From Frankineae bacterium MT45 (GTDB taxonomy: Bacteria; Actinomycetota; Actinomycetes; Mycobacteriales; Jatrophihabitantaceae), in the NCBI GenBank assembly GCA_900100325.1, contig LT629697.1:1919423-1983422 (forward strand): DNA of 64,000 bases, written 5' to 3'. Below, one piece after another: positions 1 to 64,000 of this stretch. A program made the position numbers and the translations under genes. Position 1 is the first letter of the stretch, and the number at the start of each line of letters is the position of its first letter. The notes under the pieces are model-generated. The model worked only from the letters and a program-made list of their open reading frames with translations, searched no databases and was not told where the DNA came from.

Positions 1-149
1 ATGCCGAGACCAAGGAGCAGTTGGCCGGGTTCTTCCTCATCGACTGCCAGAGCCGGGAACGGGCCGAGGAGATCGCGGCCCAGTTCGCCCAGCCCGGCGG
101 CAGCGTCGAACTGCGGCCGGTCATGACCCTCGGGGCCGACGACGACTAA
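1..149 (+). CDS. YCII-related (DGPF) protein, C-terminal fragment
   Basis: Only the last 48 codons are inside the window; the frame is open to the left edge and stops with TAA at 147-149. The visible end reads like a YCII/DGPF domain: a segment FFLIDCQSRERAEEIA followed by a VELRPVM strand and an acidic tail. These small ferredoxin-like-fold proteins are commonly encoded next to ECF42-group sigma factors, which is exactly the neighbour here, starting 10 bases downstream on the same strand. The family's biochemical role in that pairing is not settled. The call rests on the context plus the short C-terminal match, so it is good but not certain. Confidence 0.7.
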   Translation, partial: AETKEQLAGFFLIDCQSRERAEEIAAQFAQPGGSVELRPVMTLGADDD

Positions 150-159
150 CGGCGACGAG

Positions 160-1404
160 TTGGAGGACCTCTGGCGCCGCAGCGCCCCCCGGGCACTCGC
201 CGCGCTGCTGCGTCGCTATGGGGACTTCGATGCGAGCGAGGACGCCGTCCAGGAGGCGCTGCTGGCGGCGTCGCGGCAGTGGCCCGACGAGGGCGTCCCC
301 GAGGATCCGACGGCGTGGCTCATCACGGTCGCATCGCGCCGGCTGATCGACGGCTGGCGGAGCGATCGGGCCCGAGCCCGGCGGGAGGAGCAGACCGCCC
401 GCAGCGATGCTCCCGTCCATACCGCGGCCCGGGAAGGCGTCTGGCCCGCGGCCGATGAGCCTCCACCGGTCGACGACTCAGTGCTGCTGCTACTGCTCTG
501 CTGTCACCCGTCCCTGCCCCGACCGGCGCAGGTCGCGCTGACGCTGCGCGCGGTCGGGGGATTGACGACGGCCCAGATCGCCCGTGGCTTCCTGGTGCCA
601 GAGGCGACGATGGCGCAGCGGATCACCCGGGCCAAGGCCCAGCTGCGCCAGCTCGACCAGCCATTCCGGACACCGGCGCCGGTGGAGTTGCCGCAGCGGG
701 TCGAGGCGGTCACGCAGGTGCTCTATCTGATCTTCACCGAAGGGCACAGCAGTACGGCCGGTGGCGGGCTCTACGACATCTCCCTGACAGATGAGGCGAT
801 TCGCTTGAGCCGGGAGCTGCACCGGCGGCTTCCCGCGGTACCGGAGGTGAGCGGGTTGCTCGCGCTCATGCTCCTCACCGACGCCCGCCGCCCCGCCCGG
901 ACTGATGACGCTGGACGGCTGATCCCGCTGGCCGAGCAGGACCGCACCCGCTGGGACTGGACCCGGGCACAGGAAGGCATACGTCTTATTGAGCAGGCAC
1001 TCCCGGTCGGCCGGGTCGGCCCGCTGCAACTACAGGCGGCGATCGCGGCGGTGCACGCCGAGGCCAGGACGAGCCGCGAGACCGACTGGGCACAGATCGA
1101 GGTCCTCTATCAGATGCTGGCCGCCGTCGCCCCGAGTCCGGTCGTGACGCTGAATCACGCGGTGGCTCTGGCGATGGTCGAGGGCCCGCAGGCCGGCCTT
1201 GAGCGTCTCGAACCGCTGCTCGCCGACCGGCAACTGCGGCGCAGCCACCGCCTCTTCGCGGTTCGGGCGCACCTGCTGGAGTTGGACGGTCAACTCGCGG
1301 CGGCGCGGCTGGACTACGCCACGGCGGCCCGGCTCGCCACCAGCATTCCGGAGCAGCGTTACCTCAACGCGGCGGTGGCCCGGTTGGCGGCCGCCACTGC
1401 GTAG
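160..1404 (+). CDS. RNA polymerase ECF sigma factor, ECF42-type with C-terminal DUF6596 extension
   Basis: This is a 414-residue sigma-70 family protein. Region 2 lies near residues 10-75 (RRYGDFDASEDAVQEALLAA), region 4 near 120-170 (LTTAQIARGFLVPEATMAQRITRAK), and a long TPR-like C-terminal extension of about 220 residues carries LIFTEGHSS and LNHAVALAMVEGP. That extension is the hallmark of the ECF42 group and makes the protein twice the size of a minimal ECF factor. The start is the TTG at 160: an in-frame stop at 124-126 leaves no other start and the family N-terminus begins here. No anti-sigma gene is adjacent; the upstream YCII protein is the usual partner. It should direct core RNA polymerase to a small regulon. 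No promoter motif was recognised. Confidence 0.9.
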   Translation: MEDLWRRSAPRALAALLRRYGDFDASEDAVQEALLAASRQWPDEGVPEDPTAWLITVASRRLIDGWRSDRARARREEQTARSDAPVHTAAREGVWPAADEPPPVDDSVLLLLLCCHPSLPRPAQVALTLRAVGGLTTAQIARGFLVPEATMAQRITRAKAQLRQLDQPFRTPAPVELPQRVEAVTQVLYLIFTEGHSSTAGGGLYDISLTDEAIRLSRELHRRLPAVPEVSGLLALMLLTDARRPARTDDAGRLIPLAEQDRTRWDWTRAQEGIRLIEQALPVGRVGPLQLQAAIAAVHAEARTSRETDWAQIEVLYQMLAAVAPSPVVTLNHAVALAMVEGPQAGLERLEPLLADRQLRRSHRLFAVRAHLLELDGQLAAARLDYATAARLATSIPEQRYLNAAVARLAAATA

Positions 1405-1413
1405 GGTGGCGAG

Positions 1414-2787
1414 ATGACCAGTTCGGCGCTCGATTCGTGGCGCACCGCCCGACCGGTGTCGGTCTGGCTGGACAATCCGCAGCGGCCACCGGCCCATCCC
1501 TCGCTCGCCGGCGATACCCACACCGACCTGCTGGTCGTCGGTGGCGGCTTCACCGGGCTCTGGACGGCCTTACTCGCCAAGGAGCGCGACCCCGATGCGG
1601 ACGTCGTGCTCGTCGAGGGTGCGCGCATCGGCTGGGCGGCCTCCGGACGTAACGGAGGATTCTGCGCGGCCAGCCTCACCCATGGCGAGGCGAACGGACG
1701 TGATCGCTTCGGTGCCGAGTACGAGACGCTGCACCGTCTGGGGTTGCAGAATCTCGACGAGATCGAGGCGGCGCTGACCCGCTACGGCATCGACTGCGGA
1801 TGGGAGCGCACCGGCGAGCTGGACGTGGCTACCCAGCCGTACCAGGTCGAGGACCTGCGGGCCGCCGATGGCGAGTTCCTCGATACCGAATCCGTCCGCC
1901 GCGAGCTGGCCTCGCCGACCTACCTGGCCGGCAGTTGGAACCGCCGCAGTACGGCTATTCTCGATCCGGCTCGCCTGGCCTGGGGGTTGGCGAGAGCCTG
2001 TGAATCATTGGGTGTTCGCATCTACGAGGAGTCCCGGGCCACTGCTCTGAAGCGCGACGGCGACGAGGTCGCAGTGGCGGTGAATGGCCGGACGGTGACG
2101 GCGCGGCGGGTCGCGCTCGGCACGAACGTCTTCCCGAACCTGCTGCGTCGCGTTCGTTCCTACGTGGTCCCCGTCTACGACTACGTGCTGGCCACCGAAC
2201 CGCTGACGGCGACGCAGCTCGACGCGATCGGTTGGCGCAACCGGCAGGGGGTCGGCGACAGCGCCAACCAGTTCCACTACTACCGGCTGACCGCGGAGAG
2301 CAGGATTCTCTGGGGCGGCTACGACGCGGTCTACTACTTCGGCAGCTCGGTGAGGACGCGTTACGACCAGCGGGACGCCACCTTCGAACTACTCGCGCGG
2401 CACTTCGTCGAGACGTTCCCGCAGTTGGCCGAGGTGCGGTTCGAGTATCGCTGGGGCGGCGCCATCGACACCTGCACCCGCTTCTGCGCCTTCTACGGCA
2501 CGGCGCTGGACGGGCGGGTGAGTTACGCGCTCGGGTACACCGGTCTGGGCGTCGGGGCGACCCGCTTCGGGGCCAACGTGATGCTCGACAAGCTCGCCGG
2601 GGAGATCACCGAACGGACTGAGCTTGAGATGGTTCGCCGCAAGCCACTGCCATTTCCACCCGAGCCGGTGAAGTACGCCGGAATCCAGCTCACCCGGCGC
2701 TCGCTGGCCAAGGCCGATCGTCACGACGGGCAGCGCGACCTCTTTCTGCGGACGCTGGATCGCCTCGGTCTCGGCTTCGACTCATAG
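1414..2787 (+). CDS. FAD-dependent amine/amino-acid oxidoreductase (DAO family)
   Basis: The 457-residue protein has an N-terminal Rossmann dinucleotide-binding motif (LLVVGGGFTGLWTALLA, about residues 38-54). It is followed by GWAASGRNGGFCAASLTHG, typical of the gamma-glutamylputrescine oxidase (PuuB)-like branch of the DAO family. A C-terminal GYTGLGVGATR segment matches the second FAD-contacting region. Such enzymes oxidise a C-N bond with FAD and oxygen; the substrate cannot be read from the sequence. The ATG lies 9 bases after the sigma factor stop, so the two are probably co-transcribed. It converges on the next gene with a 33-bp gap. Confidence 0.85.
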   Translation: MTSSALDSWRTARPVSVWLDNPQRPPAHPSLAGDTHTDLLVVGGGFTGLWTALLAKERDPDADVVLVEGARIGWAASGRNGGFCAASLTHGEANGRDRFGAEYETLHRLGLQNLDEIEAALTRYGIDCGWERTGELDVATQPYQVEDLRAADGEFLDTESVRRELASPTYLAGSWNRRSTAILDPARLAWGLARACESLGVRIYEESRATALKRDGDEVAVAVNGRTVTARRVALGTNVFPNLLRRVRSYVVPVYDYVLATEPLTATQLDAIGWRNRQGVGDSANQFHYYRLTAESRILWGGYDAVYYFGSSVRTRYDQRDATFELLARHFVETFPQLAEVRFEYRWGGAIDTCTRFCAFYGTALDGRVSYALGYTGLGVGATRFGANVMLDKLAGEITERTELEMVRRKPLPFPPEPVKYAGIQLTRRSLAKADRHDGQRDLFLRTLDRLGLGFDS

Positions 2788-2820
2788 CATCGGTGCTACG
2801 CCATCGTGTGGCTGGTCGGG

Positions 2821-3918
2821 CTAGCCGATAGTCAATACCCTGAAATTACTGAAGGAACCGATCGCTCCCTGACCGAAGGCGCGCTCCGAGGCTGGGATCG
2901 AGACGCTGTAGGGCGCCGAGGCGGGGTCGCAAGTTCCGGCGCCGGATGCGCTCGGCGGCGTGCAGCCGTACTGGAACGGGAAGGCGTCGAGGAGACTGAA
3001 GAGCCCGTGGCCGATCGAGAATGACTTGATCTTTCCGACCAGTGGTTCCCCCGATCCGAGCGACGGGTACGTGCCGCTGAACGGAGTGTGCTGCTTGTCG
3101 AGCGGAACTCCGACGTTGGTGACGATCGCCACCGGAACGCCGTCGAGCGTGTAGGTGACCGAATTCAGCGAGCCGATCTGGCCGTACGTGATGGCGACGT
3201 TGTGGGTAACCCCAGGGCGAATCGGAATGTTCTTGATGATCTGGGTGTAGGCCTTGTCCAGGCCGACGGTGGTGGCGCCGGGGCAGTTCGGGCTGGTGGT
3301 GTTGTTGGTGACGCTGGTCGGAAGGCGCTCGATCAGCGGGAAGGCATAGTTGCTCGAGACGAACCAGTCGAAGAGTTGCCCACTGCAGAAGTCGATCATG
3401 TTCAGCACGACGGCCGCCTGCTGACCTTCGAGCACGGCTGCCTGATACGGCTTGGCCGCGAGGTTCGCCGGGTCGAAGGAACCGGGTGGGCCGTACTGGC
3501 CGTGCACTACATGACCCGCCGTCGCGCCTGGAGTGCTCGCCTTGATGTCCACCGAGAAGGTGAGGGCGCCGGTCTTCGGCACCGGGAACGTCTCGTTACT
3601 GACGGCCAGGTACTTGAGGTGATCGAAGACGCTGTAGTCGACGCCGCTCTTGAACGGCGCGTCGCTGACGGTGAAGACGCCGGAGTTCGACACGCTCTGC
3701 GTCGCGTTGTCGAGGGGGCCGTAGATGTTCGACCACTTCTGGTTGTACTGGGCCAACGAGGTCGAGTCGTAGCTGACCAGCTTGATCAGGCTCGCCGCGT
3801 CGGCTGAGCTGCCGGGCACAGCGGTGAGGCCAGCTGCGACCAGTACCGAGGCGAGCAGCGTGATCGCCGAGCGGCGCCGGAGTCGCGGACGTCGGGCAGG
3901 ACGCAGTGACGGTTGCAT
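2821..3918 (-). CDS. Secreted protein, DUF6081-like
   Basis: The start chosen is the ATG at 3918, behind a G-rich ribosome site, because it opens a standard Sec signal peptide: a basic stretch (RPARRPRLRRRSA), a hydrophobic core (TLLASVLVAAGLTAV) and an Ala-rich cleavage area near SADAAS. The 365-residue protein then has a beta-rich, lectin-like look, with motifs such as GALTFSVDIKASTPGATAG, LFDWFVSSNYAFPLIERLP and HGLFSLLDAFPFQYGC. These resemble DUF6081 proteins of actinobacteria, recalled from family knowledge. No catalytic motif is evident. A DUF of this kind could be a carbohydrate- or surface-binding secreted protein, but the function is unknown. Confidence 0.75.
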   Translation of the reverse strand: MQPSLRPARRPRLRRRSAITLLASVLVAAGLTAVPGSSADAASLIKLVSYDSTSLAQYNQKWSNIYGPLDNATQSVSNSGVFTVSDAPFKSGVDYSVFDHLKYLAVSNETFPVPKTGALTFSVDIKASTPGATAGHVVHGQYGPPGSFDPANLAAKPYQAAVLEGQQAAVVLNMIDFCSGQLFDWFVSSNYAFPLIERLPTSVTNNTTSPNCPGATTVGLDKAYTQIIKNIPIRPGVTHNVAITYGQIGSLNSVTYTLDGVPVAIVTNVGVPLDKQHTPFSGTYPSLGSGEPLVGKIKSFSIGHGLFSLLDAFPFQYGCTPPSASGAGTCDPASAPYSVSIPASERAFGQGAIGSFSNFRVLTIG

Positions 3919-4090
3919 GTGGCACACCCCCAGGAGAGCGGAGGACCAGCCCGTAGTCGGAGGTGGTGTCGCATCCGCTGTCCGTAACGTAGTCGACTGT
4001 CGACCGTTTGCCAAGGGTCATCTGCTGCGCTGTCACTCCTGGCGGTTAGCCTCGTTGGCGTGCATATGCTCCACCAGGTCGGGCGATCCT

Positions 4091-4471
4091 ATGGTTGACG
4101 AGTCCGACGTCCGCGACATCGCGCTGCGCCTGGCCGGCGTTGAGGAGATCGAGTCCGAGGGGTTCGATTTTCGCGTTCTGGGAAAGGGATTCGTCTGGTC
4201 CTACCCGGAGCGACTTCCGGGTCAGCGACGAACAATTCGCACCGACATCGCCGTTCTCTATGTCGGAGACGAGGCCGAGAAGCAGGCGCTGCTGCTGGGC
4301 GAACCAGAGGTGTTCTTCACGACCCGGGGCTACGACGGCTGGCCGCTGGTGATGCTTCGTCTGGAGAAGGTGAATAGCCGCCGCCTAAAGGAACTGGTCA
4401 CCGACGCGTGGCGAATGCGCTCGGCCGACCAGTTCCCGAGTCCGGCCCAGCAGTCGCCGCGCCGACGCTGA
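4091..4471 (+). CDS. MmcQ/YjbR-family protein
   Basis: This is a 126-residue protein. The open frame extends far upstream, but the homologous region begins at the ATG at 4091 (MVDESDVRDIALRLAGVEEI). It shows the family pattern of an N-terminal helix, FDFRVLGKGFVWSYPER, a central LYVGDEAEKQALLLGEPEVFFTT segment, and a C-terminal RLKELVTDAWRM helix. YjbR proteins have a CyaY-like fold and are often labelled DNA-binding, although their cellular role is not established. A second, divergent member lies at 56912-57310. The gene converges on the GH3 gene at 4542 with a GC-rich gap of 70 bases and no clear terminator. Confidence 0.85.
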   Translation: MVDESDVRDIALRLAGVEEIESEGFDFRVLGKGFVWSYPERLPGQRRTIRTDIAVLYVGDEAEKQALLLGEPEVFFTTRGYDGWPLVMLRLEKVNSRRLKELVTDAWRMRSADQFPSPAQQSPRRR

Positions 4472-4541
4472 ACTACGCCGACCCGGTCCATTGAAGGACA
4501 CGGGCCGGCGAAGTCTCGCCCGCCGCTAGGCGGCTATTGGG

Positions 4542-7268
4542 CTAGGCGGCGCTGGCGATGGTGAAGGTGGTGCTGAGCGGCGTGCTCCGTTCTGAGCCGC
4601 CGACGTAAACCGTGTAGGTGCCGGCGGCGATCTGCCACTTGTTGGTCGTGGTGTTGAAGTAGCTCAGCGGATTAGTCGGACCAGCCGGGTCGATCGTCAC
4701 GGTGATCGTGGTGGCGCCGCCCGCGGCGATGGTGCGCTTCGCGTAGCCGACGAGTCGCTTGGGTGGCTCGCCGGTGCTGCTGGGCAAGCCGACGTAGACC
4801 TCGGCCACCTCGGCACCGGCGACCGCGCCCGTGTTCGCCACCTGGAACTTGACGTTGACGGGCGTCTTCGCCGTGACCACCGCCGGTGTCACTTTGAGGT
4901 TGGCGTAGTCGAAGGTCGTGTACGACAGCCCGTAGCCGAAGGGGAAGAGCGGCTTGATTCCGGCGACGTCGTAGGCCTTGTAGCCGACGTTGATCCCCTC
5001 GCCGTAGGTCACGTTGAGGTTGGTCGCGGTCGCCCACGGGTTGGTGATGCCGGCCGGAATCGCCGAGTCGCTGGTCGGGTAGGTAACGGTCAGCTTTCCG
5101 CTCGGGTTCACGTCACCCCAGAGCACACTGGCCAGCGCTGCCCCCTGCTCCTGACCGCCGAAGTAGGTCTCGACGACGGCGGGAACCGAACTGAGCCACG
5201 GCATGGTGACCGGTCCGGAGTTGGCGAGCACGACAATCGTCTTCGGGTTGGCGGCCCGGACCGCTTCGACGAGTTCGTTGGAACTCTGCGGCAGTTTCAG
5301 CGACACCCGGTCGCGCTGCTCGCCCTCATACGTCCGGACATAGACGATGGCGACCTGGGCCTTCTTGGCTGCGGCGGCCGCCGCCTTGATCGTCGGCGAG
5401 TAGGTGTCAGCCGGCGTCTTCCACTGCAGCAGAAGTGTTCCCGGCTCCAGGCTGTCGAAGGGGTGCGTGGCCTGGTACGTGATGTGCAGCGTGTGCGGCA
5501 CCCCAGCCACCAGTGAGAGCACCGGTGAGGCGGCGTTGGACTTCACGCCGTCGGCCCCGGTCATGTTGATGATCTGGGTTCCGTCCAGGCTCAGCGTCGC
5601 CTGGCCGAATCCGGTGAGGTCGAGGGTGTAGCTGCCGCTCTTCGGTGCCGTGATCGTGCCGTCGTAGACCACCGACTGCTGATCGGTCGGCGAGGTCACG
5701 GGCGGTTCGGGCACCTGCGACGTCTGCCCGGCCCAGAGCCCGAAGGTGGTGAGGAAGCCGACGTCGTAATTCACCTGCTTTTCGACGCGAATCGTAGCCG
5801 GATTCCCTTGGAATGACGTGTTGTCCCAGTAGTAGGCCTGTAGCCCGGTGCCGATCCCGTTCGTCGGTTTGAGTACCGACGATGGCACGGTGGTCATGCT
5901 GCTCGACTCCAGCATCGATGCTGCATTCACCGGGTCGTTGCCGGCTACCCAGTTAACGCTGGCATTTCCGGCGTGAGCGAGAATCCCGTTGAGAACAGGG
6001 GTCTCCTGTGTCGGGCTGACCCATGGGGCACCGCTCGGCGCGGCCAGGATGTTGGCGTCGGCGCCGATGACGGCGATGGACTTGGTGGCCGGGCTGAGTG
6101 GGAGCGTGCTGTTGGTGTTCTTGAGCAGGGTGATCGCCGACTCCTCCGTCTTGAGGGCGACGGCGTCGTGCGCGGCGACCGGAATGGCCGACGGTGTGTA
6201 GGCGTGGTCGAAGATTCCGAGACGGAACATCGTGGTGAGGATGCGGAGCACGCTCTGATCCACCTGCGCTTCGGAGGCGGTCCCGTTCATGACCGCGGCC
6301 AGCAGGGCGCCGTCGTAGAGCGTGAACGTCCCCGTCTCCATGTCGGTGCCGCCCTGCAGCCCCTTCAGCGTGTCGTGAATTGCACCGAAGTCGGTGAGGA
6401 CGAAGCCGGTGAACTTCAGCTGCCCCTTGAGCAGGTTGCGCAGGGTCAGGGCGTTGTCGCAGGAGTACTCGCCATTGATCTTGTTGAACGAGCACATCAC
6501 CGAACCGGGATCAGCCGTCTTTACAACGGCTTCGAAGGCCAATGCATAGATCTCACGCAGGGCGCGCTGGCTCACGATGTCGTTCTGGCCGCTGCCGCGG
6601 TTGGTCTCCTGGTTGTAGCCGAGGTAGTGCTTCAGGTCGGCGATGATGTTGTGAGACTGCATGGCCTTGACGTAGGCGCCGGTGACGTTCGCGTTGATCG
6701 TCGGATCCTCGCTCTCGGTCTCGTCCGCCCGTCCCCAGAAGGGTTGGCGGATGATGTCGGCGTCCGGTCCGAGCATGACGTTCTGCCCGGTCTCGAGCAC
6801 CTCGGCGGCCACTGCGTTGGCATAGTTGGTGGCGGTGGTCGTTGACCACGTTGCGCCGAGCGCTTGCATCGAGGGCATCGAGGTGGCGTTCTGGCCGGTG
6901 TCGACCAGCGACCAGCCCCGCGGGGCGACTCCGGAGCTCGCGTCGGCCATCTTCAGCGCCGGGATGCCCAGACGCACGATCGGCGCGCTGTAGTACGCGT
7001 AGGGCGCTTCACCCTGGTTGCCGGTCATCAGGTCGACCTTCTCGGGCAGGGTCATCTGCTTGAGGAGCAGATTCGCACGCTGCGCCGGGGTCAGGTCGGT
7101 GGCCAGCCAGGGCCGGGCCGTGACCGATGGTGCGAGCGGCCCGGGGTTCGTCGGGGAGACGCTCGTCGGGGAGACGCTCAGCGGTGATGCGGTGGCGGTC
7201 GAGACGGTCGCCGCGAACGTGGTGGCGGCGACGGCTAGGGCAACAGCAGAAAACAGACGGTGACGCAT
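4542..7268 (-). CDS. Secreted glycoside hydrolase family 3 with inserted PA14 domain
   Basis: The 908-residue protein starts with a signal peptide (residues 1-28, ending TATA-SP). The GH3 N-terminal barrel holds the substrate-pocket KHYLGYNQETNR (213-224) and LTDFGA, where Asp293 is the expected nucleophile; most relatives have SDW, so Phe replaces Trp here. The alpha/beta sandwich follows (SAITLLKN, SIAVIGADAN). A PA14-like insert lies near residues 470-620 (GLQAYYWDNTSFQGNPATIR, YTLDLTGFGQATLSLDG). A fibronectin-III-like domain closes the protein (FPFGYGLSYTTF, then the C-terminal strands). This is the beta-glucosidase/xylosidase-type architecture; the exact glycan is unknown. Divergent from a TetR gene, with a 24-bp palindrome between them. 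Confidence 0.92.
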   Translation of the reverse strand: MRHRLFSAVALAVAATTFAATVSTATASPLSVSPTSVSPTNPGPLAPSVTARPWLATDLTPAQRANLLLKQMTLPEKVDLMTGNQGEAPYAYYSAPIVRLGIPALKMADASSGVAPRGWSLVDTGQNATSMPSMQALGATWSTTTATNYANAVAAEVLETGQNVMLGPDADIIRQPFWGRADETESEDPTINANVTGAYVKAMQSHNIIADLKHYLGYNQETNRGSGQNDIVSQRALREIYALAFEAVVKTADPGSVMCSFNKINGEYSCDNALTLRNLLKGQLKFTGFVLTDFGAIHDTLKGLQGGTDMETGTFTLYDGALLAAVMNGTASEAQVDQSVLRILTTMFRLGIFDHAYTPSAIPVAAHDAVALKTEESAITLLKNTNSTLPLSPATKSIAVIGADANILAAPSGAPWVSPTQETPVLNGILAHAGNASVNWVAGNDPVNAASMLESSSMTTVPSSVLKPTNGIGTGLQAYYWDNTSFQGNPATIRVEKQVNYDVGFLTTFGLWAGQTSQVPEPPVTSPTDQQSVVYDGTITAPKSGSYTLDLTGFGQATLSLDGTQIINMTGADGVKSNAASPVLSLVAGVPHTLHITYQATHPFDSLEPGTLLLQWKTPADTYSPTIKAAAAAAKKAQVAIVYVRTYEGEQRDRVSLKLPQSSNELVEAVRAANPKTIVVLANSGPVTMPWLSSVPAVVETYFGGQEQGAALASVLWGDVNPSGKLTVTYPTSDSAIPAGITNPWATATNLNVTYGEGINVGYKAYDVAGIKPLFPFGYGLSYTTFDYANLKVTPAVVTAKTPVNVKFQVANTGAVAGAEVAEVYVGLPSSTGEPPKRLVGYAKRTIAAGGATTITVTIDPAGPTNPLSYFNTTTNKWQIAAGTYTVYVGGSERSTPLSTTFTIASAA

Positions 7269-7335
7269 TGGTGCACCTGCTTACCTGGGAGGGGGATTCG
7301 TCATCGCGCAGGGCGGTGTGACCTGGACCATAGTC

Positions 7336-7359
7336 GCCCTACCGAGTATTCGGTAGGGC
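7336..7359. promoter_or_regulatory. Palindromic operator between GH3 and TetR genes
   Basis: Perfect inverted repeat with 10-base arms, GCCCTACCGA and TCGGTAGGGC, around the 4-base centre GTAT. It lies 68 bases upstream of the GH3 start and 118 bases upstream of the TetR start, in a 208-base divergent intergenic region. The size and position fit a TetR-family operator controlling both genes. A hairpin is possible, but a terminator makes no sense between divergent promoters and there is no U tract. Confidence 0.65.
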
Positions 7360-7476
7360 CGCCGGTAGGTTTCGACACTGCGTCTAACACGCCAAATTCA
7401 CGCGCTGCTGGGACACAGAGAGAGGTCACTGTGGCTTTACAGGTCTCGGAGTATTGGGGCTCGCTACCATCAGGCC

Positions 7477-8049
7477 ATGACGAGCGCGACGCAGTCCGAA
7501 GCTGTCTCCAAGCGAGACCAGATCCTGGACGCTGCGCAGGAGGCGTTCGCGACGAAAGGATTTCGTGGCGCCCCGATGGCGGCGATCGCCAGCGCCGCCG
7601 GTCTCACCCAGCCGGGGCTGCTGCACTATTTCGCGACGAAGACTCACCTTTTGCTGGCGGTTCTCGAGCGGCGACAGGATTCGGATGTGGAGAACTTCTG
7701 GAACTTCGGTGGCAGCTACCTCGACGCACTGATCGAACTCACGGCCGAGAATTCGGAGCGGCCGGGCATCATCCGGCTCTTCGCCACGCTGTCGGCGGAG
7801 GGAGTGGATCCGGAGAATCCGGGCCATGCCTGGTGGACTGATCGCTACGCGACGATGCGCTCACTGGTTATCGAGGCACTGGAGCGTGATCAGGCCGCAG
7901 GGGTGCTTCGCGCCGATCTCGATCTGAATGTGACGGCGGTGCAGATCATCGCGATGATGGACGGCCTGCAATTGCAGTGGCTGCTCCACCCCGAAGACGT
8001 CGACATGGTGGCGGCGATGGACTCGTTCCTGCAGACGCTGCGGGCCTGA
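7477..8049 (+). CDS. TetR-family transcriptional regulator
   Basis: The 190-residue protein has an N-terminal helix-turn-helix domain: RDQILDAAQEAFATKGFRG, then MAAIASAAGLTQPGLLHYFATK (about residues 12-58), the canonical TetR signature. The C-terminal all-helical ligand domain has no recognisable effector. It is transcribed away from the GH3 gene at 4542-7268 and converges with the second GH3 gene (17-base gap), so it sits between two glycosidases. A perfect 24-bp palindrome at 7336-7359 in its own upstream region is the natural candidate binding site. Repression of the adjacent GH3 gene and of itself is inferred. Confidence 0.9.
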   Translation: MTSATQSEAVSKRDQILDAAQEAFATKGFRGAPMAAIASAAGLTQPGLLHYFATKTHLLLAVLERRQDSDVENFWNFGGSYLDALIELTAENSERPGIIRLFATLSAEGVDPENPGHAWWTDRYATMRSLVIEALERDQAAGVLRADLDLNVTAVQIIAMMDGLQLQWLLHPEDVDMVAAMDSFLQTLRA

Positions 8050-8066
8050 TCAGATTCGGGCGGTGC

Positions 8067-10835
8067 TCACGGCAATGTCCATTGCTGGGCCGCCGTTCCG
8101 TTGCAGTGGTAGATCTGCACCTGACTCCCTGGCGCCGGAAGCCCGGCCGGAACGTCCAGGCAGAGACCGGAGCCAACGTTGATCAGCGCGGATCCGGAGA
8201 CCGACCACTGCTGGGCCCCGGTGCCGTTGCAGGTGTAGAGCTGCACCCGGGTGCCGTCCCTCGTGCCGGCGGCGGCGGCATCCAGACACTTGCCCAGGGC
8301 CCGCAGGGTGCCGTCCGAATGTGGCGTCCATTGCTGGGCATTCGTCCCATTGCACGGAAAGATCTCCACCGCCGTGGTGTCGACGTTGGAGTCGCCGCGG
8401 ACGTCCAGGCAGAGGCCGGCCAGTCCGGTGACCGGGCCGGTGCGGCCGCCTCCCGCGGGCGCCGGGTTCACGGTCAGGATGAAGGTGGTTGTGCCGGCCG
8501 CGCCGGACGAATCGCTCGCCGTCACGGTGACAGTGGTCGTTCCTGCCCGGAGTGCAGTACCGGAGAGCAGCCCGTCGCCGCTCACGGTGACCCCGGCCGG
8601 TAGCCCGGACGCGCTGTAGGTCAGGGCGGCTCCGGCCGAGTCACTCCCCACGATCTGCTGGCCGAAGCCGGTGCCGACCGCGACGTCGACGGGACCGGGG
8701 TTCGTCAACGACACCGTGCGTCCGGGGCGGCCGGAGGCGACCGTCAGCGCCGTATGCAGGGGCAGATCCCGCGATGAGTCGCCGACCCACACGTCGTAGG
8801 AACCGGGCGCGGTGACGAAGGCGTTCGCGGCGGTCGACCAGGCCGCCAAGTCCTTCAGGCTGAGGGGAAAGTAGACCCGAGTGCTGGCGCCGGGGCTCAG
8901 CGTCACCCGCTTGTACCCCTTGAGTTGCTTGGGTGGTTCTCCGACGGCGGCCGGTGCGCCGATATAGAGCTGCGCGACGTCCGATCCAGTTCGGCTGCCG
9001 ATGTTCGTGACTGTCGCGGCGACCGTGAGTGAACCGCCGGCGTTGACGGGCGAGAGGTGCAGATCGCTGTACGCGAATTTCGTGTACGAGAGGCCGTAGC
9101 CGAACGGAAAGAGCGGCACGATGCCCTGCTGGTCGTACCAGCGGTAACCGACCTGGAGTCCCTCAGAATATTGAACATTCCCGTCCACACCGGGCCACTG
9201 GGCGAGCGTCTGAGCCGGCACGTCGGCCAGCGAACGGGGGAAGGTCACCGGTAGATGCCCGGACGGGTTCACGTCACCGAAGAGAACCTGCGCAATGGCT
9301 GTACCGTTCTCCTGCCCCGGGTACCAGGCCTCAAGGACACCGGCGACGCCGTCGATCCAAGGCATCGTTACGGCGGATCCGGTGTTCAGCACGACGATGG
9401 TGTTCGGATTGGCCGCGGCGACCGCGCTGATCAGATTGTTCAGGGATGCCGAGAGATCGATGGAACTGAGATCCGACTCCTCGGCCTCGAACTTGCTGGC
9501 AAAGACGACGGCCACGTCAGCCCGGGCTGCGGTTGCCGCGGCTGAGGTCGCGCTGACCCCTGGGTCGAAGAGGACGGAGGTGCCGGCCGGCGCGCGTCGC
9601 TGGATGCCGAGCAGCGGCGCGACCTCGTAGTCGGCGCGGACGCTGGCGCTACCCCCGCCGGTGTACTGCGGATGATCGGCCGCATCGTCCCCGATGACCG
9701 CGATGCTGCGCACGGCCGACGTGATCGGTAGTGAATTCCCCTTGTTCTTCAGCAGGACGGTGCCCTCGGCCGCGACTGAACGTGCCACCGCGACGTGGGC
9801 ATCGTTGGTGACGATCTGGGCCGGGGAGCCGGTGGGGGCTCGGTCGAAGAGGCCGAATCCGAACATCTGGGTCAGGATGCCTGCGACCATGTTGTCGATG
9901 GTGGCCATCGAGATCGTCCCGGCGGCGACGGCCGCGGAGAGTGCGCTGCCGAAGTAGGCGCCGTCGGGCATCTCGATATCCAACCCGCCATTGGCGGAGG
10001 CGACGGTCGACTTCGTGGCGAACCAGTCCGAGGTGACGAAACCGTCGAACCCGAATTCATCGCGCAGCACCGCATTCTGCAGCAGCTTGTTCTGACAGGC
10101 CGGGGTGCCGTTGACGGTGCTGTACGAGCACATCACCGAGGCGACGGCGGCCGACTTCACCGCCGTACCGAAGGCGGGGAGATAGAGCTCCTGTAGGGCG
10201 CGGGTCGAGACCACGGCGTTGTCGGCCGCGGTATTGCGGTTGGTCTCCTGGTTGTAGGCGGCCAGGTGCTTCACCTGAGCCAACTCGCCCTGACTCTGTA
10301 TGCCCTCGATCAGCGCAGCGCCAGTGCGGCCGGCCAGATAGGGGTCCTCACCGGTCGATTCGAAGGCGCGTCCCCAACGCGGATCGCGAACGAGGTTCAC
10401 CGTGGGGGCCAGGGTCACCGTCGTCCCCTTGCCGGCCTCTTCGGCTCCGAGGACCGCGCCGTAATGACGCTCGGCCACCGGATCCCAGGTGGCGGCGGCG
10501 GCCACCGGCGCGGGTAGTTGGGTCACCCCGGTGAGCCCGTCGCCGACGCCGGCCGGCCCGTCCTGGAAGTTCATGGCCGGTATGCAGAGAGCAGCGATGG
10601 CCGGCGTGAGGCCGGCATATGAAGAGCCGAGTTGGCCATGCAGAAGGGCAATCTTCTGCGGCAGTGCCATCGCCCCCATGACCTGCGCGACCCGTGTCTT
10701 GACGGGCGCGCTGGAGCCGACCCAGGGACAGCGGGGCGTCGCGGCTTGGGCGTTGTTCGGGGCATCGATAACAGCGATCAGGCAGTTCGAGAGGGCAGCC
10801 ACGAGGACGGCCCAGAGGACGATTCGGCGGTTCAC
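8067..10835 (-). CDS. Secreted glycoside hydrolase family 3 with C-terminal ricin-type lectin domain
   Basis: The start is the GTG at 10835, preceded by AGGAGT and opening a signal peptide (VNRRIVLWAVLVAAL to NAQAA), giving 922 residues. The GH3 barrel has DPRWGRAFES (151-160), a KH pair at 189-190 with NQETNR, and VTSDW with Asp270 as nucleophile. The second GH3 domain, a fibronectin-III-like domain (LFPFGYGLSYTKF) and a putative Ig-like domain (ASGLPAGVTVSGDGLLSGT) follow. The last 130 residues form a ricin-B beta-trefoil with three AQQW repeats (AQQWTP, AQQWSV, AQQWTL) that should bind galactose- or xylose-type sugars. The lectin implies anchoring to plant or fungal polysaccharide. It has a different module set from the GH3 at 4542. 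Confidence 0.93.
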   Translation of the reverse strand: MNRRIVLWAVLVAALSNCLIAVIDAPNNAQAATPRCPWVGSSAPVKTRVAQVMGAMALPQKIALLHGQLGSSYAGLTPAIAALCIPAMNFQDGPAGVGDGLTGVTQLPAPVAAAATWDPVAERHYGAVLGAEEAGKGTTVTLAPTVNLVRDPRWGRAFESTGEDPYLAGRTGAALIEGIQSQGELAQVKHLAAYNQETNRNTAADNAVVSTRALQELYLPAFGTAVKSAAVASVMCSYSTVNGTPACQNKLLQNAVLRDEFGFDGFVTSDWFATKSTVASANGGLDIEMPDGAYFGSALSAAVAAGTISMATIDNMVAGILTQMFGFGLFDRAPTGSPAQIVTNDAHVAVARSVAAEGTVLLKNKGNSLPITSAVRSIAVIGDDAADHPQYTGGGSASVRADYEVAPLLGIQRRAPAGTSVLFDPGVSATSAAATAARADVAVVFASKFEAEESDLSSIDLSASLNNLISAVAAANPNTIVVLNTGSAVTMPWIDGVAGVLEAWYPGQENGTAIAQVLFGDVNPSGHLPVTFPRSLADVPAQTLAQWPGVDGNVQYSEGLQVGYRWYDQQGIVPLFPFGYGLSYTKFAYSDLHLSPVNAGGSLTVAATVTNIGSRTGSDVAQLYIGAPAAVGEPPKQLKGYKRVTLSPGASTRVYFPLSLKDLAAWSTAANAFVTAPGSYDVWVGDSSRDLPLHTALTVASGRPGRTVSLTNPGPVDVAVGTGFGQQIVGSDSAGAALTYSASGLPAGVTVSGDGLLSGTALRAGTTTVTVTASDSSGAAGTTTFILTVNPAPAGGGRTGPVTGLAGLCLDVRGDSNVDTTAVEIFPCNGTNAQQWTPHSDGTLRALGKCLDAAAAGTRDGTRVQLYTCNGTGAQQWSVSGSALINVGSGLCLDVPAGLPAPGSQVQIYHCNGTAAQQWTLP

Positions 10836-11137
10836 GGGGGACTCCTGTTCAGCACTGAACGGATTGAGTGGGCGCTCGGGGGTAGCGCGTGACGCTGACG
10901 GGGGAATATGTTGTGGGTCACAACATACACAGAACGCGTCGCGCTGTATACGCTCGGTCGGCGAACAAAAGTGCCTGACGGACGCGGCGGCGACGACGTT
11001 CAACCTGCCGGAAATTATTGATGATTCCCGGATGTCGGGGAGTCGCGGACCGGGCTGGGGCCGCCCGTTGGTGGGGGCTTTACGGAATGCTGCTTGATCG
11101 ATAGCGTCGATAGAACGTGTCGAGCAGAAGGAGAATC
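10836..11137. promoter_or_regulatory. Divergent promoter region with inverted repeat at 10907-10927
   Basis: This 302-base gap separates the lectin-GH3 gene (leftward) from the phosphatase gene (rightward) and holds no supported gene. It contains a perfect inverted repeat with 9-base arms, TATGTTGTG and CACAACATA, separated by GGT at 10907-10927, centred about 80 bases upstream of the GH3 GTG. The arms are AT-rich against a GC-rich background, which fits an operator. The cognate regulator is not identified. The AAGGAG before the phosphatase start lies at 11128-11133. Confidence 0.6.
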
Positions 11138-11986
11138 ATGCGTTTTGTCAGGCGATTCAGTCAGTTCTCTCGCGTAACAAGGACCTTACTTGTGGGGCTG
11201 GCCGCGGTGCTGGTCGCCGCCGGGGGAGGGGTCGCCTACAGTGCGGTCGCTCAGCCCGCGATCCATACCAGCACGCCGCGGTCGGCCAACCAGATCACTA
11301 ATATCGACGTCCTGCGCCAGCAGATCCGCAATTATTACGGCGATCCGCTCGGCACCGGTACCTTTGCTGCCGACAGCAACTACGCGAAGGAGGCGAGCCG
11401 GGTCGCAGCCGACGGAACGCGCTATCTCGACCACGCGCACTCCCGCAAGACAAAGGCGATTCTGCTCGACGTGGATGACACGTCGCTGGCCACCTGGAAC
11501 TACGAGGTCGCCAGCAACTGGGCTTACAACCCCACGACCAATGCCGCCTTCGTCAATGGCCAACTCTTCCCCGCCGTTCCCGGTATGGTCGCGATGGCGA
11601 CTTCGGCCGCCCAGCACGGCTACGCGATCTTCTTCCTGACCGGTCGTCCGGCGACCCAGGAGGCGGTGACGCTGGGCAACCTCACCTCGGACGGAGTGGG
11701 CGTGGACGCCGGCTACCCGGCACCGACGACCCTCAACGACGGTGAGGACGGCCTCTTCACCAAGCCGGCCGTGGCGGACTACCCGGACTACCTCAAGAAG
11801 GCCTGCGCCGGAGATCCGAACGGGGGAACCTGCACCACGATCCATTACAAGTCGGCCACCCGAGCGCACATCGAATCGCTCGGCTACGACATCGTGGCGA
11901 ACTTCGGCGACCAGTACAGTGACTTGATCGGCGGCAGTGCCGACCGCACCTTCAAGCTGCCGAACCCGAACTACTACCTGCCCTAG
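11138..11986 (+). CDS. Secreted/membrane-anchored HAD-family acid phosphatase
   Basis: The ATG at 11138 is chosen over an upstream GTG because AAGGAG sits just before it. The 282-residue protein has an N-terminal hydrophobic segment (TLLVGLAAVLVAAGGGVAY, about residues 16-35), then the class B/C acid phosphatase core. HAD motif I is LLDVDDTSL (Asp111 nucleophile, Asp113 acid/base), motif II IFFLTGRPATQE, and the C-terminal acidic motif NFGDQYSDL binds Mg. It should hydrolyse phosphomonoesters outside the cytoplasmic membrane. It stands alone with no phosphate-uptake neighbour. Lipid attachment is not indicated, since no Cys follows the hydrophobic segment. Confidence 0.9.
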   Translation: MRFVRRFSQFSRVTRTLLVGLAAVLVAAGGGVAYSAVAQPAIHTSTPRSANQITNIDVLRQQIRNYYGDPLGTGTFAADSNYAKEASRVAADGTRYLDHAHSRKTKAILLDVDDTSLATWNYEVASNWAYNPTTNAAFVNGQLFPAVPGMVAMATSAAQHGYAIFFLTGRPATQEAVTLGNLTSDGVGVDAGYPAPTTLNDGEDGLFTKPAVADYPDYLKKACAGDPNGGTCTTIHYKSATRAHIESLGYDIVANFGDQYSDLIGGSADRTFKLPNPNYYLP

Positions 11987-12093
11987 CCGTCTGGCTCCCG
12001 GCCGGACGCCCTCAAGTCGAGGCGTCCGGCGGGGCAAGTTCGCCCTGAAATATCAAGGTGAAGTCCTCTAGTTGCGTCGAACGGAGCCACCTG

Positions 12094-12309
12094 GTGAACG
12101 AAGACTGGCTCAGTCGAGTCGCAACCGAACTCGGCGTGGAACCACTCGATCGCACGGACGATCTGCTCGACCTCACCCGCGAGATTGCCCACGCTCTGGA
12201 GCGGCGCTTCGGACCGTTGACGCTCTTCCTGCTCGGGCAGGCGGTGGCGCTAGGCGGCGACCGGGACGCGCTGGTCGCCCGGCTGCAGGCAATGCTTCCG
12301 GCTAGTTAA
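12094..12309 (+). CDS. DUF6457-like small protein
   Basis: This 71-residue protein begins at a GTG preceded by CGGAG with about 7 bases spacing; an earlier in-frame ATG at 12058 has no ribosome site. The sequence (VNEDWLSRVATELGVEPL, LLDLTREIAHALERRFGPL, FLLGQAVALGG) matches the compact helical DUF6457 proteins often found near molybdopterin or formate dehydrogenase genes in actinobacteria. No molybdenum gene is present here. The function is unknown. It converges on the heme-oxygenase gene at 12331. Confidence 0.75.
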   Translation: MNEDWLSRVATELGVEPLDRTDDLLDLTREIAHALERRFGPLTLFLLGQAVALGGDRDALVARLQAMLPAS

Positions 12310-12330
12310 GGGCAATCGCCGCGCCGTCGG

Positions 12331-13902
12331 CTACTTCCCCGAGCAGCTGAAGCTGACGTAGACGCTGGCTGGATCCTTCGAGTTGCGTTGGACGATCTGC
12401 TGCAGGCTCTGCGTCTCTTCGATGGTCTTCAGCCCGAGCGTGGAGAACGTCTGCGGCGAGTAGACGTGCCGCGCCAGCAGCGGATTCGTCAGCGCCTGAG
12501 TGAAGGCATCGTTGGCCACCATCGACGTGAGCAGGTCGCCCATCATCATGTAGTCGGGGTACTCCTCGGCGAAGATGCCGACGTACCACTCCAGGTTGTC
12601 GATATCGCCGTAGAGCGACTGGAGGCGCTCCTGGACGGCCTTGTCATGCGTCAGTTCGTGATAGCTGGTCATCCGCTTGTGACCGTAGGCCTCGCGGTAG
12701 TCGTTGTAGGAGCACAGCCGGGCCGAGCGGCCGAGCATCACCGTGCGCTCCTCGATCGACGGTGAGTCACCGTGCCGATCAACCAGAAATGTCGGGGTGT
12801 TGTGGAGCCCGATCTTGCCGGCGAGCACGTTCGAGCACTGGCTCATCAGCTTCTCGACGCCGAGCGAGATCACCAGCGGGTTGTTGTTGCGCACCGCGTC
12901 GGCACCGATCTCGTCGGCTCCCTCACCGATGGCATCCGGGACGAGCATGTGCCACCGGTACAGGATGTTGAACTCCACAGCGGCCCAGTTGGTCCGGTTC
13001 CAGCGCTCGCTGTCGGCGATCAGGGGTACCAGTTCGACCGGCACGTCCCAGGGGCCGATGTGCTTGATGTACTCCTCGACGACGAGCTTGAGCAGCAGCA
13101 CGATGGTGATGTTCCGCGTCGTCTGGAAGATTCGCTCGTCGTCCCACTCCGGGTACCGCGCGGCGAGTTCACCGGCCAGGCGATTGTGCTCCCGAAGCCA
13201 GACGATATTCATGATCGTGTTGCCGATGGTGGAGTTGCCGTGGGCGAGGCCGACGGCGAAGAATGAGTCCTTCCGATCGTCCGGGGCATCGCCCAGGATC
13301 ACGTTGAGGACGAAGTTCTCGTCGAAGAGCCCGACGAATTCGGGTTTCACCACCAGATCGGCTCCTGGCTCGCGGGGTTGGAAGTAGAACTGCGGGTACT
13401 CCTCGCCGTCGATGAGCTGACTCTTCAGCCGGCCACCCTCGTGCGAGCGCAGCAGTTCGGTCTGAGCGGGTGTGAGGCCGTAGATCTCGCAGAGGTCGAT
13501 CTCGTGGTTCGAATGATTGCGGCGAAAGTCCACCATGTCGGTTGAGAGGAAGCTGTCGACGAACCACTGCGCGAAGAACATGAACATCACGCTGGTGTCG
13601 GTCGACTTGATCTCCTTCTTCCGGCGAAACAACGCCACCACCTCCTCCTGTGGTGGCAGCGCGGCGATCGCCTCGTCGCTGGCCGGTGGCAGATGGCGTC
13701 CCGAGTAGCTGCGGTCGGTCAGACTGGCCCAGCTCGTGTAGTCGCTCATCAGCGACAGTGGGCGGGGGCGCAGGGTCGTCGAGTAGCTGAATTCATTGAT
13801 GATCAACCCGCTCAGCAGGCCGCGGACCGCCGGCACGTCCCGCAGCGGGCCGACCAGTTTCGGGATCAGGTGATTGATCGACTTCGGCAGCTGCGGAAAC
13901 AT
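12331..13902 (-). CDS. Cyclooxygenase-like animal-type heme peroxidase/dioxygenase
   Basis: About 523 residues if started at the ATG at 13902; a GTG at 13953 is the alternative, and the longer open frame overlaps the MarR gene and is not used. It tracks the cyclooxygenase core almost throughout. TSWASLTDRSYSGRHLPP matches the COX SW-F--LSYYTRALPP segment. Also matching are MFMFFAQ (106-112), KSQLIDGEEYP, WLREHNRLAGEL and EFNILYRWHMLVPD, with Tyr315 at the catalytic tyrosine and His318 at the proximal heme ligand, plus YHELTHDK and LYGDIDNLEWY. The distal histidine position aligns with Asp116 (QWFVD), while the neighbouring Gln112 is kept. No signal peptide is seen. Predicted fatty-acid dioxygenase; substrate unknown. 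Downstream of the MarR gene in one operon. Confidence 0.85.
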   Translation of the reverse strand: MFPQLPKSINHLIPKLVGPLRDVPAVRGLLSGLIINEFSYSTTLRPRPLSLMSDYTSWASLTDRSYSGRHLPPASDEAIAALPPQEEVVALFRRKKEIKSTDTSVMFMFFAQWFVDSFLSTDMVDFRRNHSNHEIDLCEIYGLTPAQTELLRSHEGGRLKSQLIDGEEYPQFYFQPREPGADLVVKPEFVGLFDENFVLNVILGDAPDDRKDSFFAVGLAHGNSTIGNTIMNIVWLREHNRLAGELAARYPEWDDERIFQTTRNITIVLLLKLVVEEYIKHIGPWDVPVELVPLIADSERWNRTNWAAVEFNILYRWHMLVPDAIGEGADEIGADAVRNNNPLVISLGVEKLMSQCSNVLAGKIGLHNTPTFLVDRHGDSPSIEERTVMLGRSARLCSYNDYREAYGHKRMTSYHELTHDKAVQERLQSLYGDIDNLEWYVGIFAEEYPDYMMMGDLLTSMVANDAFTQALTNPLLARHVYSPQTFSTLGLKTIEETQSLQQIVQRNSKDPASVYVSFSCSGK

Positions 13903-14003
13903 CGTGCCCCCAGGGGTCCACAGCGGTGGCCCGGCCAGACCGCCCGTCTGCACTGCGGATGTTAGCTCTGCTGCCGCCTGCGGGAGAAGGGTGAGGACGG
14001 CGG

Positions 14004-14558
14004 CTAGCGCGTGTCGCTCTCGGGGTCCGGCCGCCCCGCCGCGCTGCGGTACCCGGGGTGGACGCCCTCGGTCAGGTCGAGTCCGGCCGCGACCCGGGTC
14101 AGAAGTTCCCGCAGTGTCGCCGCTTCGTCGTCGGTCAGGGGTTGGGTGACGCGCTCCTCGTGGCGTCGACCGACGGTGGCGATAGCGGCGAAGGACTGCC
14201 GCCCCGCTGGGGTGAGGTGGATGATGTTGGCCCGCCGGTCGCCGGCATCGCGAGTGCGGGTGATCCACCCTCGAGCCTCGAGATCGTCCAGGTACGCCAC
14301 GACCCTGCTCGGCGCCGTTCGGAGCTTCTGGGCCAGCTGCTGCTGGGTGACCGCGGGGTCGACGCTCAGCAGGCGCATGATGCCGGCGAGGCCGGGGCTC
14401 AGTTCGAGTTCGCTGAGGGCGCTGGAGAACTCCTCCGCGGCCCGGGCCCCGACCTGGGCGAGCAGGAACGCAACCCCGGGCCCCCGAAAGCTCGATGGTG
14501 GGCCCGCGGCTGGGGTCGCTCTCGGATCCGGCATGAGGCCGAGCATACGGCACATCAT
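14004..14558 (-). CDS. MarR-family transcriptional regulator
   Basis: The protein has about 184 residues from the ATG at 14558; an ATG at 14534 is possible and no strong ribosome site exists for either, so it may be leaderless. The winged-helix domain is clear: LSPGLAGIMRLLSVDPAVTQQQLAQKL, then PSRVVAYLDDLEARGWITRTRD and the wing DRRANIIHLTPAGR. The only cysteine is at the extreme N-terminus, so it is not an OhrR-type peroxide sensor. It ends about 100 bases before the COX-like gene on the same strand, making an operon. A 22-bp palindrome at 14569-14590, immediately upstream, is the likely operator for autoregulation and for the divergent membrane gene. Confidence 0.9.
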   Translation of the reverse strand: MMCRMLGLMPDPRATPAAGPPSSFRGPGVAFLLAQVGARAAEEFSSALSELELSPGLAGIMRLLSVDPAVTQQQLAQKLRTAPSRVVAYLDDLEARGWITRTRDAGDRRANIIHLTPAGRQSFAAIATVGRRHEERVTQPLTDDEAATLRELLTRVAAGLDLTEGVHPGYRSAAGRPDPESDTR

Positions 14559-14590
14559 TCTGTGCAATAATCATTCTGTGCAGAATGATT
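14555..14590. promoter_or_regulatory. MarR-type operator with palindrome and overlapping direct repeat
   Basis: Perfect inverted repeat AATCATTCTG / CAGAATGATT with a 2-base centre at 14569-14590. The 12-base word TCATTCTGTGCA also occurs twice, at 14555-14566 and 14571-14582, 16 bases apart. The site lies between the divergent MarR gene and the membrane-protein gene and overlaps the GTG start of the latter. This fits a MarR dimer site plus a second half-site that would repress both directions. Confidence 0.75.
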
Positions 14591-15366
14591 CTGTCAAGGA
14601 ATTAAATCGTCCCGCGGGCGTCAGCCGCTCGCTCACCGGAGTCGAGCTCGTCTGCTGCGTCGTCGGCGTGGGTCTCATCCTGGTCGGGCTCGCGCACTTC
14701 CTGGCCCTGGCCGCCTACCCCCGTCCCTGGCTCGGGCCGCTCTCCTGGCGCAAACCGATCACCTTCGGGGTCTCCTTCGGTGTCGTCCTCCTCTCGATCA
14801 CTTGGGTCACCTCGTACCTCACGATGTCGCCGCGCCGGCGCAGCACGCTGCTGGCGATCTTCGCCGCCGACTGCGTCGTCGAGGTGACCGGTGTGACCCT
14901 GCAGGCCTGGCGGCACGTCCCGTCCCACTTCAACACCGCTACCGTGGCCGACCGGGTGGTCGCCTTCAGCCTCGCGGTCGGGGGTGCGGTCCTCATCGCC
15001 ACGCTGGGGGCCTTCGCCGTAGCCTCGCTGCGGAGCGAAGTCAACGCGTCGGCGTCGATGCAGCGCGCGATTCGCTCCGGGTTCCTGCTGTTGATGGCCG
15101 GTCTCGCAGCGGGGATCGCCATGATCGTGCGCGGCGAGCAGCTGATTCACTCCGGCCACCTGACGCTGGCCTACAACACCGCCGGGTTTCTCAAGGCATT
15201 CCACGGCATCGCGCTCCACGCGATTCTGATGATTCCCGGCGTCGCCTGGTTGCTGGAGCGCAGCCAGCTCTCCCCGTCGCGCCGGCTGAGCGTGATCAAC
15301 GTGGTCATCGCCGCCTACCTCATCGCGGCCGCCGTCAGCCTCGTGATCTGCTTGTCCCGTGTCTGA
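14578..15366 (+). CDS. Multi-pass membrane protein of unknown function
   Basis: The 262-residue protein begins at the GTG at 14578, inside the operator; no ribosome site precedes it, so it may be leaderless, and a later start is possible. It carries about seven hydrophobic segments, e.g. LVCCVVGVGLILVGLAHFLAL, ITFGVSFGVVLLSITWV, VVAFSLAVGGAVLIATLGAF, LLLMAGLAAGIAMIV and VINVVIAAYLIAAAVSLVI. A conserved-looking WRKPITFGVSF loop is present. No known family was recognised. The divergent layout with the MarR-COX operon suggests shared regulation, perhaps a role in handling the oxygenase's substrate or product. That is inference only. Confidence 0.7.
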   Translation: MQNDSVKELNRPAGVSRSLTGVELVCCVVGVGLILVGLAHFLALAAYPRPWLGPLSWRKPITFGVSFGVVLLSITWVTSYLTMSPRRRSTLLAIFAADCVVEVTGVTLQAWRHVPSHFNTATVADRVVAFSLAVGGAVLIATLGAFAVASLRSEVNASASMQRAIRSGFLLLMAGLAAGIAMIVRGEQLIHSGHLTLAYNTAGFLKAFHGIALHAILMIPGVAWLLERSQLSPSRRLSVINVVIAAYLIAAAVSLVICLSRV

Positions 15367-15868
15367 CCAGCCGGCGAACTCCTATCAGCGCTGGCCGGAG
15401 CCGGCCCGCGCGATATGTGTGGCACTGGATGACGCTGTGTCGGCCGCGCGGGCCGCTGAGCCGGCGGACTTCGCGCAGGCCCGCATCGACCTGCTCAAAC
15501 TTGACCGGGAGCAGCTCAACGCCCTCGTCGGTGCGGTCACCCGAGACCTCCTGGAGCGATTCAACCCGGACGGCCTCGATGCCGAGGGCGTTGAGGCCGC
15601 GGTGCGGGGATGTGCTGCGGCGGCGGCCGGTTGGTATCCGACGCTCAACGCCGAGACGCTGCTCTGGGCCCTCGTCGGCGCCCTCGGAATGGCCGACGCC
15701 GAGGAGCGTGATGACACGTCCTATGAGGAGCAACTGGCCCACAGCCTGCTGCTGATGAGCAGCCTGCTCGGCGATGCGGCGCGCGCTGACGCCAGCGTGA
15801 CGACGGCCGGGGTCCTCGCCGCCGCTCTGGGTGAGATCCGTCGGGCCGAGACGATGGAGATGCCCTGA
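15359..15868 (+). CDS. Hypothetical soluble protein
   Basis: The GTG at 15359 overlaps the end of the upstream membrane-protein gene by 8 bases, indicating translational coupling. The 169-residue product is Ala/Leu/Glu-rich and predicted largely helical (ARIDLLKLDREQLNALVGAV, AETLLWALVGALGMADAEE, YEEQLAHSLLLMSSLLGDA). There is no signal peptide, membrane segment or recognised motif. It converges on the chemoreceptor gene with a gap of 8 bases. The function is unknown. Confidence 0.65.
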   Translation: MSDQPANSYQRWPEPARAICVALDDAVSAARAAEPADFAQARIDLLKLDREQLNALVGAVTRDLLERFNPDGLDAEGVEAAVRGCAAAAAGWYPTLNAETLLWALVGALGMADAEERDDTSYEEQLAHSLLLMSSLLGDAARADASVTTAGVLAAALGEIRRAETMEMP

Positions 15869-15876
15869 GCGGCAGC

Positions 15877-17487
15877 TCAGGCGGTGAAGCGGCTGATGAC
15901 ACCGCGCAGTTGCGCGCTCATTCCGGCCAGTTCGGTCGCGGCCTCGCCGGAGCGCCGGGCGCCGTCGCTCGCCGCCTGAGTCGCCTCGGCCACGGCTGAG
16001 ATCCCGTCCGCGATGGTGGCTGAGGTGACGGCGGCCAGCCCCACGTTGCGCCCCATCTCATCGGTGGTCGCGTTCTGCTCCTCGACGGCGCTGGCGATCG
16101 TGATCTGGAAGCCGTGCACGTGCCCGATCACCTCGGTGATGCGCTCGATGGCCTCGACCGCTCCGGCGGTGTCGGCCTGGATCGCTGAGACGCGGCGGCC
16201 GATGTCGTCGGTGGCCCGGGCCGTCTCCTGGGCCAGTTCCTTCACCTCGCTGGCCACCACCGCGAATCCCTTGCCGGCCTCACCGGCTCGGGCCGCCTCG
16301 ATCGTGGCATTGAGGGCTAGCAGGTTCGTCTGGGCCGCGATGGAGGTGATGACCTTGATGACGTTGCCGATCTCGACGCTCGACTCGCCAAGCTTGGAGA
16401 TCGTCTGAGTGGCCGTCTCGGCGACCGCCATCGCGTCGGCCGCGACGGTGGCGGCTTGAGCAGCGTTGGTCGCGATCTCACGAATGCTCAAGGACATCTC
16501 GTCGGCGCCGGTCGCGACCGTGGAGACGTTGGCCGACACCTCCTCCGACGAGCGGGCCACCGCGGCCGCCTTGTTGGCCGCGGTGTCGGCCGACTCCGAG
16601 ATCGAGGTGGCGACTCCGGTGAGGCTCTCACTGGCGTCGGAGAGCTCAGTAGCGGAGGCGTTGATGAGACGGACCACCTCGGCGACCGAGGCCAGGCTGG
16701 TGTTGAGCGATGCCCCCATCCGGGCCAACTCGTCACGGCCGCTGATCTCGACGCGGGCGGTGAGGTCACCACCGGCCATCCGCTGCAGGACCCCCTCGGT
16801 GCGGCGGATCGGACGGCTCAGCGAACGAGCCGTCGCCAGGGCGATGGCCACGCCGACGGCGAGGCCGAGCGCCATCAACACGATGATCAGCGACCGGGCG
16901 CTCGAGTAGGCCGATTCGGCTCGCTTGGCATCCGCGTGGGCTCCATCGAGCTGAGCGGTCGCCGCTGAGGTCAGGATGGCCGGGATGCTGCTCTGAATCT
17001 GCTGGGTCTCGCCCAGTAGTGCACTCGTCTTACCCTTGTCGCCGGAGGCGATCGCTTCCGGCAGCAGCGCGATGTCGCGCAGGTAGTTCGCCAGGTCACT
17101 GGAGAGGGTGGAGACCGCGGCCTGGGCCGCCGGGGCGAGCGACATCTTCTGCACCTGGGCGATGTCGTCGGTGAGTTTCTTGAGCTGCACCTTGCTGTCT
17201 GCGGTGACGGCAGCGATCTCATCGGCCGGCAGGACGGTGGTGAGGCCACTCTGGGCCAGGTCGGTCGTGTAGTGGAACCAAGTGCCCTCGAGGCTGCGCA
17301 CCGCCTCGGCCGGAACAGCACCGGCGACGTAGATGGTCTTCGCCTTGGTGTTCAGTGCCGAGAGTTCGTGCAGCCCGACGAGCCCGACGGCCACCGTCGC
17401 CGCAGTCACCACCAGAAAGGCACTCACCAGACGGGCGGCGATGCTGGAGGTCCCGGAAATCTTGGACCAGCGCCGGACTTCACTCAT
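15877..17487 (-). CDS. Methyl-accepting chemotaxis protein
   Basis: Start at the ATG at 17487, 8 bases after GGAG; a GTG three codons upstream is less likely. The 536-residue protein has a first membrane helix ([20 protein letters not shown], about residues 20-40). A roughly 150-residue four-helix-bundle sensor with conserved [14 protein letters not shown] follows, then a second helix ([21 protein letters not shown]), a HAMP domain ([25 protein letters not shown]) and the cytoplasmic signalling coiled coil. Its tip is the invariant [20 protein letters not shown]. It should relay a periplasmic signal to a CheA/CheW array. No che or flagellar genes are in the window. A second receptor lies at 57969-59636. 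Confidence 0.93.
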
Positions 17488-17579
17488 AGGTATCACTCCA
17501 CACCGAAGGGGCTAAACGCGGAACCTGCGTCGTCCTATCGACCGTGCGTGGGAGAGTCTGAGCTGGGCGGGTGTTGCGT

Positions 17580-20045
17580 TCAGCCGCGAATGCGGGCGGA
17601 AGTGGGGTCATACGGCGGGCGCAGCGAGACGGAGGCCGGCACCAGGGTTCCGGCCACGTCCACCTGATACTCACCCTCGCGCAGGTACTCGCCGCTGACG
17701 ACGCCCCCATCGGTGCGGCGCACGTAGACCAGGGCCACCGCCGCGTCGAGGGTCGCCCCCCAGGCCGCCGAGGTGAGCTGCCCGACCGGTTCGCCGTCGC
17801 GCAGCAGCAACTCCCCGCCCCAGACGGTGCACGTCTGGGCATCGTGATCGCCGAGGACCACCGACACGAGCCGGCGCCGCGGACCCTCCGCGATCGCCTG
17901 CTCCACGGCCGCCCGTCCCAGGAAGGGTTCCCCCGAGTCGAGTTTGCAGGCGAAGAGGAGCCCCGACTCGACCGGCCCGAAGTCGGGCGTCAGGTCGCTG
18001 CCGAAGGCCCGGTACCCCTTCTCCAGCCGCAGTGAGTTGATGGCGTAGTACCCGGCGTCGATCAGGCCCAGCTTGGCCCCAGCCTCGTGCAGGGCCTCGT
18101 ACACCCCGACGGCGAACTCGGTGGGGACGTAGAGTTCCCAGCCCAACTCGCCAACGTAGGTGATTCGGGTGGCCCGCACGGTGGCCGCTCCGAGGCTGAT
18201 CTCGCGGCTGGTGGCGAAGGGGAAGGCGTCATTGCCGAGGTCGCTGTCGCTCAGTGACTGCAGCAACTGCCGGGATCGAGGCCCCATCACCCCGTAGACG
18301 GCGTAGGCGGCGGTGACGTCCACGACGCTCATCCGGGCTTCGGGCGGTGTGTGCCGGCGCAGGTGGTCGGCGTCGCGCAGCACCGAACCGGCACCGGTGA
18401 CCAGCAGGAACTCCTCGGCTCCGAGCCGGGTCACGGTCACGTCGGCCTCGTAACCGCCGCGCTCGTTGAGCATCCCGGTGTAGACGGCCCGACCGACGGG
18501 GCCGTCGACGTCGCCGGTGCAGAGCCACTGCAGGCGGGCGGCGGCGTCCGGGCCACTGATCAGCAGCTTTCCAAAGGACGTCTGGTCGTAGAGCGCCACC
18601 TCGTTGCGGGTCGCGCGCTGCTCGGCGTCCGACCAGGACTGCCAGTTCTGCTTCCCCCAGGCGTACTCGAGCTCGGCCGGCGACCCGGCCGGTGCGAAGA
18701 CGTTGACCCGCTCCCAGCCCATCTTGGACCCGAAGAGCGCGCCCCGGCGCTGCAGTTCCTGGTAGGCCGCCGGGCGGCGGAAGGGACGGGCCGAGTCGAA
18801 CTCCCGGTTGGGCCAGGGCACTGCGTAGTGGAGCCCGAGCACCTCGCCGACCCGGGCCCGCAGCCACTGGTTGTTACCGTTGAATGGGGCGAAGCGGCGG
18901 ATGTCGACGCCGACGAGGTCCGAGGTCGGGCCGGAGTTGGCGATCCACTCGGCCAGTGCCCGGCCGGCCCCTCCGGCCGAGGCGATGCCGACGGAGTTGA
19001 AACCGGCGGCGACGAAGAAGTTCTTCAACTCCGGCGCCTCGCCCAGGATGAATTGGTTGTCCGGGGTGAAACTCTCCGGGCCGTTGTAGAACTTCTTGAT
19101 CCCCGTCTCCTGCAGCACGGGGATGCGATGCAGGGCGCTCTGCATGAGGATCGAGAACTGGTCCCAGTCCTCATCCAGCAGTTGGAACTCGAAGGGGTAG
19201 GGGAGTGCGTCCGGGGAGACCCAGGGTTTTGCTTGGGGTTCGAATCCGCCGACGACCAGTGCGCCGACCTCCTCCTTGAAGTAGGTGTAGCCGTCCGGAT
19301 CCCGCAGGATCGGCAGGTCTCGCCGCACACCCTCGATCTGATCGGTGACCACGTAGAAGTGCTCGGCCGAATGGAGGGGGACATTCACCCCGCACATCGC
19401 CCCGATCGCCTTCGCCCACTGGCCCGCGCAGTTGACCACGAGCTCGGCCTCGATGTCGCCGGCATCGGTGCGCACGCCGGTCACGGCGCCACCGTCCGTG
19501 TCGATGCCCAACACCCTTACTTTCTCGACGATCTGTGCTCCCCGCATCCGGGCGCCGCGGGCCAGGGCGGCGGTCAGGTCGGTCGGGTTGGCCGTGCCGT
19601 CACCGGGGAGCCAGATCGCCCCGACCAGATCGTCGTCGCGGATCAGCGGGTAGCGTTCGCGAGCCTGGGCGGAGGTGATGATCTCGCACTCCAGGTCATA
19701 GGCAACCGCTGCGGCCGCGGTGCGGCGCAGCTGGACCATACGCTCCTCGGTGCGGGCCAGCGTCACCCCGCCGCAGCGCTTGTACCCCGCGCTCAGACCG
19801 GTCTCGCTCTCCAGACGGGCATAGAGTTCCGTCGAATACTGCACCAGACGGGTACCTGACTCCGACGCCCGCAGCTGCCCGACCAGGCCGGCGGCGTGCC
19901 AGGTGGTGCCACCGGAGAGGCGGCCCTGCTCGAGCAGCACGAGGTCTCGGTAGCCGAGCTGGGTCAGGTGATAGGCGACGCTCGTGCCGATGACACCGCC
20001 TCCGACGATGACGACCTGCGCCCGGGCCGGGACTGTGGGGACCAC
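17580..20045 (-). CDS. FAD-dependent dimethylglycine/sarcosine dehydrogenase-like protein with GcvT domains
   Basis: 821 residues from the GTG at 20045, which follows AGGAG. Layout: an N-terminal DAO flavin domain (VVIVGGGVIGTSVAYHL, residues 11-27), GGTTWHAAGLVGQLR with His50 at the position that carries covalent FAD in dimethylglycine oxidase, a central FAO-type linker (YFKEEVGALVVGGFEP), and GcvT N- and C-terminal folate-binding domains (EVALYDQTSFGKLLISGPDA; GELGWELYVPTEFAVGVYEAL). These enzymes demethylate dimethylglycine or sarcosine and pass the one-carbon unit to tetrahydrofolate. It follows the choline-kinase-like gene by 15 bases in one operon. The exact methylamine is not determined. 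Confidence 0.9.
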   Translation of the reverse strand: MVPTVPARAQVVIVGGGVIGTSVAYHLTQLGYRDLVLLEQGRLSGGTTWHAAGLVGQLRASESGTRLVQYSTELYARLESETGLSAGYKRCGGVTLARTEERMVQLRRTAAAAVAYDLECEIITSAQARERYPLIRDDDLVGAIWLPGDGTANPTDLTAALARGARMRGAQIVEKVRVLGIDTDGGAVTGVRTDAGDIEAELVVNCAGQWAKAIGAMCGVNVPLHSAEHFYVVTDQIEGVRRDLPILRDPDGYTYFKEEVGALVVGGFEPQAKPWVSPDALPYPFEFQLLDEDWDQFSILMQSALHRIPVLQETGIKKFYNGPESFTPDNQFILGEAPELKNFFVAAGFNSVGIASAGGAGRALAEWIANSGPTSDLVGVDIRRFAPFNGNNQWLRARVGEVLGLHYAVPWPNREFDSARPFRRPAAYQELQRRGALFGSKMGWERVNVFAPAGSPAELEYAWGKQNWQSWSDAEQRATRNEVALYDQTSFGKLLISGPDAAARLQWLCTGDVDGPVGRAVYTGMLNERGGYEADVTVTRLGAEEFLLVTGAGSVLRDADHLRRHTPPEARMSVVDVTAAYAVYGVMGPRSRQLLQSLSDSDLGNDAFPFATSREISLGAATVRATRITYVGELGWELYVPTEFAVGVYEALHEAGAKLGLIDAGYYAINSLRLEKGYRAFGSDLTPDFGPVESGLLFACKLDSGEPFLGRAAVEQAIAEGPRRRLVSVVLGDHDAQTCTVWGGELLLRDGEPVGQLTSAAWGATLDAAVALVYVRRTDGGVVSGEYLREGEYQVDVAGTLVPASVSLRPPYDPTSARIRG

Positions 20046-20060
20046 TCGCTACTCCTGCCG

Positions 20061-20981
20061 TTAGTCGGTTCGCCGCACGTCGACGAGGAGATTCTCGAAG
20101 CTCGGGCTGGTGAACTGTTCGCGGGCGGCCTCGAACTTCAGCATCCCCCAGGACCAGAAGTCGAAGTCCAGTGAGCTCGTCGCCGTCTGGATCGAGGCCC
20201 AGAGCGTCCACCCGTAGCGGGACATCAGCCCCTGCAGTCGGGCCCGGGCCATACGGCTGCGCACCTCGCGCCCGTAGTACGCGGTGACCAGTTCGTCCAG
20301 TTGCTCCTCGCTGAGGTGGCACTCACTCCAGATGTTGCCAAGTTCGAAGCAGGGGTCGTTGTTTCCCGAGTATTCGTAGTCGATGAGCCAGAGCTTCTCG
20401 CCGTCGTCCACGAAGTTGCCGGCCAGGAGGTCGTTGTTGCACGGCACTGTTGGCTCGGGGTGGGCGGCCAGCGCGCTGCGGATCTGCCCCACCTGATCGG
20501 CGAAATCGAGGTAGCCCGCCGGCAGCCGGAAGCCGCGCTCCTGGACGATCCTGAGGTAACCCGGCTGGATCACGAACATGTTGAAATCATTGGTGAATCG
20601 GGGCCCAGCGTGGAGCTGGCGGCAGGCTGAGGCGACCCGCTGGATCACCCCGTCCCGCTGAAGGTGCTCGTCGGTGAAGGTGACACCATCGATGAAGCCG
20701 ACCACCATCACGCCCTCGCCCGGCAGGTAGTCCAGCACCGGCGCGCCCACCCCGGCCTCGGCCGCGGCGACGCTGTTGAAGTGCTCGGCCCGCCGGTCGA
20801 TGGCCAGCAGGTCGGTTTCGCGCGGTGATACCCGCACGACGTAGGCGCCGTCCGGCACGACCACCTTGTAGTTGTGGTTGGTGAGACCGCCGGCCAATGG
20901 CGTTACGTCACGGGGGCGGCCGGCGATGAGCGGTAGCCGATCGAAGATCGCGTCGACTTCGGCCGGCAGATCACCGGTCAT
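20061..20981 (-). CDS. Choline-kinase-like aminoglycoside phosphotransferase-fold enzyme
   Basis: The ATG at 20981 gives 306 residues. The Gly-rich nucleotide loop is PLAGGLTNHNYKVVV (about residues 27-41). The catalytic (Brenner) motif appears as CNNDLLAGNF, with Asn-Asn-Asp in place of the usual His-Asn-Asp, and the metal-binding motif as LIDYEYSGNNDPCFELGN. The last is characteristic of choline/ethanolamine kinases within the APH fold. It should transfer the ATP gamma-phosphate to an amino-alcohol. It is transcribed divergently from an APC permease and precedes the dimethylglycine-dehydrogenase-like gene, which points to amino-alcohol or methylamine use. The substrate is inferred. Confidence 0.85.
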   Translation of the reverse strand: MTGDLPAEVDAIFDRLPLIAGRPRDVTPLAGGLTNHNYKVVVPDGAYVVRVSPRETDLLAIDRRAEHFNSVAAAEAGVGAPVLDYLPGEGVMVVGFIDGVTFTDEHLQRDGVIQRVASACRQLHAGPRFTNDFNMFVIQPGYLRIVQERGFRLPAGYLDFADQVGQIRSALAAHPEPTVPCNNDLLAGNFVDDGEKLWLIDYEYSGNNDPCFELGNIWSECHLSEEQLDELVTAYYGREVRSRMARARLQGLMSRYGWTLWASIQTATSSLDFDFWSWGMLKFEAAREQFTSPSFENLLVDVRRTD

Positions 20982-21289
20982 GGGCGGCACCGACCGTCGG
21001 CGCGCTCCGGAGAGTGTCCGATGACGTTCACGGCAGCCGGCATGCGCACGCTCGGTCGAAGTCGGTGGTGTGGGGTTGCCTGCTGACCCTATCCCAGCCG
21101 CCCCGCCGCGAGTCCCCTTGTTTCTCGTGCGGTCCCGGCGTGTTCCGCCTCCGCCGCCTTGCACGCAGAGTGATGCGCCGCGCCCGCTGGGTATTGACCG
21201 CAGGGGCTTTCTGGTAGCAGAGTCCGAAATTGGGTACCCCCTCCGCAGGCACCGATCACCTACGGACCCATCCAGAGCAAGGATCGCCG
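20982..21289. promoter_or_regulatory. Divergent intergenic region, kinase/permease
   Basis: These 308 bases separate the leftward kinase gene from the rightward permease gene. Promoters for both must lie here, but no convincing -35/-10 pair, palindrome or riboswitch-like structure was seen. A TTGACC at 21194-21199 has no well-spaced -10. The only clear signal is AAGGA at 21279-21283, the ribosome site for the permease start at 21290. Confidence 0.5.
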
Positions 21290-22972
21290 ATGAGCAACGC
21301 GCCGACCACTGAGAATCCGCGCGGCGGCGGGCTGCAGCGCACCGTTGGCTACTACGGGCTGATGTTCGTCTCGCTCGGCTCCATCATCGGGTCGGGCTGG
21401 CTGCTGAGCGCCCTCACCGCATCCGAGACGGCCGGCCCGGCGTCGATCGTCTCCTGGATGCTCGCGGTCATCATGCTCACCGTGCTGGCGCTGGTCTACG
21501 CCGAACTGGGCGCCACCTACCCGGTTGCCGGTGGAACCGGGCGCTTCCCCTACTTCTCCCACGGCCCGCTGGCCGGCTTCGTGGCCGGCTGGGCCTCCTG
21601 GCTGCAGGCGGTGATGATCGCGCCGATCGAGATCCTCGGCGCAATTGCCTATGCCAACAGCCTCTCGTCAGTGCAGCACCACTTCAACATGATCCACGAG
21701 ACGGGCGCCAGCAAGGGGTTGCTGAACGAACGAGGCCTGGTGGTGGCCGCCATCGCGATGGTGATCTTCACGTTGATGAACCTGGCCGGAGCCAAGTTCA
21801 TGGCCGAGAGCAACGCCATCGTCGTCATCTGGAAGACGGCCATCCCGCTGCTGACCATCGTCGTCATCGCGTCGCTCTCCTTCCACATCGGCAACTTCCA
21901 CGCCGGCGGCGGGTTCATGCCCTACGGAATACACGGGGTATTCGCCGCGCTGCCGCTGGGTGTGGTCTTCGCGCTGCAGGGGTTTGAGCAGGCGGTGCAG
22001 CTCGCCGGTGAGGCTCGCGATCCCCGGCGCGATCTCTCCCGGGCGATCATCACCGCCATGGCCATCGGTGGTGGAATCTACCTACTTCTGCAGGTCGTCT
22101 TCATCGGTGCGGTGAATCCGGCCGACGTGGTTCACGACTGGGCCAACCCGCTCGGGGGCAATGCCGCCACCGACCAGGGGGCTTGGCACACGCTGGCCCT
22201 GGCCGTCGGCGCCACCTGGTTGGCCGCAATGATCGTCATTGACGGGGTCGTCTCGCCGTCGGGCACCGGAATCGTGTACGTCGGCACGTCGGCCCGTCTG
22301 TCGTATGCGCTGGGGGAGGAGCGTGAGATGCCGAGCGCGCTGGCGTACACCAATCAGAAGGGCGTGCCGGTCGTCTCGATCCTGCTGGCCTTCGTGGTCG
22401 GGGTGGCGGCCTTCGGCCCGTTCCCGTCATGGAACAAGCTGGTCAACGTGGTCACTGGCGCGACCGCGATCATGTACGCCTTCGCGCCGATCTCGCTGGC
22501 CGCGCTGAAACGCCGTGACCGGCACCGATCGCGGACGTATCAGATGCCCTACTCCCACATCCTGATGCCAGCGGCCTTCTGCTCGGCCAGCCTGCTGCTC
22601 TACTGGGGCGGCTTCCAGACGATGTGGAAGATCGACTGCGCGATTCTGGTCGGACTGATGCTCTTCGGCCTCGGGGTCTCGATCGCCGGGACCGACGCCA
22701 TGAGCATGCTGCGACCGGCCGCCTGGCTCGGGCCGTGGCTGCTTGGCATGACGATCATCTCGAGCATCGGCCGCTACACCAGTGAACACAACGGTGTCAG
22801 CTCACACACGCACCTCGGTGAGTGGTGGGACCTGGCCGTCGTCATCGGGTTCAGCCTGGTGATCTTCTACTGGGCGGCCAACCTGGCCATGCCCGAGGAG
22901 AAGGTGCTTGCCGCGATCGAGCGCGACAAGCGTCAGTTCGACGACCCCGAGTACCTCACAGTTAGTGCCTGA
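21290..22972 (+). CDS. APC-superfamily amino-acid/amine permease
   Basis: The ATG at 21290 follows AAGGA by 6 bases, giving a 560-residue membrane protein with about 12 hydrophobic helices. Helix 1 has the unwound substrate-binding signature SLGSIIGSGWLLSA, and the next loop AELGATYPVAGGTGRFPYF is typical of the APC family. A large hydrophilic gap near residue 140 (SVQHHFNMIHETGASKG) is unusual in length. It should import an amino acid or amine using the proton gradient. It faces the choline-kinase and dimethylglycine-dehydrogenase-like genes and converges with a QsdR-like regulator (3-base gap), so it probably feeds that pathway. Confidence 0.9.
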   Translation: MSNAPTTENPRGGGLQRTVGYYGLMFVSLGSIIGSGWLLSALTASETAGPASIVSWMLAVIMLTVLALVYAELGATYPVAGGTGRFPYFSHGPLAGFVAGWASWLQAVMIAPIEILGAIAYANSLSSVQHHFNMIHETGASKGLLNERGLVVAAIAMVIFTLMNLAGAKFMAESNAIVVIWKTAIPLLTIVVIASLSFHIGNFHAGGGFMPYGIHGVFAALPLGVVFALQGFEQAVQLAGEARDPRRDLSRAIITAMAIGGGIYLLLQVVFIGAVNPADVVHDWANPLGGNAATDQGAWHTLALAVGATWLAAMIVIDGVVSPSGTGIVYVGTSARLSYALGEEREMPSALAYTNQKGVPVVSILLAFVVGVAAFGPFPSWNKLVNVVTGATAIMYAFAPISLAALKRRDRHRSRTYQMPYSHILMPAAFCSASLLLYWGGFQTMWKIDCAILVGLMLFGLGVSIAGTDAMSMLRPAAWLGPWLLGMTIISSIGRYTSEHNGVSSHTHLGEWWDLAVVIGFSLVIFYWAANLAMPEEKVLAAIERDKRQFDDPEYLTVSA

Positions 22973-22975
22973 AAA

Positions 22976-23590
22976 CTAAGGGCGAATGCCCTCAATGAGG
23001 GCCTGCTGCAGCCGGTTCGCCAGTTCGACGTCCGGGCGGCGGGCGGCCAGCACGTCCGCATAGAGGAACGACTCACCCATCCGGACCAGGGCATAGGCCA
23101 GGGCTCCGGGTTCGATGAGTGGCACGAAGCCGAGTTCGTCCATGTCCCGACGCAGCAGCGCTTCAATGAAGGCCACGACGCCCGTCTGTACCCGTCCCCG
23201 AGGATCGGTCATCACCCGGAGGGTGAGTGCCGGCTCGTCGTCGAGGAGGCGGCGCATCCCTTTGGAGCTGGCCACCATCGCGTTGATATTGCGACCTGTG
23301 CCCGTGGTCAGCAGCGCGCCCGGGGGGCGTTCGGCCTCCCACTGGGCGGCGGCGATGCGCAGGGTCCGCTCGGTGATGACCCAGAGAGCTTCGCTCAGCA
23401 GCACGTCCCGGCTGCCGACGTTGCGGAAGAGGGTGACCCGGGAGACGCCGAGTTCGTCAGCGATTCCTTGCATGTCGAGGCGGCGGCCGTCATTGATCCA
23501 GCGCGCGGCCAGGTTGACGATCCGTGGCGAGCCGACTCTTGGCGTGCTCGGGCCACGCTGAGAGGCGCCAGCGGTGACAGACGCGGTCAT
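22976..23590 (-). CDS. TetR-family regulator, QsdR-like
   Basis: 204 residues from the ATG at 23590. The helix-turn-helix is LDMQGIADELGVSRVTLFRNVGSRDVLLSEALW (about residues 39-71, in two stretches). The C-terminal half, with DEPALTLRVMTDPRGR and YALVRMGESFLYADVLA, closely resembles QsdR-type regulators, which in Rhodococcus control a quorum-quenching lactonase. No lactonase gene is nearby; the neighbours are the permease (convergent, 3-base gap) and the GH15 gene, 110 bases away in the same direction. The target is therefore unknown. Confidence 0.85.
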   Translation of the reverse strand: MTASVTAGASQRGPSTPRVGSPRIVNLAARWINDGRRLDMQGIADELGVSRVTLFRNVGSRDVLLSEALWVITERTLRIAAAQWEAERPPGALLTTGTGRNINAMVASSKGMRRLLDDEPALTLRVMTDPRGRVQTGVVAFIEALLRRDMDELGFVPLIEPGALAYALVRMGESFLYADVLAARRPDVELANRLQQALIEGIRP

Positions 23591-23700
23591 CGGGCCTCCC
23601 AGGACGAGCAACCACCTTGAATCGTACGTCTCATCAGGTTGTTCCACAACGAACCGCACGGCTGTTTGGGGTGGTTCGGTCTGGCGCGCTCGAGGGACGA

Positions 23701-26700
23701 CTAGGGAATCGTGACGTCCTGCAGAACCACCGGTGTGTGAGCGTTGTAGTCCAGCTCCTGCGACTGGGCGGTGCCGGGCGGGGTCAGTACATCCATCGCC
23801 TTCGGCACCGTGTTCGGGTCCGCGCTGCAGAGCGGTGTCGACTCTGCGGTGGCGCAGACGCCGAAGTTGTAGGCGCCCGGCGTCGCGCCGAAGCTGCGGG
23901 TCTGATCCGCCCCGTGGGTGCCGTCCTGTCCGGTCAGCACGACGGTGAATCCCCAGCCGCTGGTCGGCGTCCCGCCGAGCGCTGCCTTGTCGACGCTGAA
24001 CGTCACGTAGCGCGAGATCGAGTTGGCGCTGGTGGTGACGCTGCCGAGAGTGGTGCCGTTGTTGTCGACGAAGCGCTGGTTGCCGAAACCCTGGGCTTCG
24101 ATGAGGCGGCTCCACGCCGCGGTCGGCGCGATCTGGTAGTTCATCCCGGGATAGGACGGGCTGGTGGAGGTGGCGGCGGCCCCCGGCACGTGGACGTAGA
24201 CGTCATCGAGTTGCGCGCCGTTCGTCGAACCGAAGGTCGGGGTCAGGTCGCGAGTCTGCACCCGGAAGGTGACCGTGGAGCCGGTGTCGTAGACCTGGAA
24301 GTCGGTGAGGTCGAATGCTCCGGCGTGGAAGTCTCCGGCGGTCGGATAGGCATAGTTTCCTGGGCCATTGTCGTCACCGGTCGGGTCGCTCTGGTCGAAG
24401 AGAAGGGTCCCGTTCACCGCGTCGTTGATGACCGAACGCACGACCTGGGCGGTGCCGCCGTTGGTCGCCGTACTGCTGATGACCAGCACGTTGGTGCCGG
24501 CTGCGGCGGTGAGACTCAGCGTGAAGGAGCCGTCGGCCTTCGCGATTGTCTTGCTGGTGGTCGTCGCGTTGTTGGCGTCGGTCGCCACGTCAGCCACGTC
24601 GATTGTGGCGCCGGAGCTCGCTGTTCCGGTCACCGTGATCGTCTTGCCGACGGCGGTCGAGTCGAGCGGGCTGGTGACGTCCAGGGGCGTTGTCAACTGG
24701 TTATGGGTGACGTAGCGGACCTTGGTCTGGGTCGGCTGCTCCAGGTTCCGACCGGCCACCAGGTCGGCGGTGAGGCGGACCTGCGAGGCCGAACCCCAGC
24801 TCAGCGGAGACGCGGACCCGTCGGCCTGGCCGTTGACGAAACCGATCGAGGCCGTCGTCGGATCGCTGCCGAATGGAGCGGCGGCCAGGTTCGGCTCGTC
24901 CCAGACCTGCTCCGGAACGAGGCCCGGCCCGGAGTTCATCCCGTTGATGGTGGCCAGGATCGCGGCGGCGGCGGTTCGATTCCCCTGGGCCAGGTACTGC
25001 TGGGCCCGCTCGGCTCCCAGCACCGGCCACGGGTGCCCGGTGCCGGAGTTGTTGTTGGTCCACGGGGCGCCGCTTACCGTGCAGCTGGTGTCATTGGGGA
25101 CGTAGCAGTCGCCGTAGCCATCACCGTTGTAGCGCAGCCAGCCGGGCCCGCTGCTCGTCGTCTTCTTCAGGTTGGCGTCGGCGACGGCCAGCGAATTGGG
25201 CAGGGTCGGGTCGGTCGGTGACAGTTCGCCGAGCCGGACGTACTCGAGGAAGCCCAGATCCACCACGCTCCGCTGGTCGACGGTGGCCCCGCCGTTGCCG
25301 AGGTTGTAGCTGATCGCGGCGTTCGGGTCGCCGGTCTTGGAGAGGCGGATGAAGTAGGGCTGCGTGGAGAGCGGACCGGTAGTGGTGACCCCCCAGGCCT
25401 TGATGCTGCGCTGATACTGGTCGGCGGTGGCCAGCCAGATACGGGCATCGGCGGGGTCCCCGTGGACTTTTGCGATGCTGGCCGCGGCGACCAGACCGGC
25501 GATCTCGGCGGCGATGGTCGAGGGGGAGTAGCCGGTCTGCTCCTCCCAGCGTTCGACGCCGAAGCTCGGGCCGTGGCTGATGAGGAAGTTGGCAGTGGCC
25601 CGGACGTGCGGCCAGAGCGCGTTGTCGGAGGCGAGTCCAGACTGCAGCGCCATCAACAGCGGGTAGGCCGCCTCGTCGAGTTGGATGTTGAAGGCATCCG
25701 GCGCCTTGGTTCCGTCGAGGAGTGAGTTGCGCGGCTGCGATCCGTCGGGGAGTTGGCTCTTGAGCAGCAAGTAGCGCACGGTTGCCTGCGCGGTGGTGAG
25801 GTCGCCGTCGGTGTAGAGCGCGGTCCACGCCTCGTAGAGATCGCGGCCGAAGACCTCGCGGTATCCGGTTGAGAATCCGGCGATCGACTGTCCCCAGGGC
25901 GCGTCCAGGCCGGCGACGATCGCTCCCGGGTACGTCTTGTCCTCCGAGGCCTTCACCACGTTGGCCGACTGGTAGTAGTCCTTGAAGGCGGTGATGAGCT
26001 GGCTCGTGCTGAGCCCGGGGACGGCCGACGACGGCACGCGGAGTCCGGCGTCATACCCGAGCCACCCCAGCTCGTAGCCGGCGGCCAGCGCGTTTACCGA
26101 GGCGTGTGCGGTGGCCGTCGCTGCGTTCACCGCGGCGCTCTGGTTGGTGCCGAAGCCGAGAGCCAGTGTGAAGGAGCCAGTGGAGTCGCTCTGGAGTCCG
26201 GCCGTCTGCTCGACGTTGCCGTTGGTGGCGCTCGCGTAGACCGGCGTCAGGGTGTGTGTGGTGTCGAGTTCGGAGAGCCCGTCACTGCTCGTTCCGACGA
26301 ATCCGCTGCTCACCGAGGAGAAGGGCAGATTGGCTCGCAGTGCCAGGTAGCTCGGGGTCGCGTAGGGATGGCCGGTCTGGCTCTGGGCGTCGAACGAGAC
26401 CGGAACCGCGGTCGCGGTGGAGTGGTCGATCAGGGCCGAGTCACCGCCGGTGTTGCTCGAGCCGCCACCGCCCGCGCCGCCGGCGTTCGCGTCCAGACGC
26501 ACGTAGATGTGGTTGCTTCGTGCGCTCGTGGTGAGCGGGACGTAGGTGGTGTGCAGGACGACGCTCGTGCGCGACGGATCGGTGAAGTAGTTGGTGATCA
26601 ACCGGTAAGCGTGGGACTTGGCCGTTGCGGTGACCGTGCAGATCATGCCGGTTGGGTCGGCGACCGCGGTGTAGGTCATGTCGCGGGTCTGCAGGTCGGT

Positions 26701-27000
26701 GAAGGTCTTGCCGTCGGTGACGAGGTATTGCATCGTCTCGACCTGCGTCGTGTCGACGGTGGGCGCGTAGACGTCGGAGAGGACGCCGTTGGCCACCGTG
26801 AACCAGATCTTGGAGGTGGTGTTGCGAGCCGTTCCAACGCAGTCCTTGCGGGCCAGGCTCTGGTGGCTGGCCGTGCCGGGTCCTCCGGGTGCCGCCACGT
26901 CGGCGGCGGTGGCGGCGACGGCCGGGCCGCTGACGACCAGGAGCGCGGCGGTGAGGGTGAGGGGAACGGCTCCAGCTAGCAGGCGGCGCGATCGGGACAC
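23701..27000 (-). CDS. Secreted glucodextranase-like glycoside hydrolase family 15
   Basis: 1099 residues from the GTG at 27000, which follows GGAGG with 6-base spacing and opens a signal peptide (RRLLAGAVPLTLTAALLVV). Domain order matches Arthrobacter glucodextranase (about 1050 residues): an N-terminal beta-sandwich, an (alpha/alpha)6 GH15 barrel, an Ig-like domain B (PLDSTAVGKTITVTGTASSG) and a C-terminal binding module (FDLTDFQVYDTGSTVTFRVQTRDL). Catalytic carboxylates are visible in VERWEEQTGYSPST (Glu486/487, general acid) and GLVPEQVWDEP (Glu697, general base). It should release glucose from alpha-1,6- or alpha-1,4-glucans outside the cell. A sugar porter is encoded upstream in the same direction. 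Confidence 0.93.
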   Translation of the reverse strand: MSRSRRLLAGAVPLTLTAALLVVSGPAVAATAADVAAPGGPGTASHQSLARKDCVGTARNTTSKIWFTVANGVLSDVYAPTVDTTQVETMQYLVTDGKTFTDLQTRDMTYTAVADPTGMICTVTATAKSHAYRLITNYFTDPSRTSVVLHTTYVPLTTSARSNHIYVRLDANAGGAGGGGSSNTGGDSALIDHSTATAVPVSFDAQSQTGHPYATPSYLALRANLPFSSVSSGFVGTSSDGLSELDTTHTLTPVYASATNGNVEQTAGLQSDSTGSFTLALGFGTNQSAAVNAATATAHASVNALAAGYELGWLGYDAGLRVPSSAVPGLSTSQLITAFKDYYQSANVVKASEDKTYPGAIVAGLDAPWGQSIAGFSTGYREVFGRDLYEAWTALYTDGDLTTAQATVRYLLLKSQLPDGSQPRNSLLDGTKAPDAFNIQLDEAAYPLLMALQSGLASDNALWPHVRATANFLISHGPSFGVERWEEQTGYSPSTIAAEIAGLVAAASIAKVHGDPADARIWLATADQYQRSIKAWGVTTTGPLSTQPYFIRLSKTGDPNAAISYNLGNGGATVDQRSVVDLGFLEYVRLGELSPTDPTLPNSLAVADANLKKTTSSGPGWLRYNGDGYGDCYVPNDTSCTVSGAPWTNNNSGTGHPWPVLGAERAQQYLAQGNRTAAAAILATINGMNSGPGLVPEQVWDEPNLAAAPFGSDPTTASIGFVNGQADGSASPLSWGSASQVRLTADLVAGRNLEQPTQTKVRYVTHNQLTTPLDVTSPLDSTAVGKTITVTGTASSGATIDVADVATDANNATTTSKTIAKADGSFTLSLTAAAGTNVLVISSTATNGGTAQVVRSVINDAVNGTLLFDQSDPTGDDNGPGNYAYPTAGDFHAGAFDLTDFQVYDTGSTVTFRVQTRDLTPTFGSTNGAQLDDVYVHVPGAAATSTSPSYPGMNYQIAPTAAWSRLIEAQGFGNQRFVDNNGTTLGSVTTSANSISRYVTFSVDKAALGGTPTSGWGFTVVLTGQDGTHGADQTRSFGATPGAYNFGVCATAESTPLCSADPNTVPKAMDVLTPPGTAQSQELDYNAHTPVVLQDVTIP

Positions 27001-27589
27001 TGCGATCCTCCAGAGAAGTTTGTTGTTGACGCACACAAACGGTCTGTGGTTCACGTCACTACTCGTGCCGTCGGTTGTCAAGACCGCACCGGTGTGCCCC
27101 GGTCCGGAAAAAAAGTTTCGGTTTCGATTTGACGTCGAATAGTTTCCGCGGAAACATTGTCCCTACGCGGTACCGGGGGGTACAGCAAAATGCAGCACAG
27201 AGGTACGCGCACCAGGTCGACTCGGGGGATGAGGCCTGATGCGAAGAGGGTCGAGCGAATCGGGGGATTCCGCTGGACACTCGGGGTGATGGACAGGTGA
27301 TCGTTACGGGGGTTTCGATCACAAGTCCCCATCCGGCGTAGCGAATGTGCGCACACCGCAGCGGCGACGCGGCTTCGAGCCTGACCAGGCACTCGACGCC
27401 GCGTTCTGCTTTTGCGGGGTCGACGGTGCTTTCTCGGGCGTGTTCTTCGCTTTCGTGGCGCCCGCTTCGAGAGTGACCCCTGCGTCAGGTTTTGCGCGGT
27501 TCGAGCCGGCCGTGTCTGCTGGGACATCCCCGTGCGTTCTTGGGCGTGTTGCGCTTTCTGGGCTTGCCGGAGGAACCGCGGCGGTCTGC
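27001..27589. promoter_or_regulatory. Long upstream region of the GH15 gene with 14-bp palindrome
   Basis: These 589 bases contain no supported gene; open frames on both strands here are Arg- or Pro-rich shadows. At 27142-27155 there is a perfect 14-bp palindrome with half-sites GTTTCCG and CGGAAAC, 142 bases upstream of the GH15 start. It sits in an unusually AT-rich patch that includes a run of seven A at about 27108-27114. The CG-centred symmetry is typical of LacI-family operators of glycosidase genes. No LacI gene is in the window. Confidence 0.6.
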
Positions 27590-28300
27590 TCAGCTCGGCA
27601 GGATGTTGATGACCCGGGCGAGGACAACGACCAGAACCCCCAGTGAAATTACGGCCTGCAACCCCATCAATCCCTTGACTCGAGGCGTCAGCGGCGCGAC
27701 ATCGGTCGGGCTGAAAGCGACCACATTGGTGAAGGCGACGTAGAGGTGGTCGGGGAAGGTCGGGTGCCAGCCCGGTGCCGCCAGTTGCGGTGAGACCGTC
27801 TGAGGGAACTGGAAGTCGGGGTACGGCGGGTGCTCACCGGCCCGCCCGGCCGGCCCGCCGCCGTCGATCTGCCAGTAGAGCAGGCCGAAGGTGATCACAT
27901 TCGCGAGTAGCACCAAGCACCCGGCCACGAGTAGTCGGCTGGCTGTTAGCGGAGCACCGTCGACCTTCCCGCCGTCGAGGACGAGGAAGACCAGTCGGCC
28001 GGCGGCGCTTGTGTTGGCCACGACGAGCAGGCTGAAGAGAACGAGAATGGTCGGGCGAGCCCGTCGAGGCACCGGACCCGGCTTCGCGGCGATCGCCAGC
28101 ATGACAATGAAGGCCGCGAGTTCGAGGAAGGGCACCAGCAGCGGCGGCCCTACTCGGTACCGGGTGGGGATCAGTAGTTGCGGCAGGATCGCGACGACGA
28201 TGGCGACGAGCGGCCAGGTGTAGCTCTCGGGCTGCCGGGCTCGATCGTCTCGTGGCTGTTCGTGGGGCGGCTGCTGCTCGCCGTCTGCCGATGTCGCCAA
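27590..28300 (-). CDS. Integral membrane protein, DUF1345/ion-channel-like
   Basis: 236 residues from a TTG at 28300 that follows GGAGG; no better start exists. It has an acidic, Gln-rich N-terminus, then about five hydrophobic segments: YTWPLVAIVVAILPQLLIP, LVPFLELAAFIVMLAIA, PTILVLFSLLVVANTSAAG, LLVAGCLVLLANVITFGLLYW, and a C-terminal LMGLQAVISLGVLVVVLARVI. The motif HLYVAFTNVVAFSPTDVAPLT before the last helix is reminiscent of pore-like DUF1345 or two-TM channel proteins. It lies 71 bases downstream of the sugar porter and may share its transcript. The function is unproven. Confidence 0.65.
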   Translation of the reverse strand: MATSADGEQQPPHEQPRDDRARQPESYTWPLVAIVVAILPQLLIPTRYRVGPPLLVPFLELAAFIVMLAIAAKPGPVPRRARPTILVLFSLLVVANTSAAGRLVFLVLDGGKVDGAPLTASRLLVAGCLVLLANVITFGLLYWQIDGGGPAGRAGEHPPYPDFQFPQTVSPQLAAPGWHPTFPDHLYVAFTNVVAFSPTDVAPLTPRVKGLMGLQAVISLGVLVVVLARVINILPS

Positions 28301-28371
28301 GGCGCCTCCCGTGGGGCAGCCTCCAGGTCAGGCTGCACCTGCGAGCGTGCGCTTCTCCTCGACGTTCTGCG

Positions 28372-29790
28372 TCATCCGACCGGGGTGATGGTGCGTGATT
28401 CGGAAGCGCCGCCGCCGGACGGGTTCAGTTCCGCCTCGATCTGGCTGAGGCTGAGGCCATTCGTCTCAGGCACCTTCTTCACGACGTAAATCAGCGAGAG
28501 CGCGGTGACCACGGCATAGCTGATAAACGTGCCGGTCTCGCCGATCGCCGAGATGATCGAGAGGTAGGAGACGGCGACCACGAGATTGGCCGCCCAGTTG
28601 GCCATGGTGGCAATCGACGCGGCCTGGCCGCGGACTCGGAGCGGGAAGATCTCAGCAATGAGCAGCCACACGATCGGGCCGAGGCTGACTGCGAACGCGC
28701 CGACATAGAAGGCCAGCGCGGCGGTCGCGAAGACTGCGCCCGCGCCATGGATGCCGATGGCGAACGCGAGGGCCAGCGCCACCAACCCGGCCGTCATGCC
28801 GACCATGCCCCAGATAAGCAGTGGACGCCGGCCGAGTCGGTCCAAGTAGCGGATCGCGACGAGCGTCATGATCACGTTCACCGCACCGACAACGACGAGG
28901 GCCAGCAGTGAGGCGGAGCTGCCGAGGCCGGCCTCCTGGAGGACGGTCGGAGCGAAGTAGATGACGGTGTTGATGCCGGTAATCTGCTGGATGATTGCGA
29001 GACTGACGCCGAGGATCAGCGCTGGGCGTAGACGGTGGTCCAGTAGCTCCCGCACCGACCCCTTCCGTTCCTCGCGGGCGACCTCGCGGATCTTCTGGAT
29101 CTCTTCCTCGATTGCCTCGTCGCTGTCACGCATGGTTTTGAGCACGGTGCGGGCGTCCTCTTCCCGGTCCTGCCGCACCAGCCAGGCCGGACTCTCCGGC
29201 TCCTGCAGCACGCCGAGGCCGAGGATGATCGCCGGCAGCAGGGCGAGGCCCACACTGACCCGCCAATCTCCATGTCCGGCCAGGAAGTACGCGACCAACT
29301 GGCTGACCAGGATCCCCACGGTGATCGAAAGCTGGTTGAGGGATACGAGGGCTCCGCGACGCTCAGCCGGGGCGATCTCGCCGATATACAACGGGACGAC
29401 GAAGGAGGTGGAGCCGACACCGAGACCGATGATGAAGCGGCTGAGCCAGAAGACCCACAGCGCGGGGGCGAGGGAGGAGAGGAGCAGTCCGATGACAAAG
29501 ACAACGCTCGTGATGAGGATGGCCCGGCGACGCCCCAATTGATCAGCCACCCGGCCGGCGATGAGCGCACCGACGGCGGCACCGGCCAGCAGAATGGCGA
29601 CAACGAGCCCCTTTTCAAAGGGATTCGTGAGATTGAAGTGATTGGCGATATTCGGTAGGACACCTCCGACTACCCCGGTGTCGTAGCCGAAGAGGACGCC
29701 GCCGACTGCAGTCAGGGCGGCGGCCCGAGTGACAACCCGCTGATGCCGGCGCATCAGCTGGTCCCTGCTCATTTCGTCCGACTGCGTCAC
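28372..29790 (-). CDS. Major facilitator sugar porter
   Basis: 472 residues from a GTG at 29790 preceded by AGGAG (6 bases). Twelve membrane helices are predicted. Sugar-porter signatures are all present: GVLFGYDTGVVGG in helix 1, GRVADQLGRRRAI between helices 2 and 3, PESPAWLV ahead of the central loop, QQITGINTVIYFAP in helix 7, the second GRRPLLIWG loop, and VPETNGLSLSQIE at the C-terminus. It imports hexose or pentose by proton symport. With the downstream GH15 glucodextranase-like enzyme, glucose released outside could be the cargo. That pairing is inferred from proximity. Confidence 0.92.
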   Translation of the reverse strand: MTQSDEMSRDQLMRRHQRVVTRAAALTAVGGVLFGYDTGVVGGVLPNIANHFNLTNPFEKGLVVAILLAGAAVGALIAGRVADQLGRRRAILITSVVFVIGLLLSSLAPALWVFWLSRFIIGLGVGSTSFVVPLYIGEIAPAERRGALVSLNQLSITVGILVSQLVAYFLAGHGDWRVSVGLALLPAIILGLGVLQEPESPAWLVRQDREEDARTVLKTMRDSDEAIEEEIQKIREVAREERKGSVRELLDHRLRPALILGVSLAIIQQITGINTVIYFAPTVLQEAGLGSSASLLALVVVGAVNVIMTLVAIRYLDRLGRRPLLIWGMVGMTAGLVALALAFAIGIHGAGAVFATAALAFYVGAFAVSLGPIVWLLIAEIFPLRVRGQAASIATMANWAANLVVAVSYLSIISAIGETGTFISYAVVTALSLIYVVKKVPETNGLSLSQIEAELNPSGGGASESRTITPVG

Positions 29791-30145
29791 TCTGTTCTCC
29801 TAGATCGTGATGCGTGGCCGCGCACCGCAGCGTCGTGCCAAGGCGCTCAGGATTGCCAAGCCGCGCCGCACGTGACCACTAGAAATGCTTGAGACGAGGG
29901 TGCCGCCTCTGACGGCTTCCTTCCCAGGTCGTCGTGAAATTAAACAGCTTCTGGTGTTTCTGGCACCTCGCCCTCGCCGGCCTGTGGATAGTCGTCATCG
30001 AGTGTGGATGGCGCGTCGAGATTGTCGGAGGGGTGTTGTACATTCGCGGCGGCAGGAGTCTGACCATTTATTGATGCGAGAATCAGCTTATGTTTATTGA
30101 TGATTCGGCTTGAAGGTCGGCGACCCAGTGCGATAGGGTGGCGTC
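29791..30145. other. Intergenic region, no gene seen
   Basis: These 355 bases lie between the leftward sugar porter and the rightward HNH gene, so both promoters should be here. The region is less GC-rich than its surroundings. The 10-base word TTTATTGATG occurs twice (30067-30076 and 30093-30102), 26 bases apart, just upstream of the HNH start. No coding potential or strong palindrome was seen. Confidence 0.45.
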
Positions 30146-31486
30146 ATGGTTGAGGGGCCAGGAGTTGATGCGCCGGCGCAGATCGCTGCGCTAGTTGGCC
30201 CCTTGGCGGTGCTGACGGCGGCGGTGGACGAAGTGTTCGCGGCGTGTATGGCTTCGCTCAGCGCGGCGGAATTGATGGAGTTCCTGCGTGGGTGGGAATC
30301 GCATCGGCGGCGAGAGGAAGCGCTGTCAAATCGGCTAGTTGCCGAGGTCATGACCCGGGGGATTGCCGGCGAGCTCGGCTACTCATCGCCGCAGGCGCTG
30401 TTGGCCGGAGTGCTTAGGGTCGATCCGGGAGAGGCGAAAGCGCGGGTTCGGGCTGCGGCCGACCTGGCTCCTCGAGTTGGTCTGACTGGTGAGCGGCTTC
30501 CGCCGGTCTTTGCTGAGACTGCAGCTGCCCAGGAGGCGGGAAGCATCTCGGCCGGTCACGCGCGGGTCATTGTCTCCACCCTTGACGGGTTGAGTGCTGA
30601 GCTGGACTTCGATCGCGGCTCCCAGCTGCAGTCGCAGTTGGTCGCCGCGGCCGACGTGTTCGCGCCCCATGAGTTGGCCAAGCTCGCGACCCGAATCGTT
30701 GCTCACCTCGACCCCGACTGTGTGGAACCACGAGACGCCCGTCAGGAGCGTCAACGGGCCTTCACGCTGGCCAAGCGGGCCGACGGCATGGTCGTCGCGA
30801 CTGGGGCCTTGACCCCGGCCTGCGGCGCCGCGCTGGAGAGTGTCCTGGATTCTCTCTCCGCTCCGGCCCCGGCCGGCGAAGGGCCCGACGGGGTAGTGGA
30901 GCCGGACCGCCGCACCGCAGCTCAGCGCCGTCACGATGCGCTGCTGGACGCCTCCCTGCGACTGCTGGCCGATGGAGGGCTGCCGAAGGGCGGCGGCGTC
31001 GCCAGCACGCTGCTGATCACCATGACCGAAGAGCAGTTCCGGACCCAGCGCGGCTACGCCACCACCAGTCACGGGGACCTCATCAGCGTTCGTCAATCCA
31101 TGACCCTGGCCGAGGAGGCCGACGTGGTGACAGTCGTGCTCAATGCGGCCGGCGGGGTCGTCAGCCATGGCCGAACTCGCCGGCTGGCCTCTCCGGCGCA
31201 ACGCCACGCCCTGTACGCCCGCGACGGGGGTTGCAGCTTCCCCCAGTGCACTGTGCCAGTGCAGTGGACTCAGGTTCATCACCACATACCGTGGCAACGT
31301 GGCGGAGAGACAGCGCTCCACAACATGGCCCTAGTCTGCGGCCATCACCATCGAGCCTTCGAAAAGCTTGGCTGGACTCTGTCCATGGCCGATGGCGCTC
31401 CGTGGTGGATTCCTCCGCCCTGGATCGACCCCCGGCAGACTCCTCTTCGCAACACCCACCACGCGCCAGCGACGGCACCAGTCTGA
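30146..31486 (+). CDS. DUF222 / HNH endonuclease domain protein
   Basis: The 446-residue protein has an N-terminal DUF222 helical region (ELMEFLRGWESHRRREEAL, GEAKARVRAAADLAPR, AGSISAGHARVIVSTLDGL). The C-terminal HNH nuclease fold carries YARDGGCSFPQC (zinc Cys pair), VHHHIPWQRGG (catalytic His) and HNMALVCGHHHRAFEK. This architecture is present in many copies in actinobacterial genomes, sometimes within 13E12-type repeat families. The nuclease motif looks intact. Its biological role is unknown and no self-mobility gene flanks it. The GNAT gene begins 10 bases downstream. Confidence 0.92.
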   Translation: MVEGPGVDAPAQIAALVGPLAVLTAAVDEVFAACMASLSAAELMEFLRGWESHRRREEALSNRLVAEVMTRGIAGELGYSSPQALLAGVLRVDPGEAKARVRAAADLAPRVGLTGERLPPVFAETAAAQEAGSISAGHARVIVSTLDGLSAELDFDRGSQLQSQLVAAADVFAPHELAKLATRIVAHLDPDCVEPRDARQERQRAFTLAKRADGMVVATGALTPACGAALESVLDSLSAPAPAGEGPDGVVEPDRRTAAQRRHDALLDASLRLLADGGLPKGGGVASTLLITMTEEQFRTQRGYATTSHGDLISVRQSMTLAEEADVVTVVLNAAGGVVSHGRTRRLASPAQRHALYARDGGCSFPQCTVPVQWTQVHHHIPWQRGGETALHNMALVCGHHHRAFEKLGWTLSMADGAPWWIPPPWIDPRQTPLRNTHHAPATAPV

Positions 31487-31496
31487 GGTGAGGACG

Positions 31497-32090
31497 ATGA
31501 ACATCGACTCGACGGACGAGCCCGGCGCTCCGGCATCGATCGTGCCGCTCCCTCCGGTCGGGCCGCTACCACCGGTCGTACCGGTCCTGCAGGGCGAGCG
31601 GGTACGCCTGCGGGGTGTCTCGGCCGCGGACATCCCGGCACTCGCGGCGATCCGGCGGACGCCGGAGGTGCGAGCGCGCTGGCGGGGAGGCGACGACATG
31701 GAGCTGGCCGTCCGGGAGGATCTGGCCGAGCCCGATTCGACCCCGTTCGTCATCGAAGTCGATGGGTCGGTGGCGGGGTGGATTCAATGGTCGGCCGAGA
31801 CGGAACCGGATTACCGGCATGCTTCCATGGATATCTACCTTGACCCAAGGCTGCATGGGCAGGGCCTCGGCACCGACGCCGTTCGCACCCTCGCGCGCCA
31901 CCTCGTCGACGACCACGGCCACCATCGACTGGAGATCGATCCGGCCGCCGACAATCTGGCCGCGATCCGCTGCTACTCGAAGGTCGGGTTCCGTCCGGTT
32001 GGAATTCTGCGGCGCAGCGAGCGTGGCGGCGACGGCGACTGGCATGACGCCCTGCTGATGGATCTCCTCGCCGAGGAACTGGCCGATTAG
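31497..32090 (+). CDS. GNAT acetyltransferase, AAC(6')-like
   Basis: 197 residues from the ATG at 31497. A Pro-rich N-terminal extension (about 30 residues) precedes the GNAT domain: GERVRLRGVSAADIPALAAI, the strand FVIEVDGSVAGWIQW, then the acetyl-CoA signature DPRLHGQGLGTDAVRTLARHL and DPAADNLAAIRCYSKVGFRPVG. The spacing and the final DALLMDLLAEEL are like aminoglycoside 6'-N-acetyltransferase-type GNATs. A resistance role cannot be claimed from sequence alone. It probably shares a transcript with the HNH gene. Confidence 0.85.
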   Translation: MNIDSTDEPGAPASIVPLPPVGPLPPVVPVLQGERVRLRGVSAADIPALAAIRRTPEVRARWRGGDDMELAVREDLAEPDSTPFVIEVDGSVAGWIQWSAETEPDYRHASMDIYLDPRLHGQGLGTDAVRTLARHLVDDHGHHRLEIDPAADNLAAIRCYSKVGFRPVGILRRSERGGDGDWHDALLMDLLAEELAD

Positions 32091-32223
32091 CGCCGTAGAC
32101 GTGGCCCGCGCACGGAGAGATACTGCCTGTGACTGAGGTCACCTTCGTGGCTCTTTGCCGCCGGGGGACAGACAACCGAGGCCCAATGACAGGTCTATCC
32201 GTCACGCGCGGAATGGAGCGATC

Positions 32224-34071
32224 ATGAGTGACACCGAAGAGGCCGCTGGTAAGAGCACCTCGGACGAACCGGACCGGCCCGGCTTCTTCACCAGGGCCTA
32301 CGACAAGGCAGCTGAGAGCGTCGATCGCAAGGTTGGCTGGTACAAGCTACCGAAGCCGCTCGGACTGCTCGACCTTATCGGAATCCGCAATATTCTCCGG
32401 GAGAAGAACCTCTACGACACGTCGCGCATGCCGGCGGTGAACCCGGTCATGCCGCCACCCTTCGACGAGTCGTTCCGCACGCACCGCACCTTCGACGGCA
32501 GCTGGAACGACCTCGAACATCCGGAGATGGGGATGGCCGGAACGCGGTTCGGCCGCAACGTCCCGATCGCGGATACCTGGCCTGACCCCGAACGGATGCT
32601 GGAACCAAACCCGCGGGAGGTGAGCCGCCGCCTGATGACCCGCACCGACCTCATTCCAGCCTCGGCCGGCAACGCACTTATCGCCGCGTGGCTGCAGTTC
32701 ATGATTCACGACTGGTTCCGGCATGGCACGAGCCCGAAGGACAATCCCTGGGTACTTCCGGCCGTTGCGGGCGACGATTGGCCGACTCCGCCGGTGCTGG
32801 TCATGCGCACACCGGTCGACACCACCATGCCCCCGGAGTCGGATCAGCCGCCTACGCACGTCAACATCCTCACGCACTGGTGGGACGGATCGCAGATCTA
32901 CGGCAACAGCCTGGCTGAACAGGAGTTCCTGCGCAGCCACGAGGGCGGCACGCTGCGGCTGGTCAACGGGTTGCCCCCCATCCCGGACGACCCGACCAAG
33001 AATCCGACCCTCTCGCCCGGGTTCTGGCTCGGCCTCGGGATGCTGCAGACCCTCTTCGTTCACGAACACAACAGCATCTGCGCGATGCTGGCCGAGGCCT
33101 ACCCGGAATGGGACGATGAGACGATCTTCCAGCGCGCCCGTCTCATCAACGCCGCACTGCTGGCCAAGATCCACACCGTCGAATGGACGCCGGCAGTCAC
33201 CGCCCACCCCACCGCGGTCACCGCGCTGCACGCCAACTGGTGGGGCTTGGAGGGAAAGAAGCTGCACGACGCGTTCGGCCGGCTCAGTAAGGACGAAGCG
33301 ATCTCCGGCATTCCCGGGTCCGAGACCGCCGATTACGGCGTCCCCTTCGCGCTCACCGAGGAGTTCGTAGCGGTGTACCGGATGCACCCGCTGATTCCTG
33401 ATCACTTCGACTTCCGGTCGGCCACCGACGACGCGGTGACGATCGGCGGCAAGGAGTTCGACGAACTCAGCGGACCGGGCGGCGCCGACATGCTGCGCGA
33501 CAACAACCTCACCGACCTCATCTACACCTTCGGAACGATGAACCCGGGGTTGGTGACCCTGCACAACTACCCGAAGTATCTACAGACGTTCAAGCGACCC
33601 GACACCGGTGACCTGATGGACCTGGCCGCCGTGGATATTCTGCGCAGTCGCGAACTAGGCGTTCCTCGCTATACCGAGTTCCGTCGCCTGCTCCATCTGC
33701 CCGTCCCGGAGAGCTTCGAGGAGATCACCAGTAATAAGGAGTGGGCGGCCGAGCTCAGTGATGTCTACGGCGGTGACCTGAGCCAGGTCGATCTCATCGC
33801 CGGGATGTTCGCCGAGGATCGTCCGGAGGGCTTCGCCTTCAGCGACACGGCGTTTCGGATCTTCATCCTGATGGCATCCCGGCGGCTCAACAGCGACCGC
33901 TTCTTCACCACGCACTTCACCGACGAGGTCTACACGCCCGAGGGAATGGAGTGGATCAAGGAGAACACGATGTTGGACGTGCTCCGCCGGCACTGTCCGG
34001 AGCTCATCCCAACTTTGGAGGACCTGCCCAACGCGTTCGCGCTCTGGACCCGTCGAGGTGCACAGAAGTGA
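32224..34071 (+). CDS. Alpha-dioxygenase-like heme fatty-acid oxygenase
   Basis: 615 residues from the ATG at 32224, behind GGAG. The sequence follows plant alpha-dioxygenases (about 620-640 residues) along its whole length: WLQFMIHDWFRHGTS places the distal heme His at 162, THWWDGSQIYGNS and VHEHNSICAMLAEAYPEWDDE follow, and FVAVYRMHPLIPDHF gives the radical Tyr385 and proximal His388. All catalytic residues are therefore present. These enzymes oxygenate fatty acids at C-alpha to 2-hydroperoxides, which decarboxylate to the shortened aldehyde. No signal peptide or transmembrane helix is seen. First gene of a three-gene operon; GTGA stop-start overlap with the next. Confidence 0.9.
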   Translation: MSDTEEAAGKSTSDEPDRPGFFTRAYDKAAESVDRKVGWYKLPKPLGLLDLIGIRNILREKNLYDTSRMPAVNPVMPPPFDESFRTHRTFDGSWNDLEHPEMGMAGTRFGRNVPIADTWPDPERMLEPNPREVSRRLMTRTDLIPASAGNALIAAWLQFMIHDWFRHGTSPKDNPWVLPAVAGDDWPTPPVLVMRTPVDTTMPPESDQPPTHVNILTHWWDGSQIYGNSLAEQEFLRSHEGGTLRLVNGLPPIPDDPTKNPTLSPGFWLGLGMLQTLFVHEHNSICAMLAEAYPEWDDETIFQRARLINAALLAKIHTVEWTPAVTAHPTAVTALHANWWGLEGKKLHDAFGRLSKDEAISGIPGSETADYGVPFALTEEFVAVYRMHPLIPDHFDFRSATDDAVTIGGKEFDELSGPGGADMLRDNNLTDLIYTFGTMNPGLVTLHNYPKYLQTFKRPDTGDLMDLAAVDILRSRELGVPRYTEFRRLLHLPVPESFEEITSNKEWAAELSDVYGGDLSQVDLIAGMFAEDRPEGFAFSDTAFRIFILMASRRLNSDRFFTTHFTDEVYTPEGMEWIKENTMLDVLRRHCPELIPTLEDLPNAFALWTRRGAQK

Positions 34072-34580
34072 CCGCCGTTGATCCGCGGGTGGCGATAGTC
34101 AACGAGCACATGCGACTGGAGAATGCCTACGACTTCGTTGGCTGTACGGGCGTATTCGGCCATGCCAAGTACGAGATCGTCGCCGACGGCGAACTCTACG
34201 ACGGCGCGGCACGGGTACAAGACTTTCTCGGACAGAACCACGGCGCCTTCCCTGACTTTGTCTTCGCGCCGACCCGGGTCGCGCCCACCACCGATGCCGT
34301 GCTGGTCGAAGGGCGGTTCGAGGGCACACATCTGGGGAACTGGCGAGGCCTACCGGCCACTGGCCGGAGGGTGGACTTCGCGATGTGCCTCATCTTCGAG
34401 TTCGAGGGTGAGTCGATGGTGAACGAGAAGGTGTACTTCGATCTGAACACGCCGCTGCGGCAACTCGGGGTGGCTGACGACCCGAACTCGATTCGGGGCA
34501 AGGTCGATCTGGTTCTGACTCACCCGCTCGTCCTCATCAAGGCGCTGCTGCGCAAGCTCACCCACCCATCGAAGAAGTAG
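34068..34580 (+). CDS. NTF2/SnoaL-like protein
   Basis: The GTG at 34068 overlaps the alpha-dioxygenase stop (GTGA), indicating tight translational coupling. The 170-residue product has the cone-shaped NTF2 pattern: an N-terminal helix (RVAIVNEHMRLENAYDFVG), YDGAARVQDFLGQNHGAFPDF, strands VLVEGRFEGTHLGNW and FAMCLIFEFEGESMVNEKVYFD. SnoaL-like members act as cyclases, isomerases or hydratases, or simply bind small hydrophobic ligands. A basic, hydrophobic C-terminal tail (LTHPLVLIKALLRKLTHPSKK) could contact membrane or the oxygenase. The context suggests it handles the unstable 2-hydroperoxy product. That is inferred. Confidence 0.8.
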   Translation: MTAVDPRVAIVNEHMRLENAYDFVGCTGVFGHAKYEIVADGELYDGAARVQDFLGQNHGAFPDFVFAPTRVAPTTDAVLVEGRFEGTHLGNWRGLPATGRRVDFAMCLIFEFEGESMVNEKVYFDLNTPLRQLGVADDPNSIRGKVDLVLTHPLVLIKALLRKLTHPSKK

Positions 34581-34587
34581 CAGAACG

Positions 34588-35349
34588 ATGAGCGTCCTCG
34601 CGACCGTCATCTATACAGCCTTGCTGGCCTGGGGATTCAGCGTCGGTGTGCGGCAGATTTATCAGGCCCACCAACGACCGGCGCAGTTGCTGAACCCGCT
34701 CTTCTCAAACCGCGTGGCGATTCAGATGTTCACGCTTCACATCGTTGTCGTCACCAGCGATCTCTTCATCGTCGGACCCTGGGCTCTCGCGCACAAGAGT
34801 CCGCTCTGGTACTGGGGCGGGCGGATCGCGCTCTTCATCTCGGCGCTCCCGATCGCGGCCTACCTCAACCGCAATCCCCAATCTTTTGGCTGGTTCATCG
34901 GCCGCTGGGTGACATTTCGCAACTTCTTCGAGTACACGCTGCACGTGATCGTCGCGGCGATGGCCATCAACTGGTTCCACTACTACATCCTGCTGTGGTG
35001 GCTCGTTGCCTACCGCTACCTTGACGTGGGACCCCGGCGGGCCCTGCAGAAGCTGTACAACACTCCCGAGAAGCGCGCCGCTCGACCCTGGGGTCAGGCC
35101 CTCAACTGGGGTGTCATCACCACCATCTACGTGCTGACCTTTGTCGCGGTCTACAACCGTCAGATCATCTGGGCCAAAGTGCCGGCGGACGACGTTGCCA
35201 TGCACGTTCCGGCGCACTGGGAGATCGCCGTCGTGGTTGGCGGCAACCTCGTGCTGGCACTGGTCACCTGGATCAACACCCGCCGCTACACCGATTCGAT
35301 CCTGGCTGAGAACGGGGTCACCTTGAAAGTCACGGCCAGCCGACCATGA
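34588..35349 (+). CDS. Six-helix membrane protein of the alpha-dioxygenase operon
   Basis: The ATG at 34588 is 7 bases after the NTF2-like gene stop, giving 253 residues. Six hydrophobic helices are predicted: VLATVIYTALLAWGFSVGV, IQMFTLHIVVVTSDLFIVGP, YWGGRIALFISALPIAAYL, YTLHVIVAAMAINWFHYYI, VITTIYVLTFVAVYN and IAVVVGGNLVLALVTWI. Several His and Trp residues lie within helix 4 (LHVIVAAMAINWFHYY). No known family was recognised. Being the third member of the operon, it may localise the soluble oxygenase to membrane lipid or move substrate or product. No direct evidence exists. Confidence 0.75.
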   Translation: MSVLATVIYTALLAWGFSVGVRQIYQAHQRPAQLLNPLFSNRVAIQMFTLHIVVVTSDLFIVGPWALAHKSPLWYWGGRIALFISALPIAAYLNRNPQSFGWFIGRWVTFRNFFEYTLHVIVAAMAINWFHYYILLWWLVAYRYLDVGPRRALQKLYNTPEKRAARPWGQALNWGVITTIYVLTFVAVYNRQIIWAKVPADDVAMHVPAHWEIAVVVGGNLVLALVTWINTRRYTDSILAENGVTLKVTASRP

Positions 35350-35491
35350 GGTGCCGTCCCATGGTTCCAGAGCTGACAGATCGCGAGCGGCCAGCCGTCC
35401 GTGTGAATTGGCCGATCATCGGCTGCCGTCTGATACGAGCGCCAGCGGTCAGCTGGGTCTGGCCGACCATGAGTTCAGCTAGCGTGCAGAC

Positions 35492-36352
35492 ATGACAATC
35501 AGCAGCGAAGTGCTGCGCTACACGGCGTTCACCCGCGACCCGCAGGGTGGCAATCCGGCCGGCGTCCTGCTGGACGCGACCGGTGTGAGCCCGAGCCATA
35601 TGCAGCAGATCGCCGCCGACGTCGGCTACTCGGAGACGGCCTTCCTGGTGCCGACCGGGGAGCGAACCTTCGCCGTCCGCTACTTCGCGCCGCGGGCTGA
35701 GGTCCCATTCTGCGGCCATGCCACCATCGCCGCGGCCGTCGCCTACGCCGAGCGCGCCGGTGACGGTCCGCTGCACCTCGACACGCCGGTCGGCCGAGTA
35801 GAAGTCACGACGACCGCGGCTGGTGCGAGTGCCGGCCAGTTGGTGGCCGCGACTCTGCAGAGTGTGCCGCCCGACGTCAAGGAGTTGACACCAGACGATC
35901 TGACGAACCTGCTGGCCGCGCTCGGTTGGAGCCACGAGGATCTCGACCCGCATCTCCCGCCGCGCGTCGCCTACGCCGGTGCCTGGCACCCGATCCTCCC
36001 CGTCGCCACCCGCAGTCGGCTGGCCGCACTCGACTATGACTTCGCGCAGCTGGGTGAACTCATGGCGCTTCGCGGTTGGACGACGGTGAATCTCATCTGG
36101 CGGGAGTCGCCGCGGGTCTTCCATGCCCGTAACCCGTTCCCGCCCGGGGGAGTCGTCGAGGACCCGGCCACCGGGGCCGCTGCGGCTGCGCTCGGGGGTT
36201 GGCTGCGCGCGCTACGGCTCGTCGAGGTGCCGGCGACGGTCACCGTTCACCAAGGGGCAGACATGGGGCGGCCGAGCCTGATCACCGTCGGAATCGGCGC
36301 CTTGGAGGGGAGTGGTATCGACGTGAGTGGCACGGCGGTTGCCATGGGGTGA
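35492..36352 (+). CDS. PhzF-family isomerase/epimerase-like protein
   Basis: 286 residues, the usual PhzF length. The N-terminal half carries YTAFTRDPQGGNPAGVLLD and GYSETAFL with Glu48, the catalytic acid/base position in PhzF. FGVRYFAPR-type strands (here TFAVRYFAPRAEVPFCGHA) and the C-terminal GVVEDPATGAAAAALGGWL complete the diaminopimelate-epimerase-like fold. PhzF itself isomerises a phenazine intermediate, but most homologues have unknown substrates and no phenazine gene is present. It stands alone, 142 bases after the alpha-dioxygenase operon in the same direction. Confidence 0.88.
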   Translation: MTISSEVLRYTAFTRDPQGGNPAGVLLDATGVSPSHMQQIAADVGYSETAFLVPTGERTFAVRYFAPRAEVPFCGHATIAAAVAYAERAGDGPLHLDTPVGRVEVTTTAAGASAGQLVAATLQSVPPDVKELTPDDLTNLLAALGWSHEDLDPHLPPRVAYAGAWHPILPVATRSRLAALDYDFAQLGELMALRGWTTVNLIWRESPRVFHARNPFPPGGVVEDPATGAAAAALGGWLRALRLVEVPATVTVHQGADMGRPSLITVGIGALEGSGIDVSGTAVAMG

Positions 36353-36472
36353 TGAGCCGCGGCGATCCGGTGATCGACCCTCGCACTGGCTCTGGGTCCA
36401 GCGGCGTATCAGACTGGTAGCTATCACCTCATCCGGAGAAGACCGGCGTTGCCGGCCGGCGAGGAGTGCACG

Positions 36473-37339
36473 ATGGGGCGTTCAGTAGGGAGAGCACTGA
36501 CCCGCGGGCTGATCCCTGCCCTAGCCCTGTTCACCGTGCTGTCGCTGAGCAGCTGCGGTGGAAAGACGCCGTCGGCCGCTCAGGCTCAGGGCTCGGCGAC
36601 GCTGCTGGCGAGCGACGGTTCGGGGAATCCCTCCAGCACCGCCTCTGGAGTCGCCGTTGAATCGCACTCTGCACCCGCCACCGAAGGGACCTCGCAGCCA
36701 ACCTCGACCGGTAGTGGTGGCAACCGGGGAACGGCCGCGATCCACGTCGGCGGCCCATCGCTCGGCGGCAATGACAGCGGTGTCTGGAACAACTGGGGCT
36801 ACGTCGGACGGGTGAATGCGACCGGATATGTCCCGGTCGGCCACACCGGCCCTACGCAGGGGACGGCGATGTATCTGCATTCCTCGACGCTGCACTCGGC
36901 GAAGGTCGTCAGCGTGAAGGTGAGCCCGGCCGGCAGCCCGTTCCATATCGTTCACGACCACTGCACCGGCACCACCGTCGGTGCCAGCGCCTCTACTGAC
37001 ACCACCGGCATCGCCACCTGCCAGATCGACATCAACTTCAAACCGACCCACCCCGCGCCTATTCATCACGACTTCCCTGCGCAGGGTTACTTCACGGCGG
37101 CCCTGGTCTTCACGACCGAGTTGCCCTGCACCAATCGCGCGGCGCCGGTATGCAATCAGATTCCGCACAATGTCACGGTGAGCGCAACCCATCCGCAGAC
37201 GGTCACCTGGCAGAGCGCGGCGCAGGTGTGGGGGTCGACTGGCTGTCCGCTGCCGTCGGCGACCGTGCAACTCGACGGCTGCCCGACCTTGACTCCGACC
37301 CCGTCACCGACGGATGTACCGCCGTCGCCGACGCCCTAG
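36473..37339 (+). CDS. Secreted lipoprotein of unknown function
   Basis: The ATG at 36473 follows GAGGAG by 6 bases. The 288-residue protein has a lipoprotein signal: a basic N-terminus, LIPALALFTVLSLSSCGG with the lipobox LSSC, so Cys at about residue 29 should be lipidated. A Ser/Thr/Gly-rich linker follows, then a beta-rich region (HVGGPSLGGNDSGVWNNWGYVGRV, in part; SVKVSPAGSPFHIVHDHCTGTTV) containing Cys pairs that may form disulfides. The tail is a short Thr/Pro-rich stretch (TLTPTPSPTDVPPSPTP). No domain was recognised. Probably an envelope-surface protein. Confidence 0.75.
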   Translation: MGRSVGRALTRGLIPALALFTVLSLSSCGGKTPSAAQAQGSATLLASDGSGNPSSTASGVAVESHSAPATEGTSQPTSTGSGGNRGTAAIHVGGPSLGGNDSGVWNNWGYVGRVNATGYVPVGHTGPTQGTAMYLHSSTLHSAKVVSVKVSPAGSPFHIVHDHCTGTTVGASASTDTTGIATCQIDINFKPTHPAPIHHDFPAQGYFTAALVFTTELPCTNRAAPVCNQIPHNVTVSATHPQTVTWQSAAQVWGSTGCPLPSATVQLDGCPTLTPTPSPTDVPPSPTP

Positions 37340-37379
37340 GTGAGGTCGCCTTACCGACGGCGCGGGCATTGCGGGCGCC

Positions 37380-37454
37380 GTGACTGAGGGCGCGGTGACT
37401 GAGGGCGCGGTGACTGAGGGCGCGGTGACTGAGGGCGCGGTGACTGAGCGCGGG
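37380..37454. repeat. 15-bp tandem repeat array
   Basis: Four exact copies of GTGACTGAGGGCGCG run from 37380 to 37439, followed by a degenerate fifth copy to 37454. They lie 40 bases after the lipoprotein stop and inside the 232-base gap (37340-37571) before the convergent membrane-protein gene. The rest of the gap shows no gene. No hairpin with a U tract was seen. Confidence 0.9.
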
Positions 37455-37571
37455 ATGGCTGAGCCACCGTGACTGACACGCTTGACCAAGACGCCTGCCG
37501 AGGTTGCACTGACGGCGGACGCCCTGAGCCGGCTCGCCCTGACCGAGATCGCAATCGGCAGGAGCACCGCC

Positions 37572-38771
37572 TCAACTGCCGGTGAATTGCAGGCGGATCG
37601 TGCCGTCCTCCCGGAGCATGAGCGTCTGCCCGGTGTCTGGACTCCACTCATTCGAGACGAAGAACATCCGGTCACCTGACTGGGCCAGCAGACGCAGACC
37701 CCGATAACGGAAAAGGAACTTCTGGTCCGGCGACGATTTCGGCAGTGACGTCTCGGTGACCCCCGGCATCCGCAGGAAGAGTTCCTCATGCGTATCGAGC
37801 ACCACCGCCGGCCGGCGATCGAGGTGATTTCCGAGGTCGATTGCCTGCCCCCGACCGTAGGCCTCGGCATAGCTATTCGCGGCCCAGAACCCGGTCACTA
37901 CCAGCAGGGCCAGCACCAATCCGATCGTCGCCACGTCGCGACGGGTCATGCGGACGCGTCGCGAGGTGGCACCGGCACGGGTGCGGCGGCGCCCGAGTCC
38001 GAGTACATATCCCATGTAGCTCAGTAACGCGATGCCGAAGGCGAGGATCAGCGGTGTCCCTAAGGCCGACTGCGGGATGTCGTCGGGGAGCGACACCGAG
38101 AGAACCCCGTAAAAGACGGCAAGTGCTCCGGCCGCGAGCGCGATGCGGATAGCTCGGCGGGCCCATCGGGTCGAGCCGTCCCGCTCGAGCCGGCTGGAGA
38201 GCCATGGGTGCACCCAGACCGACAGCAACGCCAGGAGCAGGATCGTGCCGATCGGGACGTAGAGGGCGCCGACGCTGCGCAGCAGGTAGTTCTGGGTAGA
38301 GAACTGGACGGTCGCGGCGTCCACACCGAAGTATTCGTAGAAGGAGTCGGTGGCGACGAACCCGAAGTAGTAGAGCAGAGCGGTCAGCAGGGTGGTCGGT
38401 GCGATGATGCCGGCGACGAGCTGGATACCTCGCTCGATGGCGGCGCTGGAGACGGCATCGGCATCATCGTCGGCACGGTCATCGGGAGGTCCGGCGGGAG
38501 GTCCGGCTTCGGGAGGTGCGGCTTCGGGAGGTGCGGCGTCATTGCGACCTTCGGCGTCGGAAGGCTCGGCGTCGGGAGTTCCGGCTTCGGGAGGTTCGGC
38601 GTCGTTGCGACCTTCGGCGTCGGATGGCTCGGCGTCGGATGGCTCGGCATCGAGAGTTCCGGACGGAGATCCGGCATCGGGAGGTGTGGCGTCGGGAGGT
38701 GTGGCGTCGGGAGGCTCACCGGCACCGGCGCCCGCCGGCGGCAGAGCCGGTGGAGCGCTGTCGTCGCTCAC
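37572..38771 (-). CDS. Membrane protein with acidic repetitive N-terminal domain
   Basis: The GTG at 38771 follows GGGAG and is preferred to an ATG 21 codons upstream; 399 residues. The first about 105 residues are low-complexity, Pro/Ala/Asp/Glu-rich, including a 21-residue unit repeated twice (EPSDAEGRNDA core). Then come about five membrane helices (LVAGIIAPTTLLTALLYYFGF, VGALYVPIGTILLLALLSVWV, RIALAAGALAVFYGVLSV, LILAFGIALLSYMGYVLGL, VATIGLVLALLVVTGFWAA) and a C-terminal soluble beta-rich domain (RYRGLRLLAQSGDRMFFVSN). No family was recognised. The acidic tail probably faces the cytoplasm. Confidence 0.8.
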   Translation of the reverse strand: MSDDSAPPALPPAGAGAGEPPDATPPDATPPDAGSPSGTLDAEPSDAEPSDAEGRNDAEPPEAGTPDAEPSDAEGRNDAAPPEAAPPEAGPPAGPPDDRADDDADAVSSAAIERGIQLVAGIIAPTTLLTALLYYFGFVATDSFYEYFGVDAATVQFSTQNYLLRSVGALYVPIGTILLLALLSVWVHPWLSSRLERDGSTRWARRAIRIALAAGALAVFYGVLSVSLPDDIPQSALGTPLILAFGIALLSYMGYVLGLGRRRTRAGATSRRVRMTRRDVATIGLVLALLVVTGFWAANSYAEAYGRGQAIDLGNHLDRRPAVVLDTHEELFLRMPGVTETSLPKSSPDQKFLFRYRGLRLLAQSGDRMFFVSNEWSPDTGQTLMLREDGTIRLQFTGS

Positions 38772-38881
38772 GTCATCTCCCAAGGACGGCCGATGGGGTG
38801 GTGCGTCGATTTCTCCGACTATTGCTCGCTGCATGGGCAGAGCTGTTTGCGCTGCGGCTGATACGCATCAAGTATGAAGGA

Positions 38882-39898
38882 ATGAACTTCAGATACCTCG
38901 GCAATTCCGGCATGCAGATCTCCGAGATCACCTACGGCAACTGGCTGACCCACGGCTCCCAGGTCGAGAACGACGTCGCGACACAGTGCGTGAAGGCGGC
39001 ATTGGACGTCGGAATCACCAGCTTCGACACGGCTGACGTCTACGCCAACGGCCGGGCGGAGGAGGTGCTCGGTTCCGCGCTGAAAGGCCAGCGCCGTGAG
39101 TCGCTCGAGGTCTTCACCAAGGTCTACTGGCCGGTCGGGCCGGATCCCAAGGGCAAGAATGACACCGGGCTCTCGCGCAAGCACATCATGGAGGGGATCG
39201 ACGGATCACTGCGTCGCCTGCAGATGGACTACGTCGACCTCTATCAGGCGCATCGCTACGACATCTTCACCCCGCTCGAGGAGACCATGCAGGCCTTCGC
39301 CGACGTGGTCCGGGCCGGAAAGGCGCTCTACATCGGCGTCAGCGAATGGACGGCCGACCAGATCCGGGCCGGTCACGCGCTCGCTACGGAGCTAGGCATC
39401 TCACTGGTCTCCAGCCAGCCGCAGTATTCGATGCTGTGGCGGGTGATCGAAGGAGAAGTAGTTCCGACGTGTGAGCAGTTGGGGATCGGCCAGATCGTCT
39501 GGTCGCCGATCGCCCAGGGCGCCCTTACCGGAAAGTACAAGCCCGGCGAGCAGGCGCCGGCCGGATCGCGGGCCACTGATGAGAAGGGCGGTGCTCACAA
39601 CATTCAGCGCTGGCTGGATGACGAGGTTCTTACCCGGGTCCAGTTGCTGCAACCGATCGCCGCCGACCTTGGACTGTCGATGGCCCAGTTGGCCGTCGCC
39701 TGGGTGCTGCAGAACAGCAACGTCTCGGCGGCACTGGTCGGGGCCTCACGGCCGGAGCAGGTGGCCGAGAACGTCAAGGCCGCCGGCGTGAAGATCGACG
39801 CCGATTCCATGGCCCGTATCGATGAGGCCGTGGGTACGGTAGTGGTACGCGATCCGGCGGTGGTTGCGAAGTCGATGCCCCAGCGGCGGGCCGTCTGA
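38882..39898 (+). CDS. Aldo/keto reductase
   Basis: 338 residues from the ATG at 38882; AAGGA abuts the start, so initiation may be weak, but the family N-terminus (MNFRYLGNSGMQISEITYGNW) fits exactly. TIM-barrel motifs: GITSFDTADVYANGRAEEVLG (catalytic Asp and Tyr), VFTKVYWPVG (Lys), YVDLYQAHRYD (His) and the NADPH-binding C-terminal VGASRPEQVAENV. It resembles the YghZ / Kv-beta branch, which reduces aldehydes and ketones. The stop codon is embedded in a hairpin-forming repeat. The substrate is unknown. Confidence 0.92.
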   Translation: MNFRYLGNSGMQISEITYGNWLTHGSQVENDVATQCVKAALDVGITSFDTADVYANGRAEEVLGSALKGQRRESLEVFTKVYWPVGPDPKGKNDTGLSRKHIMEGIDGSLRRLQMDYVDLYQAHRYDIFTPLEETMQAFADVVRAGKALYIGVSEWTADQIRAGHALATELGISLVSSQPQYSMLWRVIEGEVVPTCEQLGIGQIVWSPIAQGALTGKYKPGEQAPAGSRATDEKGGAHNIQRWLDDEVLTRVQLLQPIAADLGLSMAQLAVAWVLQNSNVSAALVGASRPEQVAENVKAAGVKIDADSMARIDEAVGTVVVRDPAVVAKSMPQRRAV

Positions 39899-39999
39899 AG
39901 TCCAGACGGCCGTCTGAAGTCCAGACGGCCGTCTCAGGTCAGCCGGCGGTCTCAGGTCAGCCGGCCGTCTGAAGTCAGACGGCCGCCTGAAGTCAGACC
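39889..39999. repeat. 19-bp hairpin-forming tandem repeats at end of aldo/keto reductase gene
   Basis: The unit GGCCGTCTGAAGTCCAGAC occurs at 39889 and 39908, and degenerate copies continue to about 39999. Each copy forms a stem of GGCCGTCTG with CAGACGGCC around AAGTC; a further one at 39963-39984 has 10-base arms around AG. The first copy contains the TGA stop codon (39896-39898). Position between convergent genes fits a multi-hairpin bidirectional terminator, though no T-run follows. Confidence 0.85.
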
Positions 40000-40080
40000 G
40001 ATGTCCCTGCGCAGCGGTCCCGCGCACAGGGCAATCGGCCAACGTTTTCGGAGAGAAGATTTCAGAGAGAGGAGGCGAGC

Positions 40081-40422
40081 TCAGAAGGCCTTACTGACGA
40101 TCGTCGTGGTGTCGAAGAATCGCGCGGTGAACTCCACGGCGGCCTCGTTGTCGAACGCCTTGCAGGTGTAGATGTCGACGGAGAAGAACAACTGCGGCTC
40201 GTCCCAGGCGTAGAAGTGCGCACCAGAGGTCTCCCAGTGAATCCAGCCGGCCCAGCCGAATTTGGGTGACTGATGGGTGACCGGCTCGATGAGCGTCACC
40301 ATATCGAGTTCGACGGAGAGTTTGGAGAGGTAGTTGACGATCTCTTCGGCCGAGATGTTGCGCTTCGGAATTCCCTCGACGACGAGCCGTTGACGATGGA
40401 TTTCGGGAGCAAGATCGTGCAT
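40081..40422 (-). CDS. AdoMet-decarboxylase (SpeD/SpeH)-like protein, divergent
   Basis: The ATG at 40422 follows GAGG; 113 residues, close to one SpeH-type subunit. The alignable core is GWAGWIHWETSGAHFYAWDE then FFSVDIYTCKAFD, against the SpeH pattern G-SG-V-I-ESH-TIH--PE and SIDVYTCGD. The pyruvoyl-forming Ser (Ser66 here, in ETSG) and the catalytic Cys (Cys87, in YTCK) are kept. The Glu before the Ser is Thr, and the processing His aligns with Tyr. It may decarboxylate another substrate or be inactive. It is divergent from a GGDEF-EAL gene. Homology is inferred by eye and should be treated as probable. Confidence 0.65.
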   Translation of the reverse strand: MHDLAPEIHRQRLVVEGIPKRNISAEEIVNYLSKLSVELDMVTLIEPVTHQSPKFGWAGWIHWETSGAHFYAWDEPQLFFSVDIYTCKAFDNEAAVEFTARFFDTTTIVSKAF

Positions 40423-40677
40423 GGGGTTCCTCACGTGAGAAGGGACACAATCGATTCCGTGGCGCAGCCATGATTTCGATATGAAGCGAGCAGAATTGAA
40501 TTGCTAAGTGGCAGCACGAAGCAGCTCCGTTTTGCGCACATTTAGCAGGATTTGGGGCGTACAGCTGTCACGAACTGGGATCCAACAGCTGTTGCCATCA
40601 ATGCTCTAACGAACCACGACGAACGTCCACTCGAAGTGGCACCTCAAGTATCGATATCTTCCGCCGATCGGAGAGAT

Positions 40678-42996
40678 ATGACGAATAGGCAGTCGCTGGT
40701 GGGCGACCGAGCCGTGCGTGTGGCCGGCATCGTCGTCTGGTCGTTCCTGGCTGTCTCTTACCTGACGGTCAGCCTGGTCGCCTCGAACGACCCCCGCGTC
40801 ACGCAATCGATGGTCGCCGCTGGGCTCGTGTTCTTCTTCGTCATTCTTCTCGGGTGGATCGTCATCGCGATGATCGCGCAGCCGACGCGGCGGCGCTCGC
40901 TACGCATCCTCGTGATCTCCATAGCTTTCTGGGCAGCCGGATCCGCCGTACTCAATGCCACCGCCCAGCCGGACCTGACCAAGTTCCCCGCTCCGGGCGA
41001 GTGGTTGTTCCTCATCTCCTACGTCGGACTGGCGGCGTACCTGATCACCGACGCCGGGCACCGGGTCACGCGAACGACGCTCTCGGCATGGCTGGAGACG
41101 GTGGTGATCTGCGGAGCGACGGTCTGTGTCGCCGGCGCGGTTCTCCTCTCACCGGTCGCCTCACAGTTCAAGAGCAACGGGGTTCCACTACTGGTGGCGC
41201 TTCTCTACCCATTGATCGATGTGGCCCTCGGCGTTCTGGTCGTTGCGCAGATCGTGCTGCGCGCCCGAAGTGGATTTCGGCACTCTGGCGTCCTTATTGT
41301 CGTGTTCGCGCTATTCGCGTATGCCGACGCCCATTTCGTCGGATATCTCTCCTCTGGTGTCTACAATTCTTCGCTGGTCAATGATGCTTGTTACGGAATC
41401 GCATTCGCGCTCCTCGTAACGCAGGCATGCCAGCAGCCGGTCGTGGTGCCCGACACGATTCCCAAGCGCCAGCGTCCGGCAATCTTCCTCATCGCCGGTG
41501 TGGCCGCGCTGGCGGTCCTGGTTTTCCATCCGACGGATGCGGTCGGCTCGTACCTGGCCGCGGTCGCCCTCATCACGCTGCTGGCGGTTGGCGGGCGTCT
41601 GGTCGTCGCGCTGAATGAGGCAAACCGGGCCGCCGAGGCGTACGCGCTGGCTCGAAGCGACGACCTGACCAACCTGCCGAACCGTCGCGCGGTGCTGGCC
41701 CTGATCACCGAACGTCTGGCCGCTCATCAGCCGTTCTCGTTGATGATTCTCGATCTCAACGGCTTCAAGGACGTGAACGACACCCTCGGCCACGCCGCCG
41801 GGGACGCGGTGCTGCAACTGGTCGCGCACCGGATGCGCACCGCCCTCGACCCGGGCATCATGGTCGCCCGACTCGGTGGCGACGAGTTCGCCGCGGTCGT
41901 TCCCGGTCCCGACCAGGTCGAGGCGATGGCCGCAGCCCAGAGCATCCTGCGAGCCTTACGCCAGCCGCTGACTGTCGAGGGCATCAGCATCGGCACCGAT
42001 GCCTCGATCGGGGTGACGACGAGCGCCGACTCCGACACCAAGAGCGGTGAGCTCCTGCGTCGCGCCGACGTCGCCATGTATCAGGCGAAGGTCAGCCGGG
42101 CCGGAGCGCTGGTCTACGACTCGCACTACGACCATTTCTCCCGCGAGAAGCTCCAGATCGCCGAGGAGTTGCGCAAGGGCATCCTCTCCGGACAGCTGGA
42201 ACTCTGGTACCAGCCTCAGATCGACGCTGAAACCCAGCAGATCGGGGGCCTGGAGGCATTGGTGCGATGGCAGCACCCGAAGGAGGGGCTCCTCTCACCG
42301 GCCGTCTTCCTGCCGGCCGCCCGCCGCGCGGGACTGATGCCGGCGCTGTCGGCCGAGGTGGTGCGCATCGCGCTGAGCGACCTCGCCGACTGGCGATCAC
42401 GCGGGCTTGATCCTCGGGTCGCCATCAACTGCGCGCCACCGGAACTGATGAGTGGCTCCTTCCTCCCCGCGCTCTATGAGGCGATGAAGGAGGCCGACGT
42501 GCCGGCCTCGAGCCTGGTCATCGAAGTCACTGAGGACTCGTTCCTGAATGAGCCGGAGCGGGCGCGCGCCGTCCTGCGGGACATCCGTAAGCACGGAATG
42601 CAGATCTCCATCGACGACTACGGGACCGGCTTCTCCTCGCTCTCCTACCTGCGTGACCTGCCGGTACAGGAGCTGAAGATCGACGGGTCTTTCATCACGG
42701 CGATGCGCCACGATCCGCGTAGCCAGATGATCGTCGCCTCGACGCTGCAGATGGCCAAGGCACTTGGCCTGCGCACGGTGGCCGAGGGCGTGGAGGATTC
42801 AGCGACCGCCGCCGATCTGGTGGCGATGGGCGTTGATGTGCTGCAGGGATACCACCTGTCCCGACCGCTGCGGCCAGGTCAGGTCGAGACCTGGATGCGC
42901 GAGTGGACGACCTTCGCCGACATCGCGTACGAGACGACGCCGCGGGAAACCGTGCAGTTGCCTGAGCTGCCCGGCGACCCGCCCCGGCAACGCTAG
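40678..42996 (+). CDS. Membrane GGDEF-EAL cyclic-di-GMP enzyme
   Basis: Start taken at the ATG at 40678 behind GGAGA; an upstream frame from 40552 is possible but lacks a ribosome site. 772 residues: about eight membrane helices in the first 310 residues (VVWSFLAVSYLTVSLVA to YLAAVALITLLAVGGRLVV) form an integral sensor. GGDEF domain: DDLTNLPNRRA and an intact GGDEF at 400-404. EAL domain: LEALVRW with E526-A527-L528 intact, DDYGTGFSSLSYL and the EGVED loop. Both synthase and phosphodiesterase sites look competent, so activity direction depends on regulation. It ends tail-to-tail with the next gene, sharing a CTAG. Confidence 0.93.
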   Translation: MTNRQSLVGDRAVRVAGIVVWSFLAVSYLTVSLVASNDPRVTQSMVAAGLVFFFVILLGWIVIAMIAQPTRRRSLRILVISIAFWAAGSAVLNATAQPDLTKFPAPGEWLFLISYVGLAAYLITDAGHRVTRTTLSAWLETVVICGATVCVAGAVLLSPVASQFKSNGVPLLVALLYPLIDVALGVLVVAQIVLRARSGFRHSGVLIVVFALFAYADAHFVGYLSSGVYNSSLVNDACYGIAFALLVTQACQQPVVVPDTIPKRQRPAIFLIAGVAALAVLVFHPTDAVGSYLAAVALITLLAVGGRLVVALNEANRAAEAYALARSDDLTNLPNRRAVLALITERLAAHQPFSLMILDLNGFKDVNDTLGHAAGDAVLQLVAHRMRTALDPGIMVARLGGDEFAAVVPGPDQVEAMAAAQSILRALRQPLTVEGISIGTDASIGVTTSADSDTKSGELLRRADVAMYQAKVSRAGALVYDSHYDHFSREKLQIAEELRKGILSGQLELWYQPQIDAETQQIGGLEALVRWQHPKEGLLSPAVFLPAARRAGLMPALSAEVVRIALSDLADWRSRGLDPRVAINCAPPELMSGSFLPALYEAMKEADVPASSLVIEVTEDSFLNEPERARAVLRDIRKHGMQISIDDYGTGFSSLSYLRDLPVQELKIDGSFITAMRHDPRSQMIVASTLQMAKALGLRTVAEGVEDSATAADLVAMGVDVLQGYHLSRPLRPGQVETWMREWTTFADIAYETTPRETVQLPELPGDPPRQR

Positions 42997-43706
42997 GCGC
43001 TCTCCAGCACGGGCTCGGCGAAGCGACGTGACAAGACGTAGTCCGCTTCCGACGGCAGCGAGATCCCGTCAAGCCCGATTCCCAACGTGATGAGACGGTA
43101 GGCGTCCGGGTAGAGGCGCCGCTGGTTGTCGAGCATCTGCGGCACATTCGACCAGAGCGGTGTGCTCGCCGGCGAGCCGAGGTACGGCGCGGTATGCGTA
43201 CCCGGGAGCACGTGTGTGGTTCCCCCGATCGCGGTCACCAACGCACGGGCGTGCTCGTCCATGATCATCACGGCGTTGGGGAGATCGTTGGCCAACGCCA
43301 CCTTGCTGATCGCGTGGAACATCGCGGCCGAGGCGAAACGGGCCGCACCCTCGAGGCCTCGGCGCACGCCGATGGTCGCGAAGTCGAAGGTTCGGGATAG
43401 ATCGACGCCTGCCGCTTCGGCGGCCCGATAGCCGTCGACGTTCCACGGCGGTCGCGATGTGTCGTCGAGCGACTTGAACCCGGCGGAGCTGGGTAGCAGC
43501 AGTCGGGCCGCGCCGAGTACATCGCCACCCTGTTCGGCGAGTGCGATGAAGATCGACGAACTTTCGTAGGCTCCGTACTCCTGCTCCCACTCCTCGGCAG
43601 TGTTGCCATAGGTCTCGAGAAAGACGTCCGCCTCACAGGCGCGAGCGGCCTCGAGCACCTCTCCCTGCGGATCTACGGACAGTACAAGCGGTAGCAAATT
43701 AGACAT
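42993..43706 (-). CDS. Acyl-CoA N-acyltransferase-fold protein, LuxI-like
   Basis: 237 residues from the ATG at 43706, which follows GGGGGAA. The N-terminal half has a LuxI-like order: ADVFLETYGNTAEEW, an acidic EYGAYE, a strand IFIALAEQGGDVLGAARLLLP, then TFDFATIGVRR and SAAMFHAISKVALANDLPNAV, a GNAT helix-strand pair. The C-terminal region (APYLGSPASTPLWSNVPQML) is family-specific. LuxI enzymes make N-acyl-homoserine lactones, but the invariant LuxI residues are not all evident, so other N-acyl products are as likely. No LuxR gene is near. The stop shares bases 42993-42996 with the GGDEF-EAL stop. Confidence 0.5.
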   Translation of the reverse strand: MSNLLPLVLSVDPQGEVLEAARACEADVFLETYGNTAEEWEQEYGAYESSSIFIALAEQGGDVLGAARLLLPSSAGFKSLDDTSRPPWNVDGYRAAEAAGVDLSRTFDFATIGVRRGLEGAARFASAAMFHAISKVALANDLPNAVMIMDEHARALVTAIGGTTHVLPGTHTAPYLGSPASTPLWSNVPQMLDNQRRLYPDAYRLITLGIGLDGISLPSEADYVLSRRFAEPVLESA

Positions 43707-43910
43707 AACAATTCCCCCAAAAAATCTTGAAACAACTTTTCCTGGACAGTCGCAACTATGCAGGACCCCAGGGGAATGTAGCGGCTACTTCTCAGTCCCG
43801 CGCGGTGTAGATATCGGAGTCACAGCAGCCGCTGAACGGAGACTTTCGCCTGATATACCGGGCGTTTCGGGTCGGCTACTGATAGGTAACAAATTGCTAG
43901 CTGTGAGCAA

Positions 43911-44627
43911 CTAGACGGTGCCGGGCGGTGGTTGCTTGGCGGAGTAGTCGGCTCGGAAGAAGCCGTGCAGCGTCGGTTCGGCGATGTTGATGTTGTGGCT
44001 GATCGTCGTTACCGTCGCCGCGTCGTTCACCGCGAGTTGGATCGTCACCCCGTCGGCCGCGCTGAGATCGGTATTCGGGTCATAGACCGAAAGCGTCAGT
44101 GTTCCCGAGTCGTCGAGGGTGTAGCCGTAGGCGAGAACCTGGTGGTTTCGACCGAGCTGTTTGAGGTCAGTGCCGTGCACGGTCACCAGCCCGAGAGGGC
44201 TGAGCCGGCCGGCGTCGATATCAGCGCGAACCGCGGGCCAGCTCTTGCTGACGGTGAGTTCGAAGGTGCCGGGCTCGGAGATGAGAGGCAGCCGGACGTG
44301 CTCGGACGGCAGCGCCATCCACTGCGCATACCGCAGCACTCCGTTCGGCACGTCCCAGCTGTCGAGCAGACGCTCCACGATGTACTCGAAGAGAGGCGTC
44401 CCCGGAGCCGGTGTCTGACTCAGCGAAGGAACCGCGATAGAGGCCTCGAAGTAGTCGCGCACCGCGAAGACCATCCCGCCGCAGACCCCGCCGCTCACGT
44501 CGCCGAGGCCGACCTTGCCGGCCGGGCCGAGATCCAATTGCACTGCCGGTGCCGGGGGAAATGAGTTCGTGAATTGAAATCCGTTGCTGCTCGGTAGGAA
44601 TCCGGGGACTGCTCCGCTGGTCGACAT
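43911..44627 (-). CDS. Predicted papain-like cysteine hydrolase
   Basis: 238 residues from the ATG at 44627 behind GAGGG. Two motifs suggest a papain-type fold: GDVSGGVCGGMVFAVRDYFEA with a Cys at the start of a helix, and GRNHQVLAYGYTLDDSG with His, followed by LSVYDPNTDLS (Asp/Asn). The order Cys, His, Asp is that of papain-like peptidases, and the arrangement resembles a conserved family of uncharacterised bacterial proteins. No signal peptide is seen. It is divergent from the patatin gene (157-base gap containing a tandem TTCATTCGAG at 44650-44669). Activity is not established. Confidence 0.6.
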   Translation of the reverse strand: MSTSGAVPGFLPSSNGFQFTNSFPPAPAVQLDLGPAGKVGLGDVSGGVCGGMVFAVRDYFEASIAVPSLSQTPAPGTPLFEYIVERLLDSWDVPNGVLRYAQWMALPSEHVRLPLISEPGTFELTVSKSWPAVRADIDAGRLSPLGLVTVHGTDLKQLGRNHQVLAYGYTLDDSGTLTLSVYDPNTDLSAADGVTIQLAVNDAATVTTISHNINIAEPTLHGFFRADYSAKQPPPGTV

Positions 44628-44784
44628 GATTCACCCTCGACGTTGAGATTTCATTCGAGTTCATTCGAGCGATTCGCTGGCGAACCGCGAGTTTTGCCGG
44701 TTTCCTTGCCAATTTAGCCGCCGTACCGGTCAAATGTCTCTATACGTCGAGATCTCGTCGCCTCAAGGCTGCCGGAGGGATGTC

Positions 44785-47700
44785 ATGGGAACTCATTCGC
44801 TGCCTGACCCTCCGGCGCCAGCGGCCGGACCCGAAACGCCCGCGACACCCGAGGGACCCGAGACTCCCGCTACGCCCGAGCCGCCCAGCTTGCCGGAGAC
44901 CGCCGCGACACCTGCGCCGACCGCGACCCCCGCAGCGCCTGACGCAACCGTGGATCGTCGAGTGACACCGGCGACGCAGGTGCTGCGCATTGCCACGACG
45001 ATGACCGGGGGAGTGAGCCTCGCCATCTGGATGGGCGGGATTGTCAGGGAGATCGACCTGCTCTGCCAGGCCTCGCAGTGGCGAACCCAGCTCACCTTCG
45101 ACGATGACTTGCCGGTGCAGGACGAGAGCGGCTCGCCTGAGCGCAGCATCAAGGTGCGGTATCTGCACCTGCTCGAGGCGCTCGATACCGTGGTCGACAC
45201 CGACATCCTGTCGGGCACCAGCGCCGGTGGCATCAACGCAGCTCTCCTCGGCTATGCCCGTGCGACGGGCAAGGATCTCGGTGGCCTGCGCGATCTCTGG
45301 CTGCGTCTCGGCTCGCTCGGGACTCTGCTGCGTGATCCTCGGGATCCGAGCATTCCCTCCCTGATGTATGGCGATGCTCAGCTCTTCACCGGACTCGCCT
45401 CGGCTTTGGCCGACATGCCGAGTGCGGTTGCGATGCCGCCGTATGGACGCACCAGTGGCCGCCTCGATGATCCGGAGATGAAGCTCTTCATCACGACCAC
45501 ACTGCTCAATGGCGAGACGAGCCGCTTCACCGACTCCTACGGCACCCTGGTGCAGGACGTCGAACATCACGGCATGTTCATGTTCTCCGACACCGATTTC
45601 GTCGGTGACGGCCACGATGAGGCCCGGGCCGCGCTGGCACTCGCCGCCCGCAGCACCGCCTCCTTCCCGGCCGCCTTCGAGCCGTCCTTCGTCCCCTTCG
45701 ACGAGGCCGACGCGATCAGCGCGACAAAGGACCACCCGCTGCGCCCGGCGATGCGCTCCTTCACCAACACCACCCGATCGCACTGGGTCGCCGACGGCGG
45801 TCTGCTGGCCAACCGCCCGATTGCCCCACTTCTACAGGCGATTCTCGATCGCGCCGGGGCTGACGGGGTGGTGCGGCGGGTGCTTCTCTACGTCGTCCCC
45901 TCCGGCGGCGACGCACCGGACATGCTGCTGAGCCAGCCCAGCGATGCCTTCGCCACGCCCTTCGGATTGGTCGACGGACTGCTGAAGGATCTGGTGGCCC
46001 TCTCCAACCAGTCGATCACCGGCGACCTACGCGCGATCCAGGATCACAACGACCGGATCAGTGCCCGCTCGGACTCCCGCCTTCAGTTGGCCGAACTGGG
46101 TGCCCGTCTGGACCCGGCGAAACCGCACCGGCTACTCACCACTCAGGTGCTCAACGACTTCGTCGAACGACAGGCGGCGCAGACCTCCGAAGCAGTGATC
46201 GACGCGCTACTTCGCCGGATCACCACCTGGCCTGCCGCCACTCCGTCGGCCAAGGGCGCGCCGGCCGGGGGCGCCGGAAACAACGTCGTCCCGGCCCTCT
46301 GGGCCCAGGCGCTCTCCAGCCCGACCGGAGAGCCGGACTGCCGGCAGGGTGCGATCGACGGCCTCTGCGCCGACTGGACGACGCGGATCCCCGAGACGTA
46401 CCAGGACCTGGCCGTCTTCGGTAAGCCCGCCTTCGACGGCGCCAAAGCGGCCGCCCTGGCCCTGCTGCGCAATGCCTACGATCTGGTCGACACCGCCGAG
46501 GACCGGGTCTGGATCGCCATGAAAAGAAAGGAACTTCAGCTCACCCTCATCACCAAGCCACGACTGAACGTGCAGCCCTTCGTCGACATCCAGTGCACCG
46601 AGGATGAGGCGCTGCGCAACACCCCGCTGCCTGAGGCGGCCCACCTGCTCGCGAAGCGGTACCTGGCCTCCCGTGTCTGCGATGAACAGAACCCCGATCC
46701 CGAACCCATCCTGGTGAAGGCCTGGGGGGCGCTGGCCGCGGTCTTCGATGAGCAGACCCTGCAGACGCTGGCCCTCTTCGTCAGCCGGGTACCGGTGGCC
46801 GACCGGACCCGCACCCAGCCCACCGGCGTGGACGCCCCGACTGACACCCCGCCGCAGGAGCACCCGCAGTCGACCAACGGTCGCCGAGCCTCCGCCGCCC
46901 GCAACGTCGGTACTTACCTGACCTACCTTCGACGTGACGGCGACGACCCCCTGGAGATCGCGCTGCGGCTCTTCAACCTGCACGCAGCGCATCGGGCGAT
47001 CCTGCCGGTGAACGCCGAACTCGAGCAGCCGGTCGAGTTCATCCAGGTCAGCGCCGACACCCGGACGCTGCTCGATCCGCTGCGCCAGACCGCAGCCCGC
47101 AAGCTCACCGGCATGCAGTTGCATCATTTCGGCGCCTTTTACAAGGAATCCTGGCGAGCCAACGACTGGATGTGGGGTCGCTTCGACGGTGCCGGCTGGC
47201 TGGTGCACATGCTGCTGGACCCGCGGCGCATCGAGCTGAAGTCGCGAGAGCGTGCTGATCAGTCGGGCTCGGCGGTGGAGTGGCTCATCAATCTCCTCAG
47301 CGACCCGCAGATCGCCGGCCCGATCCCCGTGCAGGGGTATCCGCTCCCGCCGCGTGGGCTCTCCAACACCGGAGCTCCGGCCGACTCCGTGCTGACCCGG
47401 GCCGATATCGAGAAAGAACTGGCCTACCTCGATGACCGTTCGATGCCGGCGCCGGCCAGCTTGCCGCTCACCTCGCTCTGGGTCGCCCGAGCGGTGCAGG
47501 AGACGATCGCCGCTGAGGAGCTGCCCAACGTAGCGGCCACGATCCTCGGCGGGGCGGCTCCGAGCGCCTCCAGGGTGACCAAGATCGTCCCCCAGGACGG
47601 TGCGAAGCCGAACGTCGCGCCGACCGCGGTGCAGTGGGCCTCGGACGTGACCAAGCTTCATGCCGCTCCGGAGGCGGCGGCCGCGGTGGTGGCGCTGAAG

Positions 47701-48306
47701 CTCCCGAGCTGCCCGGTGCCCGAGGAGACGTTCAAGTCCGAGCTCGGCACCTCGCTGCTGACGAGAACCACCACCCATGCCGCGGCGACCGTCACCGCGG
47801 CGGTGAGTTCGGTCCAGCAGATCCCCTCTGTCGTCCGACCGGTGCTGACCTCGATGCGGACGGTCACCCTCACCGGGTACCGGGCCAGTACCTTGGTCGA
47901 CCCGGCGCCGAAGCGGCTGGCGATGATCGGCGCCGGTGCGCTCGTCCTCGGAGTGGCGGCGGCGATCCAGCAGAGCGCCGTCTTCGGCCTACCCGGCCTG
48001 CTACTCGCGATCACCGGCACGTACTGCCTGGCGATTGCGGCCTGGGGCGCGTCGAAGATGCTGCTGATCTCCTTTCTTTCCCTACTGTTGCTGGCCGGGA
48101 TCGGCTCGCTGGCCATCCCGACCGTGCGCCGCTACCTCTTCGGCACCAGCCCGTCCGAGGACGGTTGGATCGGCCAACATATCTACTGGATCGGGGAGAA
48201 CTGGTGGCACCCCTTCGTCGTTCTGGGGGCCCTTGTCTTTCTGCTGATCCTGGTCGCCGTGGTCGTTGACCCGGTTGGCAAGCGGCGGGCCGCTCCGACA
48301 AAATGA
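44785..48306 (+). CDS. Large patatin-like phospholipase with C-terminal membrane helices
   Basis: Start at the ATG at 44785, six bases after GGAGG; the upstream frame (from 44734) lacks this signal. 1173 residues. A Pro/Thr/Glu-rich N-terminus of about 55 residues precedes the patatin domain: oxyanion MTGGVSLAIWMGG, nucleophile elbow SGTSAGG with Ser146, and catalytic Asp337 in VADGGLLANRP. A long helical middle region (like DUF3376-containing bacterial patatins) follows. The last about 130 residues have three or four membrane helices (LAMIGAGALVLGVAAA, LLLAITGTYCLAIAAW, LLISFLSLLLLAGIG, VVLGALVFLLILVAVVV). Predicted membrane-bound acyl hydrolase releasing fatty acids from lipids. Confidence 0.88.
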   Translation: MGTHSLPDPPAPAAGPETPATPEGPETPATPEPPSLPETAATPAPTATPAAPDATVDRRVTPATQVLRIATTMTGGVSLAIWMGGIVREIDLLCQASQWRTQLTFDDDLPVQDESGSPERSIKVRYLHLLEALDTVVDTDILSGTSAGGINAALLGYARATGKDLGGLRDLWLRLGSLGTLLRDPRDPSIPSLMYGDAQLFTGLASALADMPSAVAMPPYGRTSGRLDDPEMKLFITTTLLNGETSRFTDSYGTLVQDVEHHGMFMFSDTDFVGDGHDEARAALALAARSTASFPAAFEPSFVPFDEADAISATKDHPLRPAMRSFTNTTRSHWVADGGLLANRPIAPLLQAILDRAGADGVVRRVLLYVVPSGGDAPDMLLSQPSDAFATPFGLVDGLLKDLVALSNQSITGDLRAIQDHNDRISARSDSRLQLAELGARLDPAKPHRLLTTQVLNDFVERQAAQTSEAVIDALLRRITTWPAATPSAKGAPAGGAGNNVVPALWAQALSSPTGEPDCRQGAIDGLCADWTTRIPETYQDLAVFGKPAFDGAKAAALALLRNAYDLVDTAEDRVWIAMKRKELQLTLITKPRLNVQPFVDIQCTEDEALRNTPLPEAAHLLAKRYLASRVCDEQNPDPEPILVKAWGALAAVFDEQTLQTLALFVSRVPVADRTRTQPTGVDAPTDTPPQEHPQSTNGRRASAARNVGTYLTYLRRDGDDPLEIALRLFNLHAAHRAILPVNAELEQPVEFIQVSADTRTLLDPLRQTAARKLTGMQLHHFGAFYKESWRANDWMWGRFDGAGWLVHMLLDPRRIELKSRERADQSGSAVEWLINLLSDPQIAGPIPVQGYPLPPRGLSNTGAPADSVLTRADIEKELAYLDDRSMPAPASLPLTSLWVARAVQETIAAEELPNVAATILGGAAPSASRVTKIVPQDGAKPNVAPTAVQWASDVTKLHAAPEAAAAVVALKLPSCPVPEETFKSELGTSLLTRTTTHAAATVTAAVSSVQQIPSVVRPVLTSMRTVTLTGYRASTLVDPAPKRLAMIGAGALVLGVAAAIQQSAVFGLPGLLLAITGTYCLAIAAWGASKMLLISFLSLLLLAGIGSLAIPTVRRYLFGTSPSEDGWIGQHIYWIGENWWHPFVVLGALVFLLILVAVVVDPVGKRRAAPTK

Positions 48307-48413
48307 GAGATTCCCAGCGCTCTCAAATCTTGCGCGAAGACGTGGCCGACCGGTCGATGAACCGTTGCGGCGGCGCAGGATCGTAGTAGCTTGGAAGTGC
48401 GGGATCGTCTTTA

Positions 48414-49280
48414 GTGGACTGGGGGCCCGAAGTGCTGCGTTCTTATGATGAGCGGCGTCGCAATCAGTCCCAGGTAGGCGGTCTGCTGGCCGGTGACGGG
48501 GCCGAGATGCTTCGTGCGACCGTCTACACGCGAGCAATTCCGGTCCGCCCGCCCAGCGGTCTCGAGGAGTTGGTCCGCCCCGTATACGACCTCGACGGAG
48601 AGTTGCACGACTGGCGCCTGGAGCCGACCAACATCCAGCGCAGCATCGACCCCGAGGAGTTCCACCGCTACCGCGCCTGGCGGCACGGCTTCGCCGAAGA
48701 GCGATTCCTCGGTGAACGCGGACTCGTCCATGCATTTCTGGACTGGGTTGACGGGCGCACCGACACCTCGCTACTGAACGCGCTGCGGCTGCCGCGGGCG
48801 CACGTAGGCTTCCACAAGGCATTACGGATGCATATGCAGGTTGAGAACGCTCAGCACCTGATCACCCATGAAGATATGGGGATTGGCTTCTACTCGGGGC
48901 CAAGTCACCGGGGCGCCTTCCGGGCCGTCATACCGTCCGACCCGCCGACCACGCTGCTGGCCTGGGATCAATCCGTCCTCACGGTTGGGCCCAATGGCCT
49001 CTGCATGCGACGGATGGCCGACGACGAGATCCTCGATATCCGAGGGTGGAGCATCTCCGATCAGGAGGTGACGGCGCGAACCGAGCACGCCACCGTCGAT
49101 CTCGGTGGCAGTGGTGCCGCCCGGCTGCTGCGGATGGCCGGCCGGGAGGCGGCCGAGGTTGAGGTCGAGCCTAGCCCGCTGGCAACTCTGCTGGCGCCGC
49201 TGCTCATTTCCCTCGGCGACGCGACCCGTCTGGCCGGTGGAACCGGCGCCGACCTCTTCATCCGCTCCAACTGGTCGTGA
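48414..49280 (+). CDS. Hypothetical protein
   Basis: 288 residues from a GTG at 48414. It is soluble, with no signal peptide or membrane segment. Visible stretches include YDERRRNQSQVGGLLAGDG, EEFHRYRAWRHGFAEERFL, RAHVGFHKALRMHMQVENAQ, a beta-rich centre (GFYSGPSHRGAFRAVIPS; LLAWDQSVLTVGPNGLCM) and an Ala/Leu-rich C-terminus. No family was recognised. Its last codons and stop form the first copy of a 17-bp tandem repeat. It follows the patatin gene by 107 bases in the same direction. Confidence 0.65.
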   Translation: MDWGPEVLRSYDERRRNQSQVGGLLAGDGAEMLRATVYTRAIPVRPPSGLEELVRPVYDLDGELHDWRLEPTNIQRSIDPEEFHRYRAWRHGFAEERFLGERGLVHAFLDWVDGRTDTSLLNALRLPRAHVGFHKALRMHMQVENAQHLITHEDMGIGFYSGPSHRGAFRAVIPSDPPTTLLAWDQSVLTVGPNGLCMRRMADDEILDIRGWSISDQEVTARTEHATVDLGGSGAARLLRMAGREAAEVEVEPSPLATLLAPLLISLGDATRLAGGTGADLFIRSNWS

Positions 49281-49369
49281 CGCCGCGCTGGTCGTGAGGC
49301 CGCGCTGGTCGTGACGCTGCGCTGGTCGTGACGCCGCGCTGGTCGAGACGCCGCGCTGGTCGTGAGGGA
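49271..49369. repeat. 17-bp tandem repeat array through a stop codon
   Basis: The unit CTGGTCGTGACGCCGCG is repeated at 49271, 49288, 49305, 49322 and 49339 with single-base changes, with a partial sixth copy from 49356. The first copy contains the TGA stop (49278-49280) of the upstream gene, so later copies carry a displaced TGA in most cases. The remaining gap to 49525 has short GTGCG runs near 49475-49511 and no gene. Confidence 0.9.
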
Positions 49370-49525
49370 CGGCCCCCGTCGGCGATCACGCTCGGACGGC
49401 GCGCCGAGATCGGCACTCGACCTGCGCCATCGGCGTTCGGCCTCCACCATCGCTGACTCTGCGACGCGGCGCAGTGCGTTGCGGTGCGACGCGGTGCGGT
49501 GCGGTGCGGTGGGCAGCAATCAGGC

Positions 49526-49732
49526 TTAGTGCTCGTCCACACGCCGGATGTCGACCAGTTCCAATCCGAGTGCGCGAACCTGGTCGAGCAACCCGAGCAA
49601 TGCCGCTTGATCGAGCTCGGCGCTGAGCACGGTCGTCGTGGGTTCGGTGTCGATCCAGACGTCGTCGAACGCCTCTCGGGCTGCTCGCCCGAGCGACCCG
49701 ACCACCCTCACCTCATACGCCTCCTGGGCCAT
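49526..49732 (-). CDS. Conserved small protein
   Basis: 68 residues from the ATG at 49732, which follows GGGAGG by 4 bases. The sequence EAYEVRVVGSLGRAAREAF, TTTVLSAELDQAALLGLLDQVRALGLELVDIRRV has a beta-alpha-beta pattern and reads like small actinobacterial proteins of unknown function. There is no membrane segment or metal motif. It is the last gene of a leftward run. Its strong ribosome site and clean codon pattern support it as real. Confidence 0.75.
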   Translation of the reverse strand: MAQEAYEVRVVGSLGRAAREAFDDVWIDTEPTTTVLSAELDQAALLGLLDQVRALGLELVDIRRVDEH

Positions 49733-49830
49733 GAAGCCTCCCTTGCCGGACTTGGGTGCGGAATCTCAATGATGGATCGCGGCAACGGCGACGCAATCAC
49801 CTAGCGAGAATGAAGGTGCAGCAGCTGGAC

Positions 49831-50649
49831 TCAGTCCAGTGGCGGCACCGGCGGTTGTAAGACCTCGGTCAGACGGGCGCGGGCCGAAGTTATGGTCGTC
49901 GCCGAATCCTGGATGAGCGACGGGCGGATCGCGGCCGAGGTCGGATCCAGCGTCGCCGGGTCGGCTGACCGCAGCCGGACGTCGTTGTCCAAGGCCGCCC
50001 GCAGGTCGGAGACCGCGTTGGCCAGACGCTGGGCCCGTCCGCGGTCGTCCTCGCTGGTGGCCCCACCGGCCAGTTCGTAGAGACGACGCTCGAGGTCGCT
50101 CACCGCGGCGCTGTTCTCGGTCCACATGCGCGTCGCCTGCTCCGGGCTGTTGGCCCGGTTGGCCACGTTCGGGGTGAGGCTGTCGGCCAGCCAACGGGCT
50201 GAACCGGCGGTGTTGGCGAGGTTCGCCTCCCAAGCCGGATTCGCCGCGCCACTCTTGCGGTTGCGGCGAGCGAAGTAGTAGAAGAGCCACCCGGCCAGCG
50301 CGACGATCACCAGCGCGGCGATGAGTATCGCTGTCCAGTTGACGCTCGAAGAGGAGTTCGACGGCGCCGGGGTCGGCGAGGCCGGTGCGGTGCTCGCCGT
50401 CGTCGGGGCGGCACTTGTCGCCGGCGCCTGGGTCGGCTGCGGGGTCGGCGTCGGAGTCGGTTCGGGTGTGGGCGTCGGAGTGGGCGTGGGTGTCGGCGCC
50501 GGGGTGGGGGCGTCGGCCGTCGTGGCGTCGGTCGGTGCCGCAGGGAAGCCGCCGGCCGGATTCCGGGCCAGCTGAAGCGTCACGTGTGGCGATACCCCGA
50601 TGAGCTCGGACGGGCTCGGCTGGGCGGTGTGAACGACGAGAACGGTCAT
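49831..50649 (-). CDS. Membrane protein with Thr/Pro-repeat linker
   Basis: 272 residues from the ATG at 50649; the true start is uncertain, as no strong ribosome site is present. The first about 35 residues have no signal peptide. A TPTP-rich stretch of about 60 residues follows, then a single membrane helix (WTAILIAALVIVALAGWLFYYFA) with a positive stop (RRNRK), and a helical C-terminal domain of about 130 residues (EDDRGRAQRLANAVSDLRAAL). Orientation predicts the TP-rich part outside and the helical part inside. No family was recognised. The 192 bases upstream (to 50841) show no supported gene. Confidence 0.65.
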   Translation of the reverse strand: MTVLVVHTAQPSPSELIGVSPHVTLQLARNPAGGFPAAPTDATTADAPTPAPTPTPTPTPTPEPTPTPTPQPTQAPATSAAPTTASTAPASPTPAPSNSSSSVNWTAILIAALVIVALAGWLFYYFARRNRKSGAANPAWEANLANTAGSARWLADSLTPNVANRANSPEQATRMWTENSAAVSDLERRLYELAGGATSEDDRGRAQRLANAVSDLRAALDNDVRLRSADPATLDPTSAAIRPSLIQDSATTITSARARLTEVLQPPVPPLD

Positions 50650-50841
50650 ATCCGGCGCCAGAGCCCTTTCGGTGATCTTCGGGTGACCCGCTGGGTGATC
50701 GCCGGGCGCACGCTCCCGGACATCGTCGCCGCGGCGTCACCCGGCGGCATCACCTATGCAGGGTGGTCTGGTCTGCCGACGATTCGCACGTCGCTGAGTC
50801 GTCGGCCGAATCGTGCGGACGGAGACGCCCCCGCGATCTGC

Positions 50842-52200
50842 CTAGGTGGCAGTCGGTTCCGGCGACGGCGTGTCCGTCGGCGGTGGCTCCACGGACGGCG
50901 GGGGACTGGGCGTTGCTGGGATCGGGGTATTACCCGGGGCAGGCGGCTTACTTCGCGGAGGCGGGGTAGGTGCCGGCCCCGGCACGACCACGATGCCCCG
51001 GCCGGGGACCACCACGGTGTGCGTCGTCGGCCGCGGTGTCGGTGTCGGCTTCTTCGGGCGGGGAGTGTGTCGCGGGTCGTCGGTGGGGGAGGGCGACGCC
51101 GACGGCCCAGGCGGCGGCGCGAGCTGGCCGAGTGTGCTCCAGTCGAGGTGCCGCGTCACCACCTCGCCCAGCAGGCTCCCCTCGGCTTCATGAGCCTGCT
51201 CATTCGGATGGAACGACGCCCGCCCGGAATCGGTGGCGGTGAGGCCGTTGATCCACGAATCGGCTGAACAGAGATTGTGGTGCGCGCCGTCCATGGGCTC
51301 GAAGAGCCGGGAATCGTTGCGGTCGATGCCCGCACTGCCACCGTTATTGACGTCGAGGTAGGTGAAGTGGACACCATTCGGGCGAGCCGCGTTCGCACTC
51401 GTCACAGCGGCGGCGATAGCTGCGTTGAGGTCGCTGATCAGCGAGCGCACCTCGACGGCATCGACGGTCCCGATGCCCATGCAGATGCCGATGGCCTTGC
51501 TCAACCCCTGCCAGTCGGAGGGGTCCTCGACGATCTCCGGATAGCCGAGGACCACGACGTTGCCGCCGGTGGTGACCATGTCGTTGCCGACCGAGGCGAG
51601 AAAGTCCCCGTAGCCGGCGGCGATGTCGTCGGTGATGGCCTGCTTCACCTCGGACTGGTTCGGACAGAGCCGGTCGCCCTGGTCGGCCGATGCCTCGACG
51701 ACCCCCTCGACGCTGCTCTGCAGGGCCGCTGAGGCGTCCAGGCCGATGCACTGCCGGATGATGTCGGCCAGATCCAGATCGTCCCCGCCGTAGGTGAAGG
51801 TGACCAGATCGAAGCGGCCGATGGCGGGCATCCACTGCCCCTGCGGGTTCACCGCCGACGGGATCAGCTGCCGGTACCGAGCGCCGGTGCAACTGAGCAC
51901 GACCACCGGGCGGGCGATCGTCACCCCGGCCGACGTGCTCTGCGCCGCGATCTGTGAGTAGGCCTGCGAACCGGTGGCCGACGGCTGGGCGCAGCCGCCG
52001 CTGGCGTCGGCCAGGCCTTCGCCGGAGGAGAAGGAGTCGCCGACGGCCAGCATGGTGATCTGATGGTCGACGGCGCCGGAACTCGGCGTCTCCAGCAGGG
52101 TGGTCGTCATGAAGAGCGCGGTCACGCTCACGATTGCCGCCATCGCCCGCCCCGCGGTGACGCGCCGCCGAACGGTGACGCGCCGCCCGACGAGGCTCAT
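50842..52200 (-). CDS. Secreted SGNH/GDSL hydrolase with Pro-rich tail
   Basis: 452 residues with a signal peptide (AMAAIVSVTALFMTTTLLETP). Block I is GDSFSSGEG with catalytic Ser56; block V is ASFHPNEQAH with His331 as base. Block III, usually GxND, reads GGDD (138-141), so the oxyanion Asn is Asp. Six or more Cys residues (for example CAQPS, LSCTGAR, RQCIGL, LCPN) suggest disulfides. A C-terminal tail of about 90 residues is rich in Pro/Thr/Ser and is probably an unfolded wall-spanning or glycosylated stalk. Predicted extracellular esterase/lipase. Transcribed after the lipoprotein gene with a 13-base gap. Confidence 0.88.
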   Translation of the reverse strand: MSLVGRRVTVRRRVTAGRAMAAIVSVTALFMTTTLLETPSSGAVDHQITMLAVGDSFSSGEGLADASGGCAQPSATGSQAYSQIAAQSTSAGVTIARPVVVLSCTGARYRQLIPSAVNPQGQWMPAIGRFDLVTFTYGGDDLDLADIIRQCIGLDASAALQSSVEGVVEASADQGDRLCPNQSEVKQAITDDIAAGYGDFLASVGNDMVTTGGNVVVLGYPEIVEDPSDWQGLSKAIGICMGIGTVDAVEVRSLISDLNAAIAAAVTSANAARPNGVHFTYLDVNNGGSAGIDRNDSRLFEPMDGAHHNLCSADSWINGLTATDSGRASFHPNEQAHEAEGSLLGEVVTRHLDWSTLGQLAPPPGPSASPSPTDDPRHTPRPKKPTPTPRPTTHTVVVPGRGIVVVPGPAPTPPPRSKPPAPGNTPIPATPSPPPSVEPPPTDTPSPEPTAT

Positions 52201-52213
52201 GCGAGTGGGCCGA

Positions 52214-52792
52214 TCACGAGAGCACGCCCAGCTGCACGAAGCGCTTGGTCAGCAGGGCGTCGACCGACGTCAACTGCTTGGTCGAAGTGTTGGAGTTGCA
52301 GGCCCGCATCGTGGCGATGGCGTGAATCTCGGCCAGGGCCAGCTGGTTAAGCACCGCGTCCGGCACCGCGATCGCCGCCTGAACGACCCCGTCCTGGTTC
52401 TGCGGCGAGATGAGCGCCGTGAGGGCGCGGCACCCGTCGTCGGTGTAGCCGAGGGCGACCGCAGCAGCGGAGCGGTGCATCCCCAGCAGCGGCACGCCAC
52501 TACCCCGCAGATATGTGACGGTCCGTGCGGTGTCGGCGGCTGAGACCGGCGGCAGCGCGTAGCTCGCGGCCGACTGCGACTCGGTCGCCCGGTTCGTACA
52601 GCCGGTGAGCAGCAGCAGGCCGGCGGCGAGCGGGACGACGACACTGAGAACGGCGGGCCTGAGGAGAGCGGGCCTGAGGGGAGCGGACCTGAGGGGAGCG
52701 CGCCCGAGAACGGTGGGGTGGGTGGGGACGTCGGCAGCACTGAAGCCGGCCACACGGCTGGCTACGGTGCCCGGTCCCGGAATATCCCCCAT
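52214..52792 (-). CDS. Lipoprotein of unknown function
   Basis: About 192 residues from the ATG at 52792. The lipobox LLTGC sits after VVPLAAGLLLLTGC, so the mature protein starts at that Cys (about residue 65). The region before it is abnormally long for an n-region and contains the pentapeptide-like repeat PLRSA/PLRPA/LLRPA, coded by 15-bp repeats; a later start may be used but no suitable codon is obvious. The mature domain (ARTVTYLRGSGVPLLGMHRS, AEIHAIATMRAC) is unrecognised. Upstream of the SGNH gene in one operon. Confidence 0.65.
   Translation of the reverse strand: MGDIPGPGTVASRVAGFSAADVPTHPTVLGRAPLRSAPLRPALLRPAVLSVVVPLAAGLLLLTGCTNRATESQSAASYALPPVSAADTARTVTYLRGSGVPLLGMHRSAAAVALGYTDDGCRALTALISPQNQDGVVQAAIAVPDAVLNQLALAEIHAIATMRACNSNTSTKQLTSVDALLTKRFVQLGVLS
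52653..52697. repeat. 15-bp tandem repeats inside lipoprotein N-terminus
   Basis: Three near-identical 15-base units, GCGGGCCTGAGGGGA-like, at 52653-52667, 52668-52682 and 52683-52697, with weaker copies on each side. They are in frame and encode repeated Pro-Leu-Arg-type pentapeptides before the signal peptide core. Confidence 0.8.
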
Positions 52793-52858
52793 CACACCCC
52801 CCAGTGCGCAACCCGGCCATCCTAGCCTGGGGTTATTGCACCCCTGGGACGGGCAAAT

Positions 52859-54220
52859 TCAGGTGGTGGTGTGGGCGTTGGTGAGGTGGCTCCAGCCCGG
52901 CAGGTGCTGGGAAGTGAGGGTCGCCGTGCCGACGGCGATCATGATCGGGACCAGGAGCGTCTCGCCGGTGTGGGTGAACTCGATGACGAGAGCGATCGCG
53001 GTGAGCGGTGCCCGCTGGGTCGTCGCCAGGACGGCGGCGGCACCGATGATGGCGAAGGCGGCGAGTGGGCTGCCCGGCCAGAGGTGCGTCCAGATGCCAC
53101 CCGCCGCCGCGCCGAGTAGGGCTCCGGTCGCCAGGGCCGGCGTCAGCAGGCCGCCGGTTGCGCCGCTGCGCAGGCAGAGCGCGGTGGCGAGTGGCTTCAG
53201 CACAGCCAGCGTGGCCAGCAGGGCGATCGTTGGGATGGCGTCGAAGGCGAGCTGGGCCGCCCCCTTGCCGTTGCCGAGCAACTGCGGGAACCAGATGGCG
53301 ACCGCTCCGACGAAGGCGAAGGTGAGCGTCGTGGCGACCGGCAGGTGCCACCCCTGAGGTTGGCGGCGCAGGGCCAGCGCGGCCAACCGCATGAACGCGG
53401 CTCCGGCCACCCCGGCGATCGGTCCGAAGACGATGGCCCACGTGAAGGCGGTGGCGGTGAGGTGGAGGTCGGGGACGGAGTAGGTCGGGCGGTTGGAGAG
53501 GACGGGCCAGGCAACCGCGGTGGCCGTCGCGCTGGTGAGCACGGCGGCGACGATGTCGGCCCGGGCGGCGGAGGCGAGGAGAACCTCCAGCGTGAAGAGC
53601 GCCCCGCCCAGCGGCACGTTGTAGACCGCGGCGAGCCCTGCCCCCGCCCCGCAGGCCATGATCGTGCGCTGCTGCTCCAGCGAGAGTCCGGCCCGTCCGG
53701 CCAGCCAGAGACCGATCGAGGCCCCGAACTGGCGCGGCGCCCCCTCGCGTCCGAGTGATGCGCCGAAGGCGACCGCGGTGATCTGCAGGATCGAGTCGAA
53801 GAGCGTGCTCGGGATCGGCAGCCGCGGCCGGTGTTCGCGAAGCGCCTCGCGCACGGTGATGATGCGCAGATGGGCCCGCTGCGCCCACCAGCCGAGCCCA
53901 ACGATCAGCCCGCCGATTGCCATGGCCAGCACCCGGCGTCGACCCGAGGCGCGCTCCACCCCGATGAGGAAGGTGTTCTCGGTGTAGCCGAAGGCCAGGT
54001 GCTGGATCAGGTGCAGTAGCAGGGTCAGGCCCACTCCGCCGATCCCGGCGCCGACTCCGGTGAGGGCCAGTACGGCCAGTGGCCGCACCCCGAGCCACTC
54101 CAGTGAGCGTCGACGGGGTTGGTCGCTGCGCCCCGGTGGGTCATTGCGCTCCGTCACTCCCGACGGGTCGGCGCCGTCCGGGTTCGGCCGCGACGGGTCG
54201 GGGCGATCTGCGGGGCGCAC
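52859..54220 (-). CDS. ClC-family chloride channel/transporter
   Basis: 453 residues with about 16-18 short helices in the ClC pattern and no CBS domains. The gating-glutamate motif is GREGAPRQFG (Glu159; usual GREGP). The helix H-type motif reads NVPLGGALFTLEVLLA: Glu212 is followed by Val213 where proton-coupled exchangers have a second Glu. The helix N region GATGGLLTPALA is normal, but the first GSGIP-type motif near residue 80 is not recognisable. A polar N-terminal tail of 40 residues is likely cytoplasmic. It starts leftward, 25 bases before the next gene's stop. Predicted anion channel or uncoupled transporter. Confidence 0.88.
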   Translation of the reverse strand: MRPADRPDPSRPNPDGADPSGVTERNDPPGRSDQPRRRSLEWLGVRPLAVLALTGVGAGIGGVGLTLLLHLIQHLAFGYTENTFLIGVERASGRRRVLAMAIGGLIVGLGWWAQRAHLRIITVREALREHRPRLPIPSTLFDSILQITAVAFGASLGREGAPRQFGASIGLWLAGRAGLSLEQQRTIMACGAGAGLAAVYNVPLGGALFTLEVLLASAARADIVAAVLTSATATAVAWPVLSNRPTYSVPDLHLTATAFTWAIVFGPIAGVAGAAFMRLAALALRRQPQGWHLPVATTLTFAFVGAVAIWFPQLLGNGKGAAQLAFDAIPTIALLATLAVLKPLATALCLRSGATGGLLTPALATGALLGAAAGGIWTHLWPGSPLAAFAIIGAAAVLATTQRAPLTAIALVIEFTHTGETLLVPIMIAVGTATLTSQHLPGWSHLTNAHTTT

Positions 54221-54245
54221 CCCCCGATACTGGCAGAGCGGCCGG

Positions 54246-54803
54246 TCAGGCCGGGGTCAGCGTGGGCAGAAGCGGGTGAACAGTGGCCGCTCGCCGGGAG
54301 GGTGTGGCTACCTGCAGGTGCCGGGAGAGCCCCTCCAGGGCGATGCGGCAGAGCTGCGCGTGCTCCTCGGCGGTGCTGCCTTCGGCGTAGAGGACGGTGA
54401 CGCCCTGGTAGGCGTTCGGCTGGCTGCCGGTGGCGAACCAGGTGACGGTGTTTCCGCCGGCGTCGGTCCAGCCGGTGGTGGTGAAGCCTCCGGCCAGCAC
54501 CGCCGGCACGTTGGGGCCGCTGCGGACGGCGAGGAAGTCAGGCTCATGCCCGTCGTTGAAGGGGAGCCCGGTGAGGCGGCTCAGCACGTTGGTCCCGTCG
54601 GTGATGGAGCGCAGCAGCGAGACGGCGAGCTCCACGTCGGCACTGCCGCTGCCGCGCACGCTGCCGGTGATGACGGCATGCGGACGGAGTGGGCCGCGAC
54701 CTCTGGGTAGCCGGCCGGTGCCCGCGACGCCGAGGCTATCCGTCTCGGCGCGACGCGAGCCGTCGCTACGCAGAGCGTCCAAACTGATCACCTTGGCGAC
54801 CAT
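54246..54803 (-). CDS. Hypothetical protein
   Basis: 185 residues from the ATG at 54803. It begins MVAKVISLDALRSDGSRR, then a variable Arg/Gly-rich region, then an alpha-beta domain (GSADVELAVSLLRSITDGTNVL, LAVRSGPNVPAVLAGGFTTTGW, VTWFATGSQPNAYQGVTVLYA). There is no signal peptide or membrane segment. No family was recognised. It lies 25 bases upstream of the ClC gene in the same direction, so it may be co-transcribed, and it is divergent from the STAS gene (242-base gap without clear features). Confidence 0.6.
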   Translation of the reverse strand: MVAKVISLDALRSDGSRRAETDSLGVAGTGRLPRGRGPLRPHAVITGSVRGSGSADVELAVSLLRSITDGTNVLSRLTGLPFNDGHEPDFLAVRSGPNVPAVLAGGFTTTGWTDAGGNTVTWFATGSQPNAYQGVTVLYAEGSTAEEHAQLCRIALEGLSRHLQVATPSRRAATVHPLLPTLTPA

Positions 54804-55045
54804 CCTCAGTCCCTTTCGTCGGACCTGCTGGCACCCCTATCGGCGGGGCGCGAGGCGGGTTGAGCCCGGATGGCAAAACGCGCATAGGAACCGGCGAATG
54901 TTTGCTTTTTGCTGCCTGCGGGTAATTGAGGGCCGACGGACGGTCGAGGATGCGGCAAACCTCGGCCAGCCCTGGTGAATCTCGACGAGCCTTGGCGATT
55001 CTTGGCCCTGGGAACTGATGCATGCCGCTGGGAGAGGAACCGAAG

Positions 55046-55453
55046 ATGGACTCGACGCTGAGTACCCCGGAGACGACGGCGACCCTGCGGGTGGATGCGC
55101 TGCGCAGCGAGGGTGGCCGCTCGTACATCAAGGTCTCCGGGAGCATGGGGCGCGGTAGCGCGGAACTGGTCGAGGCGCTGATCGACGTGCAGCTGAGTCG
55201 TCGACGGAGGTTCATCCGGATGGATCTGGCCGATCTCACCGAGATCGACGAGGTCGGTGTCCGCACCGTCGTGGCCGTCCATCGCCGGGTGCTGGCCGAG
55301 CGGGGCACGTTGGTGCTGGCCGAAGTGCCGGAGCTGGTCCAGGCGGCCTTCACGACCTACGCGCCTGACGACGGGCTGCTCGTCATGTACCCGTGCGCCG
55401 ATCACGGGGCGGCGATGGCCAGTTTCGTGCGCCGCAGCGGGAGTCGAGGTTGA
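55046..55453 (+). CDS. STAS-domain protein, anti-sigma-factor-antagonist-like
   Basis: The ATG at 55046 follows GGAGAGGAA; 135 residues. The STAS fold is visible in VSGSMGRGSAELVEALIDVQL, RFIRMDLADLTEIDEVGVRTVVAV, AERGTLVLAEVPELV. The regulatory loop, usually D-S-S/A-G with a phosphorylatable Ser, reads IDEVGVRTV, with Glu in the Ser position. It therefore cannot be switched off by an RsbW/SpoIIAB-type kinase in the standard way and may be constitutively active or a structural partner. No kinase gene is nearby. Confidence 0.85.
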   Translation: MDSTLSTPETTATLRVDALRSEGGRSYIKVSGSMGRGSAELVEALIDVQLSRRRRFIRMDLADLTEIDEVGVRTVVAVHRRVLAERGTLVLAEVPELVQAAFTTYAPDDGLLVMYPCADHGAAMASFVRRSGSRG

Positions 55454-55460
55454 GGCAACT

Positions 55461-56915
55461 TCAGCCGAACTCGCGGGCAATCGCCTCCCGGGCTGCGTTC
55501 TGCCCACACATGCCATGCACGCCGCCGCCGGGTGGAGTCGACGCGGAGCAGAGGTAGACCCCGGGCAGCGGAGTGCGATAGCGCGACCAGCGGGGGAGCG
55601 GCGCGTAGCGCAGGCCGCCGGGAACCGGTCCGAGGAACGCCGGGCCCACTCCGGCCCTACCCGCGTTGATGTCACCACCGACGTAGTTCGGGTTGTATTC
55701 GTGGTACTCCGCCGCGGTGCGGGTGGCCCGGGCCAGGACGATGTCCTTGAAACCAGGGGCGAAACGCTCCAGCTGTCGCTCGACCGCCGCGGTGCGGTCG
55801 AGGGTCGAGCCGCTGGGGACGTGGCAGTAGGCCCAGAGCGTGTGGCGTCCCGCCGGGGCACGGGTCGGGTCGACGATGCTCGGCTGCACCACGAGCACGT
55901 ACGGCGCGTCGCTGTGCCGTCCAGCCTCCACCTCCGCCTCGCTCGCGGCGATCTCGCCCATGCTCCCACCAACGTGCAGGGTGCCTGCCCGCCGGCACTC
56001 CGGGTTCGTCCAGGGGACGCTCTCGCTCAGCGCATAGTCGATCTTGAAGCTGCCCGGACCGTAGCGAAACCGCTGCAATTGGCGGCGGTAGCGCGACGGC
56101 AGACGGTCACCGCCGATCCGCAGCAGTTGCCGCGGCGTCAGGTCGAGGAGGGTGACCCGGCTGGGCGGCAGTTCGGCCAGCGACGTGACCTCATGGCCGT
56201 ACTCGAACTCCACACCGAGTTCGGTGAGGCGCCGCACCAGCGCGTCGCTGATCGCCACGCTGCCACCTTCGACCACCGGCCAGCCGCCGACGTGCGCGCT
56301 GACGGCGAGCACGACCGCGAAGGCCGAGGTGAGCGGCGCACTCAACCGACGCATGCTGTGCGCGGCCAGGCCGGCGAAGAGGGCCCGGGTGGACTCCTCC
56401 CGAAACAGGCCGGTGGCGAGCGTCCGCGCCGGCAGTAGGCCGGGCAGGCCGAAGCGGGCCAGCGTTACCGGATGACGCGGCCGATGGCGCAGATCTCCTA
56501 ATATCTCAGGGAAGAGTGCTTCGTGCTGGGCCGTCAACGCAGCCAGCAACCGGCGCCAGGCCGCGGCGTCGGCCCCCAGCCCGCTCGCTGTCCGCTCTAG
56601 GTCGCCGAATCCAAGAGCCGCTTGACCGTGCTCCAGCGGCTGCGCGAAGGCGATCTCCGGTCGCAGCAGACGTACGCCGAGTTCGCGGAGGTTGAGGCCG
56701 GTGAAGAACGGGGAGAGCTCAGCCATGGACTGCACCGTCGAGCAGACGTCGTGGCGGAAGCCGGGGAGCGTGAGTTCCGCCGTCCGGCAGCCCCCACCGG
56801 GGCCGTCGGCCGCCTCGATGACCCGCACCCGAAGGCCGGATTCGGCGAGCGTCAGGGCAGCGGCGAGGCCGTTCGGCCCCGACCCGACCACAACCGCGTC
56901 CGGTGTCGAACTCAC
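55461..56915 (-). CDS. Phytoene-desaturase-like FAD oxidoreductase
   Basis: 484 residues from a GTG at 56915. N-terminal FAD motif AVVVGSGPNGLAAALTLAESG (7-27, in part) and GPGGGCRTAELTLPGFRHDVCS match CrtI/CrtN-like desaturases and uncharacterised NAD(P)/FAD oxidoreductases. The C-terminal FAD loop is GVYLCSASTPPGGGVHGMCG. Carotenoid genes are absent, so another polyene or lipid substrate is possible. The start overlaps the stop of the YjbR gene by GTGA, so the two are coupled. Confidence 0.88.
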   Translation of the reverse strand: MSSTPDAVVVGSGPNGLAAALTLAESGLRVRVIEAADGPGGGCRTAELTLPGFRHDVCSTVQSMAELSPFFTGLNLRELGVRLLRPEIAFAQPLEHGQAALGFGDLERTASGLGADAAAWRRLLAALTAQHEALFPEILGDLRHRPRHPVTLARFGLPGLLPARTLATGLFREESTRALFAGLAAHSMRRLSAPLTSAFAVVLAVSAHVGGWPVVEGGSVAISDALVRRLTELGVEFEYGHEVTSLAELPPSRVTLLDLTPRQLLRIGGDRLPSRYRRQLQRFRYGPGSFKIDYALSESVPWTNPECRRAGTLHVGGSMGEIAASEAEVEAGRHSDAPYVLVVQPSIVDPTRAPAGRHTLWAYCHVPSGSTLDRTAAVERQLERFAPGFKDIVLARATRTAAEYHEYNPNYVGGDINAGRAGVGPAFLGPVPGGLRYAPLPRWSRYRTPLPGVYLCSASTPPGGGVHGMCGQNAAREAIAREFG

Positions 56916-57310
56916 TGCTGGCTCTCGAGATACTCCATAGCTCGTCGTCTCGGAACCCGCGCCAGCCAGGCGTCGACGATCAGTTCCCGCAACTCCTCGG
57001 CGTCGATTCGCTCAAGTTGGATGAGAACCGCCGGGTAGTTGTCGAAATGCGGGGTGGTGAAGTACACCTCGGGGTCGTCGGCCAGCAGGGCGTCCTTGAT
57101 GCCGAGGTCGGCGGTGCGGACGGCCAGAATCGGGTCGGGTGGAATCGGCGCGCCAGCCGCCTGAAGGGCAGCCAGATCAGAGCGTCGCAGCGGCCGCTCC
57201 CAGACCAGGTTCTTGTCGCCGGCGCGCCAGGAGCGGGTGGCGCCGCCAACGTCCTCCGACGTCATGGGCAGCGCCGCCACGATCTCGCGAACGTCGTCCC
57301 AGGAGGCCAC
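56912..57310 (-). CDS. MmcQ/YjbR-family protein (second copy)
   Basis: 132 residues; begins MASWDDVREIVAALPMTSEDV and shows SWRAGDKNLVWERPLRRSDL, LGIKDALLADDPEVYFTTPHF and LREELIVDAW-type C-terminal motifs (here ELRELIVDAWLARVPRR). It shares the family core with 4091-4471 but is clearly diverged, so it is not a recent duplicate. It is translationally coupled to the desaturase-like gene through a GTGA overlap and is divergent from a GNAT gene (145-base gap). Confidence 0.85.
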   Translation of the reverse strand: MASWDDVREIVAALPMTSEDVGGATRSWRAGDKNLVWERPLRRSDLAALQAAGAPIPPDPILAVRTADLGIKDALLADDPEVYFTTPHFDNYPAVLIQLERIDAEELRELIVDAWLARVPRRRAMEYLESQQ

Positions 57311-57455
57311 GACCTGAGCATAGGGCAGGATCGGGGTGTGGCCGCCGGGATGGACCTACCAATTCGCGCCGCCGAGGTGGCGCCGTCGGGTAGTTATCGG
57401 GACCAACCACCTCGGGGCGAGAAGTATCCGGCAATCCTTGGTGATCCGGGGCGAG

Positions 57456-57992
57456 ATGATGGCTGATCCGGGTCTTGGACCACGCTGGTGGGGTGAGCAG
57501 ATCCGTCGGCGTCAGGGGCACTTGGACGTCACGGAGACCGACGTCGAGACGATCGAGCCGCTGCGCCGCGCTGTCCTCCGCGACGGCCGGGCCGACCTCG
57601 ACGCCCGGACGCCGGAGGACGACCGGCCGAGCACGCTGCATCTGGTCGCAACCCTGTTGCCGGACCGGCAGATCGCCGGCTGCTTGACGCTGATCGAGCA
57701 GCCTTTCATTGACGATTCCCGGCGGGTCAACCTCCGGTTGGTGTTGATGGCGGTCGACCCGCAGGTGCAGCACGGGGGAGTCGGGACACTGTTGGTCGGT
57801 GCGGCCCAGACGGTCGCCGCCGGGGCCGGTTGCGGGATCTGGGCCAACGCCCGCGACTCCGCGCTTGGCTTCTACGCCCGCCTCGGGTTCGTGGTGTCAG
57901 GGGATGGGTTCATCGGTGCGATGAACCTGCCCCATCACCGGATCTACTGGATCGGGTCAGCTAGCAGCTCAGATCCGGAAGCCGGAGAGTGA
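57456..57992 (+). CDS. GNAT-family acetyltransferase
   Basis: 178 residues from the ATG at 57456 (a second ATG follows directly). The GNAT core is [41 protein letters not shown] (acetyl-CoA loop QHGGVG) and [20 protein letters not shown]. The substrate is unknown. Its 3' end overlaps the convergent chemoreceptor gene by 24 bases, so the two transcripts are antisense at their ends. Confidence 0.85.
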
Positions 57993-59636
57993 GTGATGCA
58001 GATCGACCGAGAGGCGGGCGACCTCCTGCGCGGAGCGCTCGGACTGCCCGGTGCCCTCGCTGGAGCTGCGGGCCGACTCGACGACCGACGTCAGATTGCG
58101 TGAGATCTGCTCCGCCCCGTCCGCCGCGTTGTGCACGTTGCGGGCGATCTCAGCGGTGGCCGCCGACTGCTCCTCGACCGCCGAGGCGATGACGAGCTGG
58201 AAGCGGTTGATCTCCTCGATGACGGTGGAGACGCGTCCGATGGCGTTCACCGCGTCGTGGGTGTCGGACTGGATGGCCTCCAGCCGTCCGGCGATGTCGT
58301 CGGTGGCCTTCGCCGTTGCCTGAGCCAGGTCCTTCACCTCGCTGGCGACCACCGCGAAGCCCTTGCCGGCCTCGCCGGCCCGGGCCGCCTCGATCGTCGC
58401 GTTGAGCGCGAGGAGGTTGGTCTGCGAGGCGATGCTGGTGATGACGCGGATGACCTCGCCGACCTCCGAGCTCGACTCGCCGAGCCGGCTCACCGTGTCG
58501 GTGGCGGTCTGCGCCTCCTGGACGGCGCTGGCGGCGACCTCGGCCGCACCGGCGGCCGACTGGGCGATCTCACGGACGCTGGCGTTCATCTGCTCGGTGG
58601 CTGCGGCGACGGTCTGGACGTTGGCCGAGACGGCGAGCGCCACGTCGGCGGTCGCGTTCGACTGGGTTGAGGTGAGCTCAGCGCTGGTGAAGACCTGGCT
58701 GCCGACCGTGCTCAACTCTTCGGCGGCACCGGCCAGGCTGGTCGCCGACAGGTTCATCGAACCGAAGGCGGCTCGCAGAGCCGACTGGGCCTGCTCCAGC
58801 GCGGCCGCCATCCGGCCGATCTCGTCGCGGCTGGCGACATCGGCCGTGCCGGTGAAGTCGCCGTCGGCGAAACCGGTGAGGACGGCCTCGACCCGGCGGA
58901 TCGGCGGGGCGATGAGGCGGACCAGGATGATGCCGATACCGATGACGGCGATCGCCGCGACACCGGTGATGCCGAGCAGCAGGATGTTCGCGCTGCGGCG
59001 AGTGGTGGCGATGTCGTGCAGCCCGGACTGCAGGCGCGCGGTGTCGACTGCGCTGAGGTCGTTGATGGCGTCCTGCAGCGAGTCGACGAGGGGACCGACC
59101 TCATCGCCGTAGATGGTGGAGAACTGCAGGTTCTCGGCCAGCGTGTGCGGGGTCTTGGCCAGCGGAATCAGCTTGGCGTCGGCGATCGAGATGATCTGGG
59201 AGATGCCGGGGGTGACGGTCTTCTCCATGATCGAGCGCTGCTGCGCGGTGAGCGGGCCGGCCGCGTACTTCTGCAGCCCGGCGAGCGTGATCGCCTTCTT
59301 CTTCTCGTAGGTGTCCAGCCCGTCCTGAATGTCACCGGCGCGGGCGAAGGTGCCGGCCTGCACCAGGTTGATCCGCATCCGGGCGAACGCCTCGCGGGTG
59401 GCGCCGAAGTCGTTGGCCCGCACCGCGATGTTCGAGACGAGTTGCTGAGCCGTGCGGTTGGTCCGCGAAAGCCCAATCAGTCCGACCGCGCCAACCGAGA
59501 TCATGCCGATGAGACCGACCGAGATCAGGGAGATGACCTTAGTCGAGATCGACAGGTCGGCGATGCGGCCGACGAGGCCGCGATGCTCGGACTGCGGGGC
59601 GCTGGCCGGCGCAGGAGCGGTGCTGAATTCGGGCAT
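57969..59636 (-). CDS. Methyl-accepting chemotaxis protein (second copy)
   Basis: The ATG at 59636 follows AGGA; 555 residues. The reading frame extends much further upstream but has no transmembrane logic there. A short cytoplasmic N-terminus precedes membrane helix 1 ([23 protein letters not shown]), a four-helix-bundle sensor of about 150 residues, and helix 2 ([24 protein letters not shown]). Then come HAMP ([21 protein letters not shown]) and the signalling hairpin with [19 protein letters not shown]. It differs from the receptor at 15877-17487 in the sensor, so it detects another signal. Confidence 0.93.
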
Positions 59637-59908
59637 GGCTTGTCCTATATCGAAACGTCTCCGGCGGGGCCGGAGGCGACTGGCGGGAATAAGGGTTGCC
59701 CCTTCAAGATCGGCACTGCCCCAGATGACGTGAGGTGATTCATCGGCAATGGCGAGATTTGTCGTACTCGCAGGTAGATCTGACGACCCCCTCCGACCTG
59801 GTCGCCAGCGGCCACGAATCCCGTCTCTGGGTGCCGTGCGGCGTGGGGGTGCGGCGCGCCGGGAGTCCAGGTGTGCCGGCGAGTCCGAGCACCCGGTAGA
59901 ACCTAGAT

Positions 59909-60751
59909 GTGGCCGGGAAACTATTTGCGACGAGCGATCTGCACATCGGGTATCGGGAGAACCTGGAGCTGACGCTCGACCTGCGACCGGAGAGCGACGA
60001 GGACTGGCTGCTGGTCGCCGGCGACATCGCCGAGCGCTCGGACGCCGTCGAGAAGGTGCTCGACTACCTGTCGCAGCGCTTCGCGAAGGTGGTCTGGGCA
60101 CCCGGCAACCATGAACTCTGGACCACTCCGACCGACCCGGTGCAGCTGAACGGTGTGGCGCGGTATGAGCATCTGGTCGCCAGTTGCCGCGAACTGGGCG
60201 TGCTCACGCCGGAGGACCCGTTCCCGGTCTGGAGCGGCCCGGACGGTCCGGTGACGATCGCGCCGCTCTTCCTGCTCTACGACTACACGTTCCGGGTCGC
60301 CGGCTGCGCCGACAAGGCCGAATCCCTGGCCGGGGCCTACGCAGCCGGAGTGGTCTGCACCGACGAGCGCTTCCTCGACCCGTCCCCGTATGGCAGCTGC
60401 GAGGCGTGGTGCCAGGATCGGGTCGCCTACAGCGAAGGCCGGTTGGCCGCCTGCGATCCACAACTGCCGATCGTGATCGTCAACCACTGGCCCCTGGTCC
60501 GGGAGCCGACGCGTGTGCTGCGCTTTCCGGAGTTCGCGCAGTGGTGCGGGACGGAATTGACGGCCGACTGGCACCGCCGCTTCAACACCGCCGCCGTGGT
60601 CTACGGCCACCTGCACATCCCGCGGACCACGCACTACGACGGCGTCCGCTTCGAGGAGGTGTCGCTGGGGTATCCCCGGGAGTGGCGGGCCCGTCGCACA
60701 GGCCCGGTGCTACCCCGCCAGATACTGCCGCTCGCGGTGCAGACTGGATGA
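59909..60751 (+). CDS. Calcineurin-like metallophosphoesterase
   Basis: 280 residues from a GTG at 59909. All five metal-binding motifs are present: TSDLHIG (8-14), [30 protein letters not shown] and [10 protein letters not shown], giving a dinuclear metal site. Extra Cys/His residues (CEAWCQDR) lie between motifs. It could hydrolyse a phosphomonoester, diester or nucleotide. Its stop TGA is immediately followed by the ATG of the PIG-L deacetylase, so the two are translationally coupled. Confidence 0.92.
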
Positions 60752-61477
60752 ATGACCCAAGATCTGGAACCGGTTGACGAGGAATGGTCCACGGCGCTCG
60801 CGATTGTGGCGCACCCCGACGATCTCGAATACTGCGCCGCGGCGGCGATCGCGCGCTGGAGCGACCAGGGGAAGCGCGTTGTCTACTGCCTGGCCACCAG
60901 CGGCGAGGCCGGTATCGATTCGCTGGCCCCCGAGGAGTGCGGACCGTTGCGGGAACGGGAGCAGATCGCCTCCGCCGCCGTGGTTGGCGTGCAGAAGGTC
61001 GAGTTCCTCGGCTACCCCGACGGCGTCCTCGAGTACGGCCTGGCGCTGCGGCGTGACGTCTCGCGGGCGGTGCGGCGACATCGTCCGGAGGTGGTGATCA
61101 CCGGTAATTTCGCCGAACGCTGGGGGCCGGGGGCGATGAATCAGGCCGATCACATCGCGCTGGGGCGCGCCGTGCTGGACGGGGTCCGCGACGCCGGCAA
61201 CCGCTGGGTCTTCAGGGAACTGCTGGACGAGGGATTGCCACCGTGGAGCGCGAAGACGCTGCTGGTGGCCGGCTCACCCCTGGCCGCCCACGCCGTCGAC
61301 ACTTCCGACTACCTGGCGTTGGGTATCGCCTCGCTGAAGGAACACGCGGCCTATCTGGCCGGGCTCGGCGACCACGCGATGGCCGACCCGGAGGAGTTCC
61401 TGGAGTCGACGGCCCGAAGCACGGGCACCCGCCTCGGGACACGCTTCGCCGTCGCCTTCGAGGTCATCGGCCTCTGA
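60752..61477 (+). CDS. PIG-L family deacetylase
   Basis: 241 residues, ATG at 60752 directly after the upstream stop. The zinc site AHPDDLEYCAA (residues 20-30) and MNQADHIALGRAVL carry the His-Asp-Asp and His ligands of the LmbE/PIG-L fold, with LATSGEAGID between. Actinobacterial members include MshB and Mca of mycothiol metabolism, but this protein is closer in length and ends to generic PIG-L proteins. It would remove an N-acetyl group from a sugar or related amide. Coupling to the metallophosphoesterase suggests a joint pathway on a phosphorylated sugar derivative; this is inferred. Confidence 0.9.
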   Translation: MTQDLEPVDEEWSTALAIVAHPDDLEYCAAAAIARWSDQGKRVVYCLATSGEAGIDSLAPEECGPLREREQIASAAVVGVQKVEFLGYPDGVLEYGLALRRDVSRAVRRHRPEVVITGNFAERWGPGAMNQADHIALGRAVLDGVRDAGNRWVFRELLDEGLPPWSAKTLLVAGSPLAAHAVDTSDYLALGIASLKEHAAYLAGLGDHAMADPEEFLESTARSTGTRLGTRFAVAFEVIGL

Positions 61478-61479
61478 CG

Positions 61480-62349
61480 TCAGCCCAGTCGAATGCCGGC
61501 CAGCTGGGTGCCGTGCGCCACGAGCCGTCCGGTGCTGTCCCAGACGTAGCAGACCTCGTCCACCCGCTGGGCGTCGATCAACTGGGCCCGCTGCAGCACC
61601 TGCACCGGACCCGGGGCCGGGAGCGCCCGGATGTAGACCGTGAGCTCCAGGGTGGGGACCCAGCCCGTCATCTCGATGTCGAAGGTTGCCGGTGGGAAGG
61701 CGTCGACGGCGTACAGCAGCGCCGCCGGGTCGAAGGGCTCGTCGGCGGGCAGCGCGAGCCAGCCGCGCAGCTCGCCGAGCCCCGCCGGCCGCTGGCTTAC
61801 GAAGCCGAAAGTCTCCGGTTCGATGCGCAGATCAACCTGGTCCATGATCGGCACCTGCAGCCCGATCGGCGAAGTGCTCGGGTTTCGCAGGCAATCGCCA
61901 GGTTCCAGGGTGGGGCGAGGCGGAACCCCGGCATCCCAGTGGGGCTTCGTGTCCGGGTCCAGCGTGCTCGTGGTGATCAGCGCTTCGACGCAGGGGCGTC
62001 CCTCCTGCAGCATCCGAACCCGGACCTGACTAGCTGATCGCCCGCCGCGCAGCACCTCGGCGTCGAGGGTCACCGGCCCCGGATCGGGGGAGCGTAGGTA
62101 GTGGGCGGAGGCGGCGATGACGTGCGGATGCTGGCCGACCGTGGCCGCCGCGCGTCCCATCATCGTCAGCAGGTAGCCACCATTGGGTTTGCCCCCGATC
62201 GTCCAGTCTCCATCGACGTCGGCCTCGAAGCGTGAAGTGGTTGAGCCCGGCGGGATCGACCCCGGCGTGATCGGGCTCGGGCTGATCGTGCTTGGGCTGA
62301 TCGTGCTCAGGCTGATCGCGCTGACGAGTGAGAAGAGTCTGGGAACCAT
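61480..62349 (-). CDS. Acyl-CoA thioesterase (TesB-like, double hotdog)
   Basis: About 289 residues from the ATG at 62349 (a GTG at 62364 is the alternative). The double-hotdog core shows GDWTIGGKPNGGYLLTMMGRA, HYLRSPDPGPVTLDAEVLRGG, then EPFDPAALLYAVDAFPPATF and ELTVYIRALPAPG. It should hydrolyse acyl-CoA. The N-terminus carries about 30 extra residues made of a five-residue repeat (SPSTI-like) encoded by 15-bp DNA repeats and is not part of the fold. It converges on the PIG-L gene with a gap of 2 bases. Confidence 0.85.
   Translation of the reverse strand: MVPRLFSLVSAISLSTISPSTISPSPITPGSIPPGSTTSRFEADVDGDWTIGGKPNGGYLLTMMGRAAATVGQHPHVIAASAHYLRSPDPGPVTLDAEVLRGGRSASQVRVRMLQEGRPCVEALITTSTLDPDTKPHWDAGVPPRPTLEPGDCLRNPSTSPIGLQVPIMDQVDLRIEPETFGFVSQRPAGLGELRGWLALPADEPFDPAALLYAVDAFPPATFDIEMTGWVPTLELTVYIRALPAPGPVQVLQRAQLIDAQRVDEVCYVWDSTGRLVAHGTQLAGIRLG
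62254..62322. repeat. 15-bp tandem repeats at 5' end of thioesterase gene
   Basis: Units beginning GATCG at 62254, 62269, 62284, 62299 and 62314, each 15 bases and of the form GATCGTGCTTGGGCT. They are in frame with the thioesterase and encode the SPSTI-type pentapeptides of its N-terminus. Confidence 0.85.
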
Positions 62350-62841
62350 ACGACCATCAAACACGGGCAGTCTGACAACGCCGATGCCCTGGTCGTCTGT
62401 TGTGATCCAATTCGCGCCGTTAATCCGGCGTCAAGTTGTTCAAACAAATTTCTACTTCTTGGCATTCACGGAGCTAAGAATTACCGACGAGTAGCAAATT
62501 CGAGAATCTTGGAAAACACCCGGCTTGCAACTGGTTGATCACGCAACTACCGCTGGGGCTCTTTACCTTTGCAAATTTTGGATACACAATTGGTGCCATA
62601 CACAATGCTAACCAAAGACGAATCGGAGAGCTTTCCGGAATTTCAGTAAGCCAACCAAATCGTCTAAGAGGGTGTGACAAATCGTCTAAGGCGCGCAGGT
62701 GTGGATCCGACCGCGCGCCGTTGCCATGTTCCGTCGGGGGTCTCAGCGTCACTGGGGTTACGTTGAGGCCTTCGACGGAACCACCCGCTCTCAATCGCAG
62801 AGCCTAGTTAATTCGACCGTCGAAGTGATTACCTTTCTTAA
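62350..62841. other. AT-rich intergenic region with 13-bp direct repeats
   Basis: About 490 bases between two leftward genes. From about 62390 to 62660, and again near 62805-62850, it is markedly richer in A and T than the rest of the window. The word CAAATCGTCTAAG occurs at 62656-62668 and 62678-62690, 22 bases apart. Short open frames here lack ribosome sites and codon bias. It contains no tRNA, integrase or terminal repeats. It could be an upstream regulatory region for the thioesterase gene or decayed foreign DNA. Confidence 0.6.
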
Positions 62842-63660
62842 CTAATCTTCGACGTGTCCCGCTGGCCCTGGTTCTTGCTGGTCGGGCAGTGGCGCCTCCC
62901 AATGCTGACCATTCCACCAGCGAAACTTGTGCCGGGCCTCAGGGTCGGGATACCAACCAGCTCGCGGCATAGGCATCGCTGCATTCGACGCCGGCTCTGG
63001 TGGCCGCTGCGATGCCGGCGTCGGCCAGCCATTTGTCGCGCCAGCCGGGTGAACGGGCGGGTAAGCAGCCGGGTATGACGGCGATTGATAACCCGGGTAA
63101 TTCGACGACGCGGAGCTGGCGGCCGCCGCGTGGCGGCGACGGCGTGAGGCGGCGACGATCAGCATGATGACTCCGGCCAAGAGAATCAGGCCGCCCAGGA
63201 ATCCAAAGGCGAGCCACCCCAGAACCGACACGATGAGTTTCTGCAGATCCCGGCCGACGACCACCTGCGTTCCACTCGTGGCGAGGACCGAGAATGCGTA
63301 CGCACCGGCCCGCGGAGCGTGAAACTCCACTATTGATCTGAACGACTCACCATCCCGATTCAGCGTCTGCGGTGTCGAGGCCTCGGCCAGGGGCACCGGC
63401 TGACCGTCCGGGCCGAGGATTCTGACCCCGTGCACTGAGCCGTCACTCGGGTCGGCCGTGATGTCGCCGCCCGAGCTTGTGTAAACCACGTAATCGCCGC
63501 GGTCGAGCGATATCGTCCGGTGCATCGGCGTCGGATAGATCGGACTCTGGACAGTGTCGATGAACGGTGCCGCGGCCGCGTGGACGACGACGGCGCCGCA
63601 GAGTGCAATGATTGCGACGGCCAGGCCGATACTCCAGAGCCCGAGTCGTTTGAGGGTCAT
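62842..63660 (-). CDS. Membrane protein with C-terminal DUF2510
   Basis: 272 residues. Helix 1 (LWSIGLAVAIIALCGAVVVHA) is a signal anchor. An external domain of about 125 residues (HRTISLDRGDYVVYTSSGG; FHAPRAGAYAFSVLATSG) follows, then helix 2 (FGFLGGLILLAGVIMLIVAA) with an Arg-rich stop. A Ser/Pro/Tyr-rich cytoplasmic linker and DUF2510 (AGWYPDPEARHKFRWWNGQHW) complete the protein. DUF2510 is a short actinobacterial module, often membrane-linked, of unknown role. The gene is monocistronic. Confidence 0.88.
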   Translation of the reverse strand: MTLKRLGLWSIGLAVAIIALCGAVVVHAAAAPFIDTVQSPIYPTPMHRTISLDRGDYVVYTSSGGDITADPSDGSVHGVRILGPDGQPVPLAEASTPQTLNRDGESFRSIVEFHAPRAGAYAFSVLATSGTQVVVGRDLQKLIVSVLGWLAFGFLGGLILLAGVIMLIVAASRRRRHAAAASSASSNYPGYQSPSYPAAYPPVHPAGATNGWPTPASQRPPEPASNAAMPMPRAGWYPDPEARHKFRWWNGQHWEAPLPDQQEPGPAGHVED

Positions 63661-63704
63661 GGGCGCACTGTATCGACTCGCGCCCGGGCGTCGCTGTGCC
63701 GTCC

Positions 63705-64000
63705 TCAGCGCCGCCCCGCCGGATGGGCCACGGCGATCGCGACCAGATCCCGCGCCGCTCCCGACGGAGGCGTGGCCCCGCCCAGCCAGACCGCGCGGAG
63801 TGTGCGGGTCAGCTCCAGCCCCTCCACCCGGATCTGGCGTAGCCGCCCTGAGCTCAGGTCGTCGGCCACCGCCAGTTCGCTGAGTACAGCCGGCCCCGCC
63901 CCGGCGATCACGGCTGACCGTACGGCGGCAGCGGTGGAGAGGGCCAGTGAGGGTGGCGGTGGTTCGTAGTCGTCGCCCAAAGCGCTGCGCAGGGCGGCGG
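63705..64000 (-). CDS. LysR-family regulator, C-terminal fragment
   Basis: The frame is open to the right edge, so only about 98 C-terminal residues are visible. They match the LysR substrate-binding domain end: LALSTAAAVRSAVIAGAGPAV (in part), LSELAVADDLSSGRLRQI and TRTLRAVWLGGATPPSGAARDL. The DNA-binding N-terminus is outside the window. The target is unknown. It is separated from the DUF2510 gene by 44 bases. Confidence 0.8.
   Translation of the reverse strand, partial: AALRSALGDDYEPPPPSLALSTAAAVRSAVIAGAGPAVLSELAVADDLSSGRLRQIRVEGLELTRTLRAVWLGGATPPSGAARDLVAIAVAHPAGRR

Follow-up and report, generated by a model that had tools for sequence, protein, structure and literature searches.

The window analysed here, a 64,000-nucleotide stretch of the genome of Frankineae bacterium MT45 (G000), contains a gene for an alpha-dioxygenase (alpha-DOX) followed on the same strand by genes for a SnoaL/NTF2-like protein and an orphan integral membrane protein (Table 1). 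The GTG start codon of the NTF2-like gene lies inside the stop of the alpha-DOX gene, resulting in a 4-nt overlap (GTGA), and 7 nt separate the NTF2-like stop codon from the start of the membrane protein gene. These gene boundaries, the overlap and the gap had been reported in a first-pass annotation and were all confirmed by a check of the open reading frames (ORFs).

Table 1. Coordinates of the three genes and of an upstream palindrome within the window
Feature	Coordinates	Strand	Description
CRP/FNR-type palindrome TGTGA-N6-TCAC (TGTGACTGAGGTCAC)	32128..32142	+	upstream of operon; possible operator
Alpha-dioxygenase (alpha-DOX) gene	32224..34071	+	ATG to TGA, 615 aa; heme, peroxidase-cyclooxygenase superfamily
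SnoaL/NTF2-like gene	34068..34580	+	GTG to TAG, 170 aa
Orphan integral membrane protein gene	34588..35349	+	ATG to TGA, 253 aa

The same trio was present in a congener (G018), with the first two genes again overlapping by 4 nt (ATGA) and the third starting 7 nt after the second. Amino acid identities between the two species were 92% for the alpha-DOX, 91% for the NTF2-like protein and 93% for the membrane protein, and the differences clustered at third codon positions. Pairwise NG86 comparisons yielded dS values of 0.74 to 0.89 across the three genes and dN/dS ratios of 0.054 (alpha-DOX), 0.064 (NTF2-like protein) and 0.055 (membrane protein). Ratios of 0.05 to 0.06 per gene indicate that all three are real genes subject to strong purifying selection, and the recurrence of the trio with identical spacing and such low ratios argues against a chance arrangement. 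That the tight coupling is retained in another species speaks for joint transcription and a joint function. Between the trio and a PhzF-like gene, G018 has two opposite-strand ORFs (our own ORF picks), while the trio itself is uninterrupted; the downstream PhzF-like gene of the window (35492-36352) was, therefore, rejected as a fourth member.

The palindrome upstream of the operon was retained in G018 within otherwise diverged DNA. It was the sole CRP/FNR-type site in the window, yet 33 of 100 shuffled windows held at least one such site, and hence it is a weak candidate for an operator. Scans for sigma-70 promoters and terminators detected nothing exceeding chance.

The oxygenase was identified by several sequence comparisons. 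It matched the Pfam family An_peroxidase (PF03098) with 349.8 bits, and its best PDB matches were to Arabidopsis fatty acid alpha-oxidase (4kvj; E = 9e-112, 377 bits, covering residues 21 to 609 of 615) and rice alpha-dioxygenase (4hhr; E = 1.6e-104), with far lower scores for lactoperoxidase (88 bits, 4.9e-24) and cyclooxygenase-2 (COX-2; 66 bits, 1e-17). Distal His162 (FMIHDW), catalytic Tyr385 and proximal His388 (VYRMHP) were found at the positions first proposed for them. The carboxylate-binding set was also present, consisting of His317 and Thr322 (AKIHTVEWT) and Arg553, Arg554 and Arg559 (ASRRLNSDRFF). These residues correspond to the plant DOX assignments, which in rice numbering are distal H157, H311, T316, the catalytic Tyr, proximal H382 and R559 (PMC8720084). 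Across 53 bacterial homologues, Tyr385, His388, His317, Thr322 and Arg553/554/559 were invariant; the distal position was His in 46 and Arg in 7. By every sequence test the protein is thus a genuine alpha-DOX, and the initial assignment to the plant-like alpha-dioxygenases is strongly supported by the Pfam match, the 4kvj and 4hhr matches and the residues conserved over the 53 homologues.

Arg replaced the distal His in the alpha-DOX of loci L066, L067 and L070 to L072 and also in that of L004, L068 and L083. The first five of these loci additionally carry a catalase-related protein in which Asn takes the place of the distal His (NTKT), as read directly in L067, L070, L071 and L072; the L066 alignment stops short of this position. 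The combination of an Arg-for-His alpha-DOX with an Asn-for-His catalase-related protein was seen in no other locus examined here. A second heme oxygenase of the superfamily is encoded in the window at 12331-13899 on the minus strand. It is cyclooxygenase-like, with prostaglandin G/H synthase 1 as its best PDB match (E = 7.5e-56), and keeps the Tyr-x-x-His motif (LYRWH); the COX segment AQHFTHQF reads AQWFVDSF, and the distal His thus appears to have been lost. The congener also has a homologue of this protein, and in G638 a homologue adjoins a catalase-related gene.

The second protein of the trio matched Pfam SnoaL (PF07366; 57.9 bits, cutoff 28.4) and SnoaL_2 (PF12680; 38.9 bits, cutoff 27), profile matches that place it in the SnoaL/NTF2-like superfamily as a fold family. 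Polyketide cyclase chemistry of the SnoaL type was not supported, as the catalytic Asp of SnoL (2gex) aligned with Val122 in one low-scoring pairwise alignment. Six polar positions (Glu18, Asp63, Glu81, Glu120, Tyr123 and Asp125) were invariant among eight homologues. A C-terminal extension (residues 136 to 170) ends in an amphipathic, basic helix (HPLVLIKALLRKLTHPSKK) with a hydrophobic moment of up to 0.46, which could plausibly act as a membrane-surface anchor. Relatives of this protein were detected in 28 of 44 alpha-DOX-bearing genomes. The best eight homologues outside the genus (about 30 to 38% identity) were located amid unrelated genes with no adjoining DOX.

Six helices had been proposed for the third protein, and six hydrophobic segments were confirmed (residues 3-21, 43-61, 73-93, 118-136, 171-189 and 213-231), predicting six transmembrane segments. 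This protein had no relative in Pfam, NCBIfam or PDB, and no homologue ties it to lipids. Homologues were missing from the other 22 genomes searched of the family, from 394 other genomes of the class and from 42 other alpha-DOX-bearing genomes, while 395 other genomes of the phylum yielded nothing but one fragment (G958; E = 0.005, 78 residues, internal stop) that was judged to be a chance match; these sets overlap partly and comprise about 800 genomes altogether. An origin as a plasmid or viral gene was rejected, as no match was detected in the plasmids or viral contigs searched. The protein was thus present in 2 of 44 alpha-DOX-bearing genomes, namely, the window genome and G018. AlphaFold models based on two-row alignments were too poor for use, with mean pLDDT values of 41 for the membrane protein and 37 for the NTF2-like protein.

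The trio had been put forward as a three-gene alpha-oxidation unit of a kind not previously known, with conservation of the gene order as the proposed check. Conservation of the gene order was observed in two species of one genus but not beyond: the trio order was absent from the 42 other alpha-DOX genomes and from the surroundings of more than 50 DOX loci, in collections that are samples and with a pattern-based scan that detects close relatives only. A wider unit is, therefore, only partly supported; the trio appears specific to the genus in everything searched, and its interpretation as a widespread system was rejected for the genomes examined. The claim of novelty seems right for the trio but not for bacterial alpha-DOX itself, which was described earlier (PMC8720084). 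In a DOX tree, the two trio species and five actinobacterial DOX formed one clade with a support of 100/100. The five closest alpha-DOX relatives (L004 to L008; 67 to 74% identity) had no recognisable partner, their neighbours being a serine dehydratase, GH2, ABC-F and an alpha/beta hydrolase. Another family member, G010, has two DOX. Upstream of the first are genes for a catalase-like, a hypothetical and a weakly DyP-like protein; the second is a fragment followed by an opposite-strand gene. The genes around homologues were called by us from ORFs, in some cases approximately. The simplest history would be that the DOX is older and that both partners joined it in this genus.

Neighbours of alpha-DOX in other bacteria were surveyed at 56 other, unevenly sampled loci. 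A catalase-related domain was fused to or near the DOX in 19 of these. It was fused to the DOX N terminus in L018, L026, L057 to L060, L129 and L130 and to the C terminus in L073, L074 and L076; it was encoded by an adjoining gene in L075, L077 and L078, with a 4-nt overlap in L075, and lay within a few kilobases in L066, L067 and L070 to L072. This domain resembles catalases and the allene oxide synthase domain of corals only weakly, and the natural fusions recall those of allene oxide synthase with lipoxygenase in corals. No description of DOX-catalase fusions was found in the open literature searched, although one may exist elsewhere. Other recurrent neighbours were a P450 (L066, L067, L080, L081, L084 and L128), a GMC oxidoreductase (six Geodermatophilaceae-type loci and Calothrix L126), an FAD-linked oxidase (L013, L015, L127 and L128) and a thiamine-dependent enzyme (L057, L060, L128 and L129). 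In the last two groups of loci, cytochrome c and a lipase or patatin were also among the neighbours, and these loci possibly represent a fuller bacterial alpha-oxidation cluster leading from the hydroperoxide via 2-hydroxy and 2-keto acids to the aldehyde; some are plasmid-borne (Rhizobium, Phyllobacterium and Streptomyces). Apparent fusions in the form of N-terminal DOX extensions in L068 and L082 were discounted as being mostly Arg-rich read-through of other frames. L068 perhaps has a DUF4267-like membrane protein directly before the DOX (weak match), unrelated to the membrane protein of the window. The catalase-related partner was absent from the window and was not found in G018; a search of G000 detected one weak partial match (E = 8.5e-6) in a 728-aa frame elsewhere. 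Judged by gene neighbourhoods, the theme of bacterial alpha-DOX appears to be pairing with differing helper proteins, of which the trio would be a local, genus-level variant.

From the observed genes, family identities, catalytic residues, conserved coupling and selection, we infer an activity, a substrate, complex formation and roles for both partners; the reading that we favour, and consider fairly probable, is that one actinobacterial genus has a three-gene operon centred on an alpha-DOX with membrane-associated accessory partners. By analogy with the plant and cyanobacterial enzymes, a heme-generated Tyr385 radical would take the alpha-hydrogen from a free fatty acid, with His317 and an Arg from the ASRRL motif region holding the carboxylate. 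Addition of O2 would produce a 2-hydroperoxy acid, followed by decarboxylation to the Cn-1 aldehyde or reduction to the 2-hydroxy acid. For the NTF2-like protein, the translation of which is coupled to that of the DOX, the most likely role would be that of a peripheral membrane accessory binding either the fatty acid or the unstable product beside the DOX, and the six-segment protein would most likely supply a membrane site for this pair or move substrate or product. The first-pass annotation had likewise suggested that the NTF2-like protein may channel the hydroperoxide or its aldehyde and that the membrane protein may anchor or transport. The alpha-DOX that have been characterised are regarded as monotopic membrane proteins, with detergent aiding extraction (PMC8720084), which fits with a membrane partner and an amphipathic C terminus on the NTF2-like protein. 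Fusion or linkage to proteins that plausibly handle the product is frequent among alpha-DOX elsewhere, so a linked partner would be expected. A more ambitious version, with the NTF2-like protein as a novel non-heme handler of the 2-hydroperoxide or aldehyde replacing the catalase-related partner and the membrane protein as a new family docking the complex in the membrane or exporting the product, is distinctly unlikely.

Any joint system has to contend with the occurrence of the trio in two species only. The alpha-DOX may instead be self-sufficient, with the downstream genes being co-transcribed passengers or serving another step of lipid metabolism, in which case the three genes would be juxtaposed in this genus but share no mechanism. 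The unrelated surroundings of the five nearest DOX relatives, which apparently work without either partner and thus indicate that neither is required for the chemistry, are consistent with this explanation, as are the unrelated surroundings of NTF2-like homologues elsewhere and the restriction of the membrane protein to the genus. Against it stand the 4-nt overlap and the 7-nt gap, both kept at the level of synonymous divergence separating the two species, and the two opposite-strand ORFs of G018, which occur right after the trio, with none inside it. We regard this explanation as unlikely, though deserving of serious weight.

The NTF2-like protein could also be an enzyme turning over the 2-hydroperoxide or aldehyde, and would then stand in for the catalase-related proteins or P450s found next to other bacterial alpha-DOX. 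Such a role would be in keeping with the catalase-related domains, P450s, GMC/FAD oxidases and thiamine-dependent enzymes at other DOX loci, with the failure to find a catalase-related DOX partner in G000 or G018 and with the six invariant polar positions. It is nevertheless highly doubtful, as the alignment of the SnoL Asp with Val122 leaves known SnoaL chemistry unsupported, the five close DOX relatives have no partner and the family mostly occurs without a DOX alongside. The unaligned SnoL Asp and the invariance of the family's own polar positions, taken with the amphipathic C-terminal helix and the membrane association of alpha-DOX, lead us to favour an accessory role. Least credible to us is an oxygenase that acts on something other than a simple fatty acid or mainly as a peroxidase: the substrate is not readable from sequence and Arg for the distal His in some close relatives suggests that chemistry may vary within the clade, but the carboxylate-binding and radical residues are intact, distal His162 is present and cyanobacterial relatives that share these residues are alpha-DOX acting on fatty acids (PMC8720084).

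A minimal operon of this type, with two dedicated partners in organisms lacking the common catalase-related one, would offer a tractable route to the fate of the unstable 2-hydroperoxy acids in bacteria. The recurrent company of DOX at the other loci points to bacterial alpha-oxidation clusters that could be tested.

The enzyme is of a known kind, and its partners make the operon a genus-level variant rather than a new widespread system. Plant alpha-DOX (4kvj and 4hhr) share full-length homology, the heme ligands, the catalytic Tyr and the carboxylate-binding His and Arg with the window DOX. The plant enzymes are encoded by single nuclear genes and are not known to be coupled to NTF2-like or six-segment membrane proteins. 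The cyanobacterial CsDOX, CalDOX and LepDOX, which yield Cn-1 aldehydes, are likewise bacterial and heme dependent with the same residues, but the papers describing them mention no partner genes or operons, unlike the trio (PMC8720084, PMC9305512). The window DOX is located in a separate actinobacterial clade from these three enzymes; a published tree already groups actinobacterial with cyanobacterial alpha-DOX (PMC8720084). Within the SnoaL/NTF2-like superfamily, the window protein has a fold family in common with SnoL (2gex, PF07366) by profile but differs in the unaligned catalytic Asp and the extra amphipathic C-terminal extension. Catalase-linked alpha-DOX (L026, L073, L075, L129, L130 and others) resemble the trio in having a tightly linked partner, which in those loci is a heme catalase-related domain and in the trio is instead an NTF2-like protein and a membrane protein.
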